A stretch of 64,000 nt of DNA from Haloglycomyces albus DSM 45210 (GTDB taxonomy: Bacteria; Actinomycetota; Actinomycetes; Mycobacteriales; Micromonosporaceae), in the NCBI RefSeq assembly GCF_000527155.1, contig NZ_AZUQ01000001.1, positions 2,167,615-2,231,614 of the forward strand, read 5' to 3'. Of this stretch, positions 1 to 64,000 are shown piece after piece (positions within the stretch are counted from its first letter, which is position 1; each line of letters opens with the position of its first letter). The notes below the pieces were generated by a model. The model saw only the letters and a list, made by a program, of their open reading frames with translations. It was not told the origin of the DNA and searched no databases. The position numbers and the translations under genes were made by a program.

Positions 1-866
1 GCCGGAGAGGTGCCGCCCGGTACGACAGCGCCGTTGGCGAGGAGATCTGGTACTTTTCCGTTGCCGGCCAAGCAGGCCGCTACCGAGGCGCAGGCACTCA
101 CCATCCATTCGAAGACGGGACCGTTGGAGTCCGTTCCGAACGCCTCGGCCCGAGTGTCCAGCCACAGGACCGCGCTCTTCTCCCAGGTCTGCTCCTCACG
201 TCGCACCATGAGTTCGCCCCGACGGGCGCTGGACTTCCAATGCACGCGACGGAGATCATCACCTCTGCGGTATTCGCGAACCGCGATATCGTCGTCGCCG
301 CTGACGGCGATGTGACTCGAGCTGGTACCCGTGTTGAATCCGCTTCCACCGACGAGCGAGCGACCGCGCAGAGCCTGCAAACGAGGGGTAACGACCAGAT
401 CGTCCATGACCGGCGTTACCGAGGTGTGCTTCACCATTCCAAAGGGATCGCTCACGCGGGTTCGGATGGGGCCGAGTGGAAAGATTCCGCGTCGTTGAGC
501 CTGGAGTGAATAGTTCATGCGAGTCGCCGACCTGGCGGGCAAGCGCTCGACGATCAGGCGTGGCGACTCGTGTAGCCGGGGTGGCAGGCGGTCTTCCAAC
601 AATACGGTGGTGGAGGCGGTACGTCCGTCGTTGTGGATGTCAATGCCGATTGTGGTGGATTCATCGATTGATACCTGGGTCGGATGGAGAGAGCGTTCAA
701 ATCGCAGGTGGGGCCGGCGAAAGACCATTACCGCCCATACGAACAGAGGCAGAGTACAGAGGAACGCTCCGATCAGTGCCAGGTCCCGCTCTCCGATCAC
801 GAAGGCGGCGGAGATGAGAAGTATCCCCATCCCGAGTAGCGCGAGTCCCCTTCGGGTGATCCACAC
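1..866 (-). CDS. DUF58 domain protein, 3' part cut by window edge
   Basis: Runs leftward off the window, so the C-terminus is missing. I translated it by hand from GTG at 866, which has a GGGAGG ribosome site 7 nt upstream. Two hydrophobic segments lie in the first ~50 residues, followed by a beta-rich region. It then carries the DUF58 signature: VREYRRGDD, followed by VHWKSSARRGELMVRREE. DUF58 proteins pair with MoxR AAA+ ATPases and often carry a degenerate von Willebrand A fold; the pair is thought to act as a chaperone or metal-insertion system near the envelope. The moxR gene lies 58 nt upstream on the same strand, so they are very likely one operon. Family assignment is firm; the biological role is not known. 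Confidence 0.9.
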   Translation of the reverse strand, partial: MWITRRGLALLGMGILLISAAFVIGERDLALIGAFLCTLPLFVWAVMVFRRPHLRFERSLHPTQVSIDESTTIGIDIHNDGRTASTTVLLEDRLPPRLHESPRLIVERLPARSATRMNYSLQAQRRGIFPLGPIRTRVSDPFGMVKHTSVTPVMDDLVVTPRLQALRGRSLVGGSGFNTGTSSSHIAVSGDDDIAVREYRRGDDLRRVHWKSSARRGELMVRREEQTWEKSAVLWLDTRAEAFGTDSNGPVFEWMVSACASVAACLAGNGKVPDLLANGAVVPGGTSP

Positions 867-924
867 GGTCCCTCCCGGTTCTCGGATCTGAGTGGAAACG
901 CCGCAATTCCAGCGTTCGGTCGGT

Positions 925-1935
925 TCAGCTACGTTGCAGAGGAATACGGTTCACGATTTCGCGGCAGATCGTGTCCGCCTTGAGGCCCGCCACCGACGCT
1001 TCCGTCGTCAGGACGAGGCGGTGAGCGATGACCGGACCCATGAGGTACTGAATGTCGTCGGGTATGACGTAGTGCCGTCCCTGCAACGCCGCCCATACAC
1101 GGGCACACCGCAAAAGCTGCAGACTGGCGCGTGGGCTCGCGCCGAGGCGGATCTCTTTGGCACGTCGGGTGGCGTTGACGAGGCTGACGGTATATTGTTT
1201 CAGTTCGTCGACGACGTGGACGTGGCGTGCGGCTTCGGTCATACGCACCACGGTCACGGCGTCGCACACAGGTCGAAGGGACCGAAGGGGATTGTCCACG
1301 CCGTGTTTATCGAGGATACCCACCTCGGTTGCCGTATCCGGGTATCCCAGTGACAGGCGAGCCGTAAAGCGGTCGCGCTGCGCTTCCGGCAGCGGATACG
1401 TTCCCTCCATGTCGATGGGGTTCTGCGTGGCAATGACCATGAACGGTGATGTCAAGGGGTGCGTTGTGCCGTCGACGGTCACCTGACGCTCTTCCATGCA
1501 TTCCAGAAGGGCGGATTGAGTCTTGGGGCTGGCGCGGTTGATCTCGTCGCCGATGACCAAATGGGAGAAGACGGCTCCCTCTTTGAACACGAATTCACGC
1601 TTGTCCTGATCGTAAACGCTCACTCCGGTGACGTCGCTGGGGAGTAGATCCGGGGTGAATTGGATGCGGTTGACATCGCATTCGATTGATGCCGCCAGAG
1701 CTTTGGCCAGCTGGGTCTTGCCGACTCCCGGAACGTCCTCGAGGAGCAGGTGGCCCTCGGCGAGAAGAACGGTGAAAGCGAGACTTATCGAGCTGCGTTT
1801 TCCGCTGATGACACTTTCAATATTGTCGATGACACGGTCGGCCATCGATCGGAAGGCAGTGAAGTCGACGGACGCGGTGGACGGTGACACCAAGAGGCCT
1901 CCGGGGGGTATGGGGACGGTCTGATCGTGGTTCAC
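925..1935 (-). CDS. MoxR-family AAA+ ATPase
   Basis: 336 residues from a GTG start. Walker A is GVGKTQLAKAL near residue 70; Walker B is VIGDEINRASPKTQSALLECMEE, followed by the sensor stretch IATQNPIDMEGTYPLPEAQRDRF, all typical of MoxR. The C-terminal lid follows. MoxR ATPases form hexamers and work with DUF58/VWA partners, here encoded immediately downstream. No convincing ribosome site precedes the GTG, so an internal start such as the Met of MADRVIDNIE is possible, but that would still keep the whole AAA+ core. In many actinobacteria this pair lies next to the mra/mur division cluster, which fits the ftsQ-ftsZ genes a few kb to the right. Confidence 0.93.
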   Translation of the reverse strand: MNHDQTVPIPPGGLLVSPSTASVDFTAFRSMADRVIDNIESVISGKRSSISLAFTVLLAEGHLLLEDVPGVGKTQLAKALAASIECDVNRIQFTPDLLPSDVTGVSVYDQDKREFVFKEGAVFSHLVIGDEINRASPKTQSALLECMEERQVTVDGTTHPLTSPFMVIATQNPIDMEGTYPLPEAQRDRFTARLSLGYPDTATEVGILDKHGVDNPLRSLRPVCDAVTVVRMTEAARHVHVVDELKQYTVSLVNATRRAKEIRLGASPRASLQLLRCARVWAALQGRHYVIPDDIQYLMGPVIAHRLVLTTEASVAGLKADTICREIVNRIPLQRS

Positions 1936-2051
1936 GTTATCACGGCGATCGTCTCAGGTGAGGCTCGCTTGAGCACGGTATCCCCCAGGTCGGCGAGTCC
2001 CGGAAATCGGCGCGCCGTCGTATCGGATTTCCAATCGCGGGGAGTATGGGC

Positions 2052-2057
2052 TATACT
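2052..2057 (+). promoter_or_regulatory. Probable -10 box (TATACT) for leuS leader transcript
   Basis: TATACT lies 6 nt before the ATG of a short leucine-containing ORF, which puts the likely transcription start at or next to that ATG. The mRNA would therefore be leaderless, as is common in actinobacteria. The -35 region (around 2028-2034) is weak. Confidence 0.6.
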
Positions 2058-2063
2058 GGCGAC

Positions 2064-2099
2064 ATGCGTATTCGGAGATTCAACCTCCTCCTTACCTAG
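2064..2099 (+). CDS. Putative leuS leader peptide MRIRRFNLLLT
   Basis: An 11-codon ORF with three consecutive leucine codons (CTC CTC CTT) just before ACC TAG. It begins at the predicted transcription start, so it would be translated as a leaderless message. The stop codon overlaps the first strand of a stem-loop that precedes an intrinsic terminator, and the next gene is leucyl-tRNA synthetase. This arrangement matches ribosome-mediated attenuation by charged leucine tRNA. It is inferred from sequence layout only; three Leu codons in 11 could arise by chance. Confidence 0.6.
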   Translation: MRIRRFNLLLT

Positions 2100-2155
2100 C
2101 CGTGTTGCACTGAACTGTTCGCAACACGGCTGCCCCGGTCTGCGGGGCTTTTTTT
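2098..2155 (+). terminator. Attenuator: stem-loop plus intrinsic terminator upstream of leuS
   Basis: Two adjacent hairpins. The first pairs AGCCGTGTTGC (2098-2108) perfectly with GCAACACGGCT (2121-2131). The second pairs GCCCC (2132-2136) with GGGGC (2144-2148) and runs directly into seven T residues, a textbook intrinsic terminator. It stands 56 nt before the leuS start and after the leader peptide, so it must be read through for leuS expression. I could not find a strong alternative antiterminator pairing by eye, so the switching mechanism is uncertain. Confidence 0.75.
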
Positions 2156-2210
2156 GTGCCTAAAATCAGTCGCCGTTTCAGGCCATGAACGATGAACGGA
2201 TATCAGAATC

Positions 2211-5030
2211 ATGAGTGAACCTAAACACCGTTATGACGCCGGGTTGGCCGGCGAGATCGAGCCGCGCTGGCAGGATTATTGGGAGAACGAAGCCACCTTC
2301 GACACCCCGAACCCGGCGGGGTCGTTGGCCGATTCACAACATCCTCGTGCCGATGCCCCAAAGAAGTTTGTTATGGACATGTTCCCGTTCCCTTCGGGGG
2401 CGGGTTTGCACGTCGGTCATCCCCTGGGGTACATAGCCACCGACGTGTACTCGCGTTACCTGCGCATGGCGGGTTACAACGTTCTGCACCCGATGGGGTA
2501 CGACTCCTTTGGACTGCCGACGGAACAGTATGCGGTGACCTCCGGGCGTCAGCCGGCCGAAATCACCGCCGAAAACATCGATCGTTACCGGGCGCAGTTG
2601 CGACGGATCGGGATGGGCTATGACAATCGTCGCGAGTTCGCCACTTCGGATCCGTCGTTCTATAAATGGACCCAGTGGGTCTTTCTGCAGATCTTCAATT
2701 CCTATTACGACGAACGGGCCGATGCGGCTCGCCCGATCGAAGAGTTGATCGAGCAGTTCGAACAGGGGCGTCGGTCGGTTCCCGGGGAACGCGAATGGGA
2801 CGATCTGAGTGCGGTGGAGCGCCGCCGGATCATCGATGAGCACCGGTTGGCCTATGTCACCGAAGCGCCGGTGAACTGGTGCCCCGGTCTGGGGACGGTG
2901 CTGTCCAATGAAGAGGTCACCGCTGACGGGCGCAGTGAGCGCGGTAATTTCCCCGTCTTCACCCGCAAACTGAAGCAGTGGATGATGCGGATTACGGCCT
3001 ATTCGGAGCGTCTGCTGCGCGACCTGGAGATTCTGGAGTGGCCGGAGTCGATCAAGATTATGCAGCGCAATTGGATCGGAAAATCCGAAGGCGCCTTCAT
3101 CGACTTCTCGACCTATGCCGGCGACATCAGGGTCTTCACCACCCGCCCCGACACCTTGTGGGGCTCCACCTATATGGTGTTGGCTCCCGAGCATGAACTG
3201 GTCGATTCGCTGACCGCCGAATCGTGGCCGGCGGGCATTCCGTCGGAATGGACCGGAGGCTATGAGACGCCGGGCGCCGCGATAGCGGCGTACCGGGCGG
3301 AAGCGGCGCGGAAGACGGATGTGGAGCGTCAGGCCGACGCCAAGGACAAGACCGGTGTGTTCATCGGTGGGTATGCGACCAATCCGGTGAACGGTGAACA
3401 GATCCCCGTCTTCATCGCCGATTACGTTCTGGCCGGTTATGGGACGGGCGCGATCATGGCCGTTCCGGCACACGATGATCGTGACTTCGCGTTCGCGCGG
3501 GCGTTTGACATTCCCATTCGACAGGTCGTGTCGGACGGTACGGATTGGGACGGGTCCGCCGCGCTGACCGATACCGAGTCCGGAGTGGTGGTCAACTCCG
3601 ACATTCTGGACGGATTGAACGTCGAAGCGGCGAAGCGTCGGATCATCGATTGGTTGAGCGAGCACGGTCGGGGCGAAGGTACGACGACCTACCGACTGCG
3701 GGATTGGCTGTTCAGTCGGCAACGGTACTGGGGCGAGCCGTTCCCCATCGTCTACGACGAGTCCGGATTGCCGGTGGCGGTTCCGGAGGAGCAATTGCCG
3801 GTAACGCTGCCGGAGATGGACGATTTCAGCCCGGCCACCTTTGCCGCCGACGATGTGACCTCCGCTCCGGAACCACCGTTGGGTCGAGCCAAGGACTGGG
3901 TCACGGTGGAGATGGACCTGGGTGACGGAACCAAAACCTACACGCGCGAATTGAACACCATGCCCAACTGGGCGGGGTCCTCCTGGTACGAACTGCGTTA
4001 CACCGATCCGAGCAATCCCGATCAGGTTGCCGATTCGGAGAATGAATCGTATTGGATGGGGCCGCAGGAGAACGTTCCGAGCGGCGGAGTCGACCTGTAC
4101 GTCGGCGGAGCCGAACATGCGGTACTGCATTTGTTGTACGCGCGTTTTTGGCACAAGGTTCTGTACGACCTGGGGCATGTGTCGAGCCCGGAACCGTTCG
4201 CGCGTCTGTTCAACCAGGGCTACATTCAGGCCTACGCCTATACCGACGCCCGCGGGGTGTACGTTCCCGCTCATGAGGTGGAGGAACGCGATGGTCGTTA
4301 CTTCCATCAAGGCGAAGAGGTCAAGCGGGAATACGGCAAGATGGGCAAGTCGTTGAAGAACGTGGTGACTCCGGACGAGATCTGTCGTGACTACGGTGCC
4401 GACACGTTCCGGGTCTATGAGATGTCCATGGGCCCCTTGGAAGTGTCGAAGCCTTGGGAGACGCGCGCGATCGTGGGCTCGTATCGATTCCTGCAGCGTC
4501 TGTGGCGGAACATCGTCGATGAGGAGACCGGCGACATCAAGGTGGTTGACGCGGAGGCGGACGAAGAGACGCTGAAGGCGATGCACCAGGCCGTCAAGGG
4601 AGTTCGCGACGACTACTTCAACCTGCGGATGAACACCGCGGTGGCCAAGTTGATCACCTTCAACAATCATTTGGTCGGCCTGACGCGACTGCCTCGTGCC
4701 GTGGCGGAGACGATGGTGCAGTTGACCGCCCCAATGGCTCCGCATATCTGTGAGGAACTGTGGCGGCGTCTGGGACACACGGGCACGATCGCGTATGTGG
4801 ACTTCCCGGTCGCCGATGAGAATTACTTGGTGGAAGATACGGTGACCTACCCCGTTCAGGTGAACGGCAAGGTCCGGAGCCGCATCGAAGTGGCCACCGA
4901 CGCCGAACGCGATGCGATCGAGGCCGCGGCACTGGCCGACGAAAAAATCCAGTCCTCGGTGAACGGTAAGGAGGTCAAGAAGGTGATCGTGGTTCCCAAC
5001 CGCATGGTTTCGGTTGTGGTGGCGGGATAG
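2211..5030 (+). CDS. leuS: Leucyl-tRNA synthetase
   Basis: 939 residues, the usual length for an actinobacterial LeuRS. It charges tRNA-Leu with leucine in the cytoplasm. Class I motifs are present: HVGH at residues 67-70 (HIGH box, in [15 protein letters not shown]) and KMGKS near residue 710 (KMSKS box). Between them lies a large editing (CP1) domain with TTRPDTLWG and [10 protein letters not shown], as expected for hydrolysis of mischarged tRNA. The anticodon-binding C-terminal domain is complete. The gene follows a probable leucine-sensing leader and is followed by a strong hairpin, so it looks monocistronic. Its position immediately upstream of ftsQ is unusual. Confidence 0.98.
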
Positions 5031-5056
5031 TCATGTCACCGTCGCTATGAGCTTTA

Positions 5057-5101
5057 CCGATGGTCCAGGGGTTTCGATGGGTGGAATCCCTGGACCATCG
5101 G
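5057..5101 (+). terminator. Hairpin downstream of leuS
   Basis: A perfect 14-bp stem (CCGATGGTCCAGGG at 5057-5070 with its complement at 5088-5101) and a 17-nt loop, starting 27 nt after the leuS stop. There is only a short T-rich tail (TGTTTGAG), so termination is likely but not textbook. Confidence 0.65.
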
Positions 5102-5223
5102 TGTTTGAGAACGTCCTGCTTGCCGGGTAGTGGGGACCGTTTCAACCTGAAGGCATGACGGACAAGCGGGCCCGGTGTGATCGAATGACGGAGGGGTTCG
5201 GCACCGTGCCGGAATCGGATTCT

Positions 5224-5238
5224 GTCGTTTTTAACGAC
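5224..5238. repeat. Short inverted repeat upstream of ftsQ
   Basis: GTCGTT-TTT-AACGAC, a perfect 6-bp inverted repeat with a 3-nt spacer, ending 22 nt before the preferred ftsQ start. It could be a regulator site or chance; nothing else supports it. Confidence 0.3.
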
Positions 5239-5260
5239 GCAATTGTGCCAGTATGACCGC

Positions 5261-5998
5261 ATGTTGCGTGAATCGACGAAGCGATGGAAAATACCCGGAC
5301 TCGCATTGCCGGCGGGTCGTTCGTGGTTCAGTGCCTTTCGCACATTGAAGCTGTGGTTGGCCGCCGCCGCAGTCGTATTGGTGGCGTTGACCGTGGCGGC
5401 CGCGTTGTATTCGCCTCTATTCGCGATTAAGAACATTCGGGTGGAGGGCGCGCACTTTGTCGATGTGGACGAAATTCGGCGCATCGCCGGACCCCATAAG
5501 GACGAGAATCTTTTTCGTTTTGACGCTTCGGGTTTGGCCGAGGAATTGGTGCGTCTCCCGGAGGTGAAATCGGTCGAAATAGTTCGGAGCGTTCCCGATT
5601 CCGTAGCGATCGAGGTCATGGAACGTCGGCCCTACTTTGCCGTGCGAGACGACGACGGTTATATCATGGCTGATGATCAAGGTGTTGCCTTTGCGACCGT
5701 TGACAACACGGCAGAAGTACAGTGGATGGTTGAAATTGACGACCTTTCAATTCTGGAGAAAGTAGCGGTGCCCCTTCGGGAAATTTTGACCGAACTCCCC
5801 ACATCGATTGCTTCGCAGGTAGAAACTGTTCATGTGACCTCCCTTGAGGCAACCACATTGAAATTGACCGACAGGCGCGTTATACGCTGGGGAGATGACA
5901 GTGAGAATGAGATGAAGTCTCGAGTTTCTCTGGCGTTGTTGCAACAAGGGCATCATGAGATTGATGTCAGCGCTCCGCGTGCGCCGACGATAAGTTAG
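5261..5998 (+). CDS. ftsQ: Cell division protein FtsQ
   Basis: About 245 residues from ATG at 5261; an in-frame GTG at 5243 would add six residues. The layout is that of FtsQ/DivIB: a basic cytoplasmic N-terminus, one membrane span (LWLAAAAVVLVALTVAAAL) and then a POTRA domain beginning FAIKNIRVEGAHFVDVDEI, with LPEVKSVEIVRSVPDSVAIEVMERRP. FtsQ links early and late divisome proteins at midcell. It sits 67 nt upstream of ftsZ, the normal order, but murC/murB/ddl are not upstream; leuS is. No clear ribosome site is seen, so translation may be leaderless. Confidence 0.92.
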   Translation: MLRESTKRWKIPGLALPAGRSWFSAFRTLKLWLAAAAVVLVALTVAAALYSPLFAIKNIRVEGAHFVDVDEIRRIAGPHKDENLFRFDASGLAEELVRLPEVKSVEIVRSVPDSVAIEVMERRPYFAVRDDDGYIMADDQGVAFATVDNTAEVQWMVEIDDLSILEKVAVPLREILTELPTSIASQVETVHVTSLEATTLKLTDRRVIRWGDDSENEMKSRVSLALLQQGHHEIDVSAPRAPTIS

Positions 5999-6065
5999 CG
6001 TTAAAGAGCGTAGGCTATGAAATTCTAGAACAGATACGTCCAGCGAGAGGGAAGGGCTCAACGCG

Positions 6066-7196
6066 ATGACAGCACCGCATAACTACCTCGCAGTCATCAA
6101 AGTCGTCGGTATTGGAGGTGGCGGCGTCAACGCGGTCAACCGCATGATCGAAGCTGGACTCAAAGGAGTTGAGTTTATCGCGATCAACACCGACGCACAG
6201 GCATTGCTTATGAGCGATGCCGATGTGAAGCTCGATGTGGGTCGTGAATTGACTCGAGGCCTTGGGGCCGGAGCCAATCCCGAAGTCGGGGCAAAGGCGT
6301 GCGAGGACCACCGCGATGAAATCGAAGAAGTCCTCAAGGGTGCCGACATGGTATTCGTAACCTGCGGTGAAGGTGGTGGAACCGGAACCGGTGGGGCACC
6401 GGTCATCGCCAACATCGCCCGCAAGGCCGGGGCGTTGACGATAGGCGTCGTGACACGTCCGTTCGCATTCGAGGGCAAACGCCGGCAGACCCAGGCGGTC
6501 ACCGGAATAGAGGATCTACGGTCCGAATGCGACACACTGATCGTCATTCCCAATGATCGTCTTCTGCACCTGGGTGATCGTGGAATATCCATGATGGATG
6601 CATTCCGTCTTGCCGACCAGGTTCTACTCTCAGGTGTTCAGGGAATAACAGATCTGATTACCACCCCAGGCCTGATCAACCTGGACTTCGCCGACGTCAA
6701 GAGCGTCATGAGTGGGGCGGGATCGGCCCTCATGGGCATAGGCTCGGCGAGAGGGGAGAATCGCGCTGTCGAAGCGGCGAGGGCGGCCATCGAGTCGCCC
6801 CTGCTGGAACAGAGCATGGAAGGCGCACAAGGCGTACTGCTGTCGATCGCCGGAGGTTCGGATCTAGGTCTCTTCGAGATCAACGATGCCGCCGAACTGG
6901 TCAGCGACTGCGCGCACGCCGACGCCAACATCATCTTCGGAGCCGTCATCGATGACGCTCTCGGGGAGGAAACCCGGGTCACGGTCATCGCCGCCGGATT
7001 CGACAGCGAGGACGATCAATTCGAGATCGCGGAGCCCAAGCGGCTCTCCATTTCCGACTCCTCGGAATCCGGATCGGATTCCTCAGGTGGCGAAAGCGAC
7101 TCCCGTTCCGACTCCAATCCGTCGAACACGCCCGAACCGCGTAAGGTTCTCTTTGATGACGTCGATGTACCCGACTTTCTCAAAAACGGATCCTAA
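6066..7196 (+). CDS. ftsZ: Cell division GTPase FtsZ
   Basis: 376 residues. FtsZ polymerises at midcell to form the Z ring. The tubulin signature GGGTGTG lies at residues 103-109, preceded by the N-terminal nucleotide-binding motif [16 protein letters not shown]. The T7 catalytic loop [11 protein letters not shown] is intact. After a serine/aspartate-rich linker the protein ends in the conserved C-terminal peptide DVPDFLKN, which in actinobacteria binds SepF and FtsW. A purine-rich ribosome site (GAGAGGGAAGG) precedes the ATG. The last 41 nt overlap the start of the next gene, indicating coupled expression. Confidence 0.98.
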
Positions 7197-7881
7197 ACGA
7201 ACCGAAGCACTACGATCCAGCCTGGCCGAAGCGCAACGTGACGTTCACGCCGCCTGCCGCCAGGCGGATCGTGCGCCCGATGAAGTCCGGATCATCGCGG
7301 TCACGAAAACGCACCCCCCGGAAGACGCCGCCACCCTAGTAGACATCGGTCAGATCGACCTGGGAGAGAACAAGGCCCAGGAAGGCACTCCCAAAGCCGA
7401 ACAATTGCGAACCTGGGACCGTACGCCACGCTGGCACTTTCTGGGCCAGCTGCAACGCAACAAAGTGCGCAGCGTGGTGTCGTGGGCCGATTGGATTCAC
7501 TCGGTCGATCGAACTCGCCTCGTCGATGCCGTCGACCGGGCCGCCGTCGACCGGGAAATTTCGATCTGCCTCCAGGTCAACCTGAACTCCGAATCCGGCC
7601 GAGGCGGAGTCCTCCCCGGTGATTTGGAAGCGCTCGCGGAACATGCCGCCGCGTGTTCGAACCTGCGAGTACGCGGAGTCATGGCGGTGGCCCCCCTGGA
7701 ATGGGAATCAGAACGTGCCTTCGAACGCTTGGCGGATATGTCCCGCGTCGTTCGCCGGGTGGTACCTGACGCAAGTGAGATCTCAGCGGGAATGACCGAC
7801 GATTTCACCACAGCGATCGAATACGGGTCGACGATGGTTCGCCTGGGAAGTAAGATCCTGGGCCGTCGCCACGGTCGATGA
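7156..7881 (+). CDS. YggS-family PLP-binding protein (PLP homeostasis)
   Basis: Reads [23 protein letters not shown], then the PLP-lysine motif [25 protein letters not shown], and the phosphate-binding end [26 protein letters not shown]. About 241 residues, or 238 from the second Met at 7165. These fold-type III PLP carriers control vitamin B6 balance and have no known catalysis. The start overlaps the end of ftsZ by 41 nt. The laccase-domain gene (pgeF/ylmD) that usually lies between ftsZ and this gene in actinobacteria is absent. Confidence 0.93.
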
Positions 7882-7976
7882 GCTTACCCCCGTGTGGAGA
7901 CGGTACAGGGGAGGACTTCTGTCACCTACGATCCTGATGGGGTACGTAAGTTCCGCTCATCTATTGTGTTGGTGTG

Positions 7977-7990
7977 ACGCAATATTGCGT
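7977..7990. repeat. 14-bp perfect palindrome in the yggS-sepF gap
   Basis: ACGCAATATTGCGT lies in a 292-nt gene-free stretch (7882-8173). It could be an operator for sepF or simply a palindrome; no partner regulator is evident. Nothing else recognisable is in this gap apart from the sepF ribosome site near its right end. Confidence 0.35.
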
Positions 7991-8173
7991 AACGGTGCCA
8001 CCATGTGCTGAACAATCGACACAAAAGCGTCTTTTCCGAGCTGGGCCGAGTTAGGATTGATCTGGGCATGACCAAGCGATATACCCTGTTCGGAACTCGC
8101 CCAGCGGGGTAGATCGTCTCGCAGGCCGGCTCTGGGTGGACGCTGCGGTGTATTAAGTGGGAGGAGCTCAACT

Positions 8174-8719
8174 ATGGGGGCAATGCGGAAAGCCGGCGTA
8201 TGGCTCGGGCTTATCGAAGAAGAGGAACAGGCACGGCGCAGGACGATGTCAGAGGATGTCGACGAATTCGCCGAGGAAGAGCCTGAACCACAGCCGGTGC
8301 GTCGCGCTCCACGGCGAATTGAGCGTACCGAGCCCCGACCGGCCGTTCGCCAAGTCAATCGAAGTGGAGTCACTCCGTTGCGTGAGGACGTCGCGACCAC
8401 GCCGAAGGAAGCCCCCGCCCCGGCGCCGAGTGAACCGCAGAACAATTACCGCATTACTACGTTGCATCCAACGACTTACAACGAGGCGCGGACGATCGGC
8501 GAGCGTTATCGTGAGGGAACTCCCGTCATTATGAATCTCTCGGAAATGGATGAGGCCGATGCCAAACGCCTCGTCGACTTCGCGGCGGGTCTGGTGTTCG
8601 GACTGCGGGGTTCGTTTGAGCGGGTGACCAATCGAGTATTCCTACTGTCGCCTGCTAATGTGCGGGTGACGGCTGAAGATAAGGCCAAGATCGCTGAGGG
8701 CGGTTTTTTCAACCAGTGA
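8174..8719 (+). CDS. sepF: Cell division protein SepF
   Basis: 181 residues with a strong ribosome site (GGGAGGAG) before the ATG. It starts with the amphipathic membrane-targeting helix [18 protein letters not shown], followed by an acidic/proline linker and the SepF core from about residue 90: [51 protein letters not shown] and [12 protein letters not shown]. In actinobacteria, which lack FtsA, SepF tethers the FtsZ C-terminal peptide to the membrane. Its place between yggS and yggT is the classical order. Confidence 0.96.
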
Positions 8720-8741
8720 CGATTGCGGGATACTAGTCATC

Positions 8742-9032
8742 GTGAACCTTGTTATCCAGTGTATTTACCTAGCCCTGTTCCTTTTCTTCGTGGCATTGCT
8801 GGCCAGGGTCGTGACCTCGATCGTCGTGCAGTTTTCCCGCCACTGGGGACCGGGGCCGCGAGCCGCTGCGTTCTTTGAAGTAGTATTTACCATTACCGAT
8901 CCTCCTCTACGGGGGTTGAGAAAACTGATCCCACCCCTCAGAATTGGCAATGTGTCGCTCGACCTGGCTTTCTTGATCGTAATATTCGCGACGGTCATTC
9001 TCATGAACGTGGTGGGCGCCAACATCCGATGA
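8742..9032 (+). CDS. YggT-family membrane protein
   Basis: 96 residues from GTG. Two hydrophobic spans (CIYLALFLFFVALLARVVTS and the C-terminal LDLAFLIVIFATVILMNVV) flank a loop with the family motif ITDPPLRGLRKLIPP. It starts 22 nt after sepF and is certainly co-transcribed with it. Homologues lie in division clusters across Gram-positives and cyanobacteria and may help organise division or nucleoids, but the molecular function is unknown. Confidence 0.9.
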   Translation: MNLVIQCIYLALFLFFVALLARVVTSIVVQFSRHWGPGPRAAAFFEVVFTITDPPLRGLRKLIPPLRIGNVSLDLAFLIVIFATVILMNVVGANIR

Positions 9033-9438
9033 CGACCGCTCGGTTGTTGACCGACGGCACCACAGCGGAGTGGTAGGAGACACTCGAACGGGTAAATCGG
9101 AAGCACCCAGATCACTAATGGCTGAGCTATTGATCTAGCGAGTGGACGGATGTCGTTATGGTGTCGAATGGACGTGCCAAACGACGATCCGATGCTGATC
9201 GGACCACGACTGGTCAGCGACGAAAATTAACGCTTCCGGGTGTTTAGGCACTCGGAAACGCACCAGGGGAGTTGGCGGAGCATACTACATGCGAGACCTT
9301 GCTATATTCGCGACGTAAACAATGTGGCGCGTGCGAAGTTCACTTTGTCTTGGTTGGTTTGCGAAGTAAACTCCAATAGCCACTCGGATTTGCCCCCTAG
9401 TGCCGATCCTGACCAGAAACAACTGAGAAGGAGTTTCG
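9033..9438. other. Gene-free stretch upstream of wag31
   Basis: About 400 nt with no credible ORF. It holds a weak candidate -10 (TATATT, 9303-9308) and, at its right end, a strong AGAAGGAG ribosome site for wag31. It probably contains a wag31-specific promoter, but I cannot place the -35 confidently. Confidence 0.5.
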
Positions 9439-10239
9439 ATGCCGCTGACCCCGGCTGACGTTCACAACGTCGCATTTAAGAAACCCATGCTTGGCAAGCG
9501 AGGCTACGACGAAGACGAAGTCGACGGCTTTCTCGACGAGGTGGAACGGGAACTCGTTCGCCTCAACGAGGAGAACTCCGACCTGCGGTCGCAGATCGAG
9601 AGTCTGCGCGCCGGCGCCCCTCCCGGGGCGGCCGACAACGCGGAACTGGCCGCGGCGCTCGAGCGTGTACAGCGTGAAAAGAGCATGCTGGAACAAGAGC
9701 TTGCCGACTTGGAGATGCAGCTGAAGGAGAATTCTCAGCAGCTGCAGGCTCTCCAGCAACAGCAGCAGCAACCGAGCGCTCAAGTCGCCGCCGCTGCCGC
9801 CGCTCAGGGAGATGGAAGTAACCCCGGTGGCGAGCAGGAAGCTCTCCATTTGCTCATGATGGCTCAGCGTACGGCCGACGAGCACGTGGAGGAGGCCGAA
9901 CGCAAGGTGGAAAGCCTGCTCGGTGACGCTCGTTCCGAGGCTGAGGACCTTGTGGCACAAGCGAAGGATCGCGCCGCACACCTCGAAGCCGACGCTCAGC
10001 AGCGTCACGAGGACGCCATGTCGTCTCTGGAGACGAAGCGCTCGTCCTTGCTGAAACACATCGAAGAGCTGAAGACCTTCGAGCGCGACTACCGCACCAG
10101 ATTGAAGATGTATCTGGAGAGTCAGCTGCGCGATCTGAACGGCCAAGCGGAAACCGATGTGGAAGAGATCGAAGCGGAGGCGAAGGAAAAGGAGACCACT
10201 CGCAGCCGCAAGGCGAATTACAACTCGCTTCCCCTCTAA
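9439..10239 (+). CDS. wag31: DivIVA / Wag31 polar growth scaffold
   Basis: 266 residues. It opens with the conserved DivIVA lipid-binding region [38 protein letters not shown], then coiled coil ([18 protein letters not shown]). A Gln/Ala-rich linker (about residues 95-135) leads to a second coiled coil ([28 protein letters not shown]). In actinobacteria this protein marks the cell poles and directs tip growth by recruiting peptidoglycan enzymes. The strong AAGGAG ribosome site and an own upstream region suggest high, independent expression. Confidence 0.96.
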
Positions 10240-10724
10240 AACATGACGACTCCAAAAACGTGAGTGAACACCCACGAAAGCTGACTGAACAGGTGGGATG
10301 TATGACGGCGTAGTGGTCTAAGTATGGGCGGACGATTCGCAGGGGAGAATCAGACGAATCAATACTTAGACCTGACTACCTGTGCCAACCGGACTGTGTT
10401 CTGGTTAGGCGCACGTATTGAGATCCACTGCGCTGAGGCGACGACTGTCGCACACGGCAGCGGACGCGATGATCAATGACCATCACTCTCCGATGATATA
10501 GCGAATACATGCGGTAATAAGGTGACGATGGGTCCGATCAATTTTCTTGTCTTGAACCATAACCTGAACCGGTATCGTCTCGTTAATTCAGTTATGCAGG
10601 GATCGAAACGAGAATCGAACCGGTGCTTTTAAGGCACAGTTGGACGGCACGGAAACGGCCAGCGATGTCTCCATGATCCCTATACCACCCACATCACATT
10701 ATTGAAGCTTGGGAAGGCATAGCG
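10240..10724. other. Gene-free stretch after wag31
   Basis: About 485 nt without a believable ORF. On the minus strand around 10600-10680 there is an 82-nt tRNA-like stretch (T-loop GGTTCGATTC) whose acceptor and T-stem do not pair well; I do not call it a tRNA. A purine-rich ribosome site (GGGAAGGCAT) for the next gene lies at the right end. Confidence 0.5.
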
Positions 10725-11339
10725 ATGATCATCGGTAGTCTGGGCGTGCTAGTAGCCTCCGCGATACTCCTCATAACCGGCGTCGTCATCGGAAACGACC
10801 AACTCTTGACCGCCTCGATCGTGGCCTCGATCGTTTCGGCGCTCTTTCTCTACGTCGGTGCCGCCTCAATACAGCGCGAACAGCCTTATCGGCGTCCGTA
10901 CTATTCACAGGATCCCGATGAGACCGCGGAGTTCTCCCGCATCATTCCCGATACTCCCACCAATGAGATTCCCGCCGTTCGGCAAGAACGCTTCGAGTCC
11001 ACGGAATACCGTATCGACCGTGGCGATCCGAATATACCTGCCCAGGCCTCTCAGCAGGACGAACCGTCGGATTCAATAAAAGAGGAACTCGACGGTGAGC
11101 CCAGCGAACAGAAACTCAGCCATGTGGAGAAAGCACAGCTCATGCGCCTTACCGCTGAGGTAGTGGTTATTGACGGGCGACCGCGTTTCCACCATTCCGG
11201 CTGCGTCCATTTGGTAGGCCGTGAAACCGAATCCCTGCCGGTGGCCGAAGCGATGACTCTAGGATTCGGCCCATGTGCGCTATGCGAACCCACTTCTTGG
11301 TTGGTGCGTGACCGCTCAACCTTTGTTGGTAGTGGGTGA
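10725..11339 (+). CDS. Membrane protein with C-terminal Cys/His motif; C-terminus element-encoded
   Basis: 204 residues. Two N-terminal membrane spans (IIGSLGVLVASAILLITGVVIG and LLTASIVASIVSALFLYVGAA) are followed by a charged linker and a conserved C-terminal block from about residue 140: VIDGRPRFHHSGCVHL, LPVAEAMTLGFGPCALCEP. The HxxGC and CxxC pattern resembles a metal-binding fold found in actinobacterial proteins next to wag31. The final residues (roughly SWLVRDRSTFVGSG) are encoded by the left inverted repeat of the adjacent insertion, so the native C-terminus has probably been replaced. Function unknown. Confidence 0.8.
   Translation: MIIGSLGVLVASAILLITGVVIGNDQLLTASIVASIVSALFLYVGAASIQREQPYRRPYYSQDPDETAEFSRIIPDTPTNEIPAVRQERFESTEYRIDRGDPNIPAQASQQDEPSDSIKEELDGEPSEQKLSHVEKAQLMRLTAEVVVIDGRPRFHHSGCVHLVGRETESLPVAEAMTLGFGPCALCEPTSWLVRDRSTFVGSG
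11297..11320 (+). repeat. Left arm of 24-bp inverted repeat
   Basis: Exact inverse complement of 12541-12564. A degenerate extra copy of its GTGACCGCTCA core lies at 11337-11347. It lies inside the 3' end of the preceding coding region. Confidence 0.9.
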
Positions 11340-11379
11340 CCGCTCAGCTTGCCCCAGGCACTCCATATTTACGCTGTGG

Positions 11380-11620
11380 GGGATTCTCACGACCTGAAGG
11401 TCGCGACGAATCCTCCTCGCGCAAATCTGAAGCACCTGGAACAACCTGAGCTCTTCTCCAGCTCTACCGCCGCTGCACTTGCGCCTGTGGCGCTTCGTTC
11501 GCGGCTCGCCAGTTGGTTTATCCGTGGGAACTGTGCGGTGGTTGAGCTCTTTGGAAAGCACAGGCAGCTCTACCGCTTCTATGCTTCGCTCGAAGCTAGC
11601 CAGTTACGTAGTGGGGTGGG
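11380..11620 (-). ncRNA. Structured left-end sequence, omega-RNA-like, minus orientation
   Basis: Read on the minus strand, this has a GAGCTGGAGAAGAGCTCAG hairpin and a GCGACCTTCAGGTCGT hairpin flanked by GGATTC/GAATCC. The second resembles right-end hairpins of IS200/IS605 elements. A further GAGCT/AGCTC hairpin lies near 11544-11572. It resembles the right-end structure in opposite orientation. Whether it is transcribed is unknown. Confidence 0.4.
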
Positions 11621-12390
11621 CAGTTGTCGTAGATGAATAAGCTCTTTTATCGCTGCACGGCCCTGTGCATGTGCGGCTCGCGAGAATACGGTTCGTGGTG
11701 GGCGGCGATGATCTGGGTTGCACGAAAGTGCGGTTGAACTTCGAGTTCGTCGCCGAGGTGAGGCTGCCGATAGAACACTGTTGCGGCATCAAATGGCGTC
11801 TGTTTCTCGGCGCTTTGTCCGTTCTGTCCACCAATGGCGATACAGGTCGAATTAAGCGATGATTCTCGTCGACTTGTAGTTGGATAATACAAGTGTGCTA
11901 TTGATTACGGCCTCGGATAAAAACCCTCATTATCAGGTGAAACCTCCAGGCGACTTACATATCTGCGATTCGGTGCTTTCTGGAATATATTGACCATCCA
12001 GTATCAGTTGCGTATCCTGTGTCATTAACTGAAATTCCGCGTTTCACCGTGTTCACCTGCGGTGAAGGGAGGCCGGGTGTGCGATGAGCGTTTACGTCCG
12101 TGTGCGCTGTGAACCGATGACCGACGAATGTCGTAGTTGTCGGGATAATAGGCACGTTATTGCGGCACAGTAATCGAATACGGCGTTACTTCCGGTGTCC
12201 AATGACGACGCGGACGACCGGTTGGATCAGTGCAGCCGTGGCGTTACTGATAGTGGCGCCTAACTGGGAATGGATCGAATAAAGGACTGCTCAAAGAGAG
12301 CCACCGGTTCCTTGGAGAAATCCTGTGATTGGACTCTGGAACCCCAGTGCAAAACTAAATATCCGTACAAATGCGGAACAACTTCAGTCG

Positions 12391-12551
12391 AGCCGCCAGC
12401 GCCGAAGGCGTGGTGCGGCGTTTGAGCTGGAGAGGAGCTCAGACGCTGCATAGTGCGTCGAATAGTGGGATTCTCAGGTTCCCTGCGTACTTCAGTACGC
12501 GGGGTTCTGAGAAGGCCGCTAGGCGACGTGCTGTGCAGTGGTTGAGCGGTC
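12391..12551 (+). ncRNA. Structured right-end sequence, omega-RNA-like
   Basis: Successive hairpins: GTTTGAGCT pairs with AGCTCAGAC (about 12419-12444), and a long stem CTCAG..CCCTGCGTAC pairs with GTACGCGGGG..CTGAG with loop TTCA (about 12475-12513). It ends in TGAGCGGTCAC, shared with the left end. The dense complementary pairing supports an RNA or DNA-hairpin function. Comparison with omega/HEARO RNAs is only by architecture. Confidence 0.45.
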
Positions 12552-12564
12552 ACGCACCAACCAA
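12541..12564 (-). repeat. Right arm of 24-bp inverted repeat
   Basis: Exact reverse complement of 11297-11320. It ends 19 nt before the ATG of the DksA-like gene, so the insertion lies directly against that gene's ribosome site and would have displaced any native upstream promoter. Confidence 0.9.
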
Positions 12565-12583
12565 AAAGCCCTCGTGAGGTCCG

Positions 12584-13174
12584 ATGACTGACGAAAAGAA
12601 GTCGGCTAAGAAGTCGGCGAAGAAAACCGCGAAGCGGGCGGCTAAGAAGACCGCCGCTAAGAAGGCTACGACCGTGGCCAAGAAGACCGCTGTGAAGAAA
12701 GGCACGTCAAAGAAGGCGGTGAAGAAGGCGACACGTAAGTCGACGCCATCCGCTTCTGAGGCCGCCTCTGTGGCGGAGGCGCCGAAGACAGCGGAGCCGA
12801 CCGGTCCGCGTCGCAGTGAGAGTGAGACGCGGGAACTGCGTGAAGCGCTCACTGAACGCCTGGAGGAACTGGAGGCGGAACGAGAGACGCACATTGCCGA
12901 CATGGCCGCTGCGCAGCGTGAACGCCTGGCTGATTCCGCTGGAGACGATCAGGTGGACGCGGGTTCGAAGACGGTGGAGCACGAACAGGAATTGACGGTG
13001 GTGCGTTCCATCACCGACCGCATCAATCAGATGCACCGGGCGTTGGAACGACTGGAAGTGGGCGATTACGGTATCTGTGAGAAATGCGGGAAACCGATAC
13101 CGGCGGCTAGACTTGCAGTGTTCCCGTCCGCGACCTTGTGCGTCGACTGCAAGCAATTGGAGGAAAGCCGCTGA
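12584..13174 (+). CDS. DksA/TraR-type zinc-finger protein with Lys/Ala-rich N-terminal tail
   Basis: 196 residues. The first ~60 are a basic, histone-like repeat tail of Lys-Lys-Ala/Ser units (KKSAKKSAKKTAKRAAKKTAA). A coiled coil follows, then the DksA zinc finger [29 protein letters not shown], with four cysteines in CxxC-17-CxxC spacing. DksA-like proteins enter the RNA polymerase secondary channel; the basic tail suggests DNA or RNA contact. Homologues lie directly upstream of lspA in other actinobacteria. The upstream region has been replaced by the inverted-repeat segment, so its promoter may lie within or beyond that element. Confidence 0.88.
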   Translation: MTDEKKSAKKSAKKTAKRAAKKTAAKKATTVAKKTAVKKGTSKKAVKKATRKSTPSASEAASVAEAPKTAEPTGPRRSESETRELREALTERLEELEAERETHIADMAAAQRERLADSAGDDQVDAGSKTVEHEQELTVVRSITDRINQMHRALERLEVGDYGICEKCGKPIPAARLAVFPSATLCVDCKQLEESR

Positions 13175-13797
13175 GTACCGCATCGTCTTCCGGTAGCACC
13201 CCTACCGAATCGAACCTGGACGCCTCAACTCGTTCAGGGCGACTTTATGTCTGGTTCATCGTGGTTGGCGCGGTAGCGATCGCCGCCGACGTGGTGACCA
13301 AATGGCTGGCGGCCGAGTTTCTCCAAGGAGGCGAGTCGGTTCGCCTTCCCACCGGGGCGGTGTACCTGAGTTACACGACGAATCCCGGGGCCGCGTTCAA
13401 TCTGGCCAGTGATTACACCTGGTTGCTGGCCTTGATCGCTCTGGCCGTCATTGTTTTTCTCCTGGTCATCGCGCGTAAGATCCGGACTAAGACGTGGGCT
13501 GTCACCCTCGGTCTACTGTTGGGCGGCGCGACGGGGAATTTCATCGATCGAGTTTTTCGCGAGCCGGGTTTTCTGCACGGCGAAGTGGTCGATTTCATCA
13601 GCCTTTTCGCTCCGAACGGCCAGGTCTGGCCGATATTCAACCTGGCAGACAGCTCACTTGTCGTAGGCGTTACTCTGGTGGTTCTACTAGAATTCACCGG
13701 TAGATCATTTTCCCCCCTTCCCGACGAAGAGGATTCCCGGTCGGATGGGAAAACGACCTCGAACAGTGTCGACAAGCAATCCAAGGAGGCCGAGTAG
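13138..13797 (+). CDS. lspA: Prolipoprotein signal peptidase (signal peptidase II)
   Basis: Inner-membrane aspartyl protease that removes lipoprotein signal peptides. Four membrane spans are visible. Family motifs: [44 protein letters not shown] (first catalytic Asp) and [12 protein letters not shown] (second catalytic Asp). The start is uncertain: GTG at 13138 lies inside the previous gene, while a strong GGAGGA at 13159 would suit a rare CTG start at 13171 overlapping the upstream stop. A 30-residue Ser/Thr tail precedes the first span and a hydrophilic tail follows the last. Confidence 0.95.
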
Positions 13798-14732
13798 TGT
13801 CACGCCAGTCGCGTTCGTTGCCGATTCCCGAAGGTTGTGAAGGGCAGCGGATCGACCAGGTGGTGAGCAAAATGCTCGGTCTTTCCCGCGCTGCCGTCGC
13901 CGAGCTCGTCTCCAACGGCGAGGTGAGCCTTGACGGGGCGGCAGTGCCGTCCAAATCCACCCGAGTCGTCTCCGGTACGTGGCTTGAGGTGCTGCTACCT
14001 CCGCCGCCGGAGGACATTACCCGAGCCAAGGCCGAACCGGTGGAGAACATGGATGTCATCTTCTCCGACGATGACATCGTTGTGGTCAACAAACCGGTGG
14101 GAGTGGCCGCCCATCCGTCGGTCGGTTGGAGTGGTCCCACCGTCACCGGTGGTTTGAAGGCCGCCGGGCATCGGCTGAGCGTGTACGGACCCGATGAGCG
14201 AGAAGGTATCGTGCATCGCCTCGACGTCGGCACCTCGGGAGCCATGGTGGTGGCCAAAAGCGAGCGGGCCTACTCCGCCTTGAAGCGGGCGTTTAAGAAC
14301 CGCGAGGTCAGCAAGCGCTATCACGCCATCGCTCAGGGGCATCTGGACCCGTTCAGTGGAACGATAGACGCGCCCATCGGTCGGCATCCGCGGCACGATT
14401 GGCGGTTCGCGGTCATGCAGGACGGAAAACGGTCGGTGACCCATTACGACACCCTTGAGGTGTTTCCGGGAGCGACATTGCTGGACGTGGGTCTGGAAAC
14501 CGGTCGTACCCACCAGATTCGGGTGCATTTTTCCGCTCTGGGGCATCCTTTGCTGGGTGACCCTCTATACGGTTCCGACCCGGTCATGGCCGAGAAGTAC
14601 GGTCTCATCCGTCAGTGGCTGCACGCCTATGAACTGTCGTTCGTTCACCCGGGCCGTAACAAAGAGGTCACTTTCACCAGCGATTATCCGGAGGATCTAG
14701 AAAAGGCGCTTCTCCAGCTACGTGGCTACTGA
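13797..14732 (+). CDS. rluD: RluD-family 23S rRNA pseudouridine synthase
   Basis: 311 residues from GTG, overlapping the lspA stop by 1 nt, with an AAGGAGG ribosome site. An N-terminal S4-like RNA-binding domain ([33 protein letters not shown]) precedes the catalytic domain. Its motif [19 protein letters not shown] carries the catalytic Asp of the RluA family; [25 protein letters not shown] follows. The lspA-rluD pairing is conserved in actinobacteria. The rRNA target cannot be fixed from sequence alone, but RluD is the usual assignment for this locus. Confidence 0.95.
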
Positions 14733-14836
14733 TTGGAGATTCCAGCGGCGCAGACCTCCGGATTTGTCCGTGGGGTTAGCCGCTCACAATGGTGCGCGGT
14801 TGAATACGTGAGCCCGATGCAAGCCGCCCGTGCAAT

Positions 14837-15023
14837 ATCAGTAAACTGTATCCGGGCAACTGCGATAGCCAAGCAACCGCCTACGCCGCAGGGCTTGCGG
14901 TGTCAGCCTGTGGAGACCTCGCCGCCGGGCGGTCGACGAATCAGGAACCAGTGGCCCCCGTGAGGGGACCATGCCAACCGTCGGGTTGGAATCCCCCGGA
15001 TTTATCCGTGGGGAGGAGGTCAA
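14837..15023 (+). pseudogene. Decayed tnpB 3' end with IS200/IS605-type right end
   Basis: In frame from 14837 the sequence reads GNCDSQATAYAAGLAVSACGD, then NQEPV, which resembles the degenerate C-terminus of TnpB proteins (zinc-ribbon tail NAAxNIxAAGLAVSACGD). It ends in the typical right-end hairpin at 14986-15023: GGAATCCCCCGGATTTATCC, then GTGGGGAGGAGGTCAA. A partial second copy of the hairpin core, CCGGATTTGTCCGTGGGG, lies at 14757-14774. The transposase body, catalytic residues and left end are gone. In intact elements such a right end forms the omega (guide) RNA of the TnpB nuclease. Confidence 0.7.
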
Positions 15024-15585
15024 TTGCGGTCGCCTCGAGGACGCGGGGAGTCGTCACCGGCTTCGGCGGCACCGTTGCCGAAGCCAAGGTGCGCTGCCAG
15101 ATCCCCACGTCCCACCATCGTCCGTTCTTGAATCCGTTATCGGCCAGCTTGCCGATCAAGGTGAAGCCGGTTTTGCGGTGGAGGGCCTCGCTGCCGGGAT
15201 TGGGGCTTGTGATCTTGGCGATGGCGGTGGTAAAGCCTTGGTAGGTGAGTTCGTCCAGCAGTGTTTGATACAGGCGGGTTCCCACGCCTTGTCCGGCGGC
15301 TTCGGCGGCGAGATAGATCGTTGTCTCGGTCGACCAGGCGTAGGCCTCTCTCGCGTTCCAGGAAGCCGCGTAGGCGTATCCGAGTATTCGCGGGCCCTGT
15401 TGGGCGATCAACCAGGGATACTGTGCGGACCCTTGAGCGAGAAGCTTGGACCATTCCTCGGGCTCGTACAGCTGGAGGCGGAGATTGGCTCCGGAATTGA
15501 GGACGTAGTGATTGGCAATGCGGGTGATCGCATCCACGTCGTCCTCATGCGCTGATCGAATGACGGTTTTCTCGGACTGGCTCAT
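14941..15585 (-). CDS. GNAT acetyltransferase, phosphinothricin-acetyltransferase-like
   Basis: About 214 residues from the Met of MSQSEKTVIRSAHEDDVDAI at 15585; a longer reading upstream is unsupported. The GNAT fold is clear: an N-terminal IRSAHEDDVDAITRIANHYVLNSGAN strand-helix, YAWSTETTIYLAAEAAGQGVGTRLYQTLLDEL (acetyl-CoA loop QGVGTRL), and LHRKTGFTLIGKLADNGFKNGRWWDVGIWQR, typical of the Pat/Bar/MddA-like group that N-acetylates small amino-acid analogues. The substrate here is unknown. The last ~28 residues are read antisense through the decayed IS200/IS605 right end, so the C-terminal tail is acquired. It lies downstream of the hut operon but beyond a terminator. Confidence 0.85.
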   Translation of the reverse strand: MSQSEKTVIRSAHEDDVDAITRIANHYVLNSGANLRLQLYEPEEWSKLLAQGSAQYPWLIAQQGPRILGYAYAASWNAREAYAWSTETTIYLAAEAAGQGVGTRLYQTLLDELTYQGFTTAIAKITSPNPGSEALHRKTGFTLIGKLADNGFKNGRWWDVGIWQRTLASATVPPKPVTTPRVLEATAIDLLPTDKSGGFQPDGWHGPLTGATGS

Positions 15586-15654
15586 TGGGGAGATGGTAGC
15601 GCTCGGCGATTTCAGTCGTATTACAAATCGTTTACCGCATAATGCCAAACGAAG

Positions 15655-15689
15655 GGCCCGTGAGACGGTCGTAGTGACTCTCACGGGCC
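15655..15689 (-). terminator. Terminator hairpin at the end of the hut operon
   Basis: A perfect 11-bp stem (GGCCCGTGAGA with TCTCACGGGCC) with a 13-nt loop, 10 nt beyond the hutH stop. On the minus strand it is followed by TTCGTTTGG, a modest T-rich run. It separates hut from the GNAT gene. Confidence 0.75.
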
Positions 15690-15698
15690 TATCGCGTC

Positions 15699-17231
15699 CT
15701 AGTGCAGTTCACCGACCTTGGCGGCGATGTCGTCTATAAAACGGCGATCGGAGAGACGCTCGGCCACGGCTTCGATGATCGGAGCGGTGAACAGGTCGTC
15801 TCCCGGTTGCCCGGCGATCTCTTCAATGATGTCGATCGCGATGTGTCCCGATGGAGAAGGAGTCAGCGGCGCGCGCAGTTGCAGTCCGCGCGAAGCGCTC
15901 AGGAACTCCACGGCCAGCAGGTTGGCCAGGTTCGTGACGACGGTCCGCAGCTTATAGCCGGCCGACCAACCCATGGACACGTGGTCCTCCTGCATCCCGG
16001 AGGTGGGGATGCTGTCTACCGAAGCGGGGTTGGCGAGGCGACGGTTCTCCGCTACGATCCCGGCCGCGGTGTATTGGGCGATCATGAGGCCCGAGTTCAC
16101 CCCGGGCTCCGGAGTGAGGAACGCGGGGAGCTCACGGTTGCGGGTGGCGTCGAGGAGACGGTCCACGCGGCGTTCGGCGATGGATCCCATGTCCGTGGCG
16201 GCGATCGCGAGGAAATCGAGGGCGTAGGCGAGAGGCGCACCGTGGAAGTTACCGGTGGACTCGACGCGTCCGTCCCGCAGCACCACCGGGTTATCCACGA
16301 TGGATTCCAGTTCGTGGAGGCTGACCTGGCGGGCATAGTCGACGACGTCGCGAGCCGCTCCTGACACTTGTGGGGCGCAACGCATGGAATACGCGTCCTG
16401 TACCGCGTGCTCGAAGTCGTCGCGGTGTGAATCCATGATGGCCGAATGCTGGAGCAGCTTGTACAGGTTGGCCGCGCTCTTGCCCTGGCCCGGTTGTGGG
16501 CGTATGGCATGCAATTCGGGTGCGAAGGGGCGGTCGGTACCGAGCATGGCCTCGATCGAGAGCGCGGCGGTGACGTCGGCGACGGTGCTGAAGTGATTGA
16601 GGTCGTCGACCGCGAGGATGAGCATGGCCAACATGCCGTCCGTGCCGTTGATGAGGGCGATTCCCTCTTTGGCCGACAGCTCGACCGGCTCGATTCCGGC
16701 CTCGGCCAAGGCGGCTGCCGCGTCGACACGCTTCCCGTCGTGGTTGATCCATCCTTCACCCATCGCGACCATGGCGCAGTGTGCCAATGGAGCGAGGTCG
16801 CCCGAGGCTCCGAGAGATCCGTGACGGGGAACCCAGGGAACGATTCCGGAGTTGAGGAGGTCGGCCAGTTGTTGGGCGATGACGGGACGTACACCCGAGT
16901 AACCTTTGGCCAGAGAACGAATGCGGAGCAGGATCATGGCCCGCACGACCTCGGCGTCCATGGGGTCGTCGACACCTGCCGCATGGGAGCGCACCAGAGA
17001 TTTCTGCATCCGCGCCCGGTCGGACTCTCCGATGAGCGTGTTGGCGAGCGCCCCAAAACCGGTGGAGACGCCGTAGACGGGTTTGCCCTGCTGTTCGATG
17101 TCGTCGATGATGGTGCGCGATTGGCGCATCTTGTCGAGGGCGGATTCCGACAGTTCGACGTTGTGCCCGTGGCGGGCGACGGCAATGACGTCGGCGAGGG
17201 TGGGGCCCTCAGGAGTAATGGTGATGGTCAT
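15699..17231 (-). CDS. hutH: Histidine ammonia-lyase
   Basis: 510 residues from [20 protein letters not shown] at 17231. It converts L-histidine to trans-urocanate and ammonia, the first step of histidine breakdown. The Ala-Ser-Gly triad that cyclises into the MIO electrophile is at residues 142-144 ([14 protein letters not shown]). The start overlaps the hutI stop by 4 nt. It is the last gene of the operon even though it acts first. A longer upstream reading in the same frame overlaps hutI and is not real. Confidence 0.97.
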
Positions 17232-18388
17232 CGGTTGTTCTCCCTGTGAATGATTTGTCCACCTTGGATGACGGTGGACACCAACGGTGTACCCGGCCGG
17301 TAGGCGAGGTGTATATGGCTGTCGGCGTTGAGCACGGTGAAATCGGCACGGCGTCCGACTTGGATGATGCCGATGTCGTCGCGCCGCAGCGCCCGTGCTC
17401 CCCCCGCGGTGGCGGCGGTGACCGCTTCGTGGGGGGTCAGGTGCATCTCGCGGACGGCCAAGGCGATGCAGAAGGCCATCGACGAGGTATAGGACGATCC
17501 GGGGTTGCAGTCGGTGGCCAGGGCGACGGTCGCACCGGCGTCGATCAGGCCCCTGGCGTCCGGGTAAGGGTTGCGGGTGGAGAACTCCGCGCCGGGTAGC
17601 AGGGTGGCGACGGTGTTGGAGTTGGCGAGTGCATCGACGTCGTCGGTGTCGAGGTGGGTGCAGTGGTCGGCGGAGGCGGCGTCGAATTCCACCGCGATCT
17701 GGACCCCGGGGCCGTGACTGAGCTGATTGGCGTGCAGGCGTGGAAGCAGCCCCGCCTTGACCCCGGCTTCCAGCACGTGCCTGGTTTGATCGCCGTTGAA
17801 GGCTCCCTTTTCGCAGAAGACGTCCACCCATTTGGCTTGAGGTGCGCACACGCTGAGCATCGATCCGGCGACTTCGTGCGTGTAGTCGTCGGAGTCGCGA
17901 CCGCTGGGGACGGTGTGGGCACCGAGGAAGGTGACCTCACCGGTGTGCCGGGCGGCGATGGACAGCTGTTTGAGCTCGGTTTCGGGATTCAATCCGTAAC
18001 CTGATTTGATTTCCACCGTGGTTGTACCGGTACGAGTCATTTCCCCGACGATGCGCTGGGCGGTCCGTTCCAGTTCGCTCTCCGTGGCGTCGTTCACGTC
18101 GGCGACCGTGGTGCGAATGCCGCCGCCGGTATAGGGCTGCCCGGCCATGCGGGCGGCGAATTCGGCGGCGCGGTCGTGACGGAAGACGATGTGGGAATGT
18201 GAGTCCACGAATCCCGGGAGCATTGCCTTGCCGCCCAGGTCGTAGCGGATATCGGCGGCCGGTGCCTCGCTGGAGGGGCCGATCCATTCGATACGGTCGC
18301 CATCGGTGACGACCGCGGCGTCGGTCAGTATCCCGGTCTGCGGGTCGGCGGTGAACAGTTCCCCGATATTGTCAAAGATTTGGCTCAT
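17228..18388 (-). CDS. hutI: Imidazolonepropionase
   Basis: 386 residues. It hydrolyses 4-imidazolone-5-propionate to N-formimidoyl-L-glutamate (third hut step). Amidohydrolase signatures: [19 protein letters not shown] (HxH metal ligands), [33 protein letters not shown] and [10 protein letters not shown]. Start at ATG 18388 ([15 protein letters not shown]), 7 nt after hutF ends, so translation is coupled. A longer frame extending upstream overlaps hutF and is rejected. Confidence 0.96.
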
Positions 18389-18395
18389 AGTGTCT

Positions 18396-19709
18396 CTAAT
18401 TTCGGTCCCAGAGTTTCTCGATGGCGGTGCGCAGTTCGTAGGCGGTGTCGATGGAGCCGTGCTGCCGATGGTTGGCGATGTGTCGGCCCTCGATGATGAC
18501 ATTGGTGATGTCACTGTCGGAGGCGCTGAGGGGCGCGGCCTCAATCGTAACGCCGGCGGTTCGTGGAGTATCGAGACTCAGCGTGACCAGGTCGGCGCGG
18601 GCTCCCGCTTTGATGACCCCGGCATCGTCCCACCCGAGGGCTTGGTGCCCGGTCCGGGTGGCGGCGCTCATGAGGTAGTGAGGACTGAAGTGACCTCGTT
18701 TATTGGTCGCGAGTCGTTGGTGACCTTCCAGCGCCTGCGTTTCGGCGAGCATGTTGATGAAGGTGTTGGAATCGGTTCCCAGGCAGAGCTGTGAGCCGGC
18801 TTGGGCCAGTCCGCGAGCTGGGCCGATGCCGTCGGCCAGCTCGATTTCGGTGGTGGGGCAGAAACACGCTCGCGCCCGGCTCTCGCCGAGGGTGGTGATA
18901 TCGAAGTTGGTCAGGTGGGTGGCGTGAACGACGGTGGTGTTGGGGCCGAGAAGATTATTGCGTCGCAACAGTTCGGTGGGTGTAACGCCGAAGGCCGACA
19001 TGCACTCGGCGTTCTCGGCGACCTGTTCGGACAGGTGGAGGTGAAGAGGCCGTTCGCCCACATAGTCCGCCAGCGGTTTGAAGTGCGCCACCGGCACCGC
19101 GCGCACCGAATGTGCGGCAAAGCCCTGCATGACGTGGTTACGCGCGGGCAATTGCTGGTGGCGCGCCACCCAGGCGTCGAAGTCGTCGTCGCTGAAACGA
19201 CGTTGCACCGAATCGAGTTCCTTGTTGAATCCGCCCTGCAGATAGAGGGTATCAAGCAGGGTGATGCGGATACCGGCGTCGGCCGCTGCGGCGATCAAGG
19301 CTTCGCCCATGGCGTTGGGGTCGTCGTAACGTCCGCCTTCGGCGGGATGGTGGAGGTAGTGGAACTCGCCGACACAGGATATTCCCGCCTGAGCCATTTC
19401 GGCGTAGACGGCGCGGGCGAGGCGGTAATAGCCGTCGGGGTCGAGCTTATGGGCGAGCCGATACATCTTTTCGCGCCAGGTCCAGAACGTGCCGCCGTCG
19501 GTCCAGGCCCGTCCCCGCAGGGCGCGGTGGAAGGCGTGGGAATGGACGTTGGCGAAGCCGGGAACGGTGAGCCCGTAGAGGTGCTTGAACCGCCCGGTGG
19601 GTACCTCGGCTCCAGGGGTGACGGAGTGTAGGCGGCCGGCTTTGGTTTCAATGAGGACATTGGCGTGCGGGCCTGACTCGAGCCAGGCCCATTGTGCGAA
19701 ATACTTCAC
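18396..19709 (-). CDS. hutF: Formimidoylglutamate deiminase
   Basis: 437 residues from GTG, overlapping the M20 gene by 4 nt. It deiminates N-formimidoyl-L-glutamate to N-formyl-L-glutamate, so the five-step route (HutF/HutG) rather than the direct formimidoylglutamase is used. Motifs: [19 protein letters not shown] (HSHAFHR of this group), [42 protein letters not shown] and LGTDSNTFI. All metal-binding His/Asp residues expected for the deaminase-like amidohydrolases are visible. Confidence 0.95.
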
Positions 19710-20932
19710 CTGGTGAATTCCTTTAGAACGGTGGCCAAGGCCTGTACGCCGGTACCGCAGTCCTCGTCGGTCGCCCCCTCAGCGGGAGCGTGTGAGACGC
19801 CTGAAGGGTTGCGTACAAACAGCATGGCGGTGGGAAGTTCAGTGGACAGCACTCCGGCGTCGTGGCCCGCGCCGGTCGGGAGGATGGGCGCGTCGCCCAG
19901 TAGTTCACTGATTCGATCGCGCAGGCGGTGGTCGAAGTTCACCACCGCCGACTGCGATTCGCAGGTGATCGCCACCTCGGTACCGTCCTTGACGGCGCGT
20001 TGCCGGGCTTGGTCGTCCAAGCGCGACAGGATACGCCCCAGGGTTTCCTCGTCGGGCGCGCGGGCGTCGAGCCATGCGGACACGTGGGCGGCGATGGCGT
20101 TGGTCGCGCCCGGGTCGACTGCGACGCGCCCGACCGTGGCCAGGGCCTGTTCCTGAGCGGCCGCCTTGCGGGCGGCGAGAACGGTGAAAGCGAACGTGAG
20201 CATGGGGTCGCGCCGGTCGGTCAGATGCGTCGTTCCGGCGTGATCGCCTTCTCCGGTGAAATCAAAGCGCCAACGGCCGTGTGGCCAGATCGCGCTGGCG
20301 ACACCGACGGCCCGATCTCCGTATACCAGGGACTTCCCCTGCTCGACGTGAAGTTCCACGAAGCGTTCGAATCGTTGTGCCGGTTGGGGAGCCTGTCCCA
20401 AGGCGTCGGGGTCGAATCCGGCGGCGGTCAGGGCTTCCGCATAGGTGGTTCCGTCGGCGTCGGTGAGGGAACGTGCCTTATCCGGAGCGACGGCTCCGGT
20501 GGACAGGCGCGAGCCCAGGCAGGGGACACCGAAGCGCCCGCCTTCCTCTTCCACGAAATCGGCGACCGTGATCGGGCGGGAAGGAGTGAATCCCTCCTCA
20601 CGCAATCGGTCGATGGCGAGGAACGCCGATACGATGCCGAGTGGACCGTCGTAGGCGCCTCCGCCGGGGACGGAATCAAAATGACTTCCGGTGAGGACGG
20701 CCTTGTCGTCGCCGGTGCCCCAGGTGGCGAACATATTGCCGTTGGCGTCGGTCTCCACCTTCAAATCCCGCAGTTCAGCCTGCTCGACGAACCACGAGCG
20801 AAGTCGTGCGTGCTCGGGAGTCCAGCTGAATCGACGGTATCCACCGTTGGAGAGCCGGCCGACGGGGGCGAGTTGATTCCACAGGCGGCGAAACTCGGAG
20901 GCACCGTCGCTGGGCGTGGGTGTGTCGCTCAC
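19706..20932 (-). CDS. M20-family amidohydrolase, candidate N-formylglutamate deformylase
   Basis: 408 residues. Similar to allantoate amidohydrolase / N-carbamoyl-L-amino-acid hydrolase: metal-binding motifs [59 protein letters not shown] and GAGHDAGVL. It starts with GTG, overlapping the hutU stop by 4 nt, and its own stop overlaps the hutF start, so it belongs to the hut operon. No hutG is visible, and the step after HutF is hydrolysis of a formyl-amide on glutamate, chemistry close to that of this family. I infer, but cannot show, that it performs that step. Confidence 0.88.
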
Positions 20933-22575
20933 TCTGTCTCGCTCTCGCGGGTCGGCACGCGTACACCACGCTCGGCGGCGACGGTTTCCGCCTCCTCATA
21001 GCCGGCGTCCACATGGCGGATGACACCCATTGCCGGGTCGTTGGTCAGTACGCGCGACAGTTTCTCGCCGGCGAGTTTGGTTCCGTCGGCGACGCTGACC
21101 TGACCGGCGTGCAGTGACCGGCCGATACCGACACCGCCGCCGTGGTGAATGGATACCCAGCTGGCCCCCGACGAGGTGTTCACCAGTGCGTTCAGTAGAG
21201 GCCAGTCGGCGATCGCATCGGAACCGTCCTTCATGGATTCCGTTTCGCGGTAGGGACTGGCTACCGAACCGCAGTCCAGGTGGTCACGGCCGATCGCGAC
21301 CGGAGCCTCGAGTTCTCCCGCTGCGACGAGTTCGTTGAAACGGGCTCCGGCGGCGGCTCGATCTCCCTGTCCCAACCAGCAGATACGGGCGGGAAGCCCT
21401 TGGAAGGACACCTTTTCTCCCGCCAGACGCAGCCAGCGCTGCAAGGGCTCATTGTCGGGGAACAGCTCGCCTATCGCGCGGTCGGTGCGGTAGATGTCGG
21501 CAGGGTTGCCCGACAGTGCCGCCCAGCGGAAAGGCCCTTTGCCTTCGCAGAAGAGCGGCCTGATGTAGGCGGGAACGAAGCCGGGATAGGCGAAGGCGCG
21601 GTGGTATCCGCCCTGTTCGGCTTCATTACGTAGGGAATTGCCGTAGTCGAACACCTCGGCTCCGGCATCGAGGAATCCGACCATCGCCTCGACGTGTGTG
21701 GCCATGGAGGCGCGCGCCGCCTCGGTGTAGCCTTCCGGGTCGGCGGCGGCCGCCTCGAGGGCCTTGTCGGCGTCAACGTTTTCGGGCACGTAGGACAGTG
21801 GATCGTGGGCGCTGGTCTGGTCGGTGACGATATCGACCTCGACGCCGCGACGCAGGAGTTCCGGCAGGACGGTGGCGGCATTGCCGACCAGTCCGACCGA
21901 CAGGGCGCGACGCTCCCGCTTGGCCTGGACGACACGTTCCACAGCCTCGTCGAGGTTGGGAGCCACTTCGTCCAGGTAATCCTGTTCCACACGGCGATGG
22001 AGTCGACCGGCGTCGACGTCGATGATGAGGCAGGCCCCTTCGTTCATGGTGATGGCGAGCGGCTGGGCGCCTCCCATGCCGCCACAGCCGGCGGTGACGG
22101 TCAAGGTACCGGACAGGCTACCGTCGAAGCGTTTCGCGGCGACGGCGGCGAAAGTCTCATACGTTCCCTGCAGAATCCCCTGGGTGCCGATGTAAATCCA
22201 GGACCCGGCCGTCATTTGCCCGTACATGGTCAATCCGGCCTGTTCCAGACGGCGGAACTCCGGCCATGTCGAGGATTCGCCCACGAGGTTGGAATTGGCC
22301 AATAGGACTCGGGGCGCCCATTCGTGGGTCTGCATGACGCCGACCGGGCGTCCCGATTGCACGAGCATGGTTTCATCGTCCCGGAGCGTGCGCAATGTCC
22401 GCAGTATCGCGTTGAGGTCCTTGTGCGTGCGGGCGGCTTTGCCCGTACCACCGTAAACGACCAGGTCATCGGGTCGCTCGGCGACTTCAGGGTCCAGGTT
22501 GTTGTGCAACATGCGGTACGCTGCTTCGGTTTGCCATGAACCGCAGTGGAGTTCTGTTCCTCGCGGAGAACGCAT
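20929..22575 (-). CDS. hutU: Urocanate hydratase
   Basis: 548 residues from ATG 22575 ([33 protein letters not shown]), preceded by AAAGGACG. It adds water to urocanate to give imidazolonepropionate, using tightly bound NAD. Conserved stretches: [63 protein letters not shown] (NAD-binding), [12 protein letters not shown] and [26 protein letters not shown]-like [15 protein letters not shown]. First gene of the operon; a longer frame to 22662 lacks conservation and a ribosome site. Confidence 0.97.
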
Positions 22576-22594
22576 CGTTGAGTCCGTCCTTTCC

Positions 22595-22619
22595 ACATTT
22601 TGGGCGGGTGGCCCAATGT
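22595..22619 (-). promoter_or_regulatory. Candidate operator upstream of hutU
   Basis: An imperfect inverted repeat, ACATTTTGGGC-GGGTG-GCCC-AATGT, 20 nt upstream of the hutU start. The location suits repression or a leader hairpin. No hut regulator gene is in the window, so this is tentative. Confidence 0.35.
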
Positions 22620-23145
22620 TGTCGTGAACCCGAACCGGTTGGGTGGTCAGGTGATGGTTCACGGGTCGTGTCAGTCGCCGTCAGCCGTCGAACCGGGTCG
22701 GTGACCCAAGGATTCAGCGGCCCCACGTAGCGGCATTACGTTCGATACGCTGCCGCTCACCGATCTCCTATCGCCGTATCAGGTCCAAGTAGGCAAGTAT
22801 CGGGGTGCCGATCTTGAAACAACTCTGCTTGACGAGAGTCGTGCCCGTATTCGAAGGTGGCTTGTTTGCCATTATTCTCACAGATCCGCAGCAAAGCCTC
22901 AAGGGGAGTCGGTCGTGGCCACGCGCGAATCGCGCGACACGACATTCGGTTATGGAAATCGATCGCGAAGGCGTAGGTCCTACACAGGAGCGGATTATTC
23001 GGTAGGCAAGCGGAAATGCCGTCGGCGGCATTAGGTACAGGGCGCGAATGTATGGGATCGTATGAGTGGAGTGTGTTGACTGCGGCGAACACACCGGACG
23101 CAATTGCGCGATATACAATCGTCATAGGAAGGGGGCCCGAACAAC
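22620..23145. other. Gene-free divergent region between hutU and the MinD-like gene
   Basis: About 525 nt. No real gene; a long minus-strand frame here (22757-23506) overlaps the MinD-like gene and is composition-driven. Two hairpins are visible: CGCGCGA-A-TCGCGCG (22922-22936) and GTGTGTT-10 nt-AACACAC (23071-23094). The latter is close to the MinD-like start and may be regulatory. Promoters for both flanking genes must be here but I cannot place them. Confidence 0.5.
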
Positions 23146-24318
23146 GTGGCGACGCCAGAAGGTTGGAAGGAACCAAGGCGGACTTCGACATCACGATGGA
23201 GGAATTTTCTCTCCCGAGGTCGGAGTAGGAACACCGAATCCGCCTCGACGCCAGAGCGAGGTGACCACGAACAACCGAGCGATCGCCCGCCCCGTAACGA
23301 AGCACGTCCCGCACGCAGTACAGCCTCCGTGCCGCAGCCGCCTCCTTCACGATCGCGTGCCGGGATTCCGGTTGCCGGAAGTCAGCCCGAGGCCATGTCG
23401 ACGCCCACCCCAGTGCACAGCCGGCCACGCGGTGGTGCCCCGGTGGCGGGAGCGGCGCAGGTGGGTGCGCCCATGCCCAATCCGACGCCACCTCGGCAAG
23501 TGCCACCTCAGCCTGTACAGCCCGGTCCGCAATTGATGGACGAGCTACGTCGTCCCCTGGGGCGCTCCCGGGTGATCGCCTTCATCAATCCCAAGGGCGG
23601 AGTCCATAAGACCACCGCCACCGTATTGGCGGCCGCGGCCATGGGAACCGCCCGTCAGAACGGGATCATCGCCTGGGACAACAACGAACTGCGCGGCACT
23701 CTCGGCTTGCGAGCCGGTTCGGCACGTCACGGCCGAACGATTCGCCATCTTGTCGAGCATCTTGATCAAGTTGAAGCCGCCGGTGTGCATTTGCCCGAAC
23801 ACCTGGACGAATTCCTGCGTCATTCCGCGGACGGGTCCTTCGACGTGCTTGCGGGCGACGAAGATCCCAAGCTGCAGACGAAATTGGACCCCACCACGGT
23901 GTTGCGTGTTCTCGACATTCTGACGCGTACACACGAGCTGGTTTACATCGATACGGGAAACAACGTGGAATCCAATAACTGGCGCACCGTCGTTTCCTCG
24001 GCCGACCGCTTGGTCATCACCACCGTTCCGCGTGAGGACGCCGCATTCAGCGCCGACTGGATGCTCGACCTGCTCGAAGACAGCGGATACAAACATCTCG
24101 TGTCCGATGCCGTGACTCTCCTGTCGCTCCCGACTCCAAACCCCGGCCCGCTCTTGGACGACTTGAGCAAGCATTTCAACAACCGCACCAGGTCGGTAGC
24201 GGTCGTGCCGTACGATCCCGCGCTGGAGCCGGGTTCGAAGATCGAGTTCTCGGGTTTGCGCGATCAAACCCGCCAGGCGTGGTTCGAAGCGGCACAGAAG
24301 ATCGTCGCCGACTGGTAG
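23146..24318 (+). CDS. MinD/ParA-like ATPase with Pro-rich N-terminus
   Basis: 390 residues from GTG, with AGGAAGGGGG about 11 nt upstream. The first ~135 residues are Pro/Arg/Ser-rich and disordered. The ATPase starts at FINPKGGVHKTTATVLAAAA: the deviant Walker A has His in place of the usual Gly (KGGVHKT). IAWDNNELRGTLGLR, LVYIDTGNNVESNNWRTVVSSADRLVITTVPREDAA and LLSLPTPNPGP follow. This variant (NPKGGxxKTTAT, WDNNExRGTLG) recurs in actinobacterial MinD-like proteins, some linked to ESX/type VII secretion, but no secretion genes are in this window. Target unknown. Confidence 0.88.
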   Translation: MATPEGWKEPRRTSTSRWRNFLSRGRSRNTESASTPERGDHEQPSDRPPRNEARPARSTASVPQPPPSRSRAGIPVAGSQPEAMSTPTPVHSRPRGGAPVAGAAQVGAPMPNPTPPRQVPPQPVQPGPQLMDELRRPLGRSRVIAFINPKGGVHKTTATVLAAAAMGTARQNGIIAWDNNELRGTLGLRAGSARHGRTIRHLVEHLDQVEAAGVHLPEHLDEFLRHSADGSFDVLAGDEDPKLQTKLDPTTVLRVLDILTRTHELVYIDTGNNVESNNWRTVVSSADRLVITTVPREDAAFSADWMLDLLEDSGYKHLVSDAVTLLSLPTPNPGPLLDDLSKHFNNRTRSVAVVPYDPALEPGSKIEFSGLRDQTRQAWFEAAQKIVADW

Positions 24319-24349
24319 ACGCCCCCTTCGTTATGGCAAGATCTAAACC

Positions 24350-25003
24350 GTGACAGACACCGCCGCCCCGCATTCGGACCGCTCCACAGAGCAGAGTCGT
24401 TCCGACGCAACCAAGAATACGACGAAGGCCCCCGGCCGAACGCAGACTTTCGGAGTGGCCGCGGTGCTGGCCGCGACCCTGACGGCCCTGGGCTACCCCA
24501 TGGCGGTGCTCTGGCAGGTCGTGACGCCGAGGGTAGAGATCATCTCGGCCGGATCCGGCTGGGCGATGACCGAACACTATCCGAGTGAGTTCGTGGAAGC
24601 CGACCTCAGTTTGGTGCTCATGGGACTGATCGCGGGGCTATTGGCCGCCGTTATCACCTGGACATGGCTACGGCGTTGGCGTGGCCCGACCGTCCTGCTC
24701 GGACTGGTGCTGGGATCCTTGGCCAATCAGATCGTGATCTGGCGATATGGTGTGACGCAATTCAATCAGTTCTGGGACAGCGTGCGCGACGCTCCCGAAG
24801 GCTGGCACATGTGGCGACCGGCGGCCGTCAAAATGGTCAACATCGATGTAGGGGCCGCTTGGCATGCCCTCGCAGACGGTGCCATTGGGGCCATGTTTTC
24901 GCACCTTGAACTGGGAGTTTTGGCGGGAATGCCGTTCATGGCGGCCTTCGTGTACACCGGTATCGCCGGATGGTCACGTTACGCCTCGCTGCGACCCGAG
25001 TGA
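24350..25003 (+). CDS. Integral membrane protein, DUF2567-like
   Basis: 217 residues from GTG, 31 nt after the MinD-like gene. Four likely spans: FGVAAVLAATLTALGYPMAVLW, LVLMGLIAGLLAAVITWTWL, PTVLLGLVLGSLANQIVIW and the C-terminal LELGVLAGMPFMAAFVYTGIAGW. The extracytoplasmic motif TPRVEIISAGSGWAMTEHYPSEFVEAD resembles actinobacterial membrane proteins annotated DUF2567. Function unknown. It precedes hisD by about 120 nt. Confidence 0.75.
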   Translation: MTDTAAPHSDRSTEQSRSDATKNTTKAPGRTQTFGVAAVLAATLTALGYPMAVLWQVVTPRVEIISAGSGWAMTEHYPSEFVEADLSLVLMGLIAGLLAAVITWTWLRRWRGPTVLLGLVLGSLANQIVIWRYGVTQFNQFWDSVRDAPEGWHMWRPAAVKMVNIDVGAAWHALADGAIGAMFSHLELGVLAGMPFMAAFVYTGIAGWSRYASLRPE

Positions 25004-25123
25004 GAACTCCGTGCCGTCGCCGTCCCTAACGAGGTCCTCCGGTGCCGCCGGCGACACGTTTGCGACGTCTCGTATCGCGGTCTCCTCCTCGTCACCGCGC
25101 TCTGCGACGGCTACGCTGGAAGA

Positions 25124-26431
25124 GTGTTGAGACGCATCGAGCTAGCAAACCGTGTATCAACCCACACGACCCGGCAGCTGTCCGAACTCATGCCTCGTGC
25201 GGAGGTCGACGTTCAGTCTGCCCTGAAATCGGTCCATCCGATCCTGCAGGCGATTCAGGCCCGGGGCACTACCGCCGTCATCGACACGGTAGAGCATTTC
25301 GACCGGGTGAAGCTCGAAACCACGCGCGTGCCCACGTCCGACATCAAAGAGGCCGTGCAACACCTCGACGCCGACCTGCGTCGGGCCTACCAAACCTCCA
25401 TCGACCGCGCCCGTATCGCCCATGAAGCACAGACGGTGCCCAATAAGCGCACCGACGTCGCTCCCGGCGGTGTGGTGAGCGAACGCTACGTCCCCGTACG
25501 GCGCGTCGGTCTCTACGCACCCGGCGGCCTGGCCCCGCTCGCGTCCAGCGTCATCATGAACGCAGTCCCCGCGCAGGTGGCCGGGGTGGATTCCATCGCG
25601 CTCGCCAGTCCGGCTCAGAAAGCCAACGGAGGGCTGCCCGATTCGGGCGTTCTCGCGGTCGCCGGTCTACTGGGCATCGACGAGGTCTACGCGGTCGGCG
25701 GGCCCGCCGCGATCGGCATGTTCGCCTATGGAACCGATGAGTGTGAACCGGTCGATGTGGTCAGCGGCCCCGGAAACGTCTATGTCGCGGCCGCCAAACG
25801 CGCGGTTCGCGGTCTCGTGGGCATTGACGCCGAAGCGGGTACCACCGAGATCGCCATCGTCGCCGACCGGACCGCCGACCCGGCGCACGTGGCCGTGGAC
25901 CTCATCAGCCAGGCGGAACACGATCCCTCCGCCGCGGCGGTGTTGATCACCGACTCGCCCTCGCTTGCCTCGGCAGTCGACGAGGAATTGGCCGAACGCG
26001 TTCCCGATACCCGACACAGCGAACGCATTCACACCGCCCTGACCGGGCCACAATCGGCAGCGGTATTGGTGGCCGACATGGAAGAGGCCATTACCGTCGC
26101 CGATGCCTACGCCGCCGAACACCTGGAGATTCACACCGTCGATCCACACCAGGTCGCCGACGACATCCACAATGCCGGGGCCATCTTCATCGGACCGTAC
26201 TCTCCGGTGTCGCTGGGAGACTATTGCGCCGGTTCCAACCACGTACTTCCCACCGGCGGCTGCGCGCGGCACACCGGTGGACTGTCGGTGCACACCTTCC
26301 AACGGGCGATTCACGTGGTCGACTACACCGCCGAGGCCCTCCGTGACGTCGCCTCCGACGTCATCACCTTCGCCAATTCGGAAGACCTCCCCGCGCACGG
26401 GCAGGCGATCGCGGAGCGTTTTCAGAAGTGA
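25124..26431 (+). CDS. hisD: Histidinol dehydrogenase
   Basis: 435 residues from GTG. Catalyses the last two oxidations, L-histidinol to L-histidine, with NAD and a zinc ion. Signatures: YVPVRRVGLYAPGGLAPLASSVIMNAVPAQVAGV, GPGNVYVAAAKRAVRGLVGIDAEAGTTEIA (NAD loop), DLISQAEHDPSAAAVLIT (zinc-site Gln/His), AGAIFIGPYSPVSLGDYCAGSNHVLPTGG and AEHLEIH. Head of the his operon; its stop overlaps the hisC GTG by 4 nt. Confidence 0.97.
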   Translation: MLRRIELANRVSTHTTRQLSELMPRAEVDVQSALKSVHPILQAIQARGTTAVIDTVEHFDRVKLETTRVPTSDIKEAVQHLDADLRRAYQTSIDRARIAHEAQTVPNKRTDVAPGGVVSERYVPVRRVGLYAPGGLAPLASSVIMNAVPAQVAGVDSIALASPAQKANGGLPDSGVLAVAGLLGIDEVYAVGGPAAIGMFAYGTDECEPVDVVSGPGNVYVAAAKRAVRGLVGIDAEAGTTEIAIVADRTADPAHVAVDLISQAEHDPSAAAVLITDSPSLASAVDEELAERVPDTRHSERIHTALTGPQSAAVLVADMEEAITVADAYAAEHLEIHTVDPHQVADDIHNAGAIFIGPYSPVSLGDYCAGSNHVLPTGGCARHTGGLSVHTFQRAIHVVDYTAEALRDVASDVITFANSEDLPAHGQAIAERFQK

Positions 26432-27537
26432 GCGACGAAATTCACCGACTACTGCGCGAGGACCTGCGTGGGAAGCGTCCCTATGGAGCGCCTCAGATTC
26501 AGGTACCCATTGCACTGAACACCAATGAGAACGCCTATCCGCTCGATGACGAGGTCGTCGCGGTCGTCTCGCGGCACTTGGAGCAACGGCTGCGGAATCT
26601 GAACCGTTACCCCGACCGCGATGCCGTCGACCTACGCCACGACCTGGCGAAATACCTAGGTGCCGGGTTGTCGGTGGACAACCTCTGGGCGGCCAACGGC
26701 TCCAATGAGATCCTGCAACAGTTGTTGCAGGCCTTCGGCGGACCGAACCGGACGGCGCTGGGATTCATGCCTTCCTATTCCATGCATCCTCTACTGGCAC
26801 GCGGAACCGGCACCGACTTCGTCGACGCCGGTCGTCGGGCGGACTACAGCCTGGACGCCGAACACGTCGCACAGGCGATCACCGCACACGATCCGGACGT
26901 GACCTTCCTGGTCTCTCCCAACAATCCGACAGGCACGGCCTTGACCACCGACGTCATCACCGCCGCCTACGACGCTTCCCACGGACTGGTCGTCGTCGAC
27001 GAAGCTTACGCCGAATTCGCCCGCGACTCGTCGCACTCCGCGATTCACCTGCTACCGGGGAGATCGCGACTGGTCGTCAGCCGCACCATGTCCAAAGCGT
27101 TCGCCTTTGCGGGGGCGCGAGTGGGGTACCTCGCCGCCGATCCCGCGGTCGTCGAAGCGCTCCAGTTGGTACGGCTGCCCTATCACCTGTCCGCTTTGAC
27201 ACAAGCGGCGGCTCGTGGCGCCCTCGAATGCTCCGAACAACTGCAGCACGGAGTGGAGAGGCTACGTCGCGAACGCGATCGAATCGTCGACACCCTGCGG
27301 TCGTGGGGACTGCCGGTCGCCGACTCCGACGCCAACTTCGTCCTGTTCGGCGGCCTGACCGACAGCCACGCGGTATGGCAGAAACTGCTGGACCGAGGGG
27401 TGCTCGTGCGTGACATCGGTCTGGACGGACGCCTGCGCGTCACCGCCGGAACGGAAACAGAGACGACCGGGTTCCTGGACGCCCTGGACAGCACCCGGAA
27501 CGAAAACCCGGAACTATTTGTGGAGGCCGAACAATGA
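26428..27537 (+). CDS. hisC: Histidinol-phosphate aminotransferase
   Basis: 369 residues from GTG. A fold-type I PLP enzyme converting imidazole-acetol phosphate and glutamate to histidinol phosphate. Motifs: LNTNENAYPLDDEV, RYPDRDAVDLRHDLAKYLG, WAANGSNEILQQLLQAFGG, VSPNNPTGTALT, VVVDEAYAEF and VSRTMSKAFAFAGARVGYL, containing the PLP-binding lysine. Both ends overlap neighbours by 4 nt, so hisDCB are translationally coupled. Confidence 0.96.
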   Translation: MSDEIHRLLREDLRGKRPYGAPQIQVPIALNTNENAYPLDDEVVAVVSRHLEQRLRNLNRYPDRDAVDLRHDLAKYLGAGLSVDNLWAANGSNEILQQLLQAFGGPNRTALGFMPSYSMHPLLARGTGTDFVDAGRRADYSLDAEHVAQAITAHDPDVTFLVSPNNPTGTALTTDVITAAYDASHGLVVVDEAYAEFARDSSHSAIHLLPGRSRLVVSRTMSKAFAFAGARVGYLAADPAVVEALQLVRLPYHLSALTQAAARGALECSEQLQHGVERLRRERDRIVDTLRSWGLPVADSDANFVLFGGLTDSHAVWQKLLDRGVLVRDIGLDGRLRVTAGTETETTGFLDALDSTRNENPELFVEAEQ

Positions 27538-28142
27538 GCCGAACCGCCCACGTCAACCGCACCACCGGTGAAACCAGTGTCGACGTTCACCTCGACCTCG
27601 ATCCCGACACGGTGACCGTCGACGTGTCCACCGGCGTTGGATTCTACGACCACATGCTGCATCAACTGGGAAAACACGGTGGTTTCGGACTCTCCGTTCG
27701 TACCGAAGGCGACTTGCACATCGACGCTCACCACACGCTCGAGGACACCGCGATCGCGCTCGGGAGCGCCTTCGCGGAGGCACTCGGCGACAAACGCGGA
27801 GTCGTACGATTCGCCGATGCCACGGTCCCCCTCGACGAGGCCCTGTCCCGCGCGGTCGTCGATCTGTCCGGCAGGCCCTACTGCGTCCACGACGAGCCTC
27901 TGGAGATGGCCGACACCATCGGAGGGGACTATCCCACCTCCATGACTCGGCACGTTCTGGAGTCCTTCGCACACCATGCGCGAATCTGCCTCCACGTATC
28001 GGTGTTGCGTGCCTCCAACCCAGGACAGAAACCCGATGCGCACCACATCGTCGAATCACAGTTCAAAGCGCTCGCTCGCGCACTTCGCGCCGCGACTCGG
28101 CGCGAAGGAGACGAGATTCCCTCAACCAAGGGCGTCATCTGA
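27534..28142 (+). CDS. hisB: Imidazoleglycerol-phosphate dehydratase
   Basis: 202 residues, the monofunctional actinobacterial form without the HisB phosphatase domain. Dehydrates imidazoleglycerol phosphate. Manganese-binding motifs: GVGFYDHMLHQLGKHGG, DAHHTLEDTAIALGSAF, FADATVPLDEALSRAVVDLSGRPY, FESFAHHARICLHVSVL-type and DAHHIVESQFKALARALR. The start overlaps hisC by 4 nt. Confidence 0.97.
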   Translation: MSRTAHVNRTTGETSVDVHLDLDPDTVTVDVSTGVGFYDHMLHQLGKHGGFGLSVRTEGDLHIDAHHTLEDTAIALGSAFAEALGDKRGVVRFADATVPLDEALSRAVVDLSGRPYCVHDEPLEMADTIGGDYPTSMTRHVLESFAHHARICLHVSVLRASNPGQKPDAHHIVESQFKALARALRAATRREGDEIPSTKGVI

Positions 28143-28188
28143 GACTCGCCGTGAACAACGGAGACCACCGAACCGGGAAGGACTGATC

Positions 28189-28356
28189 ATGGGTGAGAGC
28201 GTCGCCCCCATCCTCTTGATGGCACTGGCGGGAATACTGGCCGGAGGGTCGTATACCCTGCGACAGAACGACAAGACCCTGGCCTCCCTCATCTGCGGTT
28301 TGATCGGAATGGTGGCCTTCGCCTACGCGATCTACGTCCTGTACGGCCCGCAGTAG
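28189..28356 (+). CDS. Small two-span membrane protein inside the his operon
   Basis: 55 residues (MGESVAPILLMALAGILAGG onward), with GGGAAGGACTG before the ATG. Two hydrophobic segments are separated by a short polar loop, SYTLRQNDKTLASL. It stands between hisB and hisH, with 46-nt gaps on each side, so it is co-transcribed. Streptomyces and relatives also carry a small membrane ORF at this place. No function is known. It is too short for family assignment by eye. Confidence 0.8.
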   Translation: MGESVAPILLMALAGILAGGSYTLRQNDKTLASLICGLIGMVAFAYAIYVLYGPQ

Positions 28357-28401
28357 CGGCGCGAACCGCTCCAGGGAAGCTCCAGAAGGAGACATACAGC
28401 A

Positions 28402-29022
28402 ATGGCTCAACCGCACGTCGTACTGTTCGACTACGGCTCCGGAAATCTCCGTTCCGCCTACCGGGCGCTCAGTCATGCCGGGGCGGATGTGGAACTGACC
28501 GGTGATCTCACCGCCGCCACAGCGGCCGATGGACTGGTGATTCCCGGAGTCGGAGCCTTCGCCGCCTGCATGAGAGGAATCCACGCGTCCGGAGTCGACC
28601 GCGTCGTACGAGAACGAGCCGCGACACATCGCCCCGTACTCGGAATCTGCGTGGGACACCAAGTCCTGTTCCAATCCGGAAACGAACACGGGCACGTTGC
28701 CGCGGGAATCGGGCTGTTCGACACCGCAGTGGAACGCTTGGACGCCCCCGTCCTTCCGCATATGGGATGGAATACCGTCACCGGTGGTGGCGACCTCCGG
28801 CTCTTCGACGGGATCGACCCCAATGAACGGTTCTACTTCGTCCACTCCTATGCGGTGAAAACCGCGCCGCACGATGCCCGGGTCGCCCGAACCGACCACG
28901 GTGGAGACTTTATCGCCGCCGTGGAATCCGGGCCGATCTCGGCGACTCAGTTCCATCCCGAGAAGTCCGGCACCGCCGGACTTCGACTGCTGGGAAACTG
29001 GCTGTCCACACTGGCGGAGTAG
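28402..29022 (+). CDS. hisH: Imidazole glycerol phosphate synthase, glutaminase subunit
   Basis: 206 residues. A class I glutamine amidotransferase that supplies ammonia to HisF. Catalytic Cys lies in VLGICVGHQVLFQSG; His and Glu of the triad lie in ATQFHPEKSG. The oxyanion strand FDYGSGNLRSAYRAL opens the protein. The GICVGHQ version differs slightly from the common GICLGMQ. An AGAAGGAGA ribosome site precedes the ATG. hisF is not found in this window, so its partner is encoded elsewhere. Confidence 0.96.
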   Translation: MAQPHVVLFDYGSGNLRSAYRALSHAGADVELTGDLTAATAADGLVIPGVGAFAACMRGIHASGVDRVVRERAATHRPVLGICVGHQVLFQSGNEHGHVAAGIGLFDTAVERLDAPVLPHMGWNTVTGGGDLRLFDGIDPNERFYFVHSYAVKTAPHDARVARTDHGGDFIAAVESGPISATQFHPEKSGTAGLRLLGNWLSTLAE

Positions 29023-29086
29023 ACGGCACCCGTAGTCGTCGAAGACCGCACCGTACCCGAAATAGTATCGCTGTAGAGGACCTGAC

Positions 29087-29809
29087 ATGACTTCACTTGA
29101 ACTACTGCCGGCAGTCGACGTGGTCGGCGGCAAAGCCGTACAACTTGTCCAGGGCGTGGCCGGAACCGGGAAGCAATACGGCGACCCGCTCGACGCCGCC
29201 CTCGAATGGCAACGTCAGGGCGCGCAGTGGCTGCACCTCGTCGATCTCGACGCCGCATTCGGCCGAGGCGACAATCGCGAACTGCTGTCCCGCGTCGTAT
29301 CAGAGGTGGAGATGAACGTCGAGCTATCCGGCGGAATCCGCGATACCGCCAGCCTCGAACGTGCCCTGGAATCCGGGGCAAAACGAGTCAACATCGGCAC
29401 GGCCGCCCTGGAAAACCCCGACTGGTGCGACCAGGTGTGCGCCGAATACGGCGACCGCGTCGCCATTGGACTCGACGTGAAGGGCAACCGCCTGGCCGCG
29501 CGAGGCTGGACCCGCGAAGGCGGTCAACTGGACGACGTACTGGAACGTCTGGAGAAGGCCGGGTGCGCTCGCTACGTGGTGACCGACGTCGCGGGTGACG
29601 GTATGTTGAGCGGACCGAATGTGGACCTGTTGCGGCACGTCTGTGAACGCACCGACAAACCGGTCATCGCCTCCGGAGGAGTGTCGTCATTGGACGACAT
29701 CCGAGCTCTGAATGCTCTGACCGATATCGGCGTTGAAGGAGCGATCGTGGGCACAGCTCTGTATGAACAACGCTTTTCGGTGGCCGAGGCCCTGGAGGCT
29801 GTTGCCTGA
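29087..29809 (+). CDS. priA: Phosphoribosyl isomerase A (HisA/TrpF bifunctional)
   Basis: 240 residues, a (beta/alpha)8 barrel. It isomerises ProFAR in histidine synthesis; in actinobacteria the same enzyme commonly also performs the TrpF step of tryptophan synthesis. Conserved: [18 protein letters not shown] (catalytic Asp), [56 protein letters not shown] (second catalytic Asp) and [13 protein letters not shown]. The bifunctional role is inferred from phylum, not shown by sequence alone. Confidence 0.94.
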
Positions 29810-29913
29810 GCGGGTACCTCTGGACGGGTGATACCCGGACATCGCTAAAACCCTTGTCGGTATCCGCACGGTCACTTAAGCTGAATTCCTCAGCGACAGA
29901 AGGGAAAACAGCG

Positions 29914-30315
29914 TTGAAACTGACATTCAACCACACCATCGTGTGGGCATACGACAAGCAGAAGACCGCCGAGTGGTGGGAGCAGATCTTCGATGTGACG
30001 GCCGAGCCGTTCGGTCCGTTCCTGCAGATCAAATGTGAGAACGGTGCTGACCTTGATATTGCCGACATCGATATCAATGGGGACATGGATTCGGTTGTGG
30101 AGCAGCACTATGCGTTCCTTATCGAGGATCACGCCTTCGATGAGATCCTGGGGCGGATTCGGGACCGCGGTATTGAGATTCATGCCCACCCGGATGGAAG
30201 CGGACAGGGGGAGTACAACACCAACGACGGTGGCCGAGGAATGTACTTCAGTGACCCCAACGGGCATAACCTCGAAGTCATCACCGTTCCCTACGGCGGT
30301 TGGGATCAGGCTTAG
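29914..30315 (+). CDS. VOC (glyoxalase/dioxygenase-fold) protein
   Basis: About 133 residues from TTG at 29914 (LKLTFNHTIVWAYDKQKTAEWW), chosen because AGAAGGGAAAA precedes it; a longer upstream frame starting at 29854 is unlikely. Two beta-alpha-beta-beta-beta repeats are visible, with possible metal ligands His in NHTIVW and HYAFLIED and Glu in GRGMYFSDPNGHNLEVIT, the standard C-terminal VOC signature. The substrate cannot be predicted. It follows priA but with a 100-nt gap, and may have its own promoter. Confidence 0.85.
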   Translation: MKLTFNHTIVWAYDKQKTAEWWEQIFDVTAEPFGPFLQIKCENGADLDIADIDINGDMDSVVEQHYAFLIEDHAFDEILGRIRDRGIEIHAHPDGSGQGEYNTNDGGRGMYFSDPNGHNLEVITVPYGGWDQA

Positions 30316-30407
30316 GGCACGTTAGGCGATCGTCACTTTCGTTCATCTCAATCGTTAATTGCAATGACGAAGGGTCGGAATTGGATTGAACGTCAAGGTG
30401 GGCGAAA

Positions 30408-30806
30408 GTGGCGATTCTTAAGCGTGTAGAGGAAAGCGGACCGTGGGCGAACCTGTACGGCTACGCCAAAGCCGTAGGGGTCGGCCCCCTGGTCTTGACG
30501 AGTGCCTGTTCGGCGGATGTGGTGGCGAGTCCGCACCTATTGGATGAACCGGCAGGTCAAGCTAAGGAGTCGTTTCGGCGTGCTCTCGACGCCGTCGTGG
30601 AGGCGGGGGCCGGAGTGGCCGACGTGGTGCGCACTCGTATCTATCTGACCGATCCCGAATACGCCGATGTCGTGGGCCGGGTACACGGAGAGATCTTTGG
30701 AGTGGTGAAACCGGTGGCCACGGTGGTCATGGTTTCCCAGTTGATGATCCCGGGGCAGATCGTGGCCGTGGAGGTGGAGGCCTTTCGCGCCTGGCGCGAA
30801 TCGTAG
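30408..30806 (+). CDS. RidA/YjgF-family protein
   Basis: 132 residues from GTG. RidA proteins hydrolyse reactive enamine/imine intermediates made by PLP enzymes. Seen here: YGYAKAVGVGPLVLTSACSAD, AKESFRRALDAVVEAGAGVADVVRTRIYLTDPEYADVVGRVHGEIF and the final PGQIVAVEVEAFRAW. The catalytic Arg of the canonical group (in xxCRVGxxxLP-like context) appears as VVRTRIYLTD. The C-terminal Glu in VEVEA is also typical. It could belong to one of the Rid subgroups rather than archetypal RidA. Confidence 0.88.
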   Translation: MAILKRVEESGPWANLYGYAKAVGVGPLVLTSACSADVVASPHLLDEPAGQAKESFRRALDAVVEAGAGVADVVRTRIYLTDPEYADVVGRVHGEIFGVVKPVATVVMVSQLMIPGQIVAVEVEAFRAWRES

Positions 30807-30970
30807 CGTCGGGAGCGACGCGAGCGGCGATCGAATCCTGGTGCCGCGGTTGCGACGTTGAGGTGGTCGAACCCGATCGACATCCCTGCTACCGTGATGT
30901 TGTGTGTCACACTTATAGGGCTCTGAGGAGGCACAACAGCGGTTTGCCGACGGCTGCCACTGTCAACCTG

Positions 30971-30980
30971 AACGATCGTT
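30971..30980. promoter_or_regulatory. Palindrome AACGATCGTT upstream of icmA
   Basis: A perfect 10-bp palindrome 31 nt before the icmA ATG, with a further ACGAT half-site at 30986-30990. The form suits a TetR-type operator such as those controlling acyl-CoA genes. No regulator gene is adjacent, so it is only a candidate. Confidence 0.4.
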
Positions 30981-31010
30981 AAAGTACGATGGTGCTAGGA
31001 GGACGATCAC

Positions 31011-32741
31011 ATGCACTCTGATGACATCGCCGCAGGCCGGAAACGCTGGCAAGACCGCTATGAGGCTGCGCGTAAACGGGACGCCGACTTCACGACCATA
31101 TCGGGGATGGAAGTCGACCCGCTGTATCACCCGCCCGAGGGCCAGGACGACGAACGATTCGAACGGATCGGATGGCCCGGCGAGTACCCGTACACCCGAG
31201 GGCTCTATCCCACCGGGTATCGAGGACGCGAGTGGACGATACGCCAGTTTTCCGGTTTCGGAAACGCCAAACAGACCAATGAACGTTATAAGATGCTGCT
31301 CGCCGCCGGTGGTGGCGGTCTGTCGGTCGCCTTTGACATGCCGACCCTGATGGGCCGAGACTCCGATGAGGCGGCCTCCGCGGGCGAGGTGGGCCACTGT
31401 GGTGTCGCGATCGATTCCGTATCCGATATGGAGATTCTCTTCGACGGAATCAATTTGCAGGACACCACCACTTCAATGACCATCTCGGGGCCCGCGATCC
31501 CGGTATTCTGCTTTTATCTGGCGGCCGCCGAACGGCAAGGTGCCGATATCACGCAACTCGACGGGACCCTGCAGACCGATATTCACAAAGAATACATCGC
31601 GCAGAAGGAATGGCTCTTCCCGCCGAAACCGCACCTGCGTCTTATCGGCGACTTGATGGAGTACACCAGTAGTACGATTCCGCGCTACAAGCCACTATCG
31701 GTTTCCGGTTACCACATCCGCGAAGCGGGAGCCACCGCCGCGCAGGAGTTGGCCTTCACGCTGGCCGATGGATTCTCGTACGTCGAACTTGGGCTGTCGC
31801 GGGGACTCGATCCCAATAAGTTCGCCCCGGGGCTGTCGTTCTTCTTCGACTCTCATATCGACTTCTTCGAAGAGATCGCCAAGTTCCGCGCCGCCCGCCG
31901 TATCTGGGCGCGTTGGTTGCGCGATACCTACGGCGCCGACAGCGAACGTGCCCAATGGTTGCGTTTCCATACGCAGACGGCCGGGGTATCCCTGACGGCG
32001 CAGCAGCCCTACAACAATGTGGTGCGAACGGCGGTCGAGGCACTGGCAGCCGTGATGGGGGGAACCAACTCGCTCCACACCAACGCCTTGGACGAGACGC
32101 TCGCACTGCCCACCGAGGAATCGGCCGAAATCGCCTTGCGTACCCAGGCCGTGCTGCGCGACGAAACCGGTATTACCAATGTGGCCGATCCATTGGGTGG
32201 ATCGTGGTACGTCGAGGCGTTGACCGACAAGATCGAAGCTCAGGCGGAGGAAATCTTCCGTCAGATCCTGGCCCTGGGCGGGGAGGTCGGCGACGCCGAC
32301 GCGGCCGAGGTCACCAAGGAGGCGTTCGACCGTCACGAGGTCGGCCCCATCACCACCGGAATCCTCCGTGGCATTGATGACGGCTGGTTCACCAGTGGAA
32401 TCGCCGATTCGGCCTTCCGCTACCAGCAAGATCTCGAACAAGGTCGCAAACACGTGGTCGGGGTCACCGGGCATACCGACACGGTGTCCAAGGAACTCGA
32501 CATTCTGCGCATCTCTCACGAAGTGGAGCGTGACCAGAACGAGCTCTTGAAGGACCGACGCGCGAAGCGTGACCAAGCTGCGGTGGACGCGAGCCTGGAG
32601 GACGTCCGCACCGCGTCTCGTGGAAGCGCCAATATGATCGAACCGATCCTGAACGCCGCCCGTCGGGAGGCGACTCTCGGTGAAATCTGCGGAGCGCTCA
32701 AGGACGAATGGGGTATCTACCGCGAACCCGCCGGTTATTAA
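31011..32741 (+). CDS. icmA: Isobutyryl-CoA mutase large subunit (B12-dependent)
   Basis: 576 residues, AGGAGG ribosome site. It interconverts isobutyryl-CoA and n-butyryl-CoA using adenosylcobalamin. The barrel is highly typical: YRGREWTIRQFSGFGNAKQTNERYKMLLAAGGGGLSVAFDMPTLMGRDSD. The two residues that distinguish ICM from methylmalonyl-CoA mutase match ICM at the exact published numbers: Phe80 (IRQF; MCM has Tyr) and Gln198 (EYIAQKEW; MCM has Arg). The C-terminal B12-binding domain is absent, as in ICM, where a separate small subunit (IcmB) supplies it; no icmB lies in the window. Confidence 0.94.
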   Translation: MHSDDIAAGRKRWQDRYEAARKRDADFTTISGMEVDPLYHPPEGQDDERFERIGWPGEYPYTRGLYPTGYRGREWTIRQFSGFGNAKQTNERYKMLLAAGGGGLSVAFDMPTLMGRDSDEAASAGEVGHCGVAIDSVSDMEILFDGINLQDTTTSMTISGPAIPVFCFYLAAAERQGADITQLDGTLQTDIHKEYIAQKEWLFPPKPHLRLIGDLMEYTSSTIPRYKPLSVSGYHIREAGATAAQELAFTLADGFSYVELGLSRGLDPNKFAPGLSFFFDSHIDFFEEIAKFRAARRIWARWLRDTYGADSERAQWLRFHTQTAGVSLTAQQPYNNVVRTAVEALAAVMGGTNSLHTNALDETLALPTEESAEIALRTQAVLRDETGITNVADPLGGSWYVEALTDKIEAQAEEIFRQILALGGEVGDADAAEVTKEAFDRHEVGPITTGILRGIDDGWFTSGIADSAFRYQQDLEQGRKHVVGVTGHTDTVSKELDILRISHEVERDQNELLKDRRAKRDQAAVDASLEDVRTASRGSANMIEPILNAARREATLGEICGALKDEWGIYREPAGY

Positions 32742-32946
32742 GCCAAACGATCGACACGATGACGTGCGCCGTCCTGGACTACCGGGGCGGCGCATTTCGT
32801 TTACCCGCTTCCCGGTTCGGCCTCATCGGTCGGCACGATACACAATATCGTTCGCCAATCCAGTCGCTCTCGGGTACAACAGGGGAGGGACAGGTCATCC
32901 ACGAAAGTAGGCGTTCAGTGGAAAACCGAAGGGACGACCACTAGCC

Positions 32947-33738
32947 ATGTGGGCTTTGGTGACCGGTGCTACATCTGGGATCGGTCTGGAATTCGCGCGT
33001 GCGCTGGCACAGCGTGGCTTTCACCTTGCGCTTCTCGCTCGCACCTCCGTCGCGCTACGCGCCGTCGCGGAAGAGTTGGAAACCCAACACCGTATCCGAA
33101 CTCACGTCATAGTTCAGGATCTCGCCGCCGAGGACGCCGCTCTGCACGTGGCAAAAGATCTGCACAACAGCGGAATAGACGTCGAACTTCTGGTCAGCAA
33201 CGCCGGAATCGGAACGGTCGGCCCGGTGAGCGACGCATCGATTCTGGACCGCCAGCCCGAGTTGAACGTCAACATTCGCGCTACAGTAGGGCTCACCCAG
33301 GCCTTTCTCCCCGACATGCTGGAACGCGGTCACGGCTCCCTTCTCTTCGTCGGATCGCTGGCCGGAACCCGGCCCGTGCCGTATATGGCCTCATACAGTG
33401 CGAGTAACGCCTACGTGGAAAAGTACGGTCTGGCGCTGTGGGCCGAACTACGCCACACCGACATCCGTGTGCTCACCGTCGCCCCCGGCCCGGTCGCCAC
33501 CGACTTCGCCACGCACAATGGAGTTTCCTGGAACCCGGCCTGGTTCGCCACTCTCACCATGAGTCCGGAAACCGTGGTCAAGCGGAGCCTGCGCGCCCTG
33601 GAAAAGAACCGAGGCTACTTCGTCCCCGACCGTAGATACCGCATTCTGGCCAAGGTAGCATCGCTTTTGCCTGGGAAACTCCTAGCGCGGACGATCGAGC
33701 CACTCATGCGGAAAGTTGCCTCTAAACGTGACCATTAA
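32947..33738 (+). CDS. Short-chain dehydrogenase/reductase with altered YxxxK motif
   Basis: 263 residues. Rossmann motif TGATSGIGLEFARAL, the NAG motif LLVSNAGIG, the catalytic Ser strand LLFVGSLAGTRP and PGPVATDF are all present. The active-site motif reads YSASN: the lysine four residues after Tyr, needed for cofactor binding and proton transfer, is Asn (codon AAC, one base from Lys). The C-terminal part (FVPDRRYRILAKVASLLPGKLL) resembles the DltE/17-beta-HSD-like group with a membrane-associating tail. Activity is doubtful or atypical. The following acyltransferase gene overlaps its end. Confidence 0.85.
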   Translation: MWALVTGATSGIGLEFARALAQRGFHLALLARTSVALRAVAEELETQHRIRTHVIVQDLAAEDAALHVAKDLHNSGIDVELLVSNAGIGTVGPVSDASILDRQPELNVNIRATVGLTQAFLPDMLERGHGSLLFVGSLAGTRPVPYMASYSASNAYVEKYGLALWAELRHTDIRVLTVAPGPVATDFATHNGVSWNPAWFATLTMSPETVVKRSLRALEKNRGYFVPDRRYRILAKVASLLPGKLLARTIEPLMRKVASKRDH

Positions 33739-35806
33739 GCGACCTCCACTTAATTGGCCCCGGACGAAAAACCAAGTGGACGACAGTGGGGGCGAAACGG
33801 GGAACCGAACGACGTCCCGTCCCTCGACCACCAAGCGGATCGTCGAACTCGACGGTCTCCGAGGGCTCGCCATCATTATCATCGCCACTTATCACGTCTG
33901 GTTCAACGAAGTATCCGGCGGAGTGGACATCTTCCTCCTCCTGACGGGATTCTTCATCACCACCGGCCTCGTCCGCCGTCTACAGGACCGTGGCAACCTC
34001 GGCTACACGTCCTTCCTCGCCCGCATCATGCGCAAAATCCTCCCCACCGCGCTCGTCGTCGCAGCCGCCTGCCTCATCATGACGGCGATCTGGGTCCCCA
34101 AAGCCAAATGGAGTGAAACCCTCGGCGATATCGTCGGGGTGGCCCTGAACGTGGGCAACTGGCGTTTTGCCGAGCAATCGGTCGACTACCTGTCGTCCAA
34201 TAACGGCGCCAGCATTGTGCAGCACTATTGGTCGCTCAGCATGCAATTCCAGTTCTATCTGGTGTGGCCGTTGCTATTGGGGCTGATCTATCTATTCGCT
34301 CGTCGTATCGACCGCTCGTTTACGGTCCTCACTGCCATCGGTATGTCATTGCTTCTGGTGGCCTCACTGGCGTATGCGCAATACGCGGTGGACGTTAATC
34401 AGGCATACGCCTACTTCGACACCCGCGCGCGCCTCTGGCAGTTCGCCCTAGGCGCGCTCTTGGCCCTGACGGTCCATAAGATACGACCGTTTCCAGGGGC
34501 CTGGTTCTTGTCCTGGATCGGCGTTTTTGGGCTTATCGCGACCGGAATGGTCACCGACAGCCGTGGATTCCCCGGGGTGACGGCCCTGCTTCCCATGACG
34601 GCGGCGGCACTGATCGTGGTCTCCGCCGCGGTACAGCCGGGTCGAGGTGCCGGAGTCATCCTGTCGTCCCGGCCGATGCTGTGGCTGGGGGACCTCGCCT
34701 TCACGCTCTACCTCTGGCATTGGCCGGTACTCGTCTGTTATCTGACGATCACCGATCGGTCCGTGGCCACCCCGACGGGCGGAATCGTGATTATCGCACT
34801 GTCGCTCGCCCTGGCCGTGGCCACCCGGTGGCTCATGCAGGTGCGCCTTCCCGCGACCGGATGGGGCCAGACGACCAATCGCAGTGCCTATGGTCTGGCA
34901 GCCGGTTGTCTAGCCGTCGTCCTTGCCGGGAGTGGAGTCTTCGCCGCGGGAATTCAGTGGCAGCGGCAGGACAACGATAAGCCGTTGGACCCCGATACGT
35001 TTCCCGGTGCCGCGGCGTTGAGTGAGGACATCGCGGTACCTCCCGCCGACTTCTCCCCCAGCACCTTGGTCGCTCCCGAGGATCGCCTTCCCGAACTGTC
35101 GGGTGAATGCAATCAGTCGATGGTGGGCAGTGAGGTCGTGGAGTGTGAGTTCGGAGCCGCTGCTGAGGATGCCGAACGTGAAGTGGTCATGTACGGGGCT
35201 TCGAAGATCTGGCACTGGTTTCCGGCGATGCGCCGGGTCGCCCAGGATCGGGACTGGCATCTGACGACCTATATCAAGAACGCTTGTCTGATCACCCCCA
35301 CGCAACCCAACGACACCGACGACCGCTATGTTTCCTGCAACGCGTGGAATGAGAAGGTGACCGAGCGGATCGTCGACCGACAGCCGGACATGGTGTTCGT
35401 CATGGGCTCACGGATCGGGTACGACCCGGTGGAGACCTTCCCGGACTATGCGGAGCGCTGGAAGGAATTCACCTCGGTGGGGATCGAAGTAGCGGCGATT
35501 CGGGATACTCCGAGCCCTCGGTTTGACATTCCCACCTGTGTTGACGTTCATGGAGCCGGTGATGCGGAATGCGAGGTAGAACGATCATCGTATTATCCGG
35601 ACGCGAGCGCCTTCGCACGCTGGGAGGTTCCCGAAGGGGTGCATAAAATCGACCTTATTGATTTTATTTGCGGTGCGACCATATGTTCACCGGTGGTGGG
35701 CAACGTCCTGGTGTATCGTGATGATGCTCACTTGACGGCCAGTTACGCACGCACCTTGGCGGAACCGCTGGAAGATCGATTGGTGGAAGTGCTGGAACGG
35801 GAATGA
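33728..35806 (+). CDS. Acyltransferase-3 / SGNH fusion (OafA-like) with degenerate SGNH motif
   Basis: About 692 residues from GTG 33728, overlapping the SDR end. The N-terminal acyltransferase-3 domain starts ELDGLRGLAIIIIATYHVWF (R-x-x-R-G-L-type start and the conserved His) and has about ten membrane spans, with FLLLTGFFITTGLVRR and YWSLSMQFQFYLVWPLLL typical. A C-terminal SGNH domain begins near residue 500. Its first block reads VVMYGASKIWHW, where active relatives have GDSH; the last block DDAHLTASYA is kept. Such proteins O-acetylate cell-wall or surface polysaccharides. The loss of Asp/His in block I suggests an altered SGNH role. Confidence 0.88.
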   Translation: MTIKRPPLNWPRTKNQVDDSGGETGNRTTSRPSTTKRIVELDGLRGLAIIIIATYHVWFNEVSGGVDIFLLLTGFFITTGLVRRLQDRGNLGYTSFLARIMRKILPTALVVAAACLIMTAIWVPKAKWSETLGDIVGVALNVGNWRFAEQSVDYLSSNNGASIVQHYWSLSMQFQFYLVWPLLLGLIYLFARRIDRSFTVLTAIGMSLLLVASLAYAQYAVDVNQAYAYFDTRARLWQFALGALLALTVHKIRPFPGAWFLSWIGVFGLIATGMVTDSRGFPGVTALLPMTAAALIVVSAAVQPGRGAGVILSSRPMLWLGDLAFTLYLWHWPVLVCYLTITDRSVATPTGGIVIIALSLALAVATRWLMQVRLPATGWGQTTNRSAYGLAAGCLAVVLAGSGVFAAGIQWQRQDNDKPLDPDTFPGAAALSEDIAVPPADFSPSTLVAPEDRLPELSGECNQSMVGSEVVECEFGAAAEDAEREVVMYGASKIWHWFPAMRRVAQDRDWHLTTYIKNACLITPTQPNDTDDRYVSCNAWNEKVTERIVDRQPDMVFVMGSRIGYDPVETFPDYAERWKEFTSVGIEVAAIRDTPSPRFDIPTCVDVHGAGDAECEVERSSYYPDASAFARWEVPEGVHKIDLIDFICGATICSPVVGNVLVYRDDAHLTASYARTLAEPLEDRLVEVLERE

Positions 35807-35974
35807 CCGATATGGTGGTATGGCGGATCGTGTCACGGTCGACCGTGGGCGGCATTGCTTGGTGACGCCGAGCGGTGGAGGGACTATGATGGGGATGTCA
35901 GTTCGTTGTCGGGCCAAGACCGGAACGGTAACGCTCGGAACCACTGGACGTGGTGTGTGGAACGGTGAGGAGCA

Positions 35975-36367
35975 ATGCATATGAAGCCGGTGTTCATCTT
36001 CGACGGCGATTGCGCGTTCTGCACCAACAGCGCGGAGTTCTTGAAACGGCGTGTGCGCACAGATGCTGAGGTTATTCCTTGGCAGGAGGCTGATCTCGAC
36101 AGCCTGGGTCTCACGTTCGAGGACGTGGAGACGGCCGTGCAGTGGATCGATGATACCCAACGGGCGGCCGGTCCGGATGCGATTTCTGTCCTTCTGCGTC
36201 ACGCCCAGTGGTACTGGAAACCGTTCGGTTGGGCGTTGCGTCCGGCTCTGGTGTCCAAAATGGCGTGGCCACTGTACAACCTCGTGGCTCGCAACCGGCA
36301 CCGTATGCCTGGAGGAACCGCGGCCTGCGCGATATCCTTGCCGCCCTCAAGTAAAGAATCGGTTTGA
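35975..36367 (+). CDS. DCC-family thiol-disulfide protein (DUF393)
   Basis: 130 residues (ATG 35975, or a second Met two codons on); GAGGAGC ribosome site. The defining DxDCxxC motif is present as IFDGDCAFCTNSAEFLKRR. Thioredoxin-like fold predicted, with YWKPFGWALRPALVSKMAWPLYNLVARNRHRM towards the end. DCC proteins are commonly fused to or encoded beside HTTM membrane proteins, and an HTTM gene lies 0.6 kb downstream. Redox partner unknown. Confidence 0.9.
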   Translation: MHMKPVFIFDGDCAFCTNSAEFLKRRVRTDAEVIPWQEADLDSLGLTFEDVETAVQWIDDTQRAAGPDAISVLLRHAQWYWKPFGWALRPALVSKMAWPLYNLVARNRHRMPGGTAACAISLPPSSKESV

Positions 36368-36452
36368 GTACCGTCATCGTTGACGTTTGATAACTCGCGC
36401 ATTACATGGACCTGGATGAGTTCGCGGAATCGGGTTTTGCCATACTCGGAAC

Positions 36453-36926
36453 GTGCTTGCGAAATCCCAGACTGAACCTCCATTGACAACCCCAGGTCGA
36501 ACGATTCGGATTCTCGTGACGACCGTCGTGACAGCTCTCATCGTAGCGACGACGTTTTGGGGCTCTGATGACTTTTTCCCATTTGCACCGTTCAAAATGT
36601 ACACGCATCCGGCCGATCTTGACGGTGCGGTCAATTCCACTCGCCTGGAGGCGGTCAACGCCGACGGAGTGCGGTTCAAATTCACCACGTCGAACTCAGG
36701 ACTGCGGCGTGCCGAGATTGAAGGGCAGATGTCGCGGTTTCGCGATGATCCCGAAGAGCTGAAGTACGTTGCTCAGTCCTATGAGAATACGAACCCGGAC
36801 AAGGCTGAAGTCGTGACCGTGGAAATCATTGTGCGCTATTACGATTTGGAAGACGGAGAGCGTAGTGGCGAGGTGACCGAAAAGGTCGTCGCCAGCTGGA
36901 CCAAAGAAGGTGAGGGCAGCGCATGA
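36453..36926 (+). CDS. Membrane-anchored protein of the DCC-HTTM group
   Basis: 157 residues from GTG. One N-terminal span (IRILVTTVVTALIVATTFW) is followed by the motif DDFFPFAPFKMYTHPADLDG and a soluble beta-rich domain (FKFTTSNSGLRRAEIEGQM, VVTVEIIVRYYDLEDGERSGEVTEKVVASW). It overlaps the next gene by 4 nt. The FPFxxFxMY stretch recurs in proteins encoded beside actinobacterial HTTM genes, so the three genes probably act together at the membrane. No activity known. Confidence 0.75.
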   Translation: MLAKSQTEPPLTTPGRTIRILVTTVVTALIVATTFWGSDDFFPFAPFKMYTHPADLDGAVNSTRLEAVNADGVRFKFTTSNSGLRRAEIEGQMSRFRDDPEELKYVAQSYENTNPDKAEVVTVEIIVRYYDLEDGERSGEVTEKVVASWTKEGEGSA

Positions 36927-37882
36927 ACACGATGCCGTTGACGCAGGGTTCGGCCCGACCATCGTGGATGTTTCAGCCGGTCGCCATGGGGCGGATCGCG
37001 GTATTGCGTTTTCTGGCCGCGGCGTTTACGCTCACCGACTGGTGGTGGTACATGCCGTGGATGATCGGTCACCGCCACGTCCCCGGGGAACTGTACGAGC
37101 CGTTGTTCATCGGTCGCCTCCTACCGTTGCCGGTGCCGAACTACGCTATTGTGGTGGGGACCCTGGTCGTGGTCATAGCTTCCTCGATCCCGCTACTCTT
37201 CAACGTGATGCCCCGCCTGTTCGGATGGATCCTGGCGTTTGCCTATCTGGAGTGGATGATCATCGCCATGTCGTACGGCAAGGTGGATCACGGAAAGTTC
37301 GCTCTTCTCGTACTGCTCTTCGTTCTCCCGACTTTGGGGAAAGCCGAATGGGGCGACCGCGAGACGCTTTCCGAGCGTGCGGGCTGGGCGGTCAATCTCA
37401 CCATGATCGCAGTGGTGTGCACGTATTTCCTGGCCGCCATGGCCAAGTTGCGCTACGGCGGATTTGAGTGGTTGAATTCTGCGACCATGACCTGGGCGGT
37501 CATCCGTCGGGGGACCGACTTTTCGAATTGGACACTGGACTACCCGTGGATTCTGCACGCCTCGCAATGGGGCATCGTCGGGTTTGAACTGCTGAGTCCC
37601 ATCGTACTCATCGCCGTATGGCGTAACTGGACGAAGACGAAATACGGGATCGTCGCATTCTTCTACCTCTTCCATCTGGTCGTTTACCTGTCGGTGGGAA
37701 TCAGTTTCATGCCGCATCTGGTGGCCATGGCGTGCTTCCTGCCGCTGGAACGGCTGGACGTGCCCGGATGGACCCGTGCGCTGAAACAGAGGCTGACGGG
37801 ATCGGCCGGCTCGGATGGTTCTTCGAGTCCCCGGCAACGTTCCGCGAGCGAGGACGAGGTCCCGAGCGAACCGACACGATAG
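36923..37882 (+). CDS. HTTM-domain membrane protein (vitamin K carboxylase-like)
   Basis: 319 residues with about seven or eight spans. HTTM features: the N-terminal RIAVLRFLAAAFTLTDWWWYMPWM, the repeated HxxxF-type segments (KVDHGKFALLVLLFVLP) and VCTYFLAAMAKLRYGGFEWLNSATMTWA, with the AKLRYGG conserved in HTTM proteins. A hydrophilic Ser/Glu-rich tail follows. The family is related to the gamma-carboxylase membrane core, but bacterial members are uncharacterised. It pairs with the DCC protein upstream. Confidence 0.88.
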   Translation: MNTMPLTQGSARPSWMFQPVAMGRIAVLRFLAAAFTLTDWWWYMPWMIGHRHVPGELYEPLFIGRLLPLPVPNYAIVVGTLVVVIASSIPLLFNVMPRLFGWILAFAYLEWMIIAMSYGKVDHGKFALLVLLFVLPTLGKAEWGDRETLSERAGWAVNLTMIAVVCTYFLAAMAKLRYGGFEWLNSATMTWAVIRRGTDFSNWTLDYPWILHASQWGIVGFELLSPIVLIAVWRNWTKTKYGIVAFFYLFHLVVYLSVGISFMPHLVAMACFLPLERLDVPGWTRALKQRLTGSAGSDGSSSPRQRSASEDEVPSEPTR

Positions 37883-37957
37883 TCGACCGGTGGTGCCGTG
37901 GCGATGTCGTTGTTACGGGTCGCAGCGGGACGGCACCGTCCGGTTAAGCTCTAGGAC

Positions 37958-38500
37958 GTGACTTTTGACGACGACGATTCAGTGGTGATATACACCGACG
38001 GCGCGTGTTCCGGAAACCCCGGCCCCGGTGGCTGGGGCGTGTTTCTCAGCTATCGGGGTCAGGAAAAGGACCTGTACGGTGGCGAACGTGAGACGACGAA
38101 CAACCGAATGGAACTGACCGCCGCCATCGAAGGGCTGCGGGCTCTCAAACGCCCCATGCGCGTCCACCTGTACACGGACTCGAGTTATGTGCGCAATGGG
38201 ATCACCTCCTGGATGGCGGGGTGGAAACGCAATGGGTGGAAGACCGCGAAGAAGGCTCCGGTGAAAAACGCCGATCTCTGGCAAGAGCTGGACGAGGCGG
38301 TCCAGGACCATACAATTGAGTGGCATTGGGTGAAGGGACATTCGGGCGACCCGGGCAACGAACGCGCGGACGGCTTGGCGGTGAAGGGCCGCGACGAGGC
38401 CGCGTCGTTAGGGAATTCACCGGTGGGATATCGGACGAACCGCCGGAGACGGGCGAACGTGAATCCAGTCCGAGTACAAACGACCGTTGATACCGGGTAG
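37958..38500 (+). CDS. rnhA: Ribonuclease HI
   Basis: 180 residues from GTG. Cleaves RNA in RNA-DNA hybrids. The four acidic catalytic residues are intact: Asp in [17 protein letters not shown], Glu in [15 protein letters not shown], Asp in [12 protein letters not shown] and Asp in [16 protein letters not shown] basic tail of about 30 residues ([15 protein letters not shown]) extends past the core. Alternative use of a later start is unlikely. Confidence 0.96.
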
Positions 38501-38560
38501 TCGTGACACAACCGTCGCGCCCAGGTGGCAGCAAGTGACATGGAATGGAAAAATTGAAGC

Positions 38561-39469
38561 ATGAGTGACCAAGTACCTTCCCGCTTTGCCAGTGGCGCTG
38601 TCGATCTCAGCGCACTACAGCAACAGGCACAGCAACAGCAGGCCCCAACGGGCCCGAGTCAACCTGCAGCGGCACCCTCTGAAGCGATGGGACCGAGTTC
38701 AGGTGTCGTCGCGGTGGACGTGACCGATGCGACGGTGCAGAGTGAAGTCCTGGAACGTTCCGCCAATACTCTGGTGATTCTGGTGTTCTGGGCCGACCAG
38801 TCTCCCGAAAGTGTGACCGCACGGGATCAGCTGGAACAAATGGCGCACAATTCCGGAGGAGCCTGGTCTCTGGCCAAGGCGGATGTCCAGTCGAACCAGC
38901 AACTCGCGGCCGCACTACAGCTCCAGTCGCTGCCGGCCCTGGTGGCCTTTGCCGGAGGTCGCCCCGTGGATCTGGTGCAAGGGCCGCAGACGCAGCAGGG
39001 TTTGCAGGACTGGATCAACAAGGTCGCTTCGGCGGCGGGAATGGCCTCACCCACCGAGGTGGATCCGGAATTGGCGTCGGCGGACGACGCCTTGATGAAC
39101 GGTGATTTGGATACGGCGGAAGCGGCCTACACCAAGTACTTGAAGAATCATCCCGGATCCAACGACGCCGAGGTCGGTCTGGCACAGGTGAAATTGATGC
39201 GCCGTGCGTCCTCCGCTCCCGAGGATGTCGTTACCAAGGCCGATGCCAATCCCGCCGACGTTGACGGTGCTCTGGCCGCCGCCGACGTCGAAATGCTGTC
39301 GGGGCAACCGGAGGCGGCCTTTGAACGCCTGTTGGCCGTGGTGGCACGGACGGCCGGAGACGACAAGGAACACGTTCGTCAGCGTCTGGTTGAGCTGTTT
39401 TCGATTGCGGGAGCTGACGATCCGGCCGTCAATAGCGCGCGGCGTAAGCTCTCCGCCCTGTTGTTCTAA
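38561..39469 (+). CDS. Thioredoxin-fold/TPR co-chaperone, CnoX (YbbN)-like
   Basis: 302 residues. After a Gln/Pro-rich N-terminus comes a thioredoxin domain (residues about 45-160): LVILVFWADQSPESVTARDQL, where the usual CGPC redox site is DQSPES, so no thiol chemistry. The cis-Pro turn LQSLPALVAF is kept. A TPR-like helical region (LMNGDLDTAEAAYTKYLKNHPGSNDAEVGLAQVKL) follows. CnoX-type proteins protect unfolded clients and hand them to chaperones. Gene appears monocistronic. Confidence 0.9.
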   Translation: MSDQVPSRFASGAVDLSALQQQAQQQQAPTGPSQPAAAPSEAMGPSSGVVAVDVTDATVQSEVLERSANTLVILVFWADQSPESVTARDQLEQMAHNSGGAWSLAKADVQSNQQLAAALQLQSLPALVAFAGGRPVDLVQGPQTQQGLQDWINKVASAAGMASPTEVDPELASADDALMNGDLDTAEAAYTKYLKNHPGSNDAEVGLAQVKLMRRASSAPEDVVTKADANPADVDGALAAADVEMLSGQPEAAFERLLAVVARTAGDDKEHVRQRLVELFSIAGADDPAVNSARRKLSALLF

Positions 39470-39783
39470 TACTGTATTCAAATTTAGGATGCGGCTGGGT
39501 CACCGTTAACACCTTGTACTCTGCGTCGTCATCTCCGCTCCGCGTATGCTGAGGTAGCAGCTACAGGTTCGGCTCGGCGGTAGGGCAGTGTGACGGTCCC
39601 GGCCCGCCGGTTGGATCGACCCGTTCGTAAACGAGGTGCACGACCCCACTCCGACGTGCGCTCAAGGACAATCCCCCGGGGGTCGGTTACGGCATTGCCG
39701 TGGTCTCGTGTGTCGCTCGTTTGCGTCCGGTGGGGCGTGATTGGTCAGCCACGCCGGAACGAGAACAACGCACAGAAGGTAGA
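39470..39783. other. Gene-free stretch before the arginase-like gene
   Basis: 314 nt with only overlapping composition-driven frames. A ribosome site (AGAAGGTAG) sits at its right edge. I see no clear promoter pair, repeat or RNA. Confidence 0.5.
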
Positions 39784-40698
39784 ATGCCAGTGGACCGATC
39801 CAGGAAAATTGCCATACTCGATGCCCCATCGAACTTGGGCCTTCGGCCACCGGCACCGCACACCGTTCCCGGTTGCGCCAAAGCTCCCGGTGCATTGCGC
39901 GACCAGCGCCTGATCCATCGATTGAAAGCTCGCGATACCGGCTGTTTGACTCCGCCACGTTACGATCCGACCCATTGGCAGCCCGGAGACGGGGTGGATC
40001 AGGCCGCCGAGATAGGGCGTTACACCCGTCGCTTGGCCGATCGGATTGAAGACATGTGGCGGGAACGAACGTTTCCACTGGTATTGGGTGGTGATTGTTC
40101 GATCGTCCTCGGGCCCTTGTTGGCGTCTCGCCGACGGTCCGACCGCGACCGCTCACGCCGCGGACTGGTCTTCATTGACGGAAATTCGGATTTTCGACAC
40201 CCGGGTAACAGCGAATTCGTGGGAGCCGCCGCCGCTGAGGAGTTGGCATTGGCGACCGGTCGGGGACAACCCGACCTCACTGATATCGAAGGCCTGCGCC
40301 CGTACGTGGAACAGGATTCGGTGGCCCTATTGGGGATTCGTACCGACGATCCGCATCGGGTGGAGCTCGAGGCGTCGGGAATCGCGGCACGAACCTCACC
40401 GCGTCTCAGAGCCGAGGGGCCGCAGCGTTCGGCTCAGTGGGCCTGCGACAGGCTGGGGAACGTCGCGACCTTTTGGCTGCATGTAGACGTCGACGTCCTG
40501 GACCCGTCGGTGATGCCGGCGGTCGACGGTCCCGTCAACGGAGGAATATCGATCGGCGAACTGGGGCATTTGGTCAGCGCGATCGTGTCGGATCAGCGCT
40601 GCGTCGGGATGGATATTACGGTGTTCGATCCCGATGGCGATCCCACCGGTGAATACGGGAGGGCCTTGGTGGACATGCTGGTGTCCGCCCTCACCTGA
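39784..40698 (+). CDS. Arginase/ureohydrolase-fold protein lacking both metal-binding His
   Basis: 304 residues from ATG 39784. The ureohydrolase fold is clear: LVLGGDCSIVLGPLLASRRR, RGLVFIDGNSDFRHPGNSEF, VALLGIRTDD and FWLHVDVDVLDPSVMPAVDGPVNGGISIGEL. In active arginases the first motif is GGDHS and the second DAHxD; here they read GGDCS and DGNSD, so both His ligands are missing while the Asp ligands remain. GGDCS occurs in a known actinobacterial subgroup; the Asn is a further change. Binuclear manganese catalysis is doubtful. Substrate unknown. Confidence 0.85.
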   Translation: MPVDRSRKIAILDAPSNLGLRPPAPHTVPGCAKAPGALRDQRLIHRLKARDTGCLTPPRYDPTHWQPGDGVDQAAEIGRYTRRLADRIEDMWRERTFPLVLGGDCSIVLGPLLASRRRSDRDRSRRGLVFIDGNSDFRHPGNSEFVGAAAAEELALATGRGQPDLTDIEGLRPYVEQDSVALLGIRTDDPHRVELEASGIAARTSPRLRAEGPQRSAQWACDRLGNVATFWLHVDVDVLDPSVMPAVDGPVNGGISIGELGHLVSAIVSDQRCVGMDITVFDPDGDPTGEYGRALVDMLVSALT

Positions 40699-40704
40699 CT
40701 GAGG

Positions 40705-42282
40705 CTAATAGTGCTTCCACTCGGTCCGTGAGTACTCCACGATAACCGGGTCGATCAAGGTATTGGGCGGTAGATCGCGCCGTTGTCGATCGACGGGGAA
40801 ACTCTGTGCCGCCGCGAGGCTCTCTGAGTTCATGGAGCGAAGCGGACCGATGCTGTCGTCCAGACTCAAAGTCGGCTTACCTTCGCTACTCACCGAGTGG
40901 AATCCCCAGTCGCCGAAGGTGGGCACGCTGACCCAGTAGGAGACCGGGTCGAACCCGGCTTCTTCCAAGGTCGAGGCGACCGTCCAATACGAATCGGGAG
41001 CGAAGTATGGGGATGAGGATTGAATCGTCATCCGTCCTTCGTCCCCCAAAGCTTGGCGTGCCAGGGAATAGAACTCGACCGAATAGAGCTTGGCGAGTTC
41101 GGTGGAGTCCGGGTCCGGCATGTCGACGATGATGGTGTCCCAGGTGTCGTTCTGCTCCCGGAGCCAGGTGAAGGCGTCGTCGTTGACGACGTCGACTCGA
41201 TCGTCGTGCATCGCCCCCTGGTTGAGATCGACGAGCCGTTCGTAGCTCATCGCCAATTCGGTGACCGCTGGATCCAGGTCGACCAATGTGATCGTGTCAA
41301 CGTCGGGGTACCGTACGACCTCCCGTACCGCGAGTCCGTCGCCTCCTCCCAAGATCAACACGTCGTCACGTGGCCCGTCCATGATGGGATGGACAAGGGC
41401 TTCGTGGTAGCGATACTCGTCGACCGAGGAGAACTGTAGGTCGCCGTTGAGGAACATACGGAAGTCGTCGGTTTGAAACGGCGAGATCGATTCGGTCAGG
41501 ACGATGTCCTGGTACTGGGTGGTATCGCTGTAGATGATGGGGTGGGAGTAGAACTCCTGCCGCGCCGAGGCCTCGATTTGCTTGGTGAACACGAAGACCG
41601 ACACCAGCGACACCGCAACCAGCGCCGCCAGGCTCCCGGTCAGAATACGGCCGAGGCGAGTCAAGTCGGGACGGAAGACGGCGAACACCAACACCAGACC
41701 GGCGATGGCGTTGACCGCACCGACCAGAACGGCCCCTCGGATTTGTCCCATGAAGGGTAGGAGTAGAAACGGGAAGGCCAAGCCCCCGATCAGTCCACCC
41801 AGATAGTCCGCGGCATTGAGATCGGCCACCGCCGTTCCCGCCGATTGTTTCTTGATCCGCTGGAGAAGTTCCATCAGCAGAGGAATTTCCGCGCCGACCA
41901 GGCCTCCGATCAGAAAGGCGATGGTCACCAGCGGCGCGGTGTAGAGATGCAGCCAGGCGAAGGAGGCGTACAGGGCGACCACGCTGAGACCGCCGATTCC
42001 TGCCAGGGCCAACTCGATGAGTGCGAACGACAGCGCGGGACGTTTCTGGAGTGGTTTGGCGGCCAAGGCCCCCAACCCCATGGCGAAGACCATCACACTG
42101 AGCACAATCGATGCTTGCGCTGCGGTATTACCGATGAGATAGGCTCCGAGCGTGATGAGAGCCAGCTCGTATACCAGACCACAGGCGGCACAGACGAAAA
42201 CCGTCGCCAAGAGAATCGCTCGTGACAAACGGGTGCGTTGAATCGGGTTGGGGACGGTTGCTTCTGCGGACGCAGTGGTCAT
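40705..42282 (-). CDS. Membrane-anchored polyamine aminopropyltransferase-like protein
   Basis: 525 residues from ATG 42282 (MTTASAEATVPN), which has GAAGAGAG upstream. The N-terminal half carries seven or eight membrane spans (RAILLATVFVCAACGLVYELALI first). The C-terminal half is a spermidine-synthase-like Rossmann domain: DDVLILGGGDGLAVREVVRYPDVDTITLVDLDPAVTELA, then the acidic active-site loop TIIVDMPDPDSTELAKLYSVEFYSLA. The natural acceptor is unknown. It ends the five-gene DUF4178-DUF2617-DUF4247-DUF350 group, a linkage seen in other actinobacteria, so its role is probably envelope-related rather than general polyamine synthesis. Confidence 0.88.
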   Translation of the reverse strand: MTTASAEATVPNPIQRTRLSRAILLATVFVCAACGLVYELALITLGAYLIGNTAAQASIVLSVMVFAMGLGALAAKPLQKRPALSFALIELALAGIGGLSVVALYASFAWLHLYTAPLVTIAFLIGGLVGAEIPLLMELLQRIKKQSAGTAVADLNAADYLGGLIGGLAFPFLLLPFMGQIRGAVLVGAVNAIAGLVLVFAVFRPDLTRLGRILTGSLAALVAVSLVSVFVFTKQIEASARQEFYSHPIIYSDTTQYQDIVLTESISPFQTDDFRMFLNGDLQFSSVDEYRYHEALVHPIMDGPRDDVLILGGGDGLAVREVVRYPDVDTITLVDLDPAVTELAMSYERLVDLNQGAMHDDRVDVVNDDAFTWLREQNDTWDTIIVDMPDPDSTELAKLYSVEFYSLARQALGDEGRMTIQSSSPYFAPDSYWTVASTLEEAGFDPVSYWVSVPTFGDWGFHSVSSEGKPTLSLDDSIGPLRSMNSESLAAAQSFPVDRQRRDLPPNTLIDPVIVEYSRTEWKHY

Positions 42283-42406
42283 GGTGCTCTCTTCTGAGAA
42301 ATCGGGTGGGACGGGAAGATGTGTGTCGTGGACCGACAAGGTGGACCGTTACCGGAGGTAGACGGTGCGACCGGAGAAATCTTCCCGTCGCCGGGGACAC
42401 TGTCTG

Positions 42407-42832
42407 TTACGACAATGCCATGGCGATGACGCCTCCGATCGCGATGTGCATGGTCGAGGTGACCCATACGGCAGGGTGCAGTTCCTCCGAGGTAACGATC
42501 TTGCCGAGTTTTCCGGGAGTAAGAGCGTCCAAGAGGAGGAACGCCACGGCCATGGCGGCGAGACCGATGGCTCCATACGTGAAAGTGCCGGCGAGCCCCT
42601 GTACCAGGTTTCCACTGCTGGCCCAGATTGCTCCCACGGTAATGATTCCGATTCCCAGGATATTGGACGACAGCAGTAGTGCGGCGTTCTTATTGCGTTC
42701 GGTCCAGATCAAGGTGCCGATGCGACCGGGGGTCAGCAGATCGACCAGGAAGTAGCCGATGATCATCAGGGCAATGCCGACCAGGCTGTACGAGGCGGCA
42801 CCGATGATGTTGTCGAGGTAGTTGTCGTACAT
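42407..42832 (-). CDS. DUF350 membrane protein
   Basis: 141 residues with four spans arranged as two similar halves: SYSLVGIALMIIGYFLVDLLTPGRIGTLIWTERNKNAALLLSSNILGIGIITVGAIW and TYGAIGLAAMAVAFLLLDALTPGKLGKIVTSEELHPAVWVTSTMHIAIGGVIAMAL. Each half carries the DUF350 motif D-x-LTPGx-G. The family includes E. coli YjfL. Ribosome site GAAAGG. The function is unknown; linkage to DUF4178 and aminopropyltransferase genes recurs in bacteria. Confidence 0.9.
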   Translation of the reverse strand: MYDNYLDNIIGAASYSLVGIALMIIGYFLVDLLTPGRIGTLIWTERNKNAALLLSSNILGIGIITVGAIWASSGNLVQGLAGTFTYGAIGLAAMAVAFLLLDALTPGKLGKIVTSEELHPAVWVTSTMHIAIGGVIAMALS

Positions 42833-42859
42833 AGTGGGCTTGAATACCTTTCAATATGC

Positions 42860-42878
42860 CTCGAACCGTCGGTTCGAG
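42860..42878. repeat. Inverted repeat CTCGAACC-GTC-GGTTCGAG
   Basis: A perfect 8-bp inverted repeat with a 3-nt spacer, 28 nt upstream of the DUF350 start. It could be an operator, marking a second promoter within the group, or an RNA hairpin. Confidence 0.45.
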
Positions 42879-43006
42879 TTCTGCTTTGTTCGTCACGGGT
42901 GCCTGAGGGCACACATCGCTGAATGATGTCAGACTGGGCGGCCGTTCCGGAAACGGGCGTCGGTTAAACTGCGTTTTTTCCTCTGGCTCAACGCATGTCC
43001 GTTTAC

Positions 43007-43038
43007 GGCCACACCCGTATCGGGGCCGGGGTGTGGCC
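43007..43038 (-). terminator. Hairpin between DUF4247 and DUF350
   Basis: A perfect 10-bp stem, GGCCACACCC with GGGTGTGGCC, with a 12-nt loop, 54 nt after the DUF4247 stop. No T-run follows on the minus strand, so this may attenuate rather than end the message. Confidence 0.5.
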
Positions 43039-43091
43039 GTACGGCCGCCTAGACCACATGGCGTACACGGTAGGCCGGCGGGCGAGACCGC

Positions 43092-43574
43092 CTACTTGCC
43101 GCTTCCCCAGCCGCCACCGCGATAAGAGGAGCTCGGCGGAGTAGAGGACCAGCCGAAGAAGGCGAAGTGACTGCCGTAGTAAGACGATCCGCGCCGGTAG
43201 TTGAACAGCAGGATCTTCGACCCGGAACCGTTGCTTTCAATCGACACGATGTGCTTGGGGTACTGCAGGAAGTACATATTGTCCCGGTAGCGGTCACTGC
43301 GTTGATCGGTGTTCTCTCGCAAGTCGTTACGCACATCCCTGGGGCTCTTGGATGAGGTGAAGACACGGGCGTTCCCGTTGTCGTCGTCCATCGAGGCCGC
43401 GCGGGAATAATTGTCCTCAATATGGGAGGTGGGGTCTTCCCTGCGTGAATTGCAGGAGACGAAGACCAGGGAGAGGCACAGCGCGCCGATGACACCGATA
43501 ACGATCCACATCGTGATCGAAATCTGACGTGCTTGCGTCTTCGCATCCTGGGTTTGGTCGTAGTCGTCGCTCAT
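43092..43574 (-). CDS. DUF4247 membrane-anchored protein
   Basis: 160 residues. One N-terminal span (ITMWIVIGVIGALCLSLVFVSCN, with a Cys that could be a lipobox-like residue but lacks a clear consensus) precedes a polar domain containing VRNDLRENTDQRSDRYRDNMYFLQYPKHIVSIESNGSGSKILLFNYRRGSSYYGSHFAFFGWS. It ends in a Gly/Ser-rich tail (YRGGGWGSGK). This matches actinobacterial DUF4247. Function unknown; encoded with DUF2617 and DUF4178. Confidence 0.83.
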   Translation of the reverse strand: MSDDYDQTQDAKTQARQISITMWIVIGVIGALCLSLVFVSCNSRREDPTSHIEDNYSRAASMDDDNGNARVFTSSKSPRDVRNDLRENTDQRSDRYRDNMYFLQYPKHIVSIESNGSGSKILLFNYRRGSSYYGSHFAFFGWSSTPPSSSYRGGGWGSGK

Positions 43575-43679
43575 ATTACTGAGCCTTCCTCTGTTTTCCG
43601 GGGGTCGTATAGGCGGATGGATGTCGTCCCAATCGTCGCGGGAACGACGATGATTGGGATCGGTCCAAGGTTTGTCAGG

Positions 43680-44177
43680 TCAGTGTAGTTGACGTACGCA
43701 ACTTCTCGTGGTAACCACCTCACCGTATTGTGGATACGTATGGACTGTAGTCCATTCCATCTGGGTATCGCCAACTTCCAGCGCGGTGATCGCGTCGGGC
43801 GAGTCGCCGAAGACACCGATGAGCGTGCCGTCTCGGTGAGCTCTCGCCTGAAGTCCGCGAATCCGTGTGCGTAGGTCGGGCAGCGACAACGTCTCGACGA
43901 CACAGGTGTACTCATGCCGCCATTGACCCGCGTTCTGTCCGAATTCGGAGGGAAGGTCGGGGTCGAGATCGGTTCGGTAGGCGAGGGTTTCAGCAAGTGT
44001 GCCCTCGGGTGTGGCCACCACCGCCTGATGACTCGCTCCCAACAACCGAAGGGAAAGTGCCAATGGGCCGCGTTGGGCCTCAATGGAATCCAACACGGGC
44101 AATGCGGGAGCGTCGGGGCGAAAGGTCAGGTTGGCGGCGGACACGTCGATAAAGGGAACGTCCAGTGCGGTAATCAC
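43680..44177 (-). CDS. DUF2617 protein
   Basis: 165 residues from GTG 44177, which overlaps the DUF4178 stop by 4 nt; an upstream extension of the frame inside DUF4178 is rejected. Soluble, with the family stretches FIDVSAANLTFRP, LGASHQAVVATPEGTLAETLAYR, EYTCVVETLSL and IGVFGDSPDAITALEV, ending WTTVHTYPQYGEVVTTRSCVR. DUF2617 has no known activity; the recurrent HTYPQ.GE.V.T.S segment is its hallmark. Confidence 0.87.
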   Translation of the reverse strand: MITALDVPFIDVSAANLTFRPDAPALPVLDSIEAQRGPLALSLRLLGASHQAVVATPEGTLAETLAYRTDLDPDLPSEFGQNAGQWRHEYTCVVETLSLPDLRTRIRGLQARAHRDGTLIGVFGDSPDAITALEVGDTQMEWTTVHTYPQYGEVVTTRSCVRQLH

Positions 44178-44791
44178 GTGTCGGGATTCTGGTGGAAGAT
44201 CGTGATTTGATTGCGGTCGAGTGTCAGACCGAGCCCCGCCTCCCAAGACCCGTCCTCGCCGAAGGCTTCGAAACTGATGAGTTTCCCTTCCGGCCCACGA
44301 TAATCGTGATAGCGCACCGTTCCGTTCTCGGCGAGCCCCGTCGTCGCTTCGCTGGTGTACTTGGCTTTCCCGGATTCGTCGAGGCGGAACTTCTCACCCT
44401 CGTGTTCCACCGAGGAAGCACCCGGTTCCATGTCGGCGATCGGGATCTGGTCCCAGAGCACGATTTCCAAATCGGGGTCGGCCTCGACCGACAACCAACG
44501 TTTGACCCCCGTACCGGTGTCCAAGAAGTGTTCCGCCCAGGTGTAGTCGCCTTCCCGCAGACGCAGAGATCCGCGGACCGCGACGGTCTTGCCGTACACC
44601 TCGATCATGTCGCCGGCGGCGATCGTGCGGGGGTTTCCGCGTAGGATGTCGGAATCGCCGTCCGCGAAAGGGTCCTGAGGGGCGTTGTACTTGTCGTGCT
44701 CGGCCCGCTGCTTTTCCTTGACGCCCTTCCAGACCCAGTAAGCGACACCGGCCGCGGCCACGATAATGAGAATGATCAAAAGTGTAGTCAT
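44174..44791 (-). CDS. DUF4178 protein
   Basis: 205 residues from ATG 44791 (AAAGGA five nt upstream; a GTG one codon earlier is less well placed). One N-terminal span (LLIILIIVAAAGVAYWVWKG) is followed by a beta-rich DUF4178 domain with GDMIEVYGKTVAVRGSLRLREGDYTWAEHFLDTG, KRWLSVEADPDLEIVLWDQI and RYHDYRGPEGKLISFEAFGEDGSWEAGLG. E. coli YjfK belongs to this family. First gene of the leftward five-gene group. Confidence 0.88.
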   Translation of the reverse strand: MTTLLIILIIVAAAGVAYWVWKGVKEKQRAEHDKYNAPQDPFADGDSDILRGNPRTIAAGDMIEVYGKTVAVRGSLRLREGDYTWAEHFLDTGTGVKRWLSVEADPDLEIVLWDQIPIADMEPGASSVEHEGEKFRLDESGKAKYTSEATTGLAENGTVRYHDYRGPEGKLISFEAFGEDGSWEAGLGLTLDRNQITIFHQNPDT

Positions 44792-44794
44792 CAC

Positions 44795-45296
44795 AGTCCT
44801 TTGGTCGGAACCGTTGAATTGGTGAGTGGATTGTACCTTTCAGAGGTGACCGCTTATTTTCACCTGAATCGTATCCGGAACGGTGACTCACGGTGGAACG
44901 CCGAAATGCGTCGCCGCCAATGGATGTCCCGGATGCCGTCGTTGAAATTCGTTTAAAACGGACTGGCCTCGAATTCATGATATCCGCCCGCTCCCAATCG
45001 GGACAAAGCCGATGGACCCGGTTGCGGTCGTCAGCGGTGTAGAGGTAGTGATGGAAGTGGCCGGCGGAAGTCGTGTGGAGGCGATGCCCCAGGGGGCCGT
45101 TGCGTTGTCGCGCGGAGTTGATCGGCTGTCATGGTGGGAGCTTGTCGCGACAAGTGCGGCTGCGGCCGTTGTGCCTGATGTCTCCATTTGTTAATCGTGT
45201 CTAGCGGGACGACATCGGGTGCAATTTTGACCATAGAGTTCTAATCTAGAGTTGAACCACAACGACGTGGCCTGAGAATTGATTTGGAGATGTAAC
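44795..45296. other. Divergent gene-free region between the DUF4178 group and gdh
   Basis: About 500 nt holding promoters for both directions. Small frames inside (for example 45012-45194) lack codon character and family features. A GGAG motif at 45286 serves the gdh start. No other structure noted. Confidence 0.5.
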
Positions 45297-48200
45297 GTGC
45301 TGTCGTTTATCGGTGATGAGGAATTTCCGGAGACCGTACCCGACCGGGATGAGATTTTGAATGAAGCGACCGAGGGTGCGCACGACGAGAATCTGGCAAC
45401 GCTCATTCGGCTCTACTGGGGTCTGGTTGCCGATGACGACCTGATTGGTCGCAGTGCTGAACAGATCCGCGATATCACCGTCCACCATCAGGATTTGGCG
45501 TCCGTTCGTCAACCCGGCGAGTGCAATATCGACTTCGACTGTGAGCGCACCGAAGGCACCAGTGACGCCGATGCGGCGACTCGGATCGATGTCGTGTGCG
45601 ACGATTCCCCGTTCCTGGTCGATTCTCTGACCGGGCTGTTCGCGCGGCACGGGCTCGACATTCACGTCTTCGTTCACCCCATCGTCGCGGTCAAACGCGA
45701 TTCCGAGGGCCGCTTGTTGGAGGCTCCCGCTCAGCCCGGCGACGGTGAGGCGATGAACGAGTCCTGGATGCACATCGAGGTCCAACGGGTTACCGACCCG
45801 GACCTGCAGGAGACTCTTGAATCCGACATCCGCCAGGTACTGCGTGACGTCAAAGCGGCGGTTGCCGATTGGAAACCAATGCGCGCCAAGGCGTTGGAGA
45901 TCGCTGAGAACCTGGAGAAGGACGGATCCGATCTTCCCGTTCCCGATAAGGACGTTACCGACACCATTGCTCTCATGCGTTGGTTGGCCGCCGATCGATT
46001 TACCTTCCTGGGATTTCGGCAGTATCGACTCGAGGGAAGCGGTTCGGAACGTGTCCTCGCGCCGGTCGATGGTACCGGCTTGGGGCTCAACGGTCTGCGG
46101 TCGGGGACGCCGAAGCCGCTGGCTAAATTCACTCCGGGCGCACGCGAGCAGATCAGTGCGAAACGCCTGCTGGTCATCACCAAGTCCAATGCGCGCTCGA
46201 CGGTCCACAGTAATTCGTATATGGACTACATCGGGGTGAAGACCTTTGGCCCCGACGGAGAGCCGGACGGGGAACTGCGTTTTCTGGGACTGTTCACCTC
46301 TGCCGCGTACCTCTCCTCGGTGACCGAGCTACCGGTGGTTAGCCGTAAGGTCGACGAGGTACTGTCCCGCTCCGGGGTCACCCTCTCCTCCCATTCGGGG
46401 AAGGATCTGGTGACGGCTCTGGAAACCTATCCGCGCGACGAACTCTTTCAAGCCCGGACGGACGACCTTTTCGACACGGCCATGGGGGTTCTCCGACTGG
46501 CCGGGCGGCGGCGTCTCCGCCTATTCATGCGGCGTGACGCCTATGACCGTTTCGTCTCCTGCCTGGTGTATCTGCCTAAAGACCGTTTCAACACGGCTAC
46601 CCGGCTGAAGATTCAGCGAATTCTGTTGGAACGCATCGGTGGGGCCGGAGTCGATTTCGACGTCCGCATGGGGGATTCGGCCTTGGCGCGTCTGCATTTC
46701 ATCATCCGTCTGGATCGCACCAAGGAAATAAAGGACATCGATTCCGAAAGCATCCAGGTGGAGTTGGCGAACGCCACCCGTTCGTGGGACTCCGATCTTG
46801 CCTTTCAACTGGATCACCAAGTGGGAGAAGGGCAGGCACGGAAGCTGTACGGCATGTACGCCGAGGCCTTCCCGCCCGGTTACAAGGCCGATCATTCGGT
46901 GCTCGACGCGGTGAAGGACATCGCTTCTCTGGAAGTGCTTCATGACGAAGGCGACCTGGAACTACAGCTCTTCCGCGCCAAAGGCGACGAATCCGACGTG
47001 CACTTCAAGATCTATTCGGCGGGACAGTCGATTTCCATTTCGCACGCTCTCCCCGTCATGAAGAACCTCGGAGTCGAAGTGTCCGCCGAGCACCCCTACG
47101 AGATCAAACGCGACGACATGTCGCTGTTCCTCCACGACTTCTCAGTCACCTTGCCGGAGAACATGTCAGCCGGTGTACCGGAGGTACGGGCACGTTTCGA
47201 AAACGCCTTCCGAGCGGCCTGGACGAAAGAGACCGAATCTGACCGCTTCGACGAGCTGGTACTCATTGCGGGATTGACCTGGAAACAGGTGGTCATCCTG
47301 CGTGCCCTGTCGAAATATCTGCGTCAAGCCGGCCTGGTATACACACAGGACTTCATGGCCGACACCTTCCGGGACTATCCGGCGATCACGGCCGCTCTGG
47401 TGCGTTTGTTCGAGGCTCGCTTCGCTCCGGGCGTGGGCGACGACCGCCCCAATGCGATCGCTCGCATCGAAGAGGTACTGAGTTCCGAGCTGGAGCGGGT
47501 CCCCAGTCTGGACGCCGATCGGACGCTGCGCGCGTTCCAGACGTTGATCCAGACGATGCTGCGCACATCGTACTACCAGCGTGGGGAGCATGGACGTCCG
47601 AAGGAGAACATCGCCTTCAAGTTCGATGCTCGGTCCATCGACTTTCTGCCCCTGCCCCGGCCGGTGTTCGAGGTGTTCGTGTATTCGCCCAATTTCGAAG
47701 GGGTGCACATGCGCTACGGGAAGGTCGCCCGTGGCGGGCTGCGTTGGTCCGACCGTCGGGAGGACTTCCGCACCGAGATACTGGGGCTCGTCAAAGCCCA
47801 GGAGGTCAAGAACACCGTCATTACCCCGGTGGGTGCTAAGGGCGGGTTCGTTCTAAAAAAGACGGGCTTCGCCGATCGGGCGGCGTTCCAACAGGAAGGC
47901 GTGACCCGATACCGCCAGTTCATTTCGGCCCTGCTCGACATCACCGACAATCGCGATGCCGATGGAACGGTGATACCTGCGCACGACGTCGTTCGGCACG
48001 ACGAGGACGACCCGTATTTGGTGGTGGCGGCCGATAAAGGTACGGCGACCTTTTCCGATATCGCCAATGAGGTGTCGGCCTCCTACGATTTCTGGCTCGG
48101 CGACGCCTTCGCCTCCGGCGGTTCGGTCGGATACGACCACAAGAAGATGGGTATCACCGCCCGGGGCGCCTGGGAATCCGTTAAACGACACTTCCGGGGA

Positions 48201-50135
48201 ATCGGGAAGGACACCCAGACCGAGGACTTCACCGTCGTGGGAATCGGTGACATGGGCGGCGATGTGTTCGGCAACGGGATGTTGCTCAGCGAACACATCC
48301 GTTTGGTCGCGGCGTTCAACCACATGCACATCTTCATCGACCCCGATCCCGACGCCGCCACCTCCTTCGCGGAGCGGCAGCGCCTGTTCGAGACACCTCG
48401 AACGACGTGGGCCGATTACAATCCCGACCTTTTCAGTGAAGGCGGGGGCGTCTGGGACCGCAGTGCCAAGTCGATCACCATCACCCCACAGGTGCGGGAG
48501 GCACTGGGGTTGGACGCGTCGGTCACCGAATTGACACCGCCGCAGTTGATACAGGCGATCCTGCGAGCGCCGGTCGACCTCCTGTGGAACGGGGGAATCG
48601 GTACCTACGTCAAGTCCTCCGTCGAGACGAACGCCGCCGCCGGGGACAAGGCGAACGACAACGTCCGGGTCGATGGTAAGGAATTGCGCTGCACCGTTGT
48701 CGGTGAGGGCGGTAATCTGGGGTTGACTCAGTTGGGCCGCATTGAATATGCCCAGACCGGAGGTCGTATCACCACCGATTTCATTGACAATTCGGGTGGT
48801 GTGGACACGTCGGACCACGAGGTCAACATCAAGATTCTGCTCCGTACCGCGATGCTGCGTGGGCGGATCGAACCGGAGGCTCGCGACGAGCTGTTCATGG
48901 ACATGGCGGATACCGTCGCGAACATGGTTCTGGGGGACAACTACCAGCAGAACCTGGCGTTGGCGTCGGCGACACAGCAGTCAGCTCGGTTGTTGCCGGT
49001 ACACGTTCGCCTCATGAAGCACTTGGAGCGCGTTGCCGGTCTGGATCGCGAGATCGAGGGTCTGCCGAGCGACAAGCAGTTGAAGGATCGTGCCGCGCGC
49101 GGGCAGGGTCTGATGGAGCCGGAATTCGCCGTTCTGTTGTCGTACGTCAAGATTCATGCCAAGCGGGAGGTCAATGCTTCCAACCTTCCCGACGAAGCGT
49201 GGACCGACCAGGTACTGTACGACTACTTTCCCGGTCCATTGCAGGAATCCTATCGGGACCTGATGGACAAACACCCGTTGCGGCGGGAAATCGTCACCAC
49301 GGCGGTGGTCAATGAGTGCGTGAACCGTTGCGGCACGACCTTCCTGTACCGAATCGCGGACGAGACCGGCGCGGAGCTGGTGGATATCGTGCGGGCGTAC
49401 TTGATCATTCGTGACGCCTTCGGACTCCCGAAGCTGTGGCGGCGGATCCAGGATCTGGACAATCGTGCCGCGCAATCGGCTCAGATCGCGGCACTATTGG
49501 TGCTACGGCGTGCCCTGGATCGTGGGGTCCGGTGGCTGATTCAGCATCGGCGTGCGCCGTTGAGCGTGGAGACGGCACGGGAACGTCTGGTTCCGGCGAT
49601 TCGTTCGTTGCTGCCGAACTTGAACGAATACCTGGTTGGTTCGGAGGCCGACGGCTTTGAGGAGTTCAAGGCGCAGTTGGTGGACAAAGGTATCGAACCG
49701 CAGCTGGCCGATGAGGTGTCGTCGCCGGTCTACGGTTTTGGTTTGGTCGATGTGGCGGATGTGTCGCGGCACCTGGGCGTTGACCCGACACGGACGGCAC
49801 GGGTCTACTACCACATTGCCGCCGAACTCGGTGCGGACGCGATCTTGAACCAGATTTCGGCTCTGCCGCGCCGTAATCGGTGGCAGTCGTTGGCGCGTGG
49901 GGCGCTGCGATACGACTTGTACGGTGCGTTGGCCAGTTTGACCGCCGCGATTGAGTCGGAGTTGGACGGTCGTACTCCGGCGGATGCGGTCGCCGACTGG
50001 GCCAAGGGGCTGGGTAGCACCATGGACCGAATCCGACAGGGTGCCGCAGAAGCGGAGCATTCCGACGAAAAGCTGGCCGTCCTGTCAGTGGTTCTGCGTC
50101 AGATCCGTTCTTTGATCGAGACCGCGGACAACTAG
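45297..50135 (+). CDS. NAD-specific glutamate dehydrogenase, large (180-kDa) type
   Basis: 1612 residues from GTG 45297 (VLSFIGDEEF), chosen for its GGAG 6 nt upstream; an ATG at 45279 is in frame. Oxidises glutamate to 2-oxoglutarate and ammonia, a catabolic role. A long N-terminal regulatory part (ACT-like, about residues 1-700) precedes the catalytic core: MRYGKVARGGLRWSDRREDFRTEILGLVKAQEVKNTVITPVGAKGGFVLKK (substrate lysines) and the NAD fold FTVVGIGDMGGDVFGNGMLLSEHIRLVAAFNHMHIFIDPDPD. The size matches the Streptomyces L-GDH. It could draw glutamate from the hut pathway. Confidence 0.97.
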   Translation: MLSFIGDEEFPETVPDRDEILNEATEGAHDENLATLIRLYWGLVADDDLIGRSAEQIRDITVHHQDLASVRQPGECNIDFDCERTEGTSDADAATRIDVVCDDSPFLVDSLTGLFARHGLDIHVFVHPIVAVKRDSEGRLLEAPAQPGDGEAMNESWMHIEVQRVTDPDLQETLESDIRQVLRDVKAAVADWKPMRAKALEIAENLEKDGSDLPVPDKDVTDTIALMRWLAADRFTFLGFRQYRLEGSGSERVLAPVDGTGLGLNGLRSGTPKPLAKFTPGAREQISAKRLLVITKSNARSTVHSNSYMDYIGVKTFGPDGEPDGELRFLGLFTSAAYLSSVTELPVVSRKVDEVLSRSGVTLSSHSGKDLVTALETYPRDELFQARTDDLFDTAMGVLRLAGRRRLRLFMRRDAYDRFVSCLVYLPKDRFNTATRLKIQRILLERIGGAGVDFDVRMGDSALARLHFIIRLDRTKEIKDIDSESIQVELANATRSWDSDLAFQLDHQVGEGQARKLYGMYAEAFPPGYKADHSVLDAVKDIASLEVLHDEGDLELQLFRAKGDESDVHFKIYSAGQSISISHALPVMKNLGVEVSAEHPYEIKRDDMSLFLHDFSVTLPENMSAGVPEVRARFENAFRAAWTKETESDRFDELVLIAGLTWKQVVILRALSKYLRQAGLVYTQDFMADTFRDYPAITAALVRLFEARFAPGVGDDRPNAIARIEEVLSSELERVPSLDADRTLRAFQTLIQTMLRTSYYQRGEHGRPKENIAFKFDARSIDFLPLPRPVFEVFVYSPNFEGVHMRYGKVARGGLRWSDRREDFRTEILGLVKAQEVKNTVITPVGAKGGFVLKKTGFADRAAFQQEGVTRYRQFISALLDITDNRDADGTVIPAHDVVRHDEDDPYLVVAADKGTATFSDIANEVSASYDFWLGDAFASGGSVGYDHKKMGITARGAWESVKRHFRGIGKDTQTEDFTVVGIGDMGGDVFGNGMLLSEHIRLVAAFNHMHIFIDPDPDAATSFAERQRLFETPRTTWADYNPDLFSEGGGVWDRSAKSITITPQVREALGLDASVTELTPPQLIQAILRAPVDLLWNGGIGTYVKSSVETNAAAGDKANDNVRVDGKELRCTVVGEGGNLGLTQLGRIEYAQTGGRITTDFIDNSGGVDTSDHEVNIKILLRTAMLRGRIEPEARDELFMDMADTVANMVLGDNYQQNLALASATQQSARLLPVHVRLMKHLERVAGLDREIEGLPSDKQLKDRAARGQGLMEPEFAVLLSYVKIHAKREVNASNLPDEAWTDQVLYDYFPGPLQESYRDLMDKHPLRREIVTTAVVNECVNRCGTTFLYRIADETGAELVDIVRAYLIIRDAFGLPKLWRRIQDLDNRAAQSAQIAALLVLRRALDRGVRWLIQHRRAPLSVETARERLVPAIRSLLPNLNEYLVGSEADGFEEFKAQLVDKGIEPQLADEVSSPVYGFGLVDVADVSRHLGVDPTRTARVYYHIAAELGADAILNQISALPRRNRWQSLARGALRYDLYGALASLTAAIESELDGRTPADAVADWAKGLGSTMDRIRQGAAEAEHSDEKLAVLSVVLRQIRSLIETADN

Positions 50136-50151
50136 AAATCGAACAGCATTT

Positions 50152-50250
50152 ACTGAGGTGGATTCGAATAGTGCCGTCCGGATGGCACGGCACGTGCCTT
50201 TTCAGACAGAGGCCCGGGAACACTAAGTGTCCTTTCGAATCCACCTCAGT
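50152..50250. repeat. 99-bp structured inverted repeat after gdh
   Basis: ACTGAGGTGGATTCGAA (50152-50168) is repeated as a perfect inverse complement at 50234-50250 (17 bp). The 65-nt loop holds a second hairpin built on GTGCCGT and ACGGCAC. TGCTTTTC follows the right arm. It lies 16 nt after the gdh stop, so it may be a large terminator, or a small mobile palindrome. Confidence 0.6.
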
Positions 50251-50551
50251 GCTTTTCACGGGGGAGCACGTTTCGGATATATCGGACGCATAAAGTCTCC
50301 GATCGGTAATGCCCGGTGAAATGAAGCATGTCTGTCATGCCTACTGGATTATAGTTTAATTGCAGTTCACGGCCATTGTTTCTGATGTTGCGTGCACATT
50401 GTGGTGTATTACTGCGCGTTTTCCGGCATGGGCGAGCATTAAGTTGCAGTCACTGGGGGCCATTTCCTCATGAGCGTCAAGCTGCGATAATATCGGAAAG
50501 TGACGAGACTTGATCTTGTTTTCCATAAGTGAAGAGCCGATAAGTACCGTT
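50251..50551. other. Gene-free stretch upstream of the ROK gene
   Basis: About 300 nt, AT-richer than its surroundings, without a gene. TTTCGGATATATCGGACGC near 50271 shows a short imperfect dyad (CGGATATATC). It is likely to contain the ROK promoter. Confidence 0.45.
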
Positions 50552-50579
50552 TATCATCACAGATAAATATGATGAGATA
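50552..50579. promoter_or_regulatory. Candidate ROK operator
   Basis: TATCATCA, 10 nt of AT-rich sequence, then TGATGAGATA: an imperfect inverted repeat 48 nt before the ROK start. NagC/XylR-type ROK repressors often bind AT-rich dyads near their own genes. Confidence 0.4.
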
Positions 50580-50627
50580 CCGCCCTTGCCCCCTGGAACC
50601 AGGTTTGTGCCACATAGGAGCAAAATA

Positions 50628-51800
50628 ATGGCCGATAAACGCACCCCGGGTGTCCCGAAGCTACTGCGTGTGCTCAACGATCAAGCCGCGATGAAATTGT
50701 TGATGGAAAAGGGACCGCAAACCCGTGCGCAGCTGGCGGAACATACGAATATGTCCAAGGTGACCGCTTCGCAGATCGTGGAGCGTCTGCAACGTCGCGG
50801 TCTCGTAGAAATCGTGGGCACGAAGTCCGGGGGGCGTGGACCGAACGCCGCTTTGTACGCGCCGGTCGCCAGTTATACCTATGTTGTCGGAGTCGACGCG
50901 GGGCCGCACTCGGCCCGAGCCGCGTGTGCGGACTTTGCCGGACGCATCGTGGGCGAGGCCCATGCGGAGGTGGGCGGCTCCAGCGAACCGGTCTCGGTGG
51001 TTCGGGGCGTGGTTCACGAAGCCGTCGCCAACGCCAATACCGACCTGAGTAAGGTCAGCCGTATTGTTCTGGGGACCCCCGGGGTCATCGACCCCGAAAG
51101 CGGCGAGATCGGCTTCTCCTGGGACCTGCCGGCATGGCATCGTGGGCTACTCACCGCCCTGAATCAGGAATTCAAGCCGGAAGTCAGCATTGAAAACGAC
51201 GTCAATCTGGCGACCATCGCCGAACAACGCTACGGCGTGGCGGCCGGGGCCAGCGATTTTCTCTACACCTGGTATGGCCAGGGAATCGGTCTGGGCGTTA
51301 TTCTGAACAACGAACTCTACCGGGGGCGCACCGGTGCGGCAGGGGAAATGGGTTTTCTCCCCGTTCCGGGCGGTGAAGTCCCCAGCAGTGGTGTGGTGAC
51401 TCGACTCAGCCAAGGCTCCTACCAACGGGTTCTCGGTGGCGAGGCCATCGCGTCGCTGGCAGACGACCACGGTTATGACACGACCGATCCCGCCGAGATT
51501 TGTCAGCGAGCCCTGTCCGATGGGGATAACGGCAGTGCGCTCTTGGATGAACTGGCACGCCGCATCGCCTACGGGGTGGCCGCCTCCTGCATCGTTCTGG
51601 ACCCGGCGGTCGTCGTGCTGGGCGGACCGATCGGATATGCGGGTGGTTTGGAACTGGCCGAACGGGTGGCGGCTCAGACCGCCCAGATCGCTCCGGTCAA
51701 CCCGAACGTAGTGGCGGGCACCGTTTCCGAGGACACCGTTTTGCGCGGTGCGATCCGCGCCGGACTGGACGTCGTGGGCAATCAACTCTTCGAAAGCTGA
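50628..51800 (+). CDS. ROK-family transcriptional regulator, without zinc cysteines
   Basis: 390 residues from ATG 50628 (TAGGAGC upstream). An N-terminal winged helix (LLMEKGPQTRAQLAEHTNMSKVTASQIVERLQRRGLVE) is followed by a ROK sugar-kinase-like domain: VVGVDAGPHSARAACADFAG (phosphate 1), IVLGTPGVIDPESGEIGFSWDLP and VSIENDVNLATIAEQRYG. The CxCGxxGC zinc motif usual in ROK proteins is absent; the region reads GGEVPSSGVVTRLSQGS. Likely a sugar-responsive repressor; the effector is unknown. No carbohydrate operon is adjacent, so its targets may be elsewhere or it may control itself. Confidence 0.92.
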   Translation: MADKRTPGVPKLLRVLNDQAAMKLLMEKGPQTRAQLAEHTNMSKVTASQIVERLQRRGLVEIVGTKSGGRGPNAALYAPVASYTYVVGVDAGPHSARAACADFAGRIVGEAHAEVGGSSEPVSVVRGVVHEAVANANTDLSKVSRIVLGTPGVIDPESGEIGFSWDLPAWHRGLLTALNQEFKPEVSIENDVNLATIAEQRYGVAAGASDFLYTWYGQGIGLGVILNNELYRGRTGAAGEMGFLPVPGGEVPSSGVVTRLSQGSYQRVLGGEAIASLADDHGYDTTDPAEICQRALSDGDNGSALLDELARRIAYGVAASCIVLDPAVVVLGGPIGYAGGLELAERVAAQTAQIAPVNPNVVAGTVSEDTVLRGAIRAGLDVVGNQLFES

Positions 51801-51831
51801 ACGTGCGAGCGGGGTGACCCCGCCCGCACGT
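51801..51831 (+). terminator. Hairpin at the end of the ROK gene
   Basis: Immediately after the stop: ACGTGCG pairs with CGCACGT and CGGGG with CCCCG around a TGA loop, with a small internal bulge. No T-run, but the position and stability suit a terminator. Confidence 0.6.
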
Positions 51832-51885
51832 ACTCGATCCGGTTGCTCGGTGATCGGTCGTGCCACCGGAACGACCATGTGTCGG

Positions 51886-52887
51886 TTAGGAAATGTCGCG
51901 CTTGCTGAACGAAAAGGACGATATTGCCAGCAGGACGCCGGTGACGATGAGCATTCCGATCCCCACGGAACCGTAGGTCAGGGTCATTTCCTCCGCTTTG
52001 ACCGGACCGGGTTCGAACGGCCCGGTATCGGGCCAGTGTTGCAGCGTGACCTCCCCGTCAAGCCATGCCTGCGTCCAGATGGTCACCGACCACAGCTCGG
52101 GGTACTTCACTTGTAGCGCGAGGGCGGCGAAACCGACCAGCATCGTATTGAGGATCAACAGTGCGGCTACGATTCCTCCGGCGATGGCGGTGTGGCGGCC
52201 CAAATAGGTGATCGTGGTACCGAACATCGTCATGAACAGTCCGAGAACGACGGCTCGTACCGTCCCGGCGAGGAGGTCGGACCACCACTCTCCGTCCAAT
52301 GTGCCGATTTCCCCTTGCAGAGCCGCTGCGGCGTACAGCGCGAGGAATACGACGGCAATAAAGGCGGTCAGCGCCACAACGGTGACGGTCAGAGCGGCAG
52401 CGAGTTTACTGTAGAACACCTGCATTCGGTTGGGATGCCACAGCAGGAGGTTCGATATGCCACCGGAACGCCATTCGGCACCGATCAGTGAGGACGCCAA
52501 GATCAACATCAACAATCCGGCTATGACGGTGAGAGGTAGGATATAACCGGGCGCGTTCTCAGAAAAGTTGAAGGTCGAGATGACCAGATCGTAATAGTCC
52601 TCTTTGTCGTCCGAGTAGCCCATGTGCTCACATGGTTCTTGCACCGCTTCGCCACTGTGGGGATCGGTTTGCTCGGTTGGAGGGTTTTCCTCGCACTCTT
52701 CGATTCGTTGTTGGTCGTTTTCCCACATCCGTTCGGCTTCGGCGCGTTGGGAGGCAGTGGGCTCGGCCTGACTGGTCAGGGCGGTCAATCCGGATACCAA
52801 TAGTACGATTCCCAGCGCGAGAATCATGAAAACCCAGGTCAAGCGGCGATGGGTTATTCGTCTTAGTTCGGCGAGAAAAAGGTTCAT
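51886..52887 (-). CDS. ABC-2 type permease, copy 1
   Basis: 333 residues from MNLFLAELRRITHRRLTWVF at 52887, with AGGAGGGGAC upstream. Six membrane spans. A large extracytoplasmic loop between spans 1 and 2 (EPTASQRAEAERMWENDQQRIEECEENPP) contains Cys residues. The C-terminal span ends in SSFSFSKRDIS. Nearly the same layout and much identical sequence as the next gene upstream, so a tandem duplicate. No ATPase follows; it probably shares the BcrA-like ATPase encoded upstream. Substrate unknown; antimicrobial-peptide or lipid export is typical of the family. Confidence 0.88.
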   Translation of the reverse strand: MNLFLAELRRITHRRLTWVFMILALGIVLLVSGLTALTSQAEPTASQRAEAERMWENDQQRIEECEENPPTEQTDPHSGEAVQEPCEHMGYSDDKEDYYDLVISTFNFSENAPGYILPLTVIAGLLMLILASSLIGAEWRSGGISNLLLWHPNRMQVFYSKLAAALTVTVVALTAFIAVVFLALYAAAALQGEIGTLDGEWWSDLLAGTVRAVVLGLFMTMFGTTITYLGRHTAIAGGIVAALLILNTMLVGFAALALQVKYPELWSVTIWTQAWLDGEVTLQHWPDTGPFEPGPVKAEEMTLTYGSVGIGMLIVTGVLLAISSFSFSKRDIS

Positions 52888-53104
52888 TGTCCCCTCCTGG
52901 GGAGTCAAAGTATTCGGCGGATTATTGATTCTTGTAGGTGGAGTGTCTCAACGGTGGTTGTCGGCCGTTATGTGCGACGTACGTGGACGTCCCGGAAAGC
53001 AAGGAACGTACGAGCAGAATCCTGTCCGCTCGCACGTGTCGGCGATAGCGCGTGGAGGCCACGCCTTGGAACGCCGACTTTCGTGATCCACGATTGGCGA
53101 ACCC

Positions 53105-54079
53105 TTAGGCGATGTCCCGCTTGCGGAACGTCCATGAGGACAGGGCCAGCAGGACGACGGTTGTCACCAGCATCGCAATCCCGACCGTTCCGTAGGTGAG
53201 CGTCATGGTTTCCGGTTCCGTAACGACGTCGGCTGATTCGGGAAAGTGCGTCAGGGTCAACTCGCCGTCGAACCAGGCGTTCACCCACGTGTTGAGCGAC
53301 CACATCTGGGGGTACTTCAACTCCAGAGCCAGTCTGGCGAATCCGACCATCAGCATGTTGAGGATCAGGGTCGCGGCCACGACCCCTCCGGCGATGGCGG
53401 TGTGGCGACCCAGATAGGTGATCGTGATTCCGAACAGTGCCATGAACATGCTCAGTACCACCGCGCGTCCTGCCTTGGGAAGAAATGCGGCCCACCATTC
53501 TCCATCCAAGGTGCCGACGTCCCCTCTCACAGCCGCTGCCACGTAGTAGGCGAGAAATACGATCACAATGAGAGCAGACAATGCGACGGTACAGGCGATG
53601 AGACTAGCGGTCAGTTTGCTCCACAGGACCTTCATGCGAGTGGGGTGCCACAGCAGGAGGTTCGACATGCCTCCGGAGCGCCACTCGGCGCCGATCAACG
53701 ACGATCCGAGAATCAACATCAGGAGTCCGCCGACCACCGTCAAGCGAAGAATGAAGTACGGGGCCTCATCGGAGAAGACGAACGTCGAGGTGAACATGTC
53801 GTAGTAGTCTTCTTTGCTCTGCGAATAGGCCCTGTCCTCGCAGGTGAAATCCGGATCATCGTTTGCGGGCGGAGGACTCTCTTGGCACTCCGCTACACGT
53901 TCCTGGTCGGCCGCCCACACTTCTTCCGCATTGGCCAACTGGCTGGGAGTGGGTTCCGTGTGGCTGGTCAGGGCGGTCATTCCCGACGCCAGCAGGACGA
54001 TACCCAGTGCAATGGCCATGAATATCCACGTGAGCCGGCGGTGAGTGATGCGTCGCAGTTCGGCGAGAAAAAGGTTCAC
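53105..54079 (-). CDS. ABC-2 type permease, copy 2
   Basis: 324 residues from GTG 54079, overlapping the ATPase stop by 4 nt, so translated with it. Paralogue of the downstream permease: identical start MNLFLAELRRITHRRLTW, the same large loop (EPTPSQLANAEEVWAADQERVAECQESPP) and the same end (SSWTFRKRDIA). The two genes share long identical stretches in the region encoding GAEWRSGGxSNLLLWHPxRM. About 200 nt separate it from copy 1, with no ORF between. Confidence 0.88.
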   Translation of the reverse strand: MNLFLAELRRITHRRLTWIFMAIALGIVLLASGMTALTSHTEPTPSQLANAEEVWAADQERVAECQESPPPANDDPDFTCEDRAYSQSKEDYYDMFTSTFVFSDEAPYFILRLTVVGGLLMLILGSSLIGAEWRSGGMSNLLLWHPTRMKVLWSKLTASLIACTVALSALIVIVFLAYYVAAAVRGDVGTLDGEWWAAFLPKAGRAVVLSMFMALFGITITYLGRHTAIAGGVVAATLILNMLMVGFARLALELKYPQMWSLNTWVNAWFDGELTLTHFPESADVVTEPETMTLTYGTVGIAMLVTTVVLLALSSWTFRKRDIA

Positions 54080-55098
54080 TGCGCCACCTCTCGTGAAGCG
54101 GGAGTCTCCTCGTGCGCAACATCGCCGCCATCGTGGATGGACTGTCCCACCGGTACGGCCTCGCCGTTCTGCGGTGCGGTTCCGGTAAGCTCCAAGAAGA
54201 CCGCTTCCAGGTTCTTAGATTCCGACGACAAGTGGGTCAAGTAGACTCCCCCGTCGGCGAGGTGTCGGGTGACCTCCGATGGATCGTTGATTCCGCTGAC
54301 TCGGAAGTAGTCGTCGCCGTTGCGCGATACGGAGGCCCCCTCCAGGCTCTGGAGTACCTCCTCGGCTCGTGAATGGTCGTCTTCGTCCACCTTCAGCTTC
54401 AAATTCGTGCCGGAATGTTGCTCGATGATATCGTCCACCGGTCCGGTGATAATGCGCCGCCCCTGGGTAACGATCGTCATCGTGTCGGCCAACTGCTGAA
54501 CCTCGCTGAGCAGGTGTGAAGAGACGATGACCGTCACGCCCTTGTCGTGTGCCAAGTGCTGCAAGAGTTCCCGCATTTGATGGATACCGGCCGGATCGAG
54601 ACCGTTGGCGGGCTCGTCCAGAATCAACAGGTCGGGGCGCTTCAGCAGTGCCTGCGCGACTGCCAGGCGTTGGCGCATACCAAGCGAATACCCTTTGATC
54701 TTTCGGTCCGCTTGGTCGGGCAGGCCAACGGTGTGCAGTACTTCGTCGACCCGCTCTTGGGGGAGGCCCGCGCTCTTGGCCAAGAGGCTCAACGTGGTTC
54801 GGCCCGTGAATTGCGGAAAGAACTGGGGAGACTCCACAACGGCGCCGACGCGGTGGATGACGGACGGCAGTTTCTCGGGAACCGATTCTCCGAACAGTCG
54901 CATCGAACCGCCGTTGACCGAAATCAGGCCCATCAGAGCCCGCAAGGTGGTGGTTTTACCGCAACCGTTGGGGCCTAGGAATCCATGGACCTCACCTTGA
55001 TTGACGGTCAAATCCAATCCGTCCAGCGCGTGGTGCGTGCCTTTGAGGACACTGCGATAGGTCTTACGGAGACCCGATATTTCAACTACAGCTGTCAT
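54076..55098 (-). CDS. ABC transporter ATP-binding protein (BcrA-like)
   Basis: 340 residues. Walker A GFLGPNGCGKTTTLRALMGL, Q-loop VVESPQFFPQFTGRTTL, signature YSLGMRQRLAVAQALLKRPDLLILDEPANGLDPAGIHQMRELL (signature, Walker B, D-loop) and switch His VIVSSHLLSEVQQLAD. A C-terminal extension of about 100 residues follows, typical of the bacitracin/lantibiotic-exporter ATPases. Partner of the two permeases encoded downstream. First gene of that operon, starting near the divergent ABC ATPase at 55232. Confidence 0.95.
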   Translation of the reverse strand: MTAVVEISGLRKTYRSVLKGTHHALDGLDLTVNQGEVHGFLGPNGCGKTTTLRALMGLISVNGGSMRLFGESVPEKLPSVIHRVGAVVESPQFFPQFTGRTTLSLLAKSAGLPQERVDEVLHTVGLPDQADRKIKGYSLGMRQRLAVAQALLKRPDLLILDEPANGLDPAGIHQMRELLQHLAHDKGVTVIVSSHLLSEVQQLADTMTIVTQGRRIITGPVDDIIEQHSGTNLKLKVDEDDHSRAEEVLQSLEGASVSRNGDDYFRVSGINDPSEVTRHLADGGVYLTHLSSESKNLEAVFLELTGTAPQNGEAVPVGQSIHDGGDVAHEETPASREVAQ

Positions 55099-55231
55099 TG
55101 GAATTTCCTAACAAATCGTCACTTTCGAGTAGAATACTCGGTATCCTTTATCGCTCTGCGGCGGCCCCCACTGACTCACGCCATACCGCGCACAGTTCCC
55201 GGACGAAGTGTGTGATTCGCATGATTAGATT

Positions 55232-56029
55232 GTGTACGTGGGACAAGCCGAAGCAATCATTCAAACCGCCGACCTGACCATTCGACGCGGTACCAAGAAC
55301 CTGCTCAACCATATCGACTGGCGCGTAGAAGCGGACCAGCGCTGGGTTATTTTGGGGCCCAACGGTGCGGGTAAAACCACCCTGCTTAATCTGGCCGCCG
55401 CCCGTTCACACCCGACCAGTGGCACCGTCGACGTCCTAGGGGAGAGGATTGGGAAGGTGGACCTCTTCGAGTTGCGACCGCGCATCGGACTGTCGACGAC
55501 CGACGTCGCCGCCTCCATCCCCAGCGAGGAAACGGCACTTGACGTCGTTCGTACCGCCGCTTGGGCCGTGGTGGGCCGCTGGCGGGAGGAGTATGATTCC
55601 TATGACACCGAAAGGGCTCAGTCCCTTCTCAATTGGCTCGGTATCGGTGATTTCGCCGAACGCAGTTTCGGGACACTCTCGGAAGGCGAGCGCAAGCGCA
55701 CTCTCATCGCGCGTGCCCTGATGACCGATCCGGAACTGTTGTTGCTGGACGAGCCGGCGGCCGGACTGGACCTGGGAGCCCGCGAGGCGCTGATCGCCAC
55801 ACTCTCGTCGCTTGCCGCGGAGGCGTCCTCGCCCGCCATGGCGGTGGTGACGCACCATGTCGAGGAGATTCCCCCGAACTTCACGCATGTGCTGATCATG
55901 TCCGACGGCGATGTGGTGGCGCAGGGTCCGATTTCGGAGACCCTGACCGCCGACGCCCTGACCAAGGCTTTCGGAATGCCTCTGCGTCTTGATTATCACG
56001 AGGGGCGCTATGGAGCGAGGGCGGCCTAA
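55232..56029 (+). CDS. Stand-alone ABC ATPase, possibly iron-type
   Basis: 265 residues from GTG (a second GTG two codons on is equally possible). Walker A ILGPNGAGKTTLLNLAAARS, signature TLSEGERKRTLIARALMTDPELLLLDEPAAGLDLGAREALI and switch VVTHHVEEIPPNFTHVLIM. This is the pattern of the ModF/YlmA-like group related to Fe-siderophore ATPases, commonly encoded without a permease. Transcribed away from the exporter operon. No permease follows; the next gene is a hydrolase. Role unknown. Confidence 0.9.
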   Translation: MYVGQAEAIIQTADLTIRRGTKNLLNHIDWRVEADQRWVILGPNGAGKTTLLNLAAARSHPTSGTVDVLGERIGKVDLFELRPRIGLSTTDVAASIPSEETALDVVRTAAWAVVGRWREEYDSYDTERAQSLLNWLGIGDFAERSFGTLSEGERKRTLIARALMTDPELLLLDEPAAGLDLGAREALIATLSSLAAEASSPAMAVVTHHVEEIPPNFTHVLIMSDGDVVAQGPISETLTADALTKAFGMPLRLDYHEGRYGARAA

Positions 56030-56075
56030 TCCAGGGACGTCGGAAAAGATGAGGACAGACTGTACGAGGTGAGAA

Positions 56076-57458
56076 GTGGAGCAGGTGAACCGCCGCAGAG
56101 GTCGGCATCCGTGGTTGACCGCTTTGATCGGAATCATGGTGGTCGTGCTCGTGAGTTCACCGACCCATGTGGTGCAGCCGGTGAACCTCACCGCGCCACC
56201 GCCGGTCACGTCTGACTTGGATGCCGAACTAGAACGCTTGCGAGCGGAGGCCGACGTCGACGTCTATGACACGCCCAAGGAAGCGGTGACGGCGGCACGA
56301 GAGGAACCGCGGTTGGCCCGGGAACGTGTACAGGCGGAGCCCAAGGGAGCCACGGGAAGCGTGGAATCCGCCGTACGTCTGCTCGCGGCCGACCCCACCG
56401 ATCTGGCGGCGAACGTGCAGGCGGAGTTCTTCGCCGGTCTGGGCGCGGATGTGAACGACTGGCTGGCGGTCGTGTTTCCGCAGGAGATGATGAACCTGGA
56501 CGGCGTGCCGCTGGACAGTAAACGATTGGCGGCCGACGTGACCGTCAGCGCGGCCCTCGAGGAGTCTCAGGGTTTCGATTCCCCTCCTCGCCCGTGGCAC
56601 ACGGGCGAGGGCCGTCCACAACGTCCCGACCTCAGCGAACTCCGGACCTCGGGACGTGACTTCGTTTACGTCGATCCCTACCTCAACGACGGGCACGGCG
56701 CGTGGATCGAAAGCGTCGGGGACATCGATGCCGCTGAGAGTCTAGCGATCCTGGTTCCAGGGGCTGCCGCGACGATCGACAACCACAATTTCGACCTTTA
56801 TTACCAGCGTGCAAAGAGCCTGGTGGACGCGGAGGACGGCGATCTGGCCGTTCTCGTCTGGGCCGGTGCTCCGTGGCCGACCGGCTGGGTGGAGTCCTCC
56901 TGGGCCGATTGGTCTCAGGTCGCGGGGAAACGGCTGGCTCGATTCAGTCGTGACATCGGCACACAATATCCGGAGAAGCACCTGACGGTCATGGGGCATT
57001 CGTACGGTGGGGCCGTCGTAGGTGAGGCCGAGCGGCACCCGATGACGGCAGAGGCGGTTCTGCATCTGGCGTCGGCCGGTATGGGCCACGGAGTGGGTGG
57101 ACCGGACGACTACTCTCAACCCTGTCGTGATCGCTACGCGATGACCGCTCCCGGTGACCCGATCTCCTATGTGCAAGGTGTGCCGGATTTTCCACTCCTG
57201 GGCCATGGGGAGGATCCGGCGAAGTTTCCCGGGATCGTCAACTTGGAACCCGGTTATCTCCCCAGTGCTCCCGATTCGGTCGACGACGAAGGAGAGCCCT
57301 TGTCGGAGAAAGGCATTCTCGGGAAGAAGGTCGAAGGAATGCATTCCCACTCGGAGGTCTTCTATCCCCATTCCGACGCATGGGAGAACGTGCTGGCCTT
57401 CATGACCGACCGGGAGCCGGCTCCGGCTGCGGAACAGCCGGAATCCTATGAATGTTGA
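56076..57458 (+). CDS. Alpha/beta hydrolase, DUF1023 type
   Basis: 460 residues from GTG. A membrane span near the N-terminus ([20 protein letters not shown]) anchors or exports it. The DUF1023 hydrolase core starts around residue 220: [25 protein letters not shown], the nucleophile elbow [17 protein letters not shown] (catalytic Ser), and the C-terminal [19 protein letters not shown] with the likely catalytic His. The family is abundant in actinobacteria; activities are mostly unknown. Its end overlaps lipB convergently by 13 nt. Confidence 0.88.
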
Positions 57459-58111
57459 ACCGCGGCGGAACGCTCGTCGGGCTCGAGGAGCAATTCGAGG
57501 TGCTTTTCCACCACCGGAGTCACTTCCTCCACCGTCACTTCACGTCCCAGCTCGCGACTGAGGCTGGTGACGCCGGCGTCGGTGATCGCGCACGGCGCGA
57601 TACGGTCGTAAAAGCTCATGTCCGGATTACAGTTGAGAGCGAAGCCGTGCATGGTTGTCGCCCAGCGGACGCGCACTCCGATGGCACAGATTTTTCGTTC
57701 GGGTCCTTGGTCGTCGGCGGGAAGCCAGACGCCTGTCCGATCCTTCATGCGACCGCGAGCCGAGGTGACTCCGAATTCGTGGCAGACGGCCGAAATCAGA
57801 TCTTCGACCCGCCGCACGTAAGCGACGACGTCCACTCCGTGTTTCAGTTTGACAATGGGGTATCCGACGATCTGTCCCGGCCCGTGCCAGGTGATCTGGC
57901 CACCTCGGTCCACTGTCACCACCGGTGTGTCGTCTTGGGGAAGCGCCCACGCCTGGGTACGGCGACCTGCGGTGTAGACGCTGGGGTGCTGTAGTAGGAC
58001 GACGGTGTCGTCGATGGCGTCGTCGATGCGTTCTTGCTGGAGTTCCTTCTGCCAGTCCCACGCCTCGCGGTATTCGATGAGGCCTCGATGCAGCACATGA
58101 ATCTTTGACAC
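57446..58111 (-). CDS. lipB: Octanoyltransferase LipB
   Basis: 221 residues from GTG. Transfers octanoyl from acyl-carrier protein to lipoyl-dependent enzymes, the first step of lipoate synthesis. Motifs: [38 protein letters not shown], the catalytic Lys in [12 protein letters not shown] and catalytic Cys in [15 protein letters not shown]. Converges on the DUF1023 gene. lipA is not in the window. Confidence 0.96.
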
Positions 58112-58343
58112 GCCATTAGTCTAGCGCGCCGCCCAAGAGTTCGATGATTCTCGAATTAAAATGGGTGCACATGAGGTAGTCGTGATGACTCGCAGTGTTG
58201 GGGAACATAACGGTTTGAAAACACCTGAGCAACATCCCGCACCCAGGGGATGAATTCGGTTTGTGTACGACGTAGAGTCAGAGAATCCCCCGACACGTAT
58301 GCGCGCGTGTCGAGTATCAACAACGTTGTTAATCAGAACTTGA

Positions 58344-59327
58344 ATGGAGACGCGAATGCTGCGTAAAGCAGGACGTGTGCTGGCCCCGATAGCGGCCGGA
58401 GCCCTTCTGTTCACCGCCGCCTGCGGTGACAATGTCGGAACCGAGGACGTTGAAGAGGGCGAAGACCGCGACACCATGGAACTGGGTACCGGTTCCACCG
58501 GAGGTGACTACTACCCCTTCGGTACCGGCATCGCCGACATGTGGTCGCAAAAGACCGACATTAAGGTCAGTGGTATTGAAACCGGAGCGTCGGTTGAGAA
58601 CCTCACCAAGATCAGCCAAGGGGAGATGGACCTCGGTATGGCGGTGAACGGCACCGCCACCGGCGCTCAGGCCGGGGAAGGCGACTTCGCCGAAGTCGAG
58701 GCGAACTTCCAGTTCATGGGGAACCTCTACCCCGAGGTCATGCACATCGTCGCCACCGAGGAATCGGGGATCGAAACGATCGACGATCTCGAAGGACAGC
58801 GCGTCGCCCTGGGACCGGACGGTTCGGGTACCGCGGCGCTGTCGGAGACCATTCTGGAAACCGCCGGTGTCGAAGTGGACGGCTTCCACGACGGTTTCGG
58901 CGACGCCGGTAACAAGATGCGTGACGGTCAACTGGACGCCGCCTTTGGAATTCTCTCGGTACCGTCCTCCACGATCACCGAGGTCGCCAATGCCATTGAC
59001 ATCAACTTCGTGGAGATTCCCAGCGAATTGAGCGAAGAGCTCCGTTCCAACGATCCGACGATGTCCACCTACACGATTGAGGACGGTGACTACGAAGGCG
59101 TCTCCGGCGACTGGACCACCGTTTCCAACTGGGCCTCGATCTACTGTGACCCGGCACTGAGCGAGGACCAGGTATACGAACTGACCAAGGCGCTGTACGA
59201 GGACATCGGCGACGTCAGCCACGCGCTGTCGGGGAACGTTGAGATCGAAAACGCCGTGAAGGGGCTGCAGGGGATTGAAATCCACCCCGGCGCGAAGCGT
59301 TACTTCGAGGAGCAAGACCTCCTGTAA
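58344..59327 (+). CDS. TAXI-family TRAP transporter solute-binding lipoprotein
   Basis: 327 residues from ATG 58344, or 323 from Met 58356, which gives a neater signal. Lipoprotein signal peptide with lipobox: VLAPIAAGALLFTAACGDN. The TAXI signature STGGDYYPFGTGIADMWSQK follows, with GMAVNGTATGAQAG and VALGPDGSGTAALSETIL. TAXI proteins bind small dicarboxylates or amino acids and deliver them to a fused TRAP permease, which lies 0.4 kb downstream. Glutamate is a known ligand in one thermophile; here it is not determined. Confidence 0.93.
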   Translation: METRMLRKAGRVLAPIAAGALLFTAACGDNVGTEDVEEGEDRDTMELGTGSTGGDYYPFGTGIADMWSQKTDIKVSGIETGASVENLTKISQGEMDLGMAVNGTATGAQAGEGDFAEVEANFQFMGNLYPEVMHIVATEESGIETIDDLEGQRVALGPDGSGTAALSETILETAGVEVDGFHDGFGDAGNKMRDGQLDAAFGILSVPSSTITEVANAIDINFVEIPSELSEELRSNDPTMSTYTIEDGDYEGVSGDWTTVSNWASIYCDPALSEDQVYELTKALYEDIGDVSHALSGNVEIENAVKGLQGIEIHPGAKRYFEEQDLL

Positions 59328-59389
59328 GGGTCGTGTTGCTACCTGCGAATCGCATGTGAGACGCATGCGGGTATAAAGAATAAGGCTCT

Positions 59390-59401
59390 CTTGACGTCAA
59401 G
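59390..59401. repeat. 12-bp palindrome CTTGACGTCAAG
   Basis: A perfect palindrome 62 nt after the TAXI stop and 6 nt before the large hairpin. A possible operator for the permease half of the operon. Confidence 0.4.
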
Positions 59402-59407
59402 AAGCCC

Positions 59408-59455
59408 TTAGCGCGATAACCAGGCGAGATATAACTCGCCTGGTTATCGCGCTAA
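59408..59455. terminator. Very strong hairpin between TAXI and permease genes
   Basis: TTAGCGCGATAACCAGGCGAG pairs without mismatch with 59435-59455 (21 bp), with a 6-nt loop ATATAA. No T-run follows on the plus strand. It may act as a partial terminator or mRNA-stabilising 3' end, so that the binding protein is made in excess of the permease. Confidence 0.75.
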
Positions 59456-59739
59456 GAGAAGGAATCATCTCCGAATCGGTCGCGGGTCATCATCACCCGC
59501 AATCCGAAGCAGCGGATCCTGTTGGGACCTTCCGCCGATATACCGTTCAGTTCGATCGTGCGGTTGACGCGACTGTGACGACCGGAAAGCGTCGGATCGG
59601 TGACGATGCGGTGGAACGGGGTCTGTTGGAGGAGAGGTATCGGGTTGCGCGCGGATCGAGTCCGGTGCGACCGGTTGACGACGATTGTGGTGAGATCCCA
59701 TTTCACCAGGCAGTGCAATTCCCCGGAAAGGCGTGATCG
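59456..59739. other. 284-nt gap between TAXI hairpin and permease
   Basis: TAXI operons often carry a DUF1850 gene here. I translated all plus frames and saw no HSV-type DUF1850 signature and no start with a good ribosome site. Open stretches on both strands look composition-driven. The ribosome site GGAAAGG for the permease is at the right edge. Confidence 0.5.
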
Positions 59740-62133
59740 ATGGCGAATGCGCAGACCGATGCGAACGACGCATCGGAGGAGACGGTCGCCTATGACCGCG
59801 AACAAGCGGCCCGTGACATTCAAGCCCTATCGCAGGCAGAGCCGGTTACGGAAACCGGACCGATCCGCACCGACCTCAGTGCGGTATGGAAATGGATCAT
59901 ATGGACCATCGCCCTCAGTATGAGCCTGTTCCATCTCTGGATGGGATGGCGCGGAACTCTTCCGACGCTGGAGAGTGGTTCCATACACCTCGCCTTCGGG
60001 CTGGCCCTCATCTTCCTCGCCTATAAGCCCAGACGAGGGCGGGAATGGGGCCTCGAGGAGGAATATCGCGGTCCGGACGTATCTCCGGCTACGCGAATCC
60101 GGGGGTACCTTTTCGGCACCGAATCCGGTCGAGGCGTGATATGGACGGCTCTTCTGGTGGGGATTCTCCTCTACCTGACGTCGATCGCCGAAATGAACGT
60201 CGCGATCATCGTTCCCTCCTTGGCGGTCATCGCGCTGGTGCAGTCCACCCGAGTACTGCGCCTCGACTTCGGTGGGATTCCCGTAGCCGACGTGGTACTC
60301 GCCGTCTTGGCGGTGTGGGCCGCCTACTGGATCTTTACCCACCAACGGCAGGAATTTTGGCGCGACGAAGGTGAATTCACGGCAGCGGCACTGGCGGCGG
60401 CCACGGTGGGAACCTTGCTGGTGCTGGTAGCGGCCGTTCGCGCGGTTGGTCTGGCGCTGGGAATCGTCTGCGGTCTCATGTTCGCCTATGCTCTGTACGG
60501 ACGAGCCATGCCCGACTTCCTGTACCACGGTGGCCGCGATCCGGAATCGATCCTGGAGACCTCGTTTCTGGGTACCACGGGTATTTTCGGCACCCCCCTC
60601 CAGGTGTCATACACCACAATATTCCTATTCATGATTTTTGCGGCCTTGCTGCAGTCCACCGGAATGGAACGCTTCTTCACCAACCTGGCCCTGGCCCTGG
60701 CCGGGAAACGAGTGGGTGGAACGGCGAAGGTCGGCGTCATCACCAGTGTTTTCTCCGGAACCATCACCGGTTCCTCGGTGGCCAATACGGTGTCCAACGG
60801 CGCGTTCACCATTCCCATGATGCGCCGCTCGGGCTATAAACGAGATTTCGCCGGTGCGGTGGAAGCGGCGTCGTCGACCGGTGGACAGATCGCTCCGCCG
60901 ATCATGGGTGCGGGGGCCTTCCTTATGTTGGCTCTCATCGGAAACGGCGTTACCTATCGCGAAATCATGCTGGTGGCGATCGTTCCGGCGGTGCTGTTCT
61001 TTACCGCGCAGTTCATCATCGTCCACTATGTTTCCAAACGGGAGGGGATTACCGGGCTTCCCAAGGAGGAACTACCGAACGGACTGCGACTACTGCTGCG
61101 GCAGGGATACCTGCTATTGCCGCTCGTGGTCATCGTGGTCATCATTTCCTCCGGTAAGACGGCCAACGCCGCCGCCTTTGAGGCGATCTTCTGGACCATC
61201 GGAATCAACTTCGCGGTACAGCTGATTTTCTTCCTGCGTGGATTCCTGAAAGCCGACGCGGACGGAGGTCGTTGGGCGGCAGGGGTTTCCGCTTGGAAGC
61301 GGCTGGACTATCGCCTGACTCCCTTCGCTTTGCTGCAAACCTTGGTGAACGCGGCGAAGATGGCGCTCCCCGTCGTGGCGGCCACGGCGGCGGCCGGAAT
61401 CATCGCCGGAATGATCAACGGAACCGGACTGGGCGGTTCCCTGGGAACCCGTCTGCTGCGGCTGGGACAGGACTTGGGAGCGGATATACCGTTCATTGAC
61501 AATGCGGAACTGTACTTGGTTCTGCTCTTCACCGTCATCGCCTGCTTGATTCTGGGGATCGGATTGCCGACCACGGCGAACTTCGTGGTGATGTACACCG
61601 TCGCCGTGCCGACCGTGGTCGAACTGATTCAACCGCGATACGACGCCATCGGATTGACCGAACTGCAGGTCATGATCGTGGCCTCACTGTTCGTGTACTA
61701 CTACGGCGTACTCGCCGATATCACTCCACCGGTATGTTTGGCGGCCTTCGCGGCGGCCGGAATTTCGGGGGGATCTCCGATGAAGACCGGTGTTCAGTCG
61801 GTACGAATCGCGATTTCCGGATTCGTGGTGCCGTTCGCGTTCATTTTGACCCCGGAAATGCTGATGCTGGGTGGCGACTGGCTGGCCTCCGGCGTAGCCA
61901 TCGTGGCCGCTATCGCTGGAATTACGGCCATTGGAGCGGCCTTCGCCGGATTCTGGGACGTCAAACTGCTGTGGTATGAACGCCTGGGTCTGTTGGCGGC
62001 CGGTGCGCTCCTGCTGGGAGGTTCATGGACCACCGACCTTATCGGTCTAGTGGTGGGAGGACTGGCATTGGCCTCGCACTTCGCCCGCAAGAAGGCGGGG
62101 CGAGGAGAGACCGTGCAGCCTACCGCCGGATAG
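59740..62133 (+). CDS. TRAP transporter fused permease (TAXI type)
   Basis: 797 residues, about 18 spans. The small (DctQ-like, four-span) and large (DctM-like) permease subunits are fused. The DctM core has GTAKVGVITSVFSGTITGSSVANTVSNGAFTIPMMRRSGYKRDFAGAVEAASSTGGQIAPPIMGAGAFLML, the family hallmark, repeated weakly as ILGIGLPTTANFVVMYTVAVP and VLADITPPVCLAAFAAAGISGGSPMKTGVQSVRIAISGF. It works with the upstream lipoprotein, driven by an ion gradient. Substrate unknown. Confidence 0.95.
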   Translation: MANAQTDANDASEETVAYDREQAARDIQALSQAEPVTETGPIRTDLSAVWKWIIWTIALSMSLFHLWMGWRGTLPTLESGSIHLAFGLALIFLAYKPRRGREWGLEEEYRGPDVSPATRIRGYLFGTESGRGVIWTALLVGILLYLTSIAEMNVAIIVPSLAVIALVQSTRVLRLDFGGIPVADVVLAVLAVWAAYWIFTHQRQEFWRDEGEFTAAALAAATVGTLLVLVAAVRAVGLALGIVCGLMFAYALYGRAMPDFLYHGGRDPESILETSFLGTTGIFGTPLQVSYTTIFLFMIFAALLQSTGMERFFTNLALALAGKRVGGTAKVGVITSVFSGTITGSSVANTVSNGAFTIPMMRRSGYKRDFAGAVEAASSTGGQIAPPIMGAGAFLMLALIGNGVTYREIMLVAIVPAVLFFTAQFIIVHYVSKREGITGLPKEELPNGLRLLLRQGYLLLPLVVIVVIISSGKTANAAAFEAIFWTIGINFAVQLIFFLRGFLKADADGGRWAAGVSAWKRLDYRLTPFALLQTLVNAAKMALPVVAATAAAGIIAGMINGTGLGGSLGTRLLRLGQDLGADIPFIDNAELYLVLLFTVIACLILGIGLPTTANFVVMYTVAVPTVVELIQPRYDAIGLTELQVMIVASLFVYYYGVLADITPPVCLAAFAAAGISGGSPMKTGVQSVRIAISGFVVPFAFILTPEMLMLGGDWLASGVAIVAAIAGITAIGAAFAGFWDVKLLWYERLGLLAAGALLLGGSWTTDLIGLVVGGLALASHFARKKAGRGETVQPTAG

Positions 62134-62147
62134 GTAGGTTCGCCCGA

Positions 62148-62190
62148 CGGAAAGGGCCGGAAGTCGCTCACCGACTTCCGGCCCTTTCCG
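62148..62190 (+). terminator. Terminator after the TRAP permease
   Basis: A perfect 19-bp stem (CGGAAAGGGCCGGAAGTCG with its complement at 62172-62190), loop CTCAC, starting 15 nt after the stop. Stable enough to end transcription. Confidence 0.8.
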
Positions 62191-62264
62191 CGTCGAGACT
62201 TCGAAACCGGTCGGTGCGACGGCGTGTCACGGAGGTCAACGACGACTCGCTTGCTAATCTGAGC

Positions 62265-62293
62265 TTATTAATAATAGTAATCGTTTTCAACAA
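62265..62293 (-). promoter_or_regulatory. Zur/Fur-like box upstream of the CooC-like gene
   Basis: On the minus strand the region reads GTTGAAAACGATTACTATTA, continuing TTAATAA. The left half matches actinobacterial Zur boxes (TGAAAACGATT) well; the right half is a weaker AT-rich inverse. It is unusually AT-rich and lies 22 nt before the start codon, where it would overlap the promoter. Confidence 0.5.
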
Positions 62294-62315
62294 GCGACAC
62301 GATAAGGAGCTCGGA

Positions 62316-63278
62316 GTGAAAATCGCATTCGTCGGTAAGGGTGGATCGGGAAAGACGACCCTGGCTTCGCTGTTCGCGCGTCACGCGGCTGACGCCGGAA
62401 GCCGAGTCATGGCGCTGGACGCCGACATCAATCAACATTTCGCCACCGCTCTGGGGATGGACCCGGAAACGGCCGAACGGCATCCGCGCTTGGCCGAGTA
62501 CATGAGCGATCTGAAAACACTGCTCCGGGGCTCGAATCCACGTATTCCGAACAACGACCTCATGTTGAAGACGACCCCTCCCGGGCCCGGTTCAACCTTG
62601 CTGACTCTCGAGGACGACAACCCCGTCTTCGAGGCGGCGTTCAGCCGGATCGGTGACATCCGCTTCGCCGCCACCGGGGGCTTTGACACCGAAGACCTCG
62701 GAATCGCTTGCTATCACTCCAAGGTCGGGGCGGTGGAGATGATTCTCAACCACTTGATCGATCGCACGGATGAGTTCGTGGTCGTGGACATGGTCGCGGG
62801 GGCGGAGGCCTTCGCCTCCGGCATGTTCACTCGATTCGACCATACGTTCCTGGTTTGCGAACCCACCCTGCGCAGTGTGGGGGTTTACGAGCAGTATGCG
62901 GCCTATGCGGCCGATTACGACGTCAATATCGCCGTTATCGGAAATAAGATCGACGAAGACGACGATATCGAATTTCTCAAACGGCACGTCGGCGATGATC
63001 TCGCGGCGGTGGTGGGGAGGTCCCGATACGTCAAAGCCGCCGAACGCGGTGTCGTCGGTCCGATATCCGAGCTGGAGCCGGACAACCGACAGGCGATCGA
63101 CCGGCTGCACCGTTGCGCGACGACGGCGACCAAAAACTGGACCAAATTCAGCCGACAAGCTCATGAATTCCATGCCCGTGCCGCCAAATCATGGGGCAAC
63201 GACCGTACCGGTTCGGATCTCACCCAACAGATCGTTTCGGATTACATCCTCGGCCCTCATCTTCTACCCGAGGTATAG
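62316..63278 (+). CDS. CooC/MinD-like P-loop ATPase
   Basis: 320 residues from GTG 62316 (VKIAFVGKGGSGKTTLASLFARHAADAG), with AAGGAGC upstream; frames extending further upstream are not real. Deviant Walker A GKGGSGKTT as in CooC, which inserts nickel into CO dehydrogenase. ALDADINQHFATALG, FVVVDMVAGAEAFASGMFTRFDHTFLVCEPT and IAVIGNKIDEDDDIEFL follow. The CooC Cys-x-Cys is not seen. No CODH or hydrogenase genes are in the window. The upstream Zur/Fur-like site hints at metal-linked regulation. Confidence 0.85.
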   Translation: MKIAFVGKGGSGKTTLASLFARHAADAGSRVMALDADINQHFATALGMDPETAERHPRLAEYMSDLKTLLRGSNPRIPNNDLMLKTTPPGPGSTLLTLEDDNPVFEAAFSRIGDIRFAATGGFDTEDLGIACYHSKVGAVEMILNHLIDRTDEFVVVDMVAGAEAFASGMFTRFDHTFLVCEPTLRSVGVYEQYAAYAADYDVNIAVIGNKIDEDDDIEFLKRHVGDDLAAVVGRSRYVKAAERGVVGPISELEPDNRQAIDRLHRCATTATKNWTKFSRQAHEFHARAAKSWGNDRTGSDLTQQIVSDYILGPHLLPEV

Positions 63279-63437
63279 CGCCTGTTGGCCATCGCGCCGA
63301 TCCGCCCGTACCCGACATCTTGGGGATTGTCGTCTGGACGTTTTGCGTGCGGGAACGGCCATGGGTCGTTTAAGCGACAGCGATCGGCTCATTCCTTATT
63401 GACAATGATGTGCAACGTTCTGTGAGAGGAGAATCGT

Positions 63438-63848
63438 ATGTCCCTTGACGTACCAGAACAACTATTGGCCAAAGCGGAGCGGGGAAACGTGGAGGACTCC
63501 GAATTCGTGGAGTGCATCCGCACGTCTCTGCCCTTCGCCTGGGAAGTGATCAGCCGGGTCGTGGACGATCTCAAGAACGGCGTCGCCTCGTCGACGGGTT
63601 CGACCCAGTTCGCCGACAACACCACGCCGCCTCCCGACGAGGTGTCGCGCGGGCAACTGCTACGAGTGCTCGCCTCCGACTCCATGCGGGACGTCCTGGA
63701 GCGGTACTTCGGAGTCAAACTGGCGTTTCAGAACTGCCATCGGGTTGCCGCGTTCCCGCCCACCGAGGTTTCTTCGGGAACATACCAGGCGTTCGTCTCT
63801 CCACGCGGACAGCTGTTGAACCAATCGCCGGAACTACGCGATTGTTAG
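63438..63848 (+). CDS. Conserved actinobacterial hypothetical protein
   Basis: 136 residues, GAGAGGAGA ribosome site. Reads MSLDVPEQLLAKAERGNVED, then FVECIRTSLPFAWEVISRVVDDL, PPPDEVSRGQLLRVLASDSMRDVLERYFGVKLAFQNCHRVAAFP and ends QLLNQSPELRDC. Very similar proteins of the same length occur in streptomycetes, including the invariant C-terminal NQSPELRDC with a terminal Cys. No domain of known function and no membrane span; probably cytoplasmic. It follows the CooC-like gene by 159 nt and might share its control. Confidence 0.82.
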   Translation: MSLDVPEQLLAKAERGNVEDSEFVECIRTSLPFAWEVISRVVDDLKNGVASSTGSTQFADNTTPPPDEVSRGQLLRVLASDSMRDVLERYFGVKLAFQNCHRVAAFPPTEVSSGTYQAFVSPRGQLLNQSPELRDC

Positions 63849-63880
63849 GAATCGCCGCTTACCCACTTTCGGCTCGTATC

Positions 63881-63904
63881 GGCCTACCTCGTCGCGAGGT
63901 GGGC
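63881..63904 (+). terminator. Hairpin after the conserved hypothetical gene
   Basis: GGCCTACCTCG pairs with CGAGGTGGGCC (one T-G wobble), 2-nt loop, 32 nt after the stop. No T-run. Confidence 0.55.
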
Positions 63905-63979
63905 CGGAGCCGCTTATGACGGAAATGATCGACCTCTCACCGGGGTTACCGCCCTCGTGACGGCCTGTATTCTGGAGGC

Positions 63980-64000
63980 ATGTCAGTTGCCGTGCGTGTG
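63980..64000 (+). CDS. Start of next gene, cut by window edge
   Basis: ATG at 63980 preceded by TGGAGGC, reading MSVAVRV to the window end. The ribosome site supports a real start, with TATTCT just upstream as a possible -10. Too short to identify. Confidence 0.45.

What the first reader, a model, noticed from the sequence alone, without database searches (positions are those of the whole stretch)
40705..44791. Five-gene envelope-polyamine system: DUF4178, DUF2617, DUF4247, DUF350 and a membrane aminopropyltransferase-like protein
Four domains of unknown function and a multi-span protein fused to a spermidine-synthase-like domain share one strand. DUF4178 (YjfK) and DUF350 (YjfL) also occur with PspA-like and ATP-grasp genes in other bacteria, where envelope stress is suspected. 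Here there is no PspA, but four of five proteins are membrane-bound. A plausible reading is polyamine modification of a lipid or surface component. This is the best candidate in the window for an undescribed system.
Basis: partly seen in the sequence, partly recalled or inferred. Interest (0 to 1): 0.75.

Follow-up and report, generated by a model that had tools for sequence, protein, structure and literature searches.

The report
Five-gene membrane aminopropyltransferase operon
A known but uncharacterised five-gene operon of actinobacteria pairs a membrane enzyme that should need decarboxylated S-adenosylmethionine with a small unknown protein (DUF2617) that may be the missing, unrecognised source of that compound.

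Summary
In detail: DUF4178, DUF2617, DUF4247, DUF350 and a seven-span aminopropyltransferase lie in this order on the minus strand, 40705-44794. The unit is not undescribed: Ravi et al. 2024 (PMC11237479, passages) report it as a PspA-less polyamine variant. YjfK is DUF2491, not DUF4178.

New here: the enzyme keeps motifs of a decarboxylated-AdoMet user, yet this one-contig genome has no detectable AdoMet decarboxylase (AdoMetDC). Of 25 sampled genomes with the enzyme, 22 carry DUF2617 beside it. The 3 without DUF2617 all encode AdoMetDC; only 2 of the 22 do, with Tyr at the catalytic Cys position. In 246 genomes of the phylum DUF2617 above cut-off occurs only with the enzyme (16 of 16); Haloferax is an exception elsewhere.

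DUF2617's HTYPQ motif resembles AdoMetDC, and its AlphaFold model matched the uncleaved human AdoMetDC proenzyme best (Z 8.1, next 4.6). A second model did not replicate this, and profile similarity is weak.

Best reading: DUF2617 is a compact AdoMetDC-like protein replacing AdoMetDC as donor source for aminopropylation at the membrane. Unit: near certain; AdoMetDC-like fold: about 0.6; AdoMetDC activity: about 0.45. Acceptor unknown.

The parts
44174..44794 (-). DUF4178 protein, 206 aa, GTG start; one N-terminal TM helix then a soluble domain
   Evidence: PF13785 122.6 bits, cut-off 25; TM 4-22
43680..44177 (-). DUF2617 protein, 165 aa, GTG start overlapping the DUF4178 stop (GTGA); proposed compact AdoMetDC-like protein. 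Residues of interest: D11, S49-H50, E63, Y67 (Cys in most relatives), T131, H146, P149
   Evidence: PF10936 125.2 bits; AF2 pLDDT 90.9; VIA rank 1 human AdoMetDC proenzyme Z 8.1, not reproduced; residue census of 61 sequences
43092..43574 (-). DUF4247 protein, 160 aa; one TM with lipobox-like FVSC at 38-41, rest probably extracytoplasmic
   Evidence: PF14042 59.4 bits; TM 20-38
42833..43091 (.). 259-bp gap between DUF4247 and DUF350 with a perfect 13-bp inverted repeat (43004-43016/43029-43041) and a 9-bp palindrome (42860-42878); may mark an internal terminator or operator
   Evidence: the 42860-42878 stem is listed as terminator-like on the + strand (8 such sites found in the region, 3.9 expected by chance)
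42407..42832 (-). DUF350 protein, 141 aa, four TM helices
   Evidence: PF03994 85.4 bits; four segments
40705..42339 (-). Membrane aminopropyltransferase: seven TM segments then a spermidine-synthase-like domain (residues about 309-492). TTG start at 42339 as listed; an ATG at 42282 is possible
   Evidence: NF002956 647.4 bits, cut-off 472; PF01564 119.6 bits; solved aminopropyltransferases from E 5.9e-31; GGGDG and DxPDP motifs

Best explanation
The five genes are one functional unit built round a membrane-bound aminopropyltransferase. DUF2617 is a compact, single-chain relative of S-adenosylmethionine decarboxylase that takes the place of AdoMetDC: its invariant Ser49 is the candidate pyruvoyl serine, with His146, Thr131 and (in most relatives) Cys67 as candidate catalytic partners. 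It would make decarboxylated AdoMet for the neighbouring enzyme, which transfers the aminopropyl group to an acceptor other than putrescine at or in the membrane, with DUF350, DUF4178 and the DUF4247 lipoprotein-like protein as membrane partners. Shown here: the conserved unit; the occurrence of DUF2617 only with the membrane enzyme in the sampled phylum; the absence of detectable AdoMetDC in most carriers; the complementary pattern. Inferred with moderate support: the AdoMetDC-like fold. Inferred only: decarboxylase activity, acceptor, roles of the other three proteins.
For: 1) Missing enzyme: no PF02675 in the own genome (3.535 Mb, one contig, 99.36% complete), while 8 of 14 control genomes ring. 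2) Donor-site motifs kept: GGGDG in 12 and DxPDP in 12 of the 14 aligned enzymes outside the Streptomyces-like genus, window included; match to solved aminopropyltransferases. 3) Complementarity: of 25 genomes with NF002956 over cut-off (18 of 98, 7 new), 22 have DUF2617, 2 of these also AdoMetDC; 3 lack DUF2617 (G031, G294, G078) and 3 of 3 have AdoMetDC. Fisher p 0.004 by genome, 0.04 by genus, 0.02 or 0.07 by lineage depending on how the mixed genus is counted. In those three the operon keeps the other four genes in order. 4) AdoMetDC occurs in 3 of 98 class genomes, all three with the membrane enzyme. 5) DUF2617 above cut-off is found only with the enzyme: 16 of 16 in 98 genomes and 16 of 16 in 246. 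6) Fold: rank 1 of 1000 is 1msv, uncleaved human AdoMetDC, Z 8.1, 132 residues aligned of 165, rmsd 3.8; rank 2 Z 4.6. The resemblance was noted from sequence before the fold search. 7) C-half profile against AdoMetDC: score 23.4, shuffles max 19.5, 0 of 100 as good; the accepted class 1b/class 2 pair gives 23.2. 8) S49, H50, T131, H146 and P149 are identical in 61 of 61.
Against: The fold match was not replicated: a second model (Streptomyces DUF2617, pLDDT 91.6) gave PknH Z 5.0 at rank 1 and AdoMetDC/prozyme only Z 4.0 at rank 22; 1msv was not listed. Foldseek alone gives no E <= 0.001 match. The N-half, which must hold the catalytic serine, shows no profile similarity (55 of 100 shuffles as good); comparison with class 2 AdoMetDC segments is not significant; the DUF2617 profile finds no PDB sequence at E <= 10. 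Of 22 control families one, an ORF family of very low diversity, scored 28.1 against AdoMetDC, above DUF2617, and DUF350 scored 20.7. The window protein has Tyr where 52 of 61 have Cys. The swap rests on two independent lineages, and counted by lineage with the mixed genus as AdoMetDC-positive p is 0.07. In one of the three genomes AdoMetDC is fused to its own SpeE-like domain. Haloferax volcanii rings for DUF2617 but not for NF002956 over cut-off, so DUF2617 is not bound to this enzyme everywhere. In the Streptomyces-like genomes the enzyme's motifs are partly lost while DUF2617 is well conserved. The seven-TM topology with positive loops inside would put the catalytic domain outside, away from a cytosolic donor.
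Confidence: 0.45

Rival explanations
1. DUF2617 is not a decarboxylase but a binding or scaffold protein of the complex. The membrane enzyme uses another donor, for example AdoMet itself (3-amino-3-carboxypropyl or methyl transfer), or dcAdoMet from an enzyme not recognised here; the pattern with AdoMetDC is lineage coincidence.
For: No significant sequence link of the DUF2617 N-half to AdoMetDC; the fold match did not replicate; Streptomyces-like genomes keep DUF2617 with an enzyme of altered motifs; only two independent lineages show the swap; class 2 AdoMetDC was not excluded, as that search's controls were silent.
Against: The Asp residues of the GGGDG and DxPDP motifs are kept in the window enzyme. 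DUF2617 is the one gene of the operon that is missing in the three genomes where it could be spared because AdoMetDC is present. Z 8.1 to uncleaved AdoMetDC stands clear of the next row.
Confidence: 0.33
2. DUF2617 is an AdoMetDC-fold protein that has changed substrate, as shown for SpeD-derived ornithine and arginine decarboxylases, and supplies the acceptor amine rather than the donor.
For: Neofunctionalised SpeD proteins are widespread, including in Actinomycetota (PMC10407285, passages).
Against: It leaves the donor unexplained in genomes without AdoMetDC, and does not predict loss of DUF2617 where AdoMetDC is present.
Confidence: 0.12
3. An ordinary spermidine synthase that happens to be membrane-anchored, making spermidine from putrescine for general use, with the DUFs as passengers.
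For: NF002956 is named polyamine aminopropyltransferase; one passage of PMC11841054 calls M. tuberculosis Rv2601 a spermidine synthase gene and says spermine synthesis has been reported in Streptomyces and Mycobacterium.
Against: No detectable AdoMetDC in 20 of 25 carriers. Conserved linkage to four other families. A study of the fused enzyme type reported no complementation of a spermidine synthase deletion (Li et al. 2019, recalled, paper not held).
Confidence: 0.08
4. A PSP-like envelope-stress module that senses polyamine levels or aminopropylation to adjust the membrane, as Ravi et al. propose, with DUF2617 and DUF4247 standing in for the PspA-CesT/Tir dyad. This can hold together with the best explanation.
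For: Passages of PMC11237479; four of five proteins membrane-bound; the M. tuberculosis DUF4247 protein is reported to be highly expressed on exposure to lung surfactants (PMC3726780, passages).
Against: No stress role was tested here; DUF2617 tracks the absence of AdoMetDC in a way a PspA stand-in need not.
Confidence: 0.3

Closest known systems
DUF4247/DUF2617 polyamine operon variant without PspA (Ravi et al. 2024, PMC11237479, passages)
   Same: Same DUF4247 and DUF2617 pair replacing the CesT/Tir-PspA dyad; DUF350, DUF4178 and the 7TM-spermidine-synthase fusion are named in the same section; M. tuberculosis proteins CCP45394.1 and CCP45395.1 cited.
   Different: [quoted passage not shown] here no AdoMetDC was found in the genome. 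[quoted passage not shown]
PspA-CesT/Tir operon with 7TM spermidine-synthase fusion (e.g. AAN56744.1-AAN56747.1, PMC11237479, passages)
   Same: 7TM fusion enzyme, DUF350, DUF4178, a lipoprotein.
   Different: Has PspA and CesT/Tir; DUF2617 and DUF4247 are not named for it.
E. coli yjfIJKLMC
   Same: DUF350 (YjfL); polyamine theme through YjfC.
   Different: PspA-like YjfJ, DUF2491, DUF1190 and a GSP_synth ligase instead of an aminopropyltransferase.
Class 1b AdoMetDC (SpeD, PF02675)
   Same: Short H-T-[WY]-P motif, S-H dipeptide, aminopropyltransferase as metabolic partner.
   Different: No Pfam match; DUF2617 is a longer single chain; no convincing similarity in the half with the candidate serine.
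Class 2 AdoMetDC (PF01536, human 1msv)
   Same: Whole-length fold match of the window model, Z 8.1; single chain able to hold both halves.
   Different: DUF2617 has about half the length; sequence comparison not significant; the second model did not reproduce the match.

Membership tests
Polyamine aminopropyltransferase PRK03612 (NF002956) | Whole-protein score above the curated cut-off | tested here: met
   647.4 bits against 472
Polyamine aminopropyltransferase PRK03612 (NF002956) | Conserved donor-site motifs (GGGDG, DxPDP) | tested here: met
   Window protein LGGGDGLAVREV and VDMPDP; assignment of these motifs to donor binding is recalled
Polyamine aminopropyltransferase PRK03612 (NF002956) | AdoMetDC partner in the genome | tested here: not met
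   0 PF02675 matches in the own genome, 8 of 14 controls ring
Polyamine aminopropyltransferase PRK03612 (NF002956) | Makes spermidine from putrescine | not testable with these tools
   Needs assay
AdoMetDC / SpeD superfamily (for DUF2617) | Pfam match to AdoMet_dc (PF02675) or SAM_decarbox (PF01536) | tested here: not met
   Pfam scans of the window protein and of L283 give only DUF2617 at E <= 0.1
AdoMetDC / SpeD superfamily (for DUF2617) | AdoMetDC fold | tested here: inconclusive
   Z 8.1 to 1msv for the window model; not reproduced with the Streptomyces model
AdoMetDC / SpeD superfamily (for DUF2617) | Pyruvoyl-forming Ser with catalytic His and Cys (S63, H68, C83 of T. maritima, PMC10407285, passage) | tested here: inconclusive
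   S49 and H146 61 of 61; position 67 Cys 52, Tyr 9, window Tyr; the equivalences are inferred
AdoMetDC / SpeD superfamily (for DUF2617) | Self-cleavage and AdoMet decarboxylation | not testable with these tools
   Needs purified protein
PspA-CesT/Tir polyamine operon (Ravi et al. 2024) | 7TM-spermidine-synthase fusion, DUF350 and DUF4178 together | tested here: met
PspA-CesT/Tir polyamine operon (Ravi et al. 2024) | PspA and CesT/Tir dyad in the operon | tested here: not met
   None among the five genes; rest of the genome not searched
E. coli yjf operon type | DUF2491 (YjfK) and GSP_synth ligase (YjfC) | tested here: not met
   YjfK and YjfC identified as such; neither family among the five window genes

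The most novel reading that the evidence does not exclude
DUF2617 is a third, compact single-chain class of S-adenosylmethionine decarboxylase (about 165 residues, pyruvoyl from Ser49), not recognised as such in the papers found, that feeds a membrane aminopropyltransferase in actinobacteria without a detectable AdoMetDC, so that these bacteria aminopropylate an unknown envelope component.
Probability: 0.4. Interest if true: 0.82.

Novelty: new variant of a known kind. Interest (0 to 1): 0.62.

Why it matters
Named carriers of DUF2617 beside the membrane enzyme include Glycomyces, Jiangella, Phytomonospora, Actinomadura, Longispora, many Streptomyces and a Solirubrobacteraceae MAG; Corynebacterium glutamicum has all five families and no AdoMetDC match, and M. 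tuberculosis is cited for two of them. If DUF2617 makes decarboxylated AdoMet, a step that looks absent from these bacteria is present, a domain of unknown function gains one, and the question of what the membrane 'spermidine synthase' really modifies becomes testable with a simple complementation assay. It would also give a prokaryotic single-chain counterpart of the eukaryotic AdoMetDC architecture.

Tried and rejected
Rejected: DUF4178 as YjfK (it is DUF2491). Rejected: an anti-phage system; PADLOC gives one match, Mad2, in the synthase-like region of the enzyme (51.7 bits), none for the other four. Rejected: a hidden AdoMetDC gene in the operon gap; the only ORF of 25 aa or more lying wholly in 42833-43091 has 27 aa.

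Led nowhere: DUF2617 on plasmids (no match) and in viral contigs (29 pattern matches, none confirmed); DUF2617 profile against PDB sequences (nothing at E <= 10); Foldseek against PDB and BFVD (nothing at E <= 0.001; one phage AdoMetDC at rank 36, E 0.36); N-half against C-half of DUF2617 (no signal); direct profile comparison with class 2 AdoMetDC segments (not significant). In the second VIA list the human proenzyme does not appear; VIA only re-aligns Foldseek's candidates, so this neither confirms nor excludes it. The class 2 AdoMetDC search was silent in its own controls, so it proves nothing. The first extraction script ignored strand and was repeated with strands.

Profile test controls: 18 neighbour-ORF families plus 4 operon families were scored against the AdoMetDC profile. 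One 438-aa ORF family scored 28.1, above DUF2617; it has almost no diversity (Neff 1.46), aligns over 14 columns away from the motif and by its composition looks like a non-coding frame, which I did not prove. DUF350 scored 20.7. So the profile evidence is only suggestive.

Rows dropped: L016 (DUF2617 of G095, with a repeat insertion) was left out of the profiles and the census; DUF2617 sequences over 88% alike were dropped (96 to 55, plus 6 later, giving the 61 of the census), AdoMetDC sequences over 85% alike were dropped (83 to 39). G224, with a DUF2617 match below cut-off (19.9 bits, E 8.9e-4) and no membrane enzyme over cut-off, is not counted among the 16.

In print: one search lists every paper of the held library with the word DUF2617: three, of which PMC11237479 and PMC13118837 were read in passages and PMC9505326 seen only in the listing. 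Only PMC11237479 treats the operon as far as seen; neither passage links DUF2617 to AdoMetDC. Most subscription journals are not held. Li et al. 2019 (Biochem J) could not be read and is cited from recall.

Full report
Observation. Five ORFs lie on the minus strand at 40705-44794. In order of transcription they are DUF4178, DUF2617, DUF4247, DUF350 and a membrane aminopropyltransferase; all pass Pfam gathering scores and the last passes the NCBIfam equivalog NF002956 with 647.4 bits against 472. DUF4178 and DUF2617 overlap at GTGA (sequence). Hydropathy supports one TM segment in DUF4178, one in DUF4247 with a lipobox-like FVSC, four in DUF350 and seven in the enzyme; DUF2617 has none. The 259-bp gap before DUF350 holds a perfect 13-bp inverted repeat and a 9-bp palindrome, so the unit may be two transcripts in this species.

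Conservation. In 98 genomes sampled from the class, the enzyme (NF002956 over cut-off) occurs in 18, DUF2617 in 16, DUF4247 in 12, DUF4178 in 16 and DUF350 in 28, 24 of them over cut-off. All 16 DUF2617 genomes and all 12 DUF4247 genomes are among the 18, with the genes on the same contig a few kilobases apart; 13 of the 16 DUF4178 genomes are. In 246 genomes of the phylum, the enzyme is in 18 and DUF2617 over cut-off in 16, all among those 18; a 17th, G224, matches below cut-off and lacks the enzyme. Three of the carriers, G205, G238 and G324, are outside the class. In 25 relatives' loci mapped in detail the gene order never changes; 20 have all five genes. Of 80 DUF2617 loci from named genomes (the best 80 of 516, capped), 15 have all five, 62 have DUF2617 and the enzyme only (all titled Streptomyces), 2 have DUF2617 alone and 1 has the enzyme on the other strand; none has AdoMetDC in the flank held. 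Among the named control genomes, Corynebacterium glutamicum rings for all five families and not for AdoMetDC. Haloferax volcanii rings for DUF2617 but neither for AdoMetDC nor for NF002956 over cut-off, though weakly for the latter: outside the phylum DUF2617 may have some other partner. The window genome is closest to Glycomyces in this gene among the loci (63 to 66% identity).

Prior description. Ravi et al. 2024 (PMC11237479; passages read) describe operons in which DUF4247 and DUF2617 replace the CesT/Tir-PspA dyad, citing M. tuberculosis proteins, and related operons with the 7TM-spermidine-synthase fusion, DUF350 and DUF4178. They suggest monitoring of polyamines or aminopropylation of other substrates. 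So the unit is not undescribed.

The paradox. Spermidine synthase takes its aminopropyl group from decarboxylated AdoMet (PMC10407285, passages). The window enzyme matches solved aminopropyltransferases and keeps GGGDG and DxPDP (the assignment of these motifs to donor binding is recalled). Yet the own genome, one contig and 99.36% complete, has no AdoMet_dc match while 8 of 14 controls ring. NF002956 finds only this one protein in it at E <= 0.001. Class 2 AdoMetDC could not be excluded, because the controls of that search were silent.

Complementarity. Across 25 genomes with the enzyme (18, 7 more), DUF2617 is present in 22. AdoMetDC is present in 5: all 3 that lack DUF2617 (G031 and G294 of one genus, G078 of another family) and 2 of the 22 that have it (G018 and G265, one genus, Streptomyces-like by DUF2617 similarity; the printed proteins are identical and have Tyr at the Cys position). 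Fisher p is 0.004 on genomes, 0.04 on genera, and 0.02 or 0.07 on lineages depending on how the mixed genus is counted; phylogeny weakens it. In G031, G294 and G078 the operon is DUF4178-DUF4247-DUF350-enzyme, with DUF2617 alone missing. No AdoMetDC was found in the 80 class genomes without the enzyme. Caveat: in G294 AdoMetDC is fused to its own SpeE-like domain.

DUF2617 and AdoMetDC. From the sequences I noted, before any fold search, the likeness of DUF2617 'GASHQV ... ETVAC' and 'H[TA]YPQ.G' to AdoMetDC 'SESHxxIHTWPE' and 'TCG' (notes). Profile comparison picks the same two places, one with support: the C-half scores 23.4 against a shuffled maximum of 19.5 in 100, and 24.4 with more diverse members, similar to the accepted class 1b/class 2 AdoMetDC pair (23.2). 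The N-half shows nothing, class 2 comparison shows nothing, and of 22 control families one reached 28.1 and DUF350 20.7. The AlphaFold model of the window protein (pLDDT 90.9, pTM 0.87) was re-aligned to Foldseek's 1000 best PDB chains: rank 1 is the uncleaved human AdoMetDC proenzyme 1msv, Z 8.1, rmsd 3.8, 132 residues, model 10-160; rank 2 has Z 4.6; human spermine synthase (its N-domain is AdoMetDC-like, recalled) is at Z 4.4, and two further AdoMetDC entries at 4.1 and 4.0. Foldseek itself gives nothing at E <= 0.001. A second model, from Streptomyces (pLDDT 91.6), did not reproduce this: best Z 5.0 to PknH, AdoMetDC/prozyme Z 4.0 at rank 22, 1msv not listed. The proenzyme may not have been among the candidates, which I could not check. 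Residues fitting the catalytic set are conserved: S49, H50, T131, H146 and P149 in 61 of 61, position 67 Cys in 52 and Tyr in 9, the window among the nine. T. maritima S63, H68 and C83 are the essential set (PMC10407285, passage); the uncleaved human protein carries Ala at its serine.

How it probably works. DUF2617 makes decarboxylated AdoMet or a like product next to the membrane enzyme, which aminopropylates something other than putrescine. That putrescine is not the acceptor rests on recall of Li et al. 2019 (not held), cited as reference 89 by Ravi et al. The nature of the acceptor and the roles of DUF350, DUF4178 and DUF4247 are inference. Two facts do not fit well: the seven-TM topology with positive loops inside would place the catalytic domain outside the cell, and in the Streptomyces-like genomes (L094-L097) the enzyme's motifs are partly lost while DUF2617 is strongly conserved.

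Verdict. The operon is real and known. The claim that DUF2617 stands in for AdoMetDC was not found in the passages seen of the held papers that name DUF2617. It rests on a consistent but limited pattern and on one of two fold comparisons, and can be tested in a single complementation experiment.

Noticed in passing
window 39700-40698 (+): An arginase/agmatinase-family gene (PF00491, 89.8 bits) ends 6 bp from the aminopropyltransferase, convergent with it. In Glycomyces relatives a homologue lies in the flank held in 4 of 10 loci, not always near.
   Followed up: partly
window 40705-42339 (-): Seven TM segments with positively charged loops on one side predict that the spermidine-synthase-like domain faces outside the cell, an odd place for a dcAdoMet user.
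   Followed up: partly
   Followed up: partly
window 43977-43979 (codon for residue 67 of DUF2617): Tyr replaces the near-invariant Cys in the window and in 5 of 5 Glycomyces copies aligned; the AdoMetDC copies of L079 and L279 also have Tyr at their Cys position.
   Followed up: no
L016 / L295 (G095): DUF2617 of a same-family genome carries a long low-complexity repeat insertion in the loop after the GASH motif.
   Followed up: no
L278 643-1866 (-): AdoMetDC and a SpeE-like domain in one ORF in G294, a genome that also has the membrane enzyme without DUF2617.
   Followed up: partly
window 42833-43091: Perfect 13-bp inverted repeat and 9-bp palindrome between DUF4247 and DUF350. The gap (259 bp) is longer than between the profile matches of ten Glycomyces loci (about 50-90 bp), though L288 and L175 have longer ones.
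   Followed up: partly
L044, L045, L046 (G055, G087, G016): DUF4178 in long open frames (509-576 aa) in genomes without the membrane enzyme over cut-off; a different context for this family.
   Followed up: no
Haloferax volcanii control genome: DUF2617 rings there without AdoMetDC and without NF002956 over cut-off; its partner is unknown.
   Followed up: no
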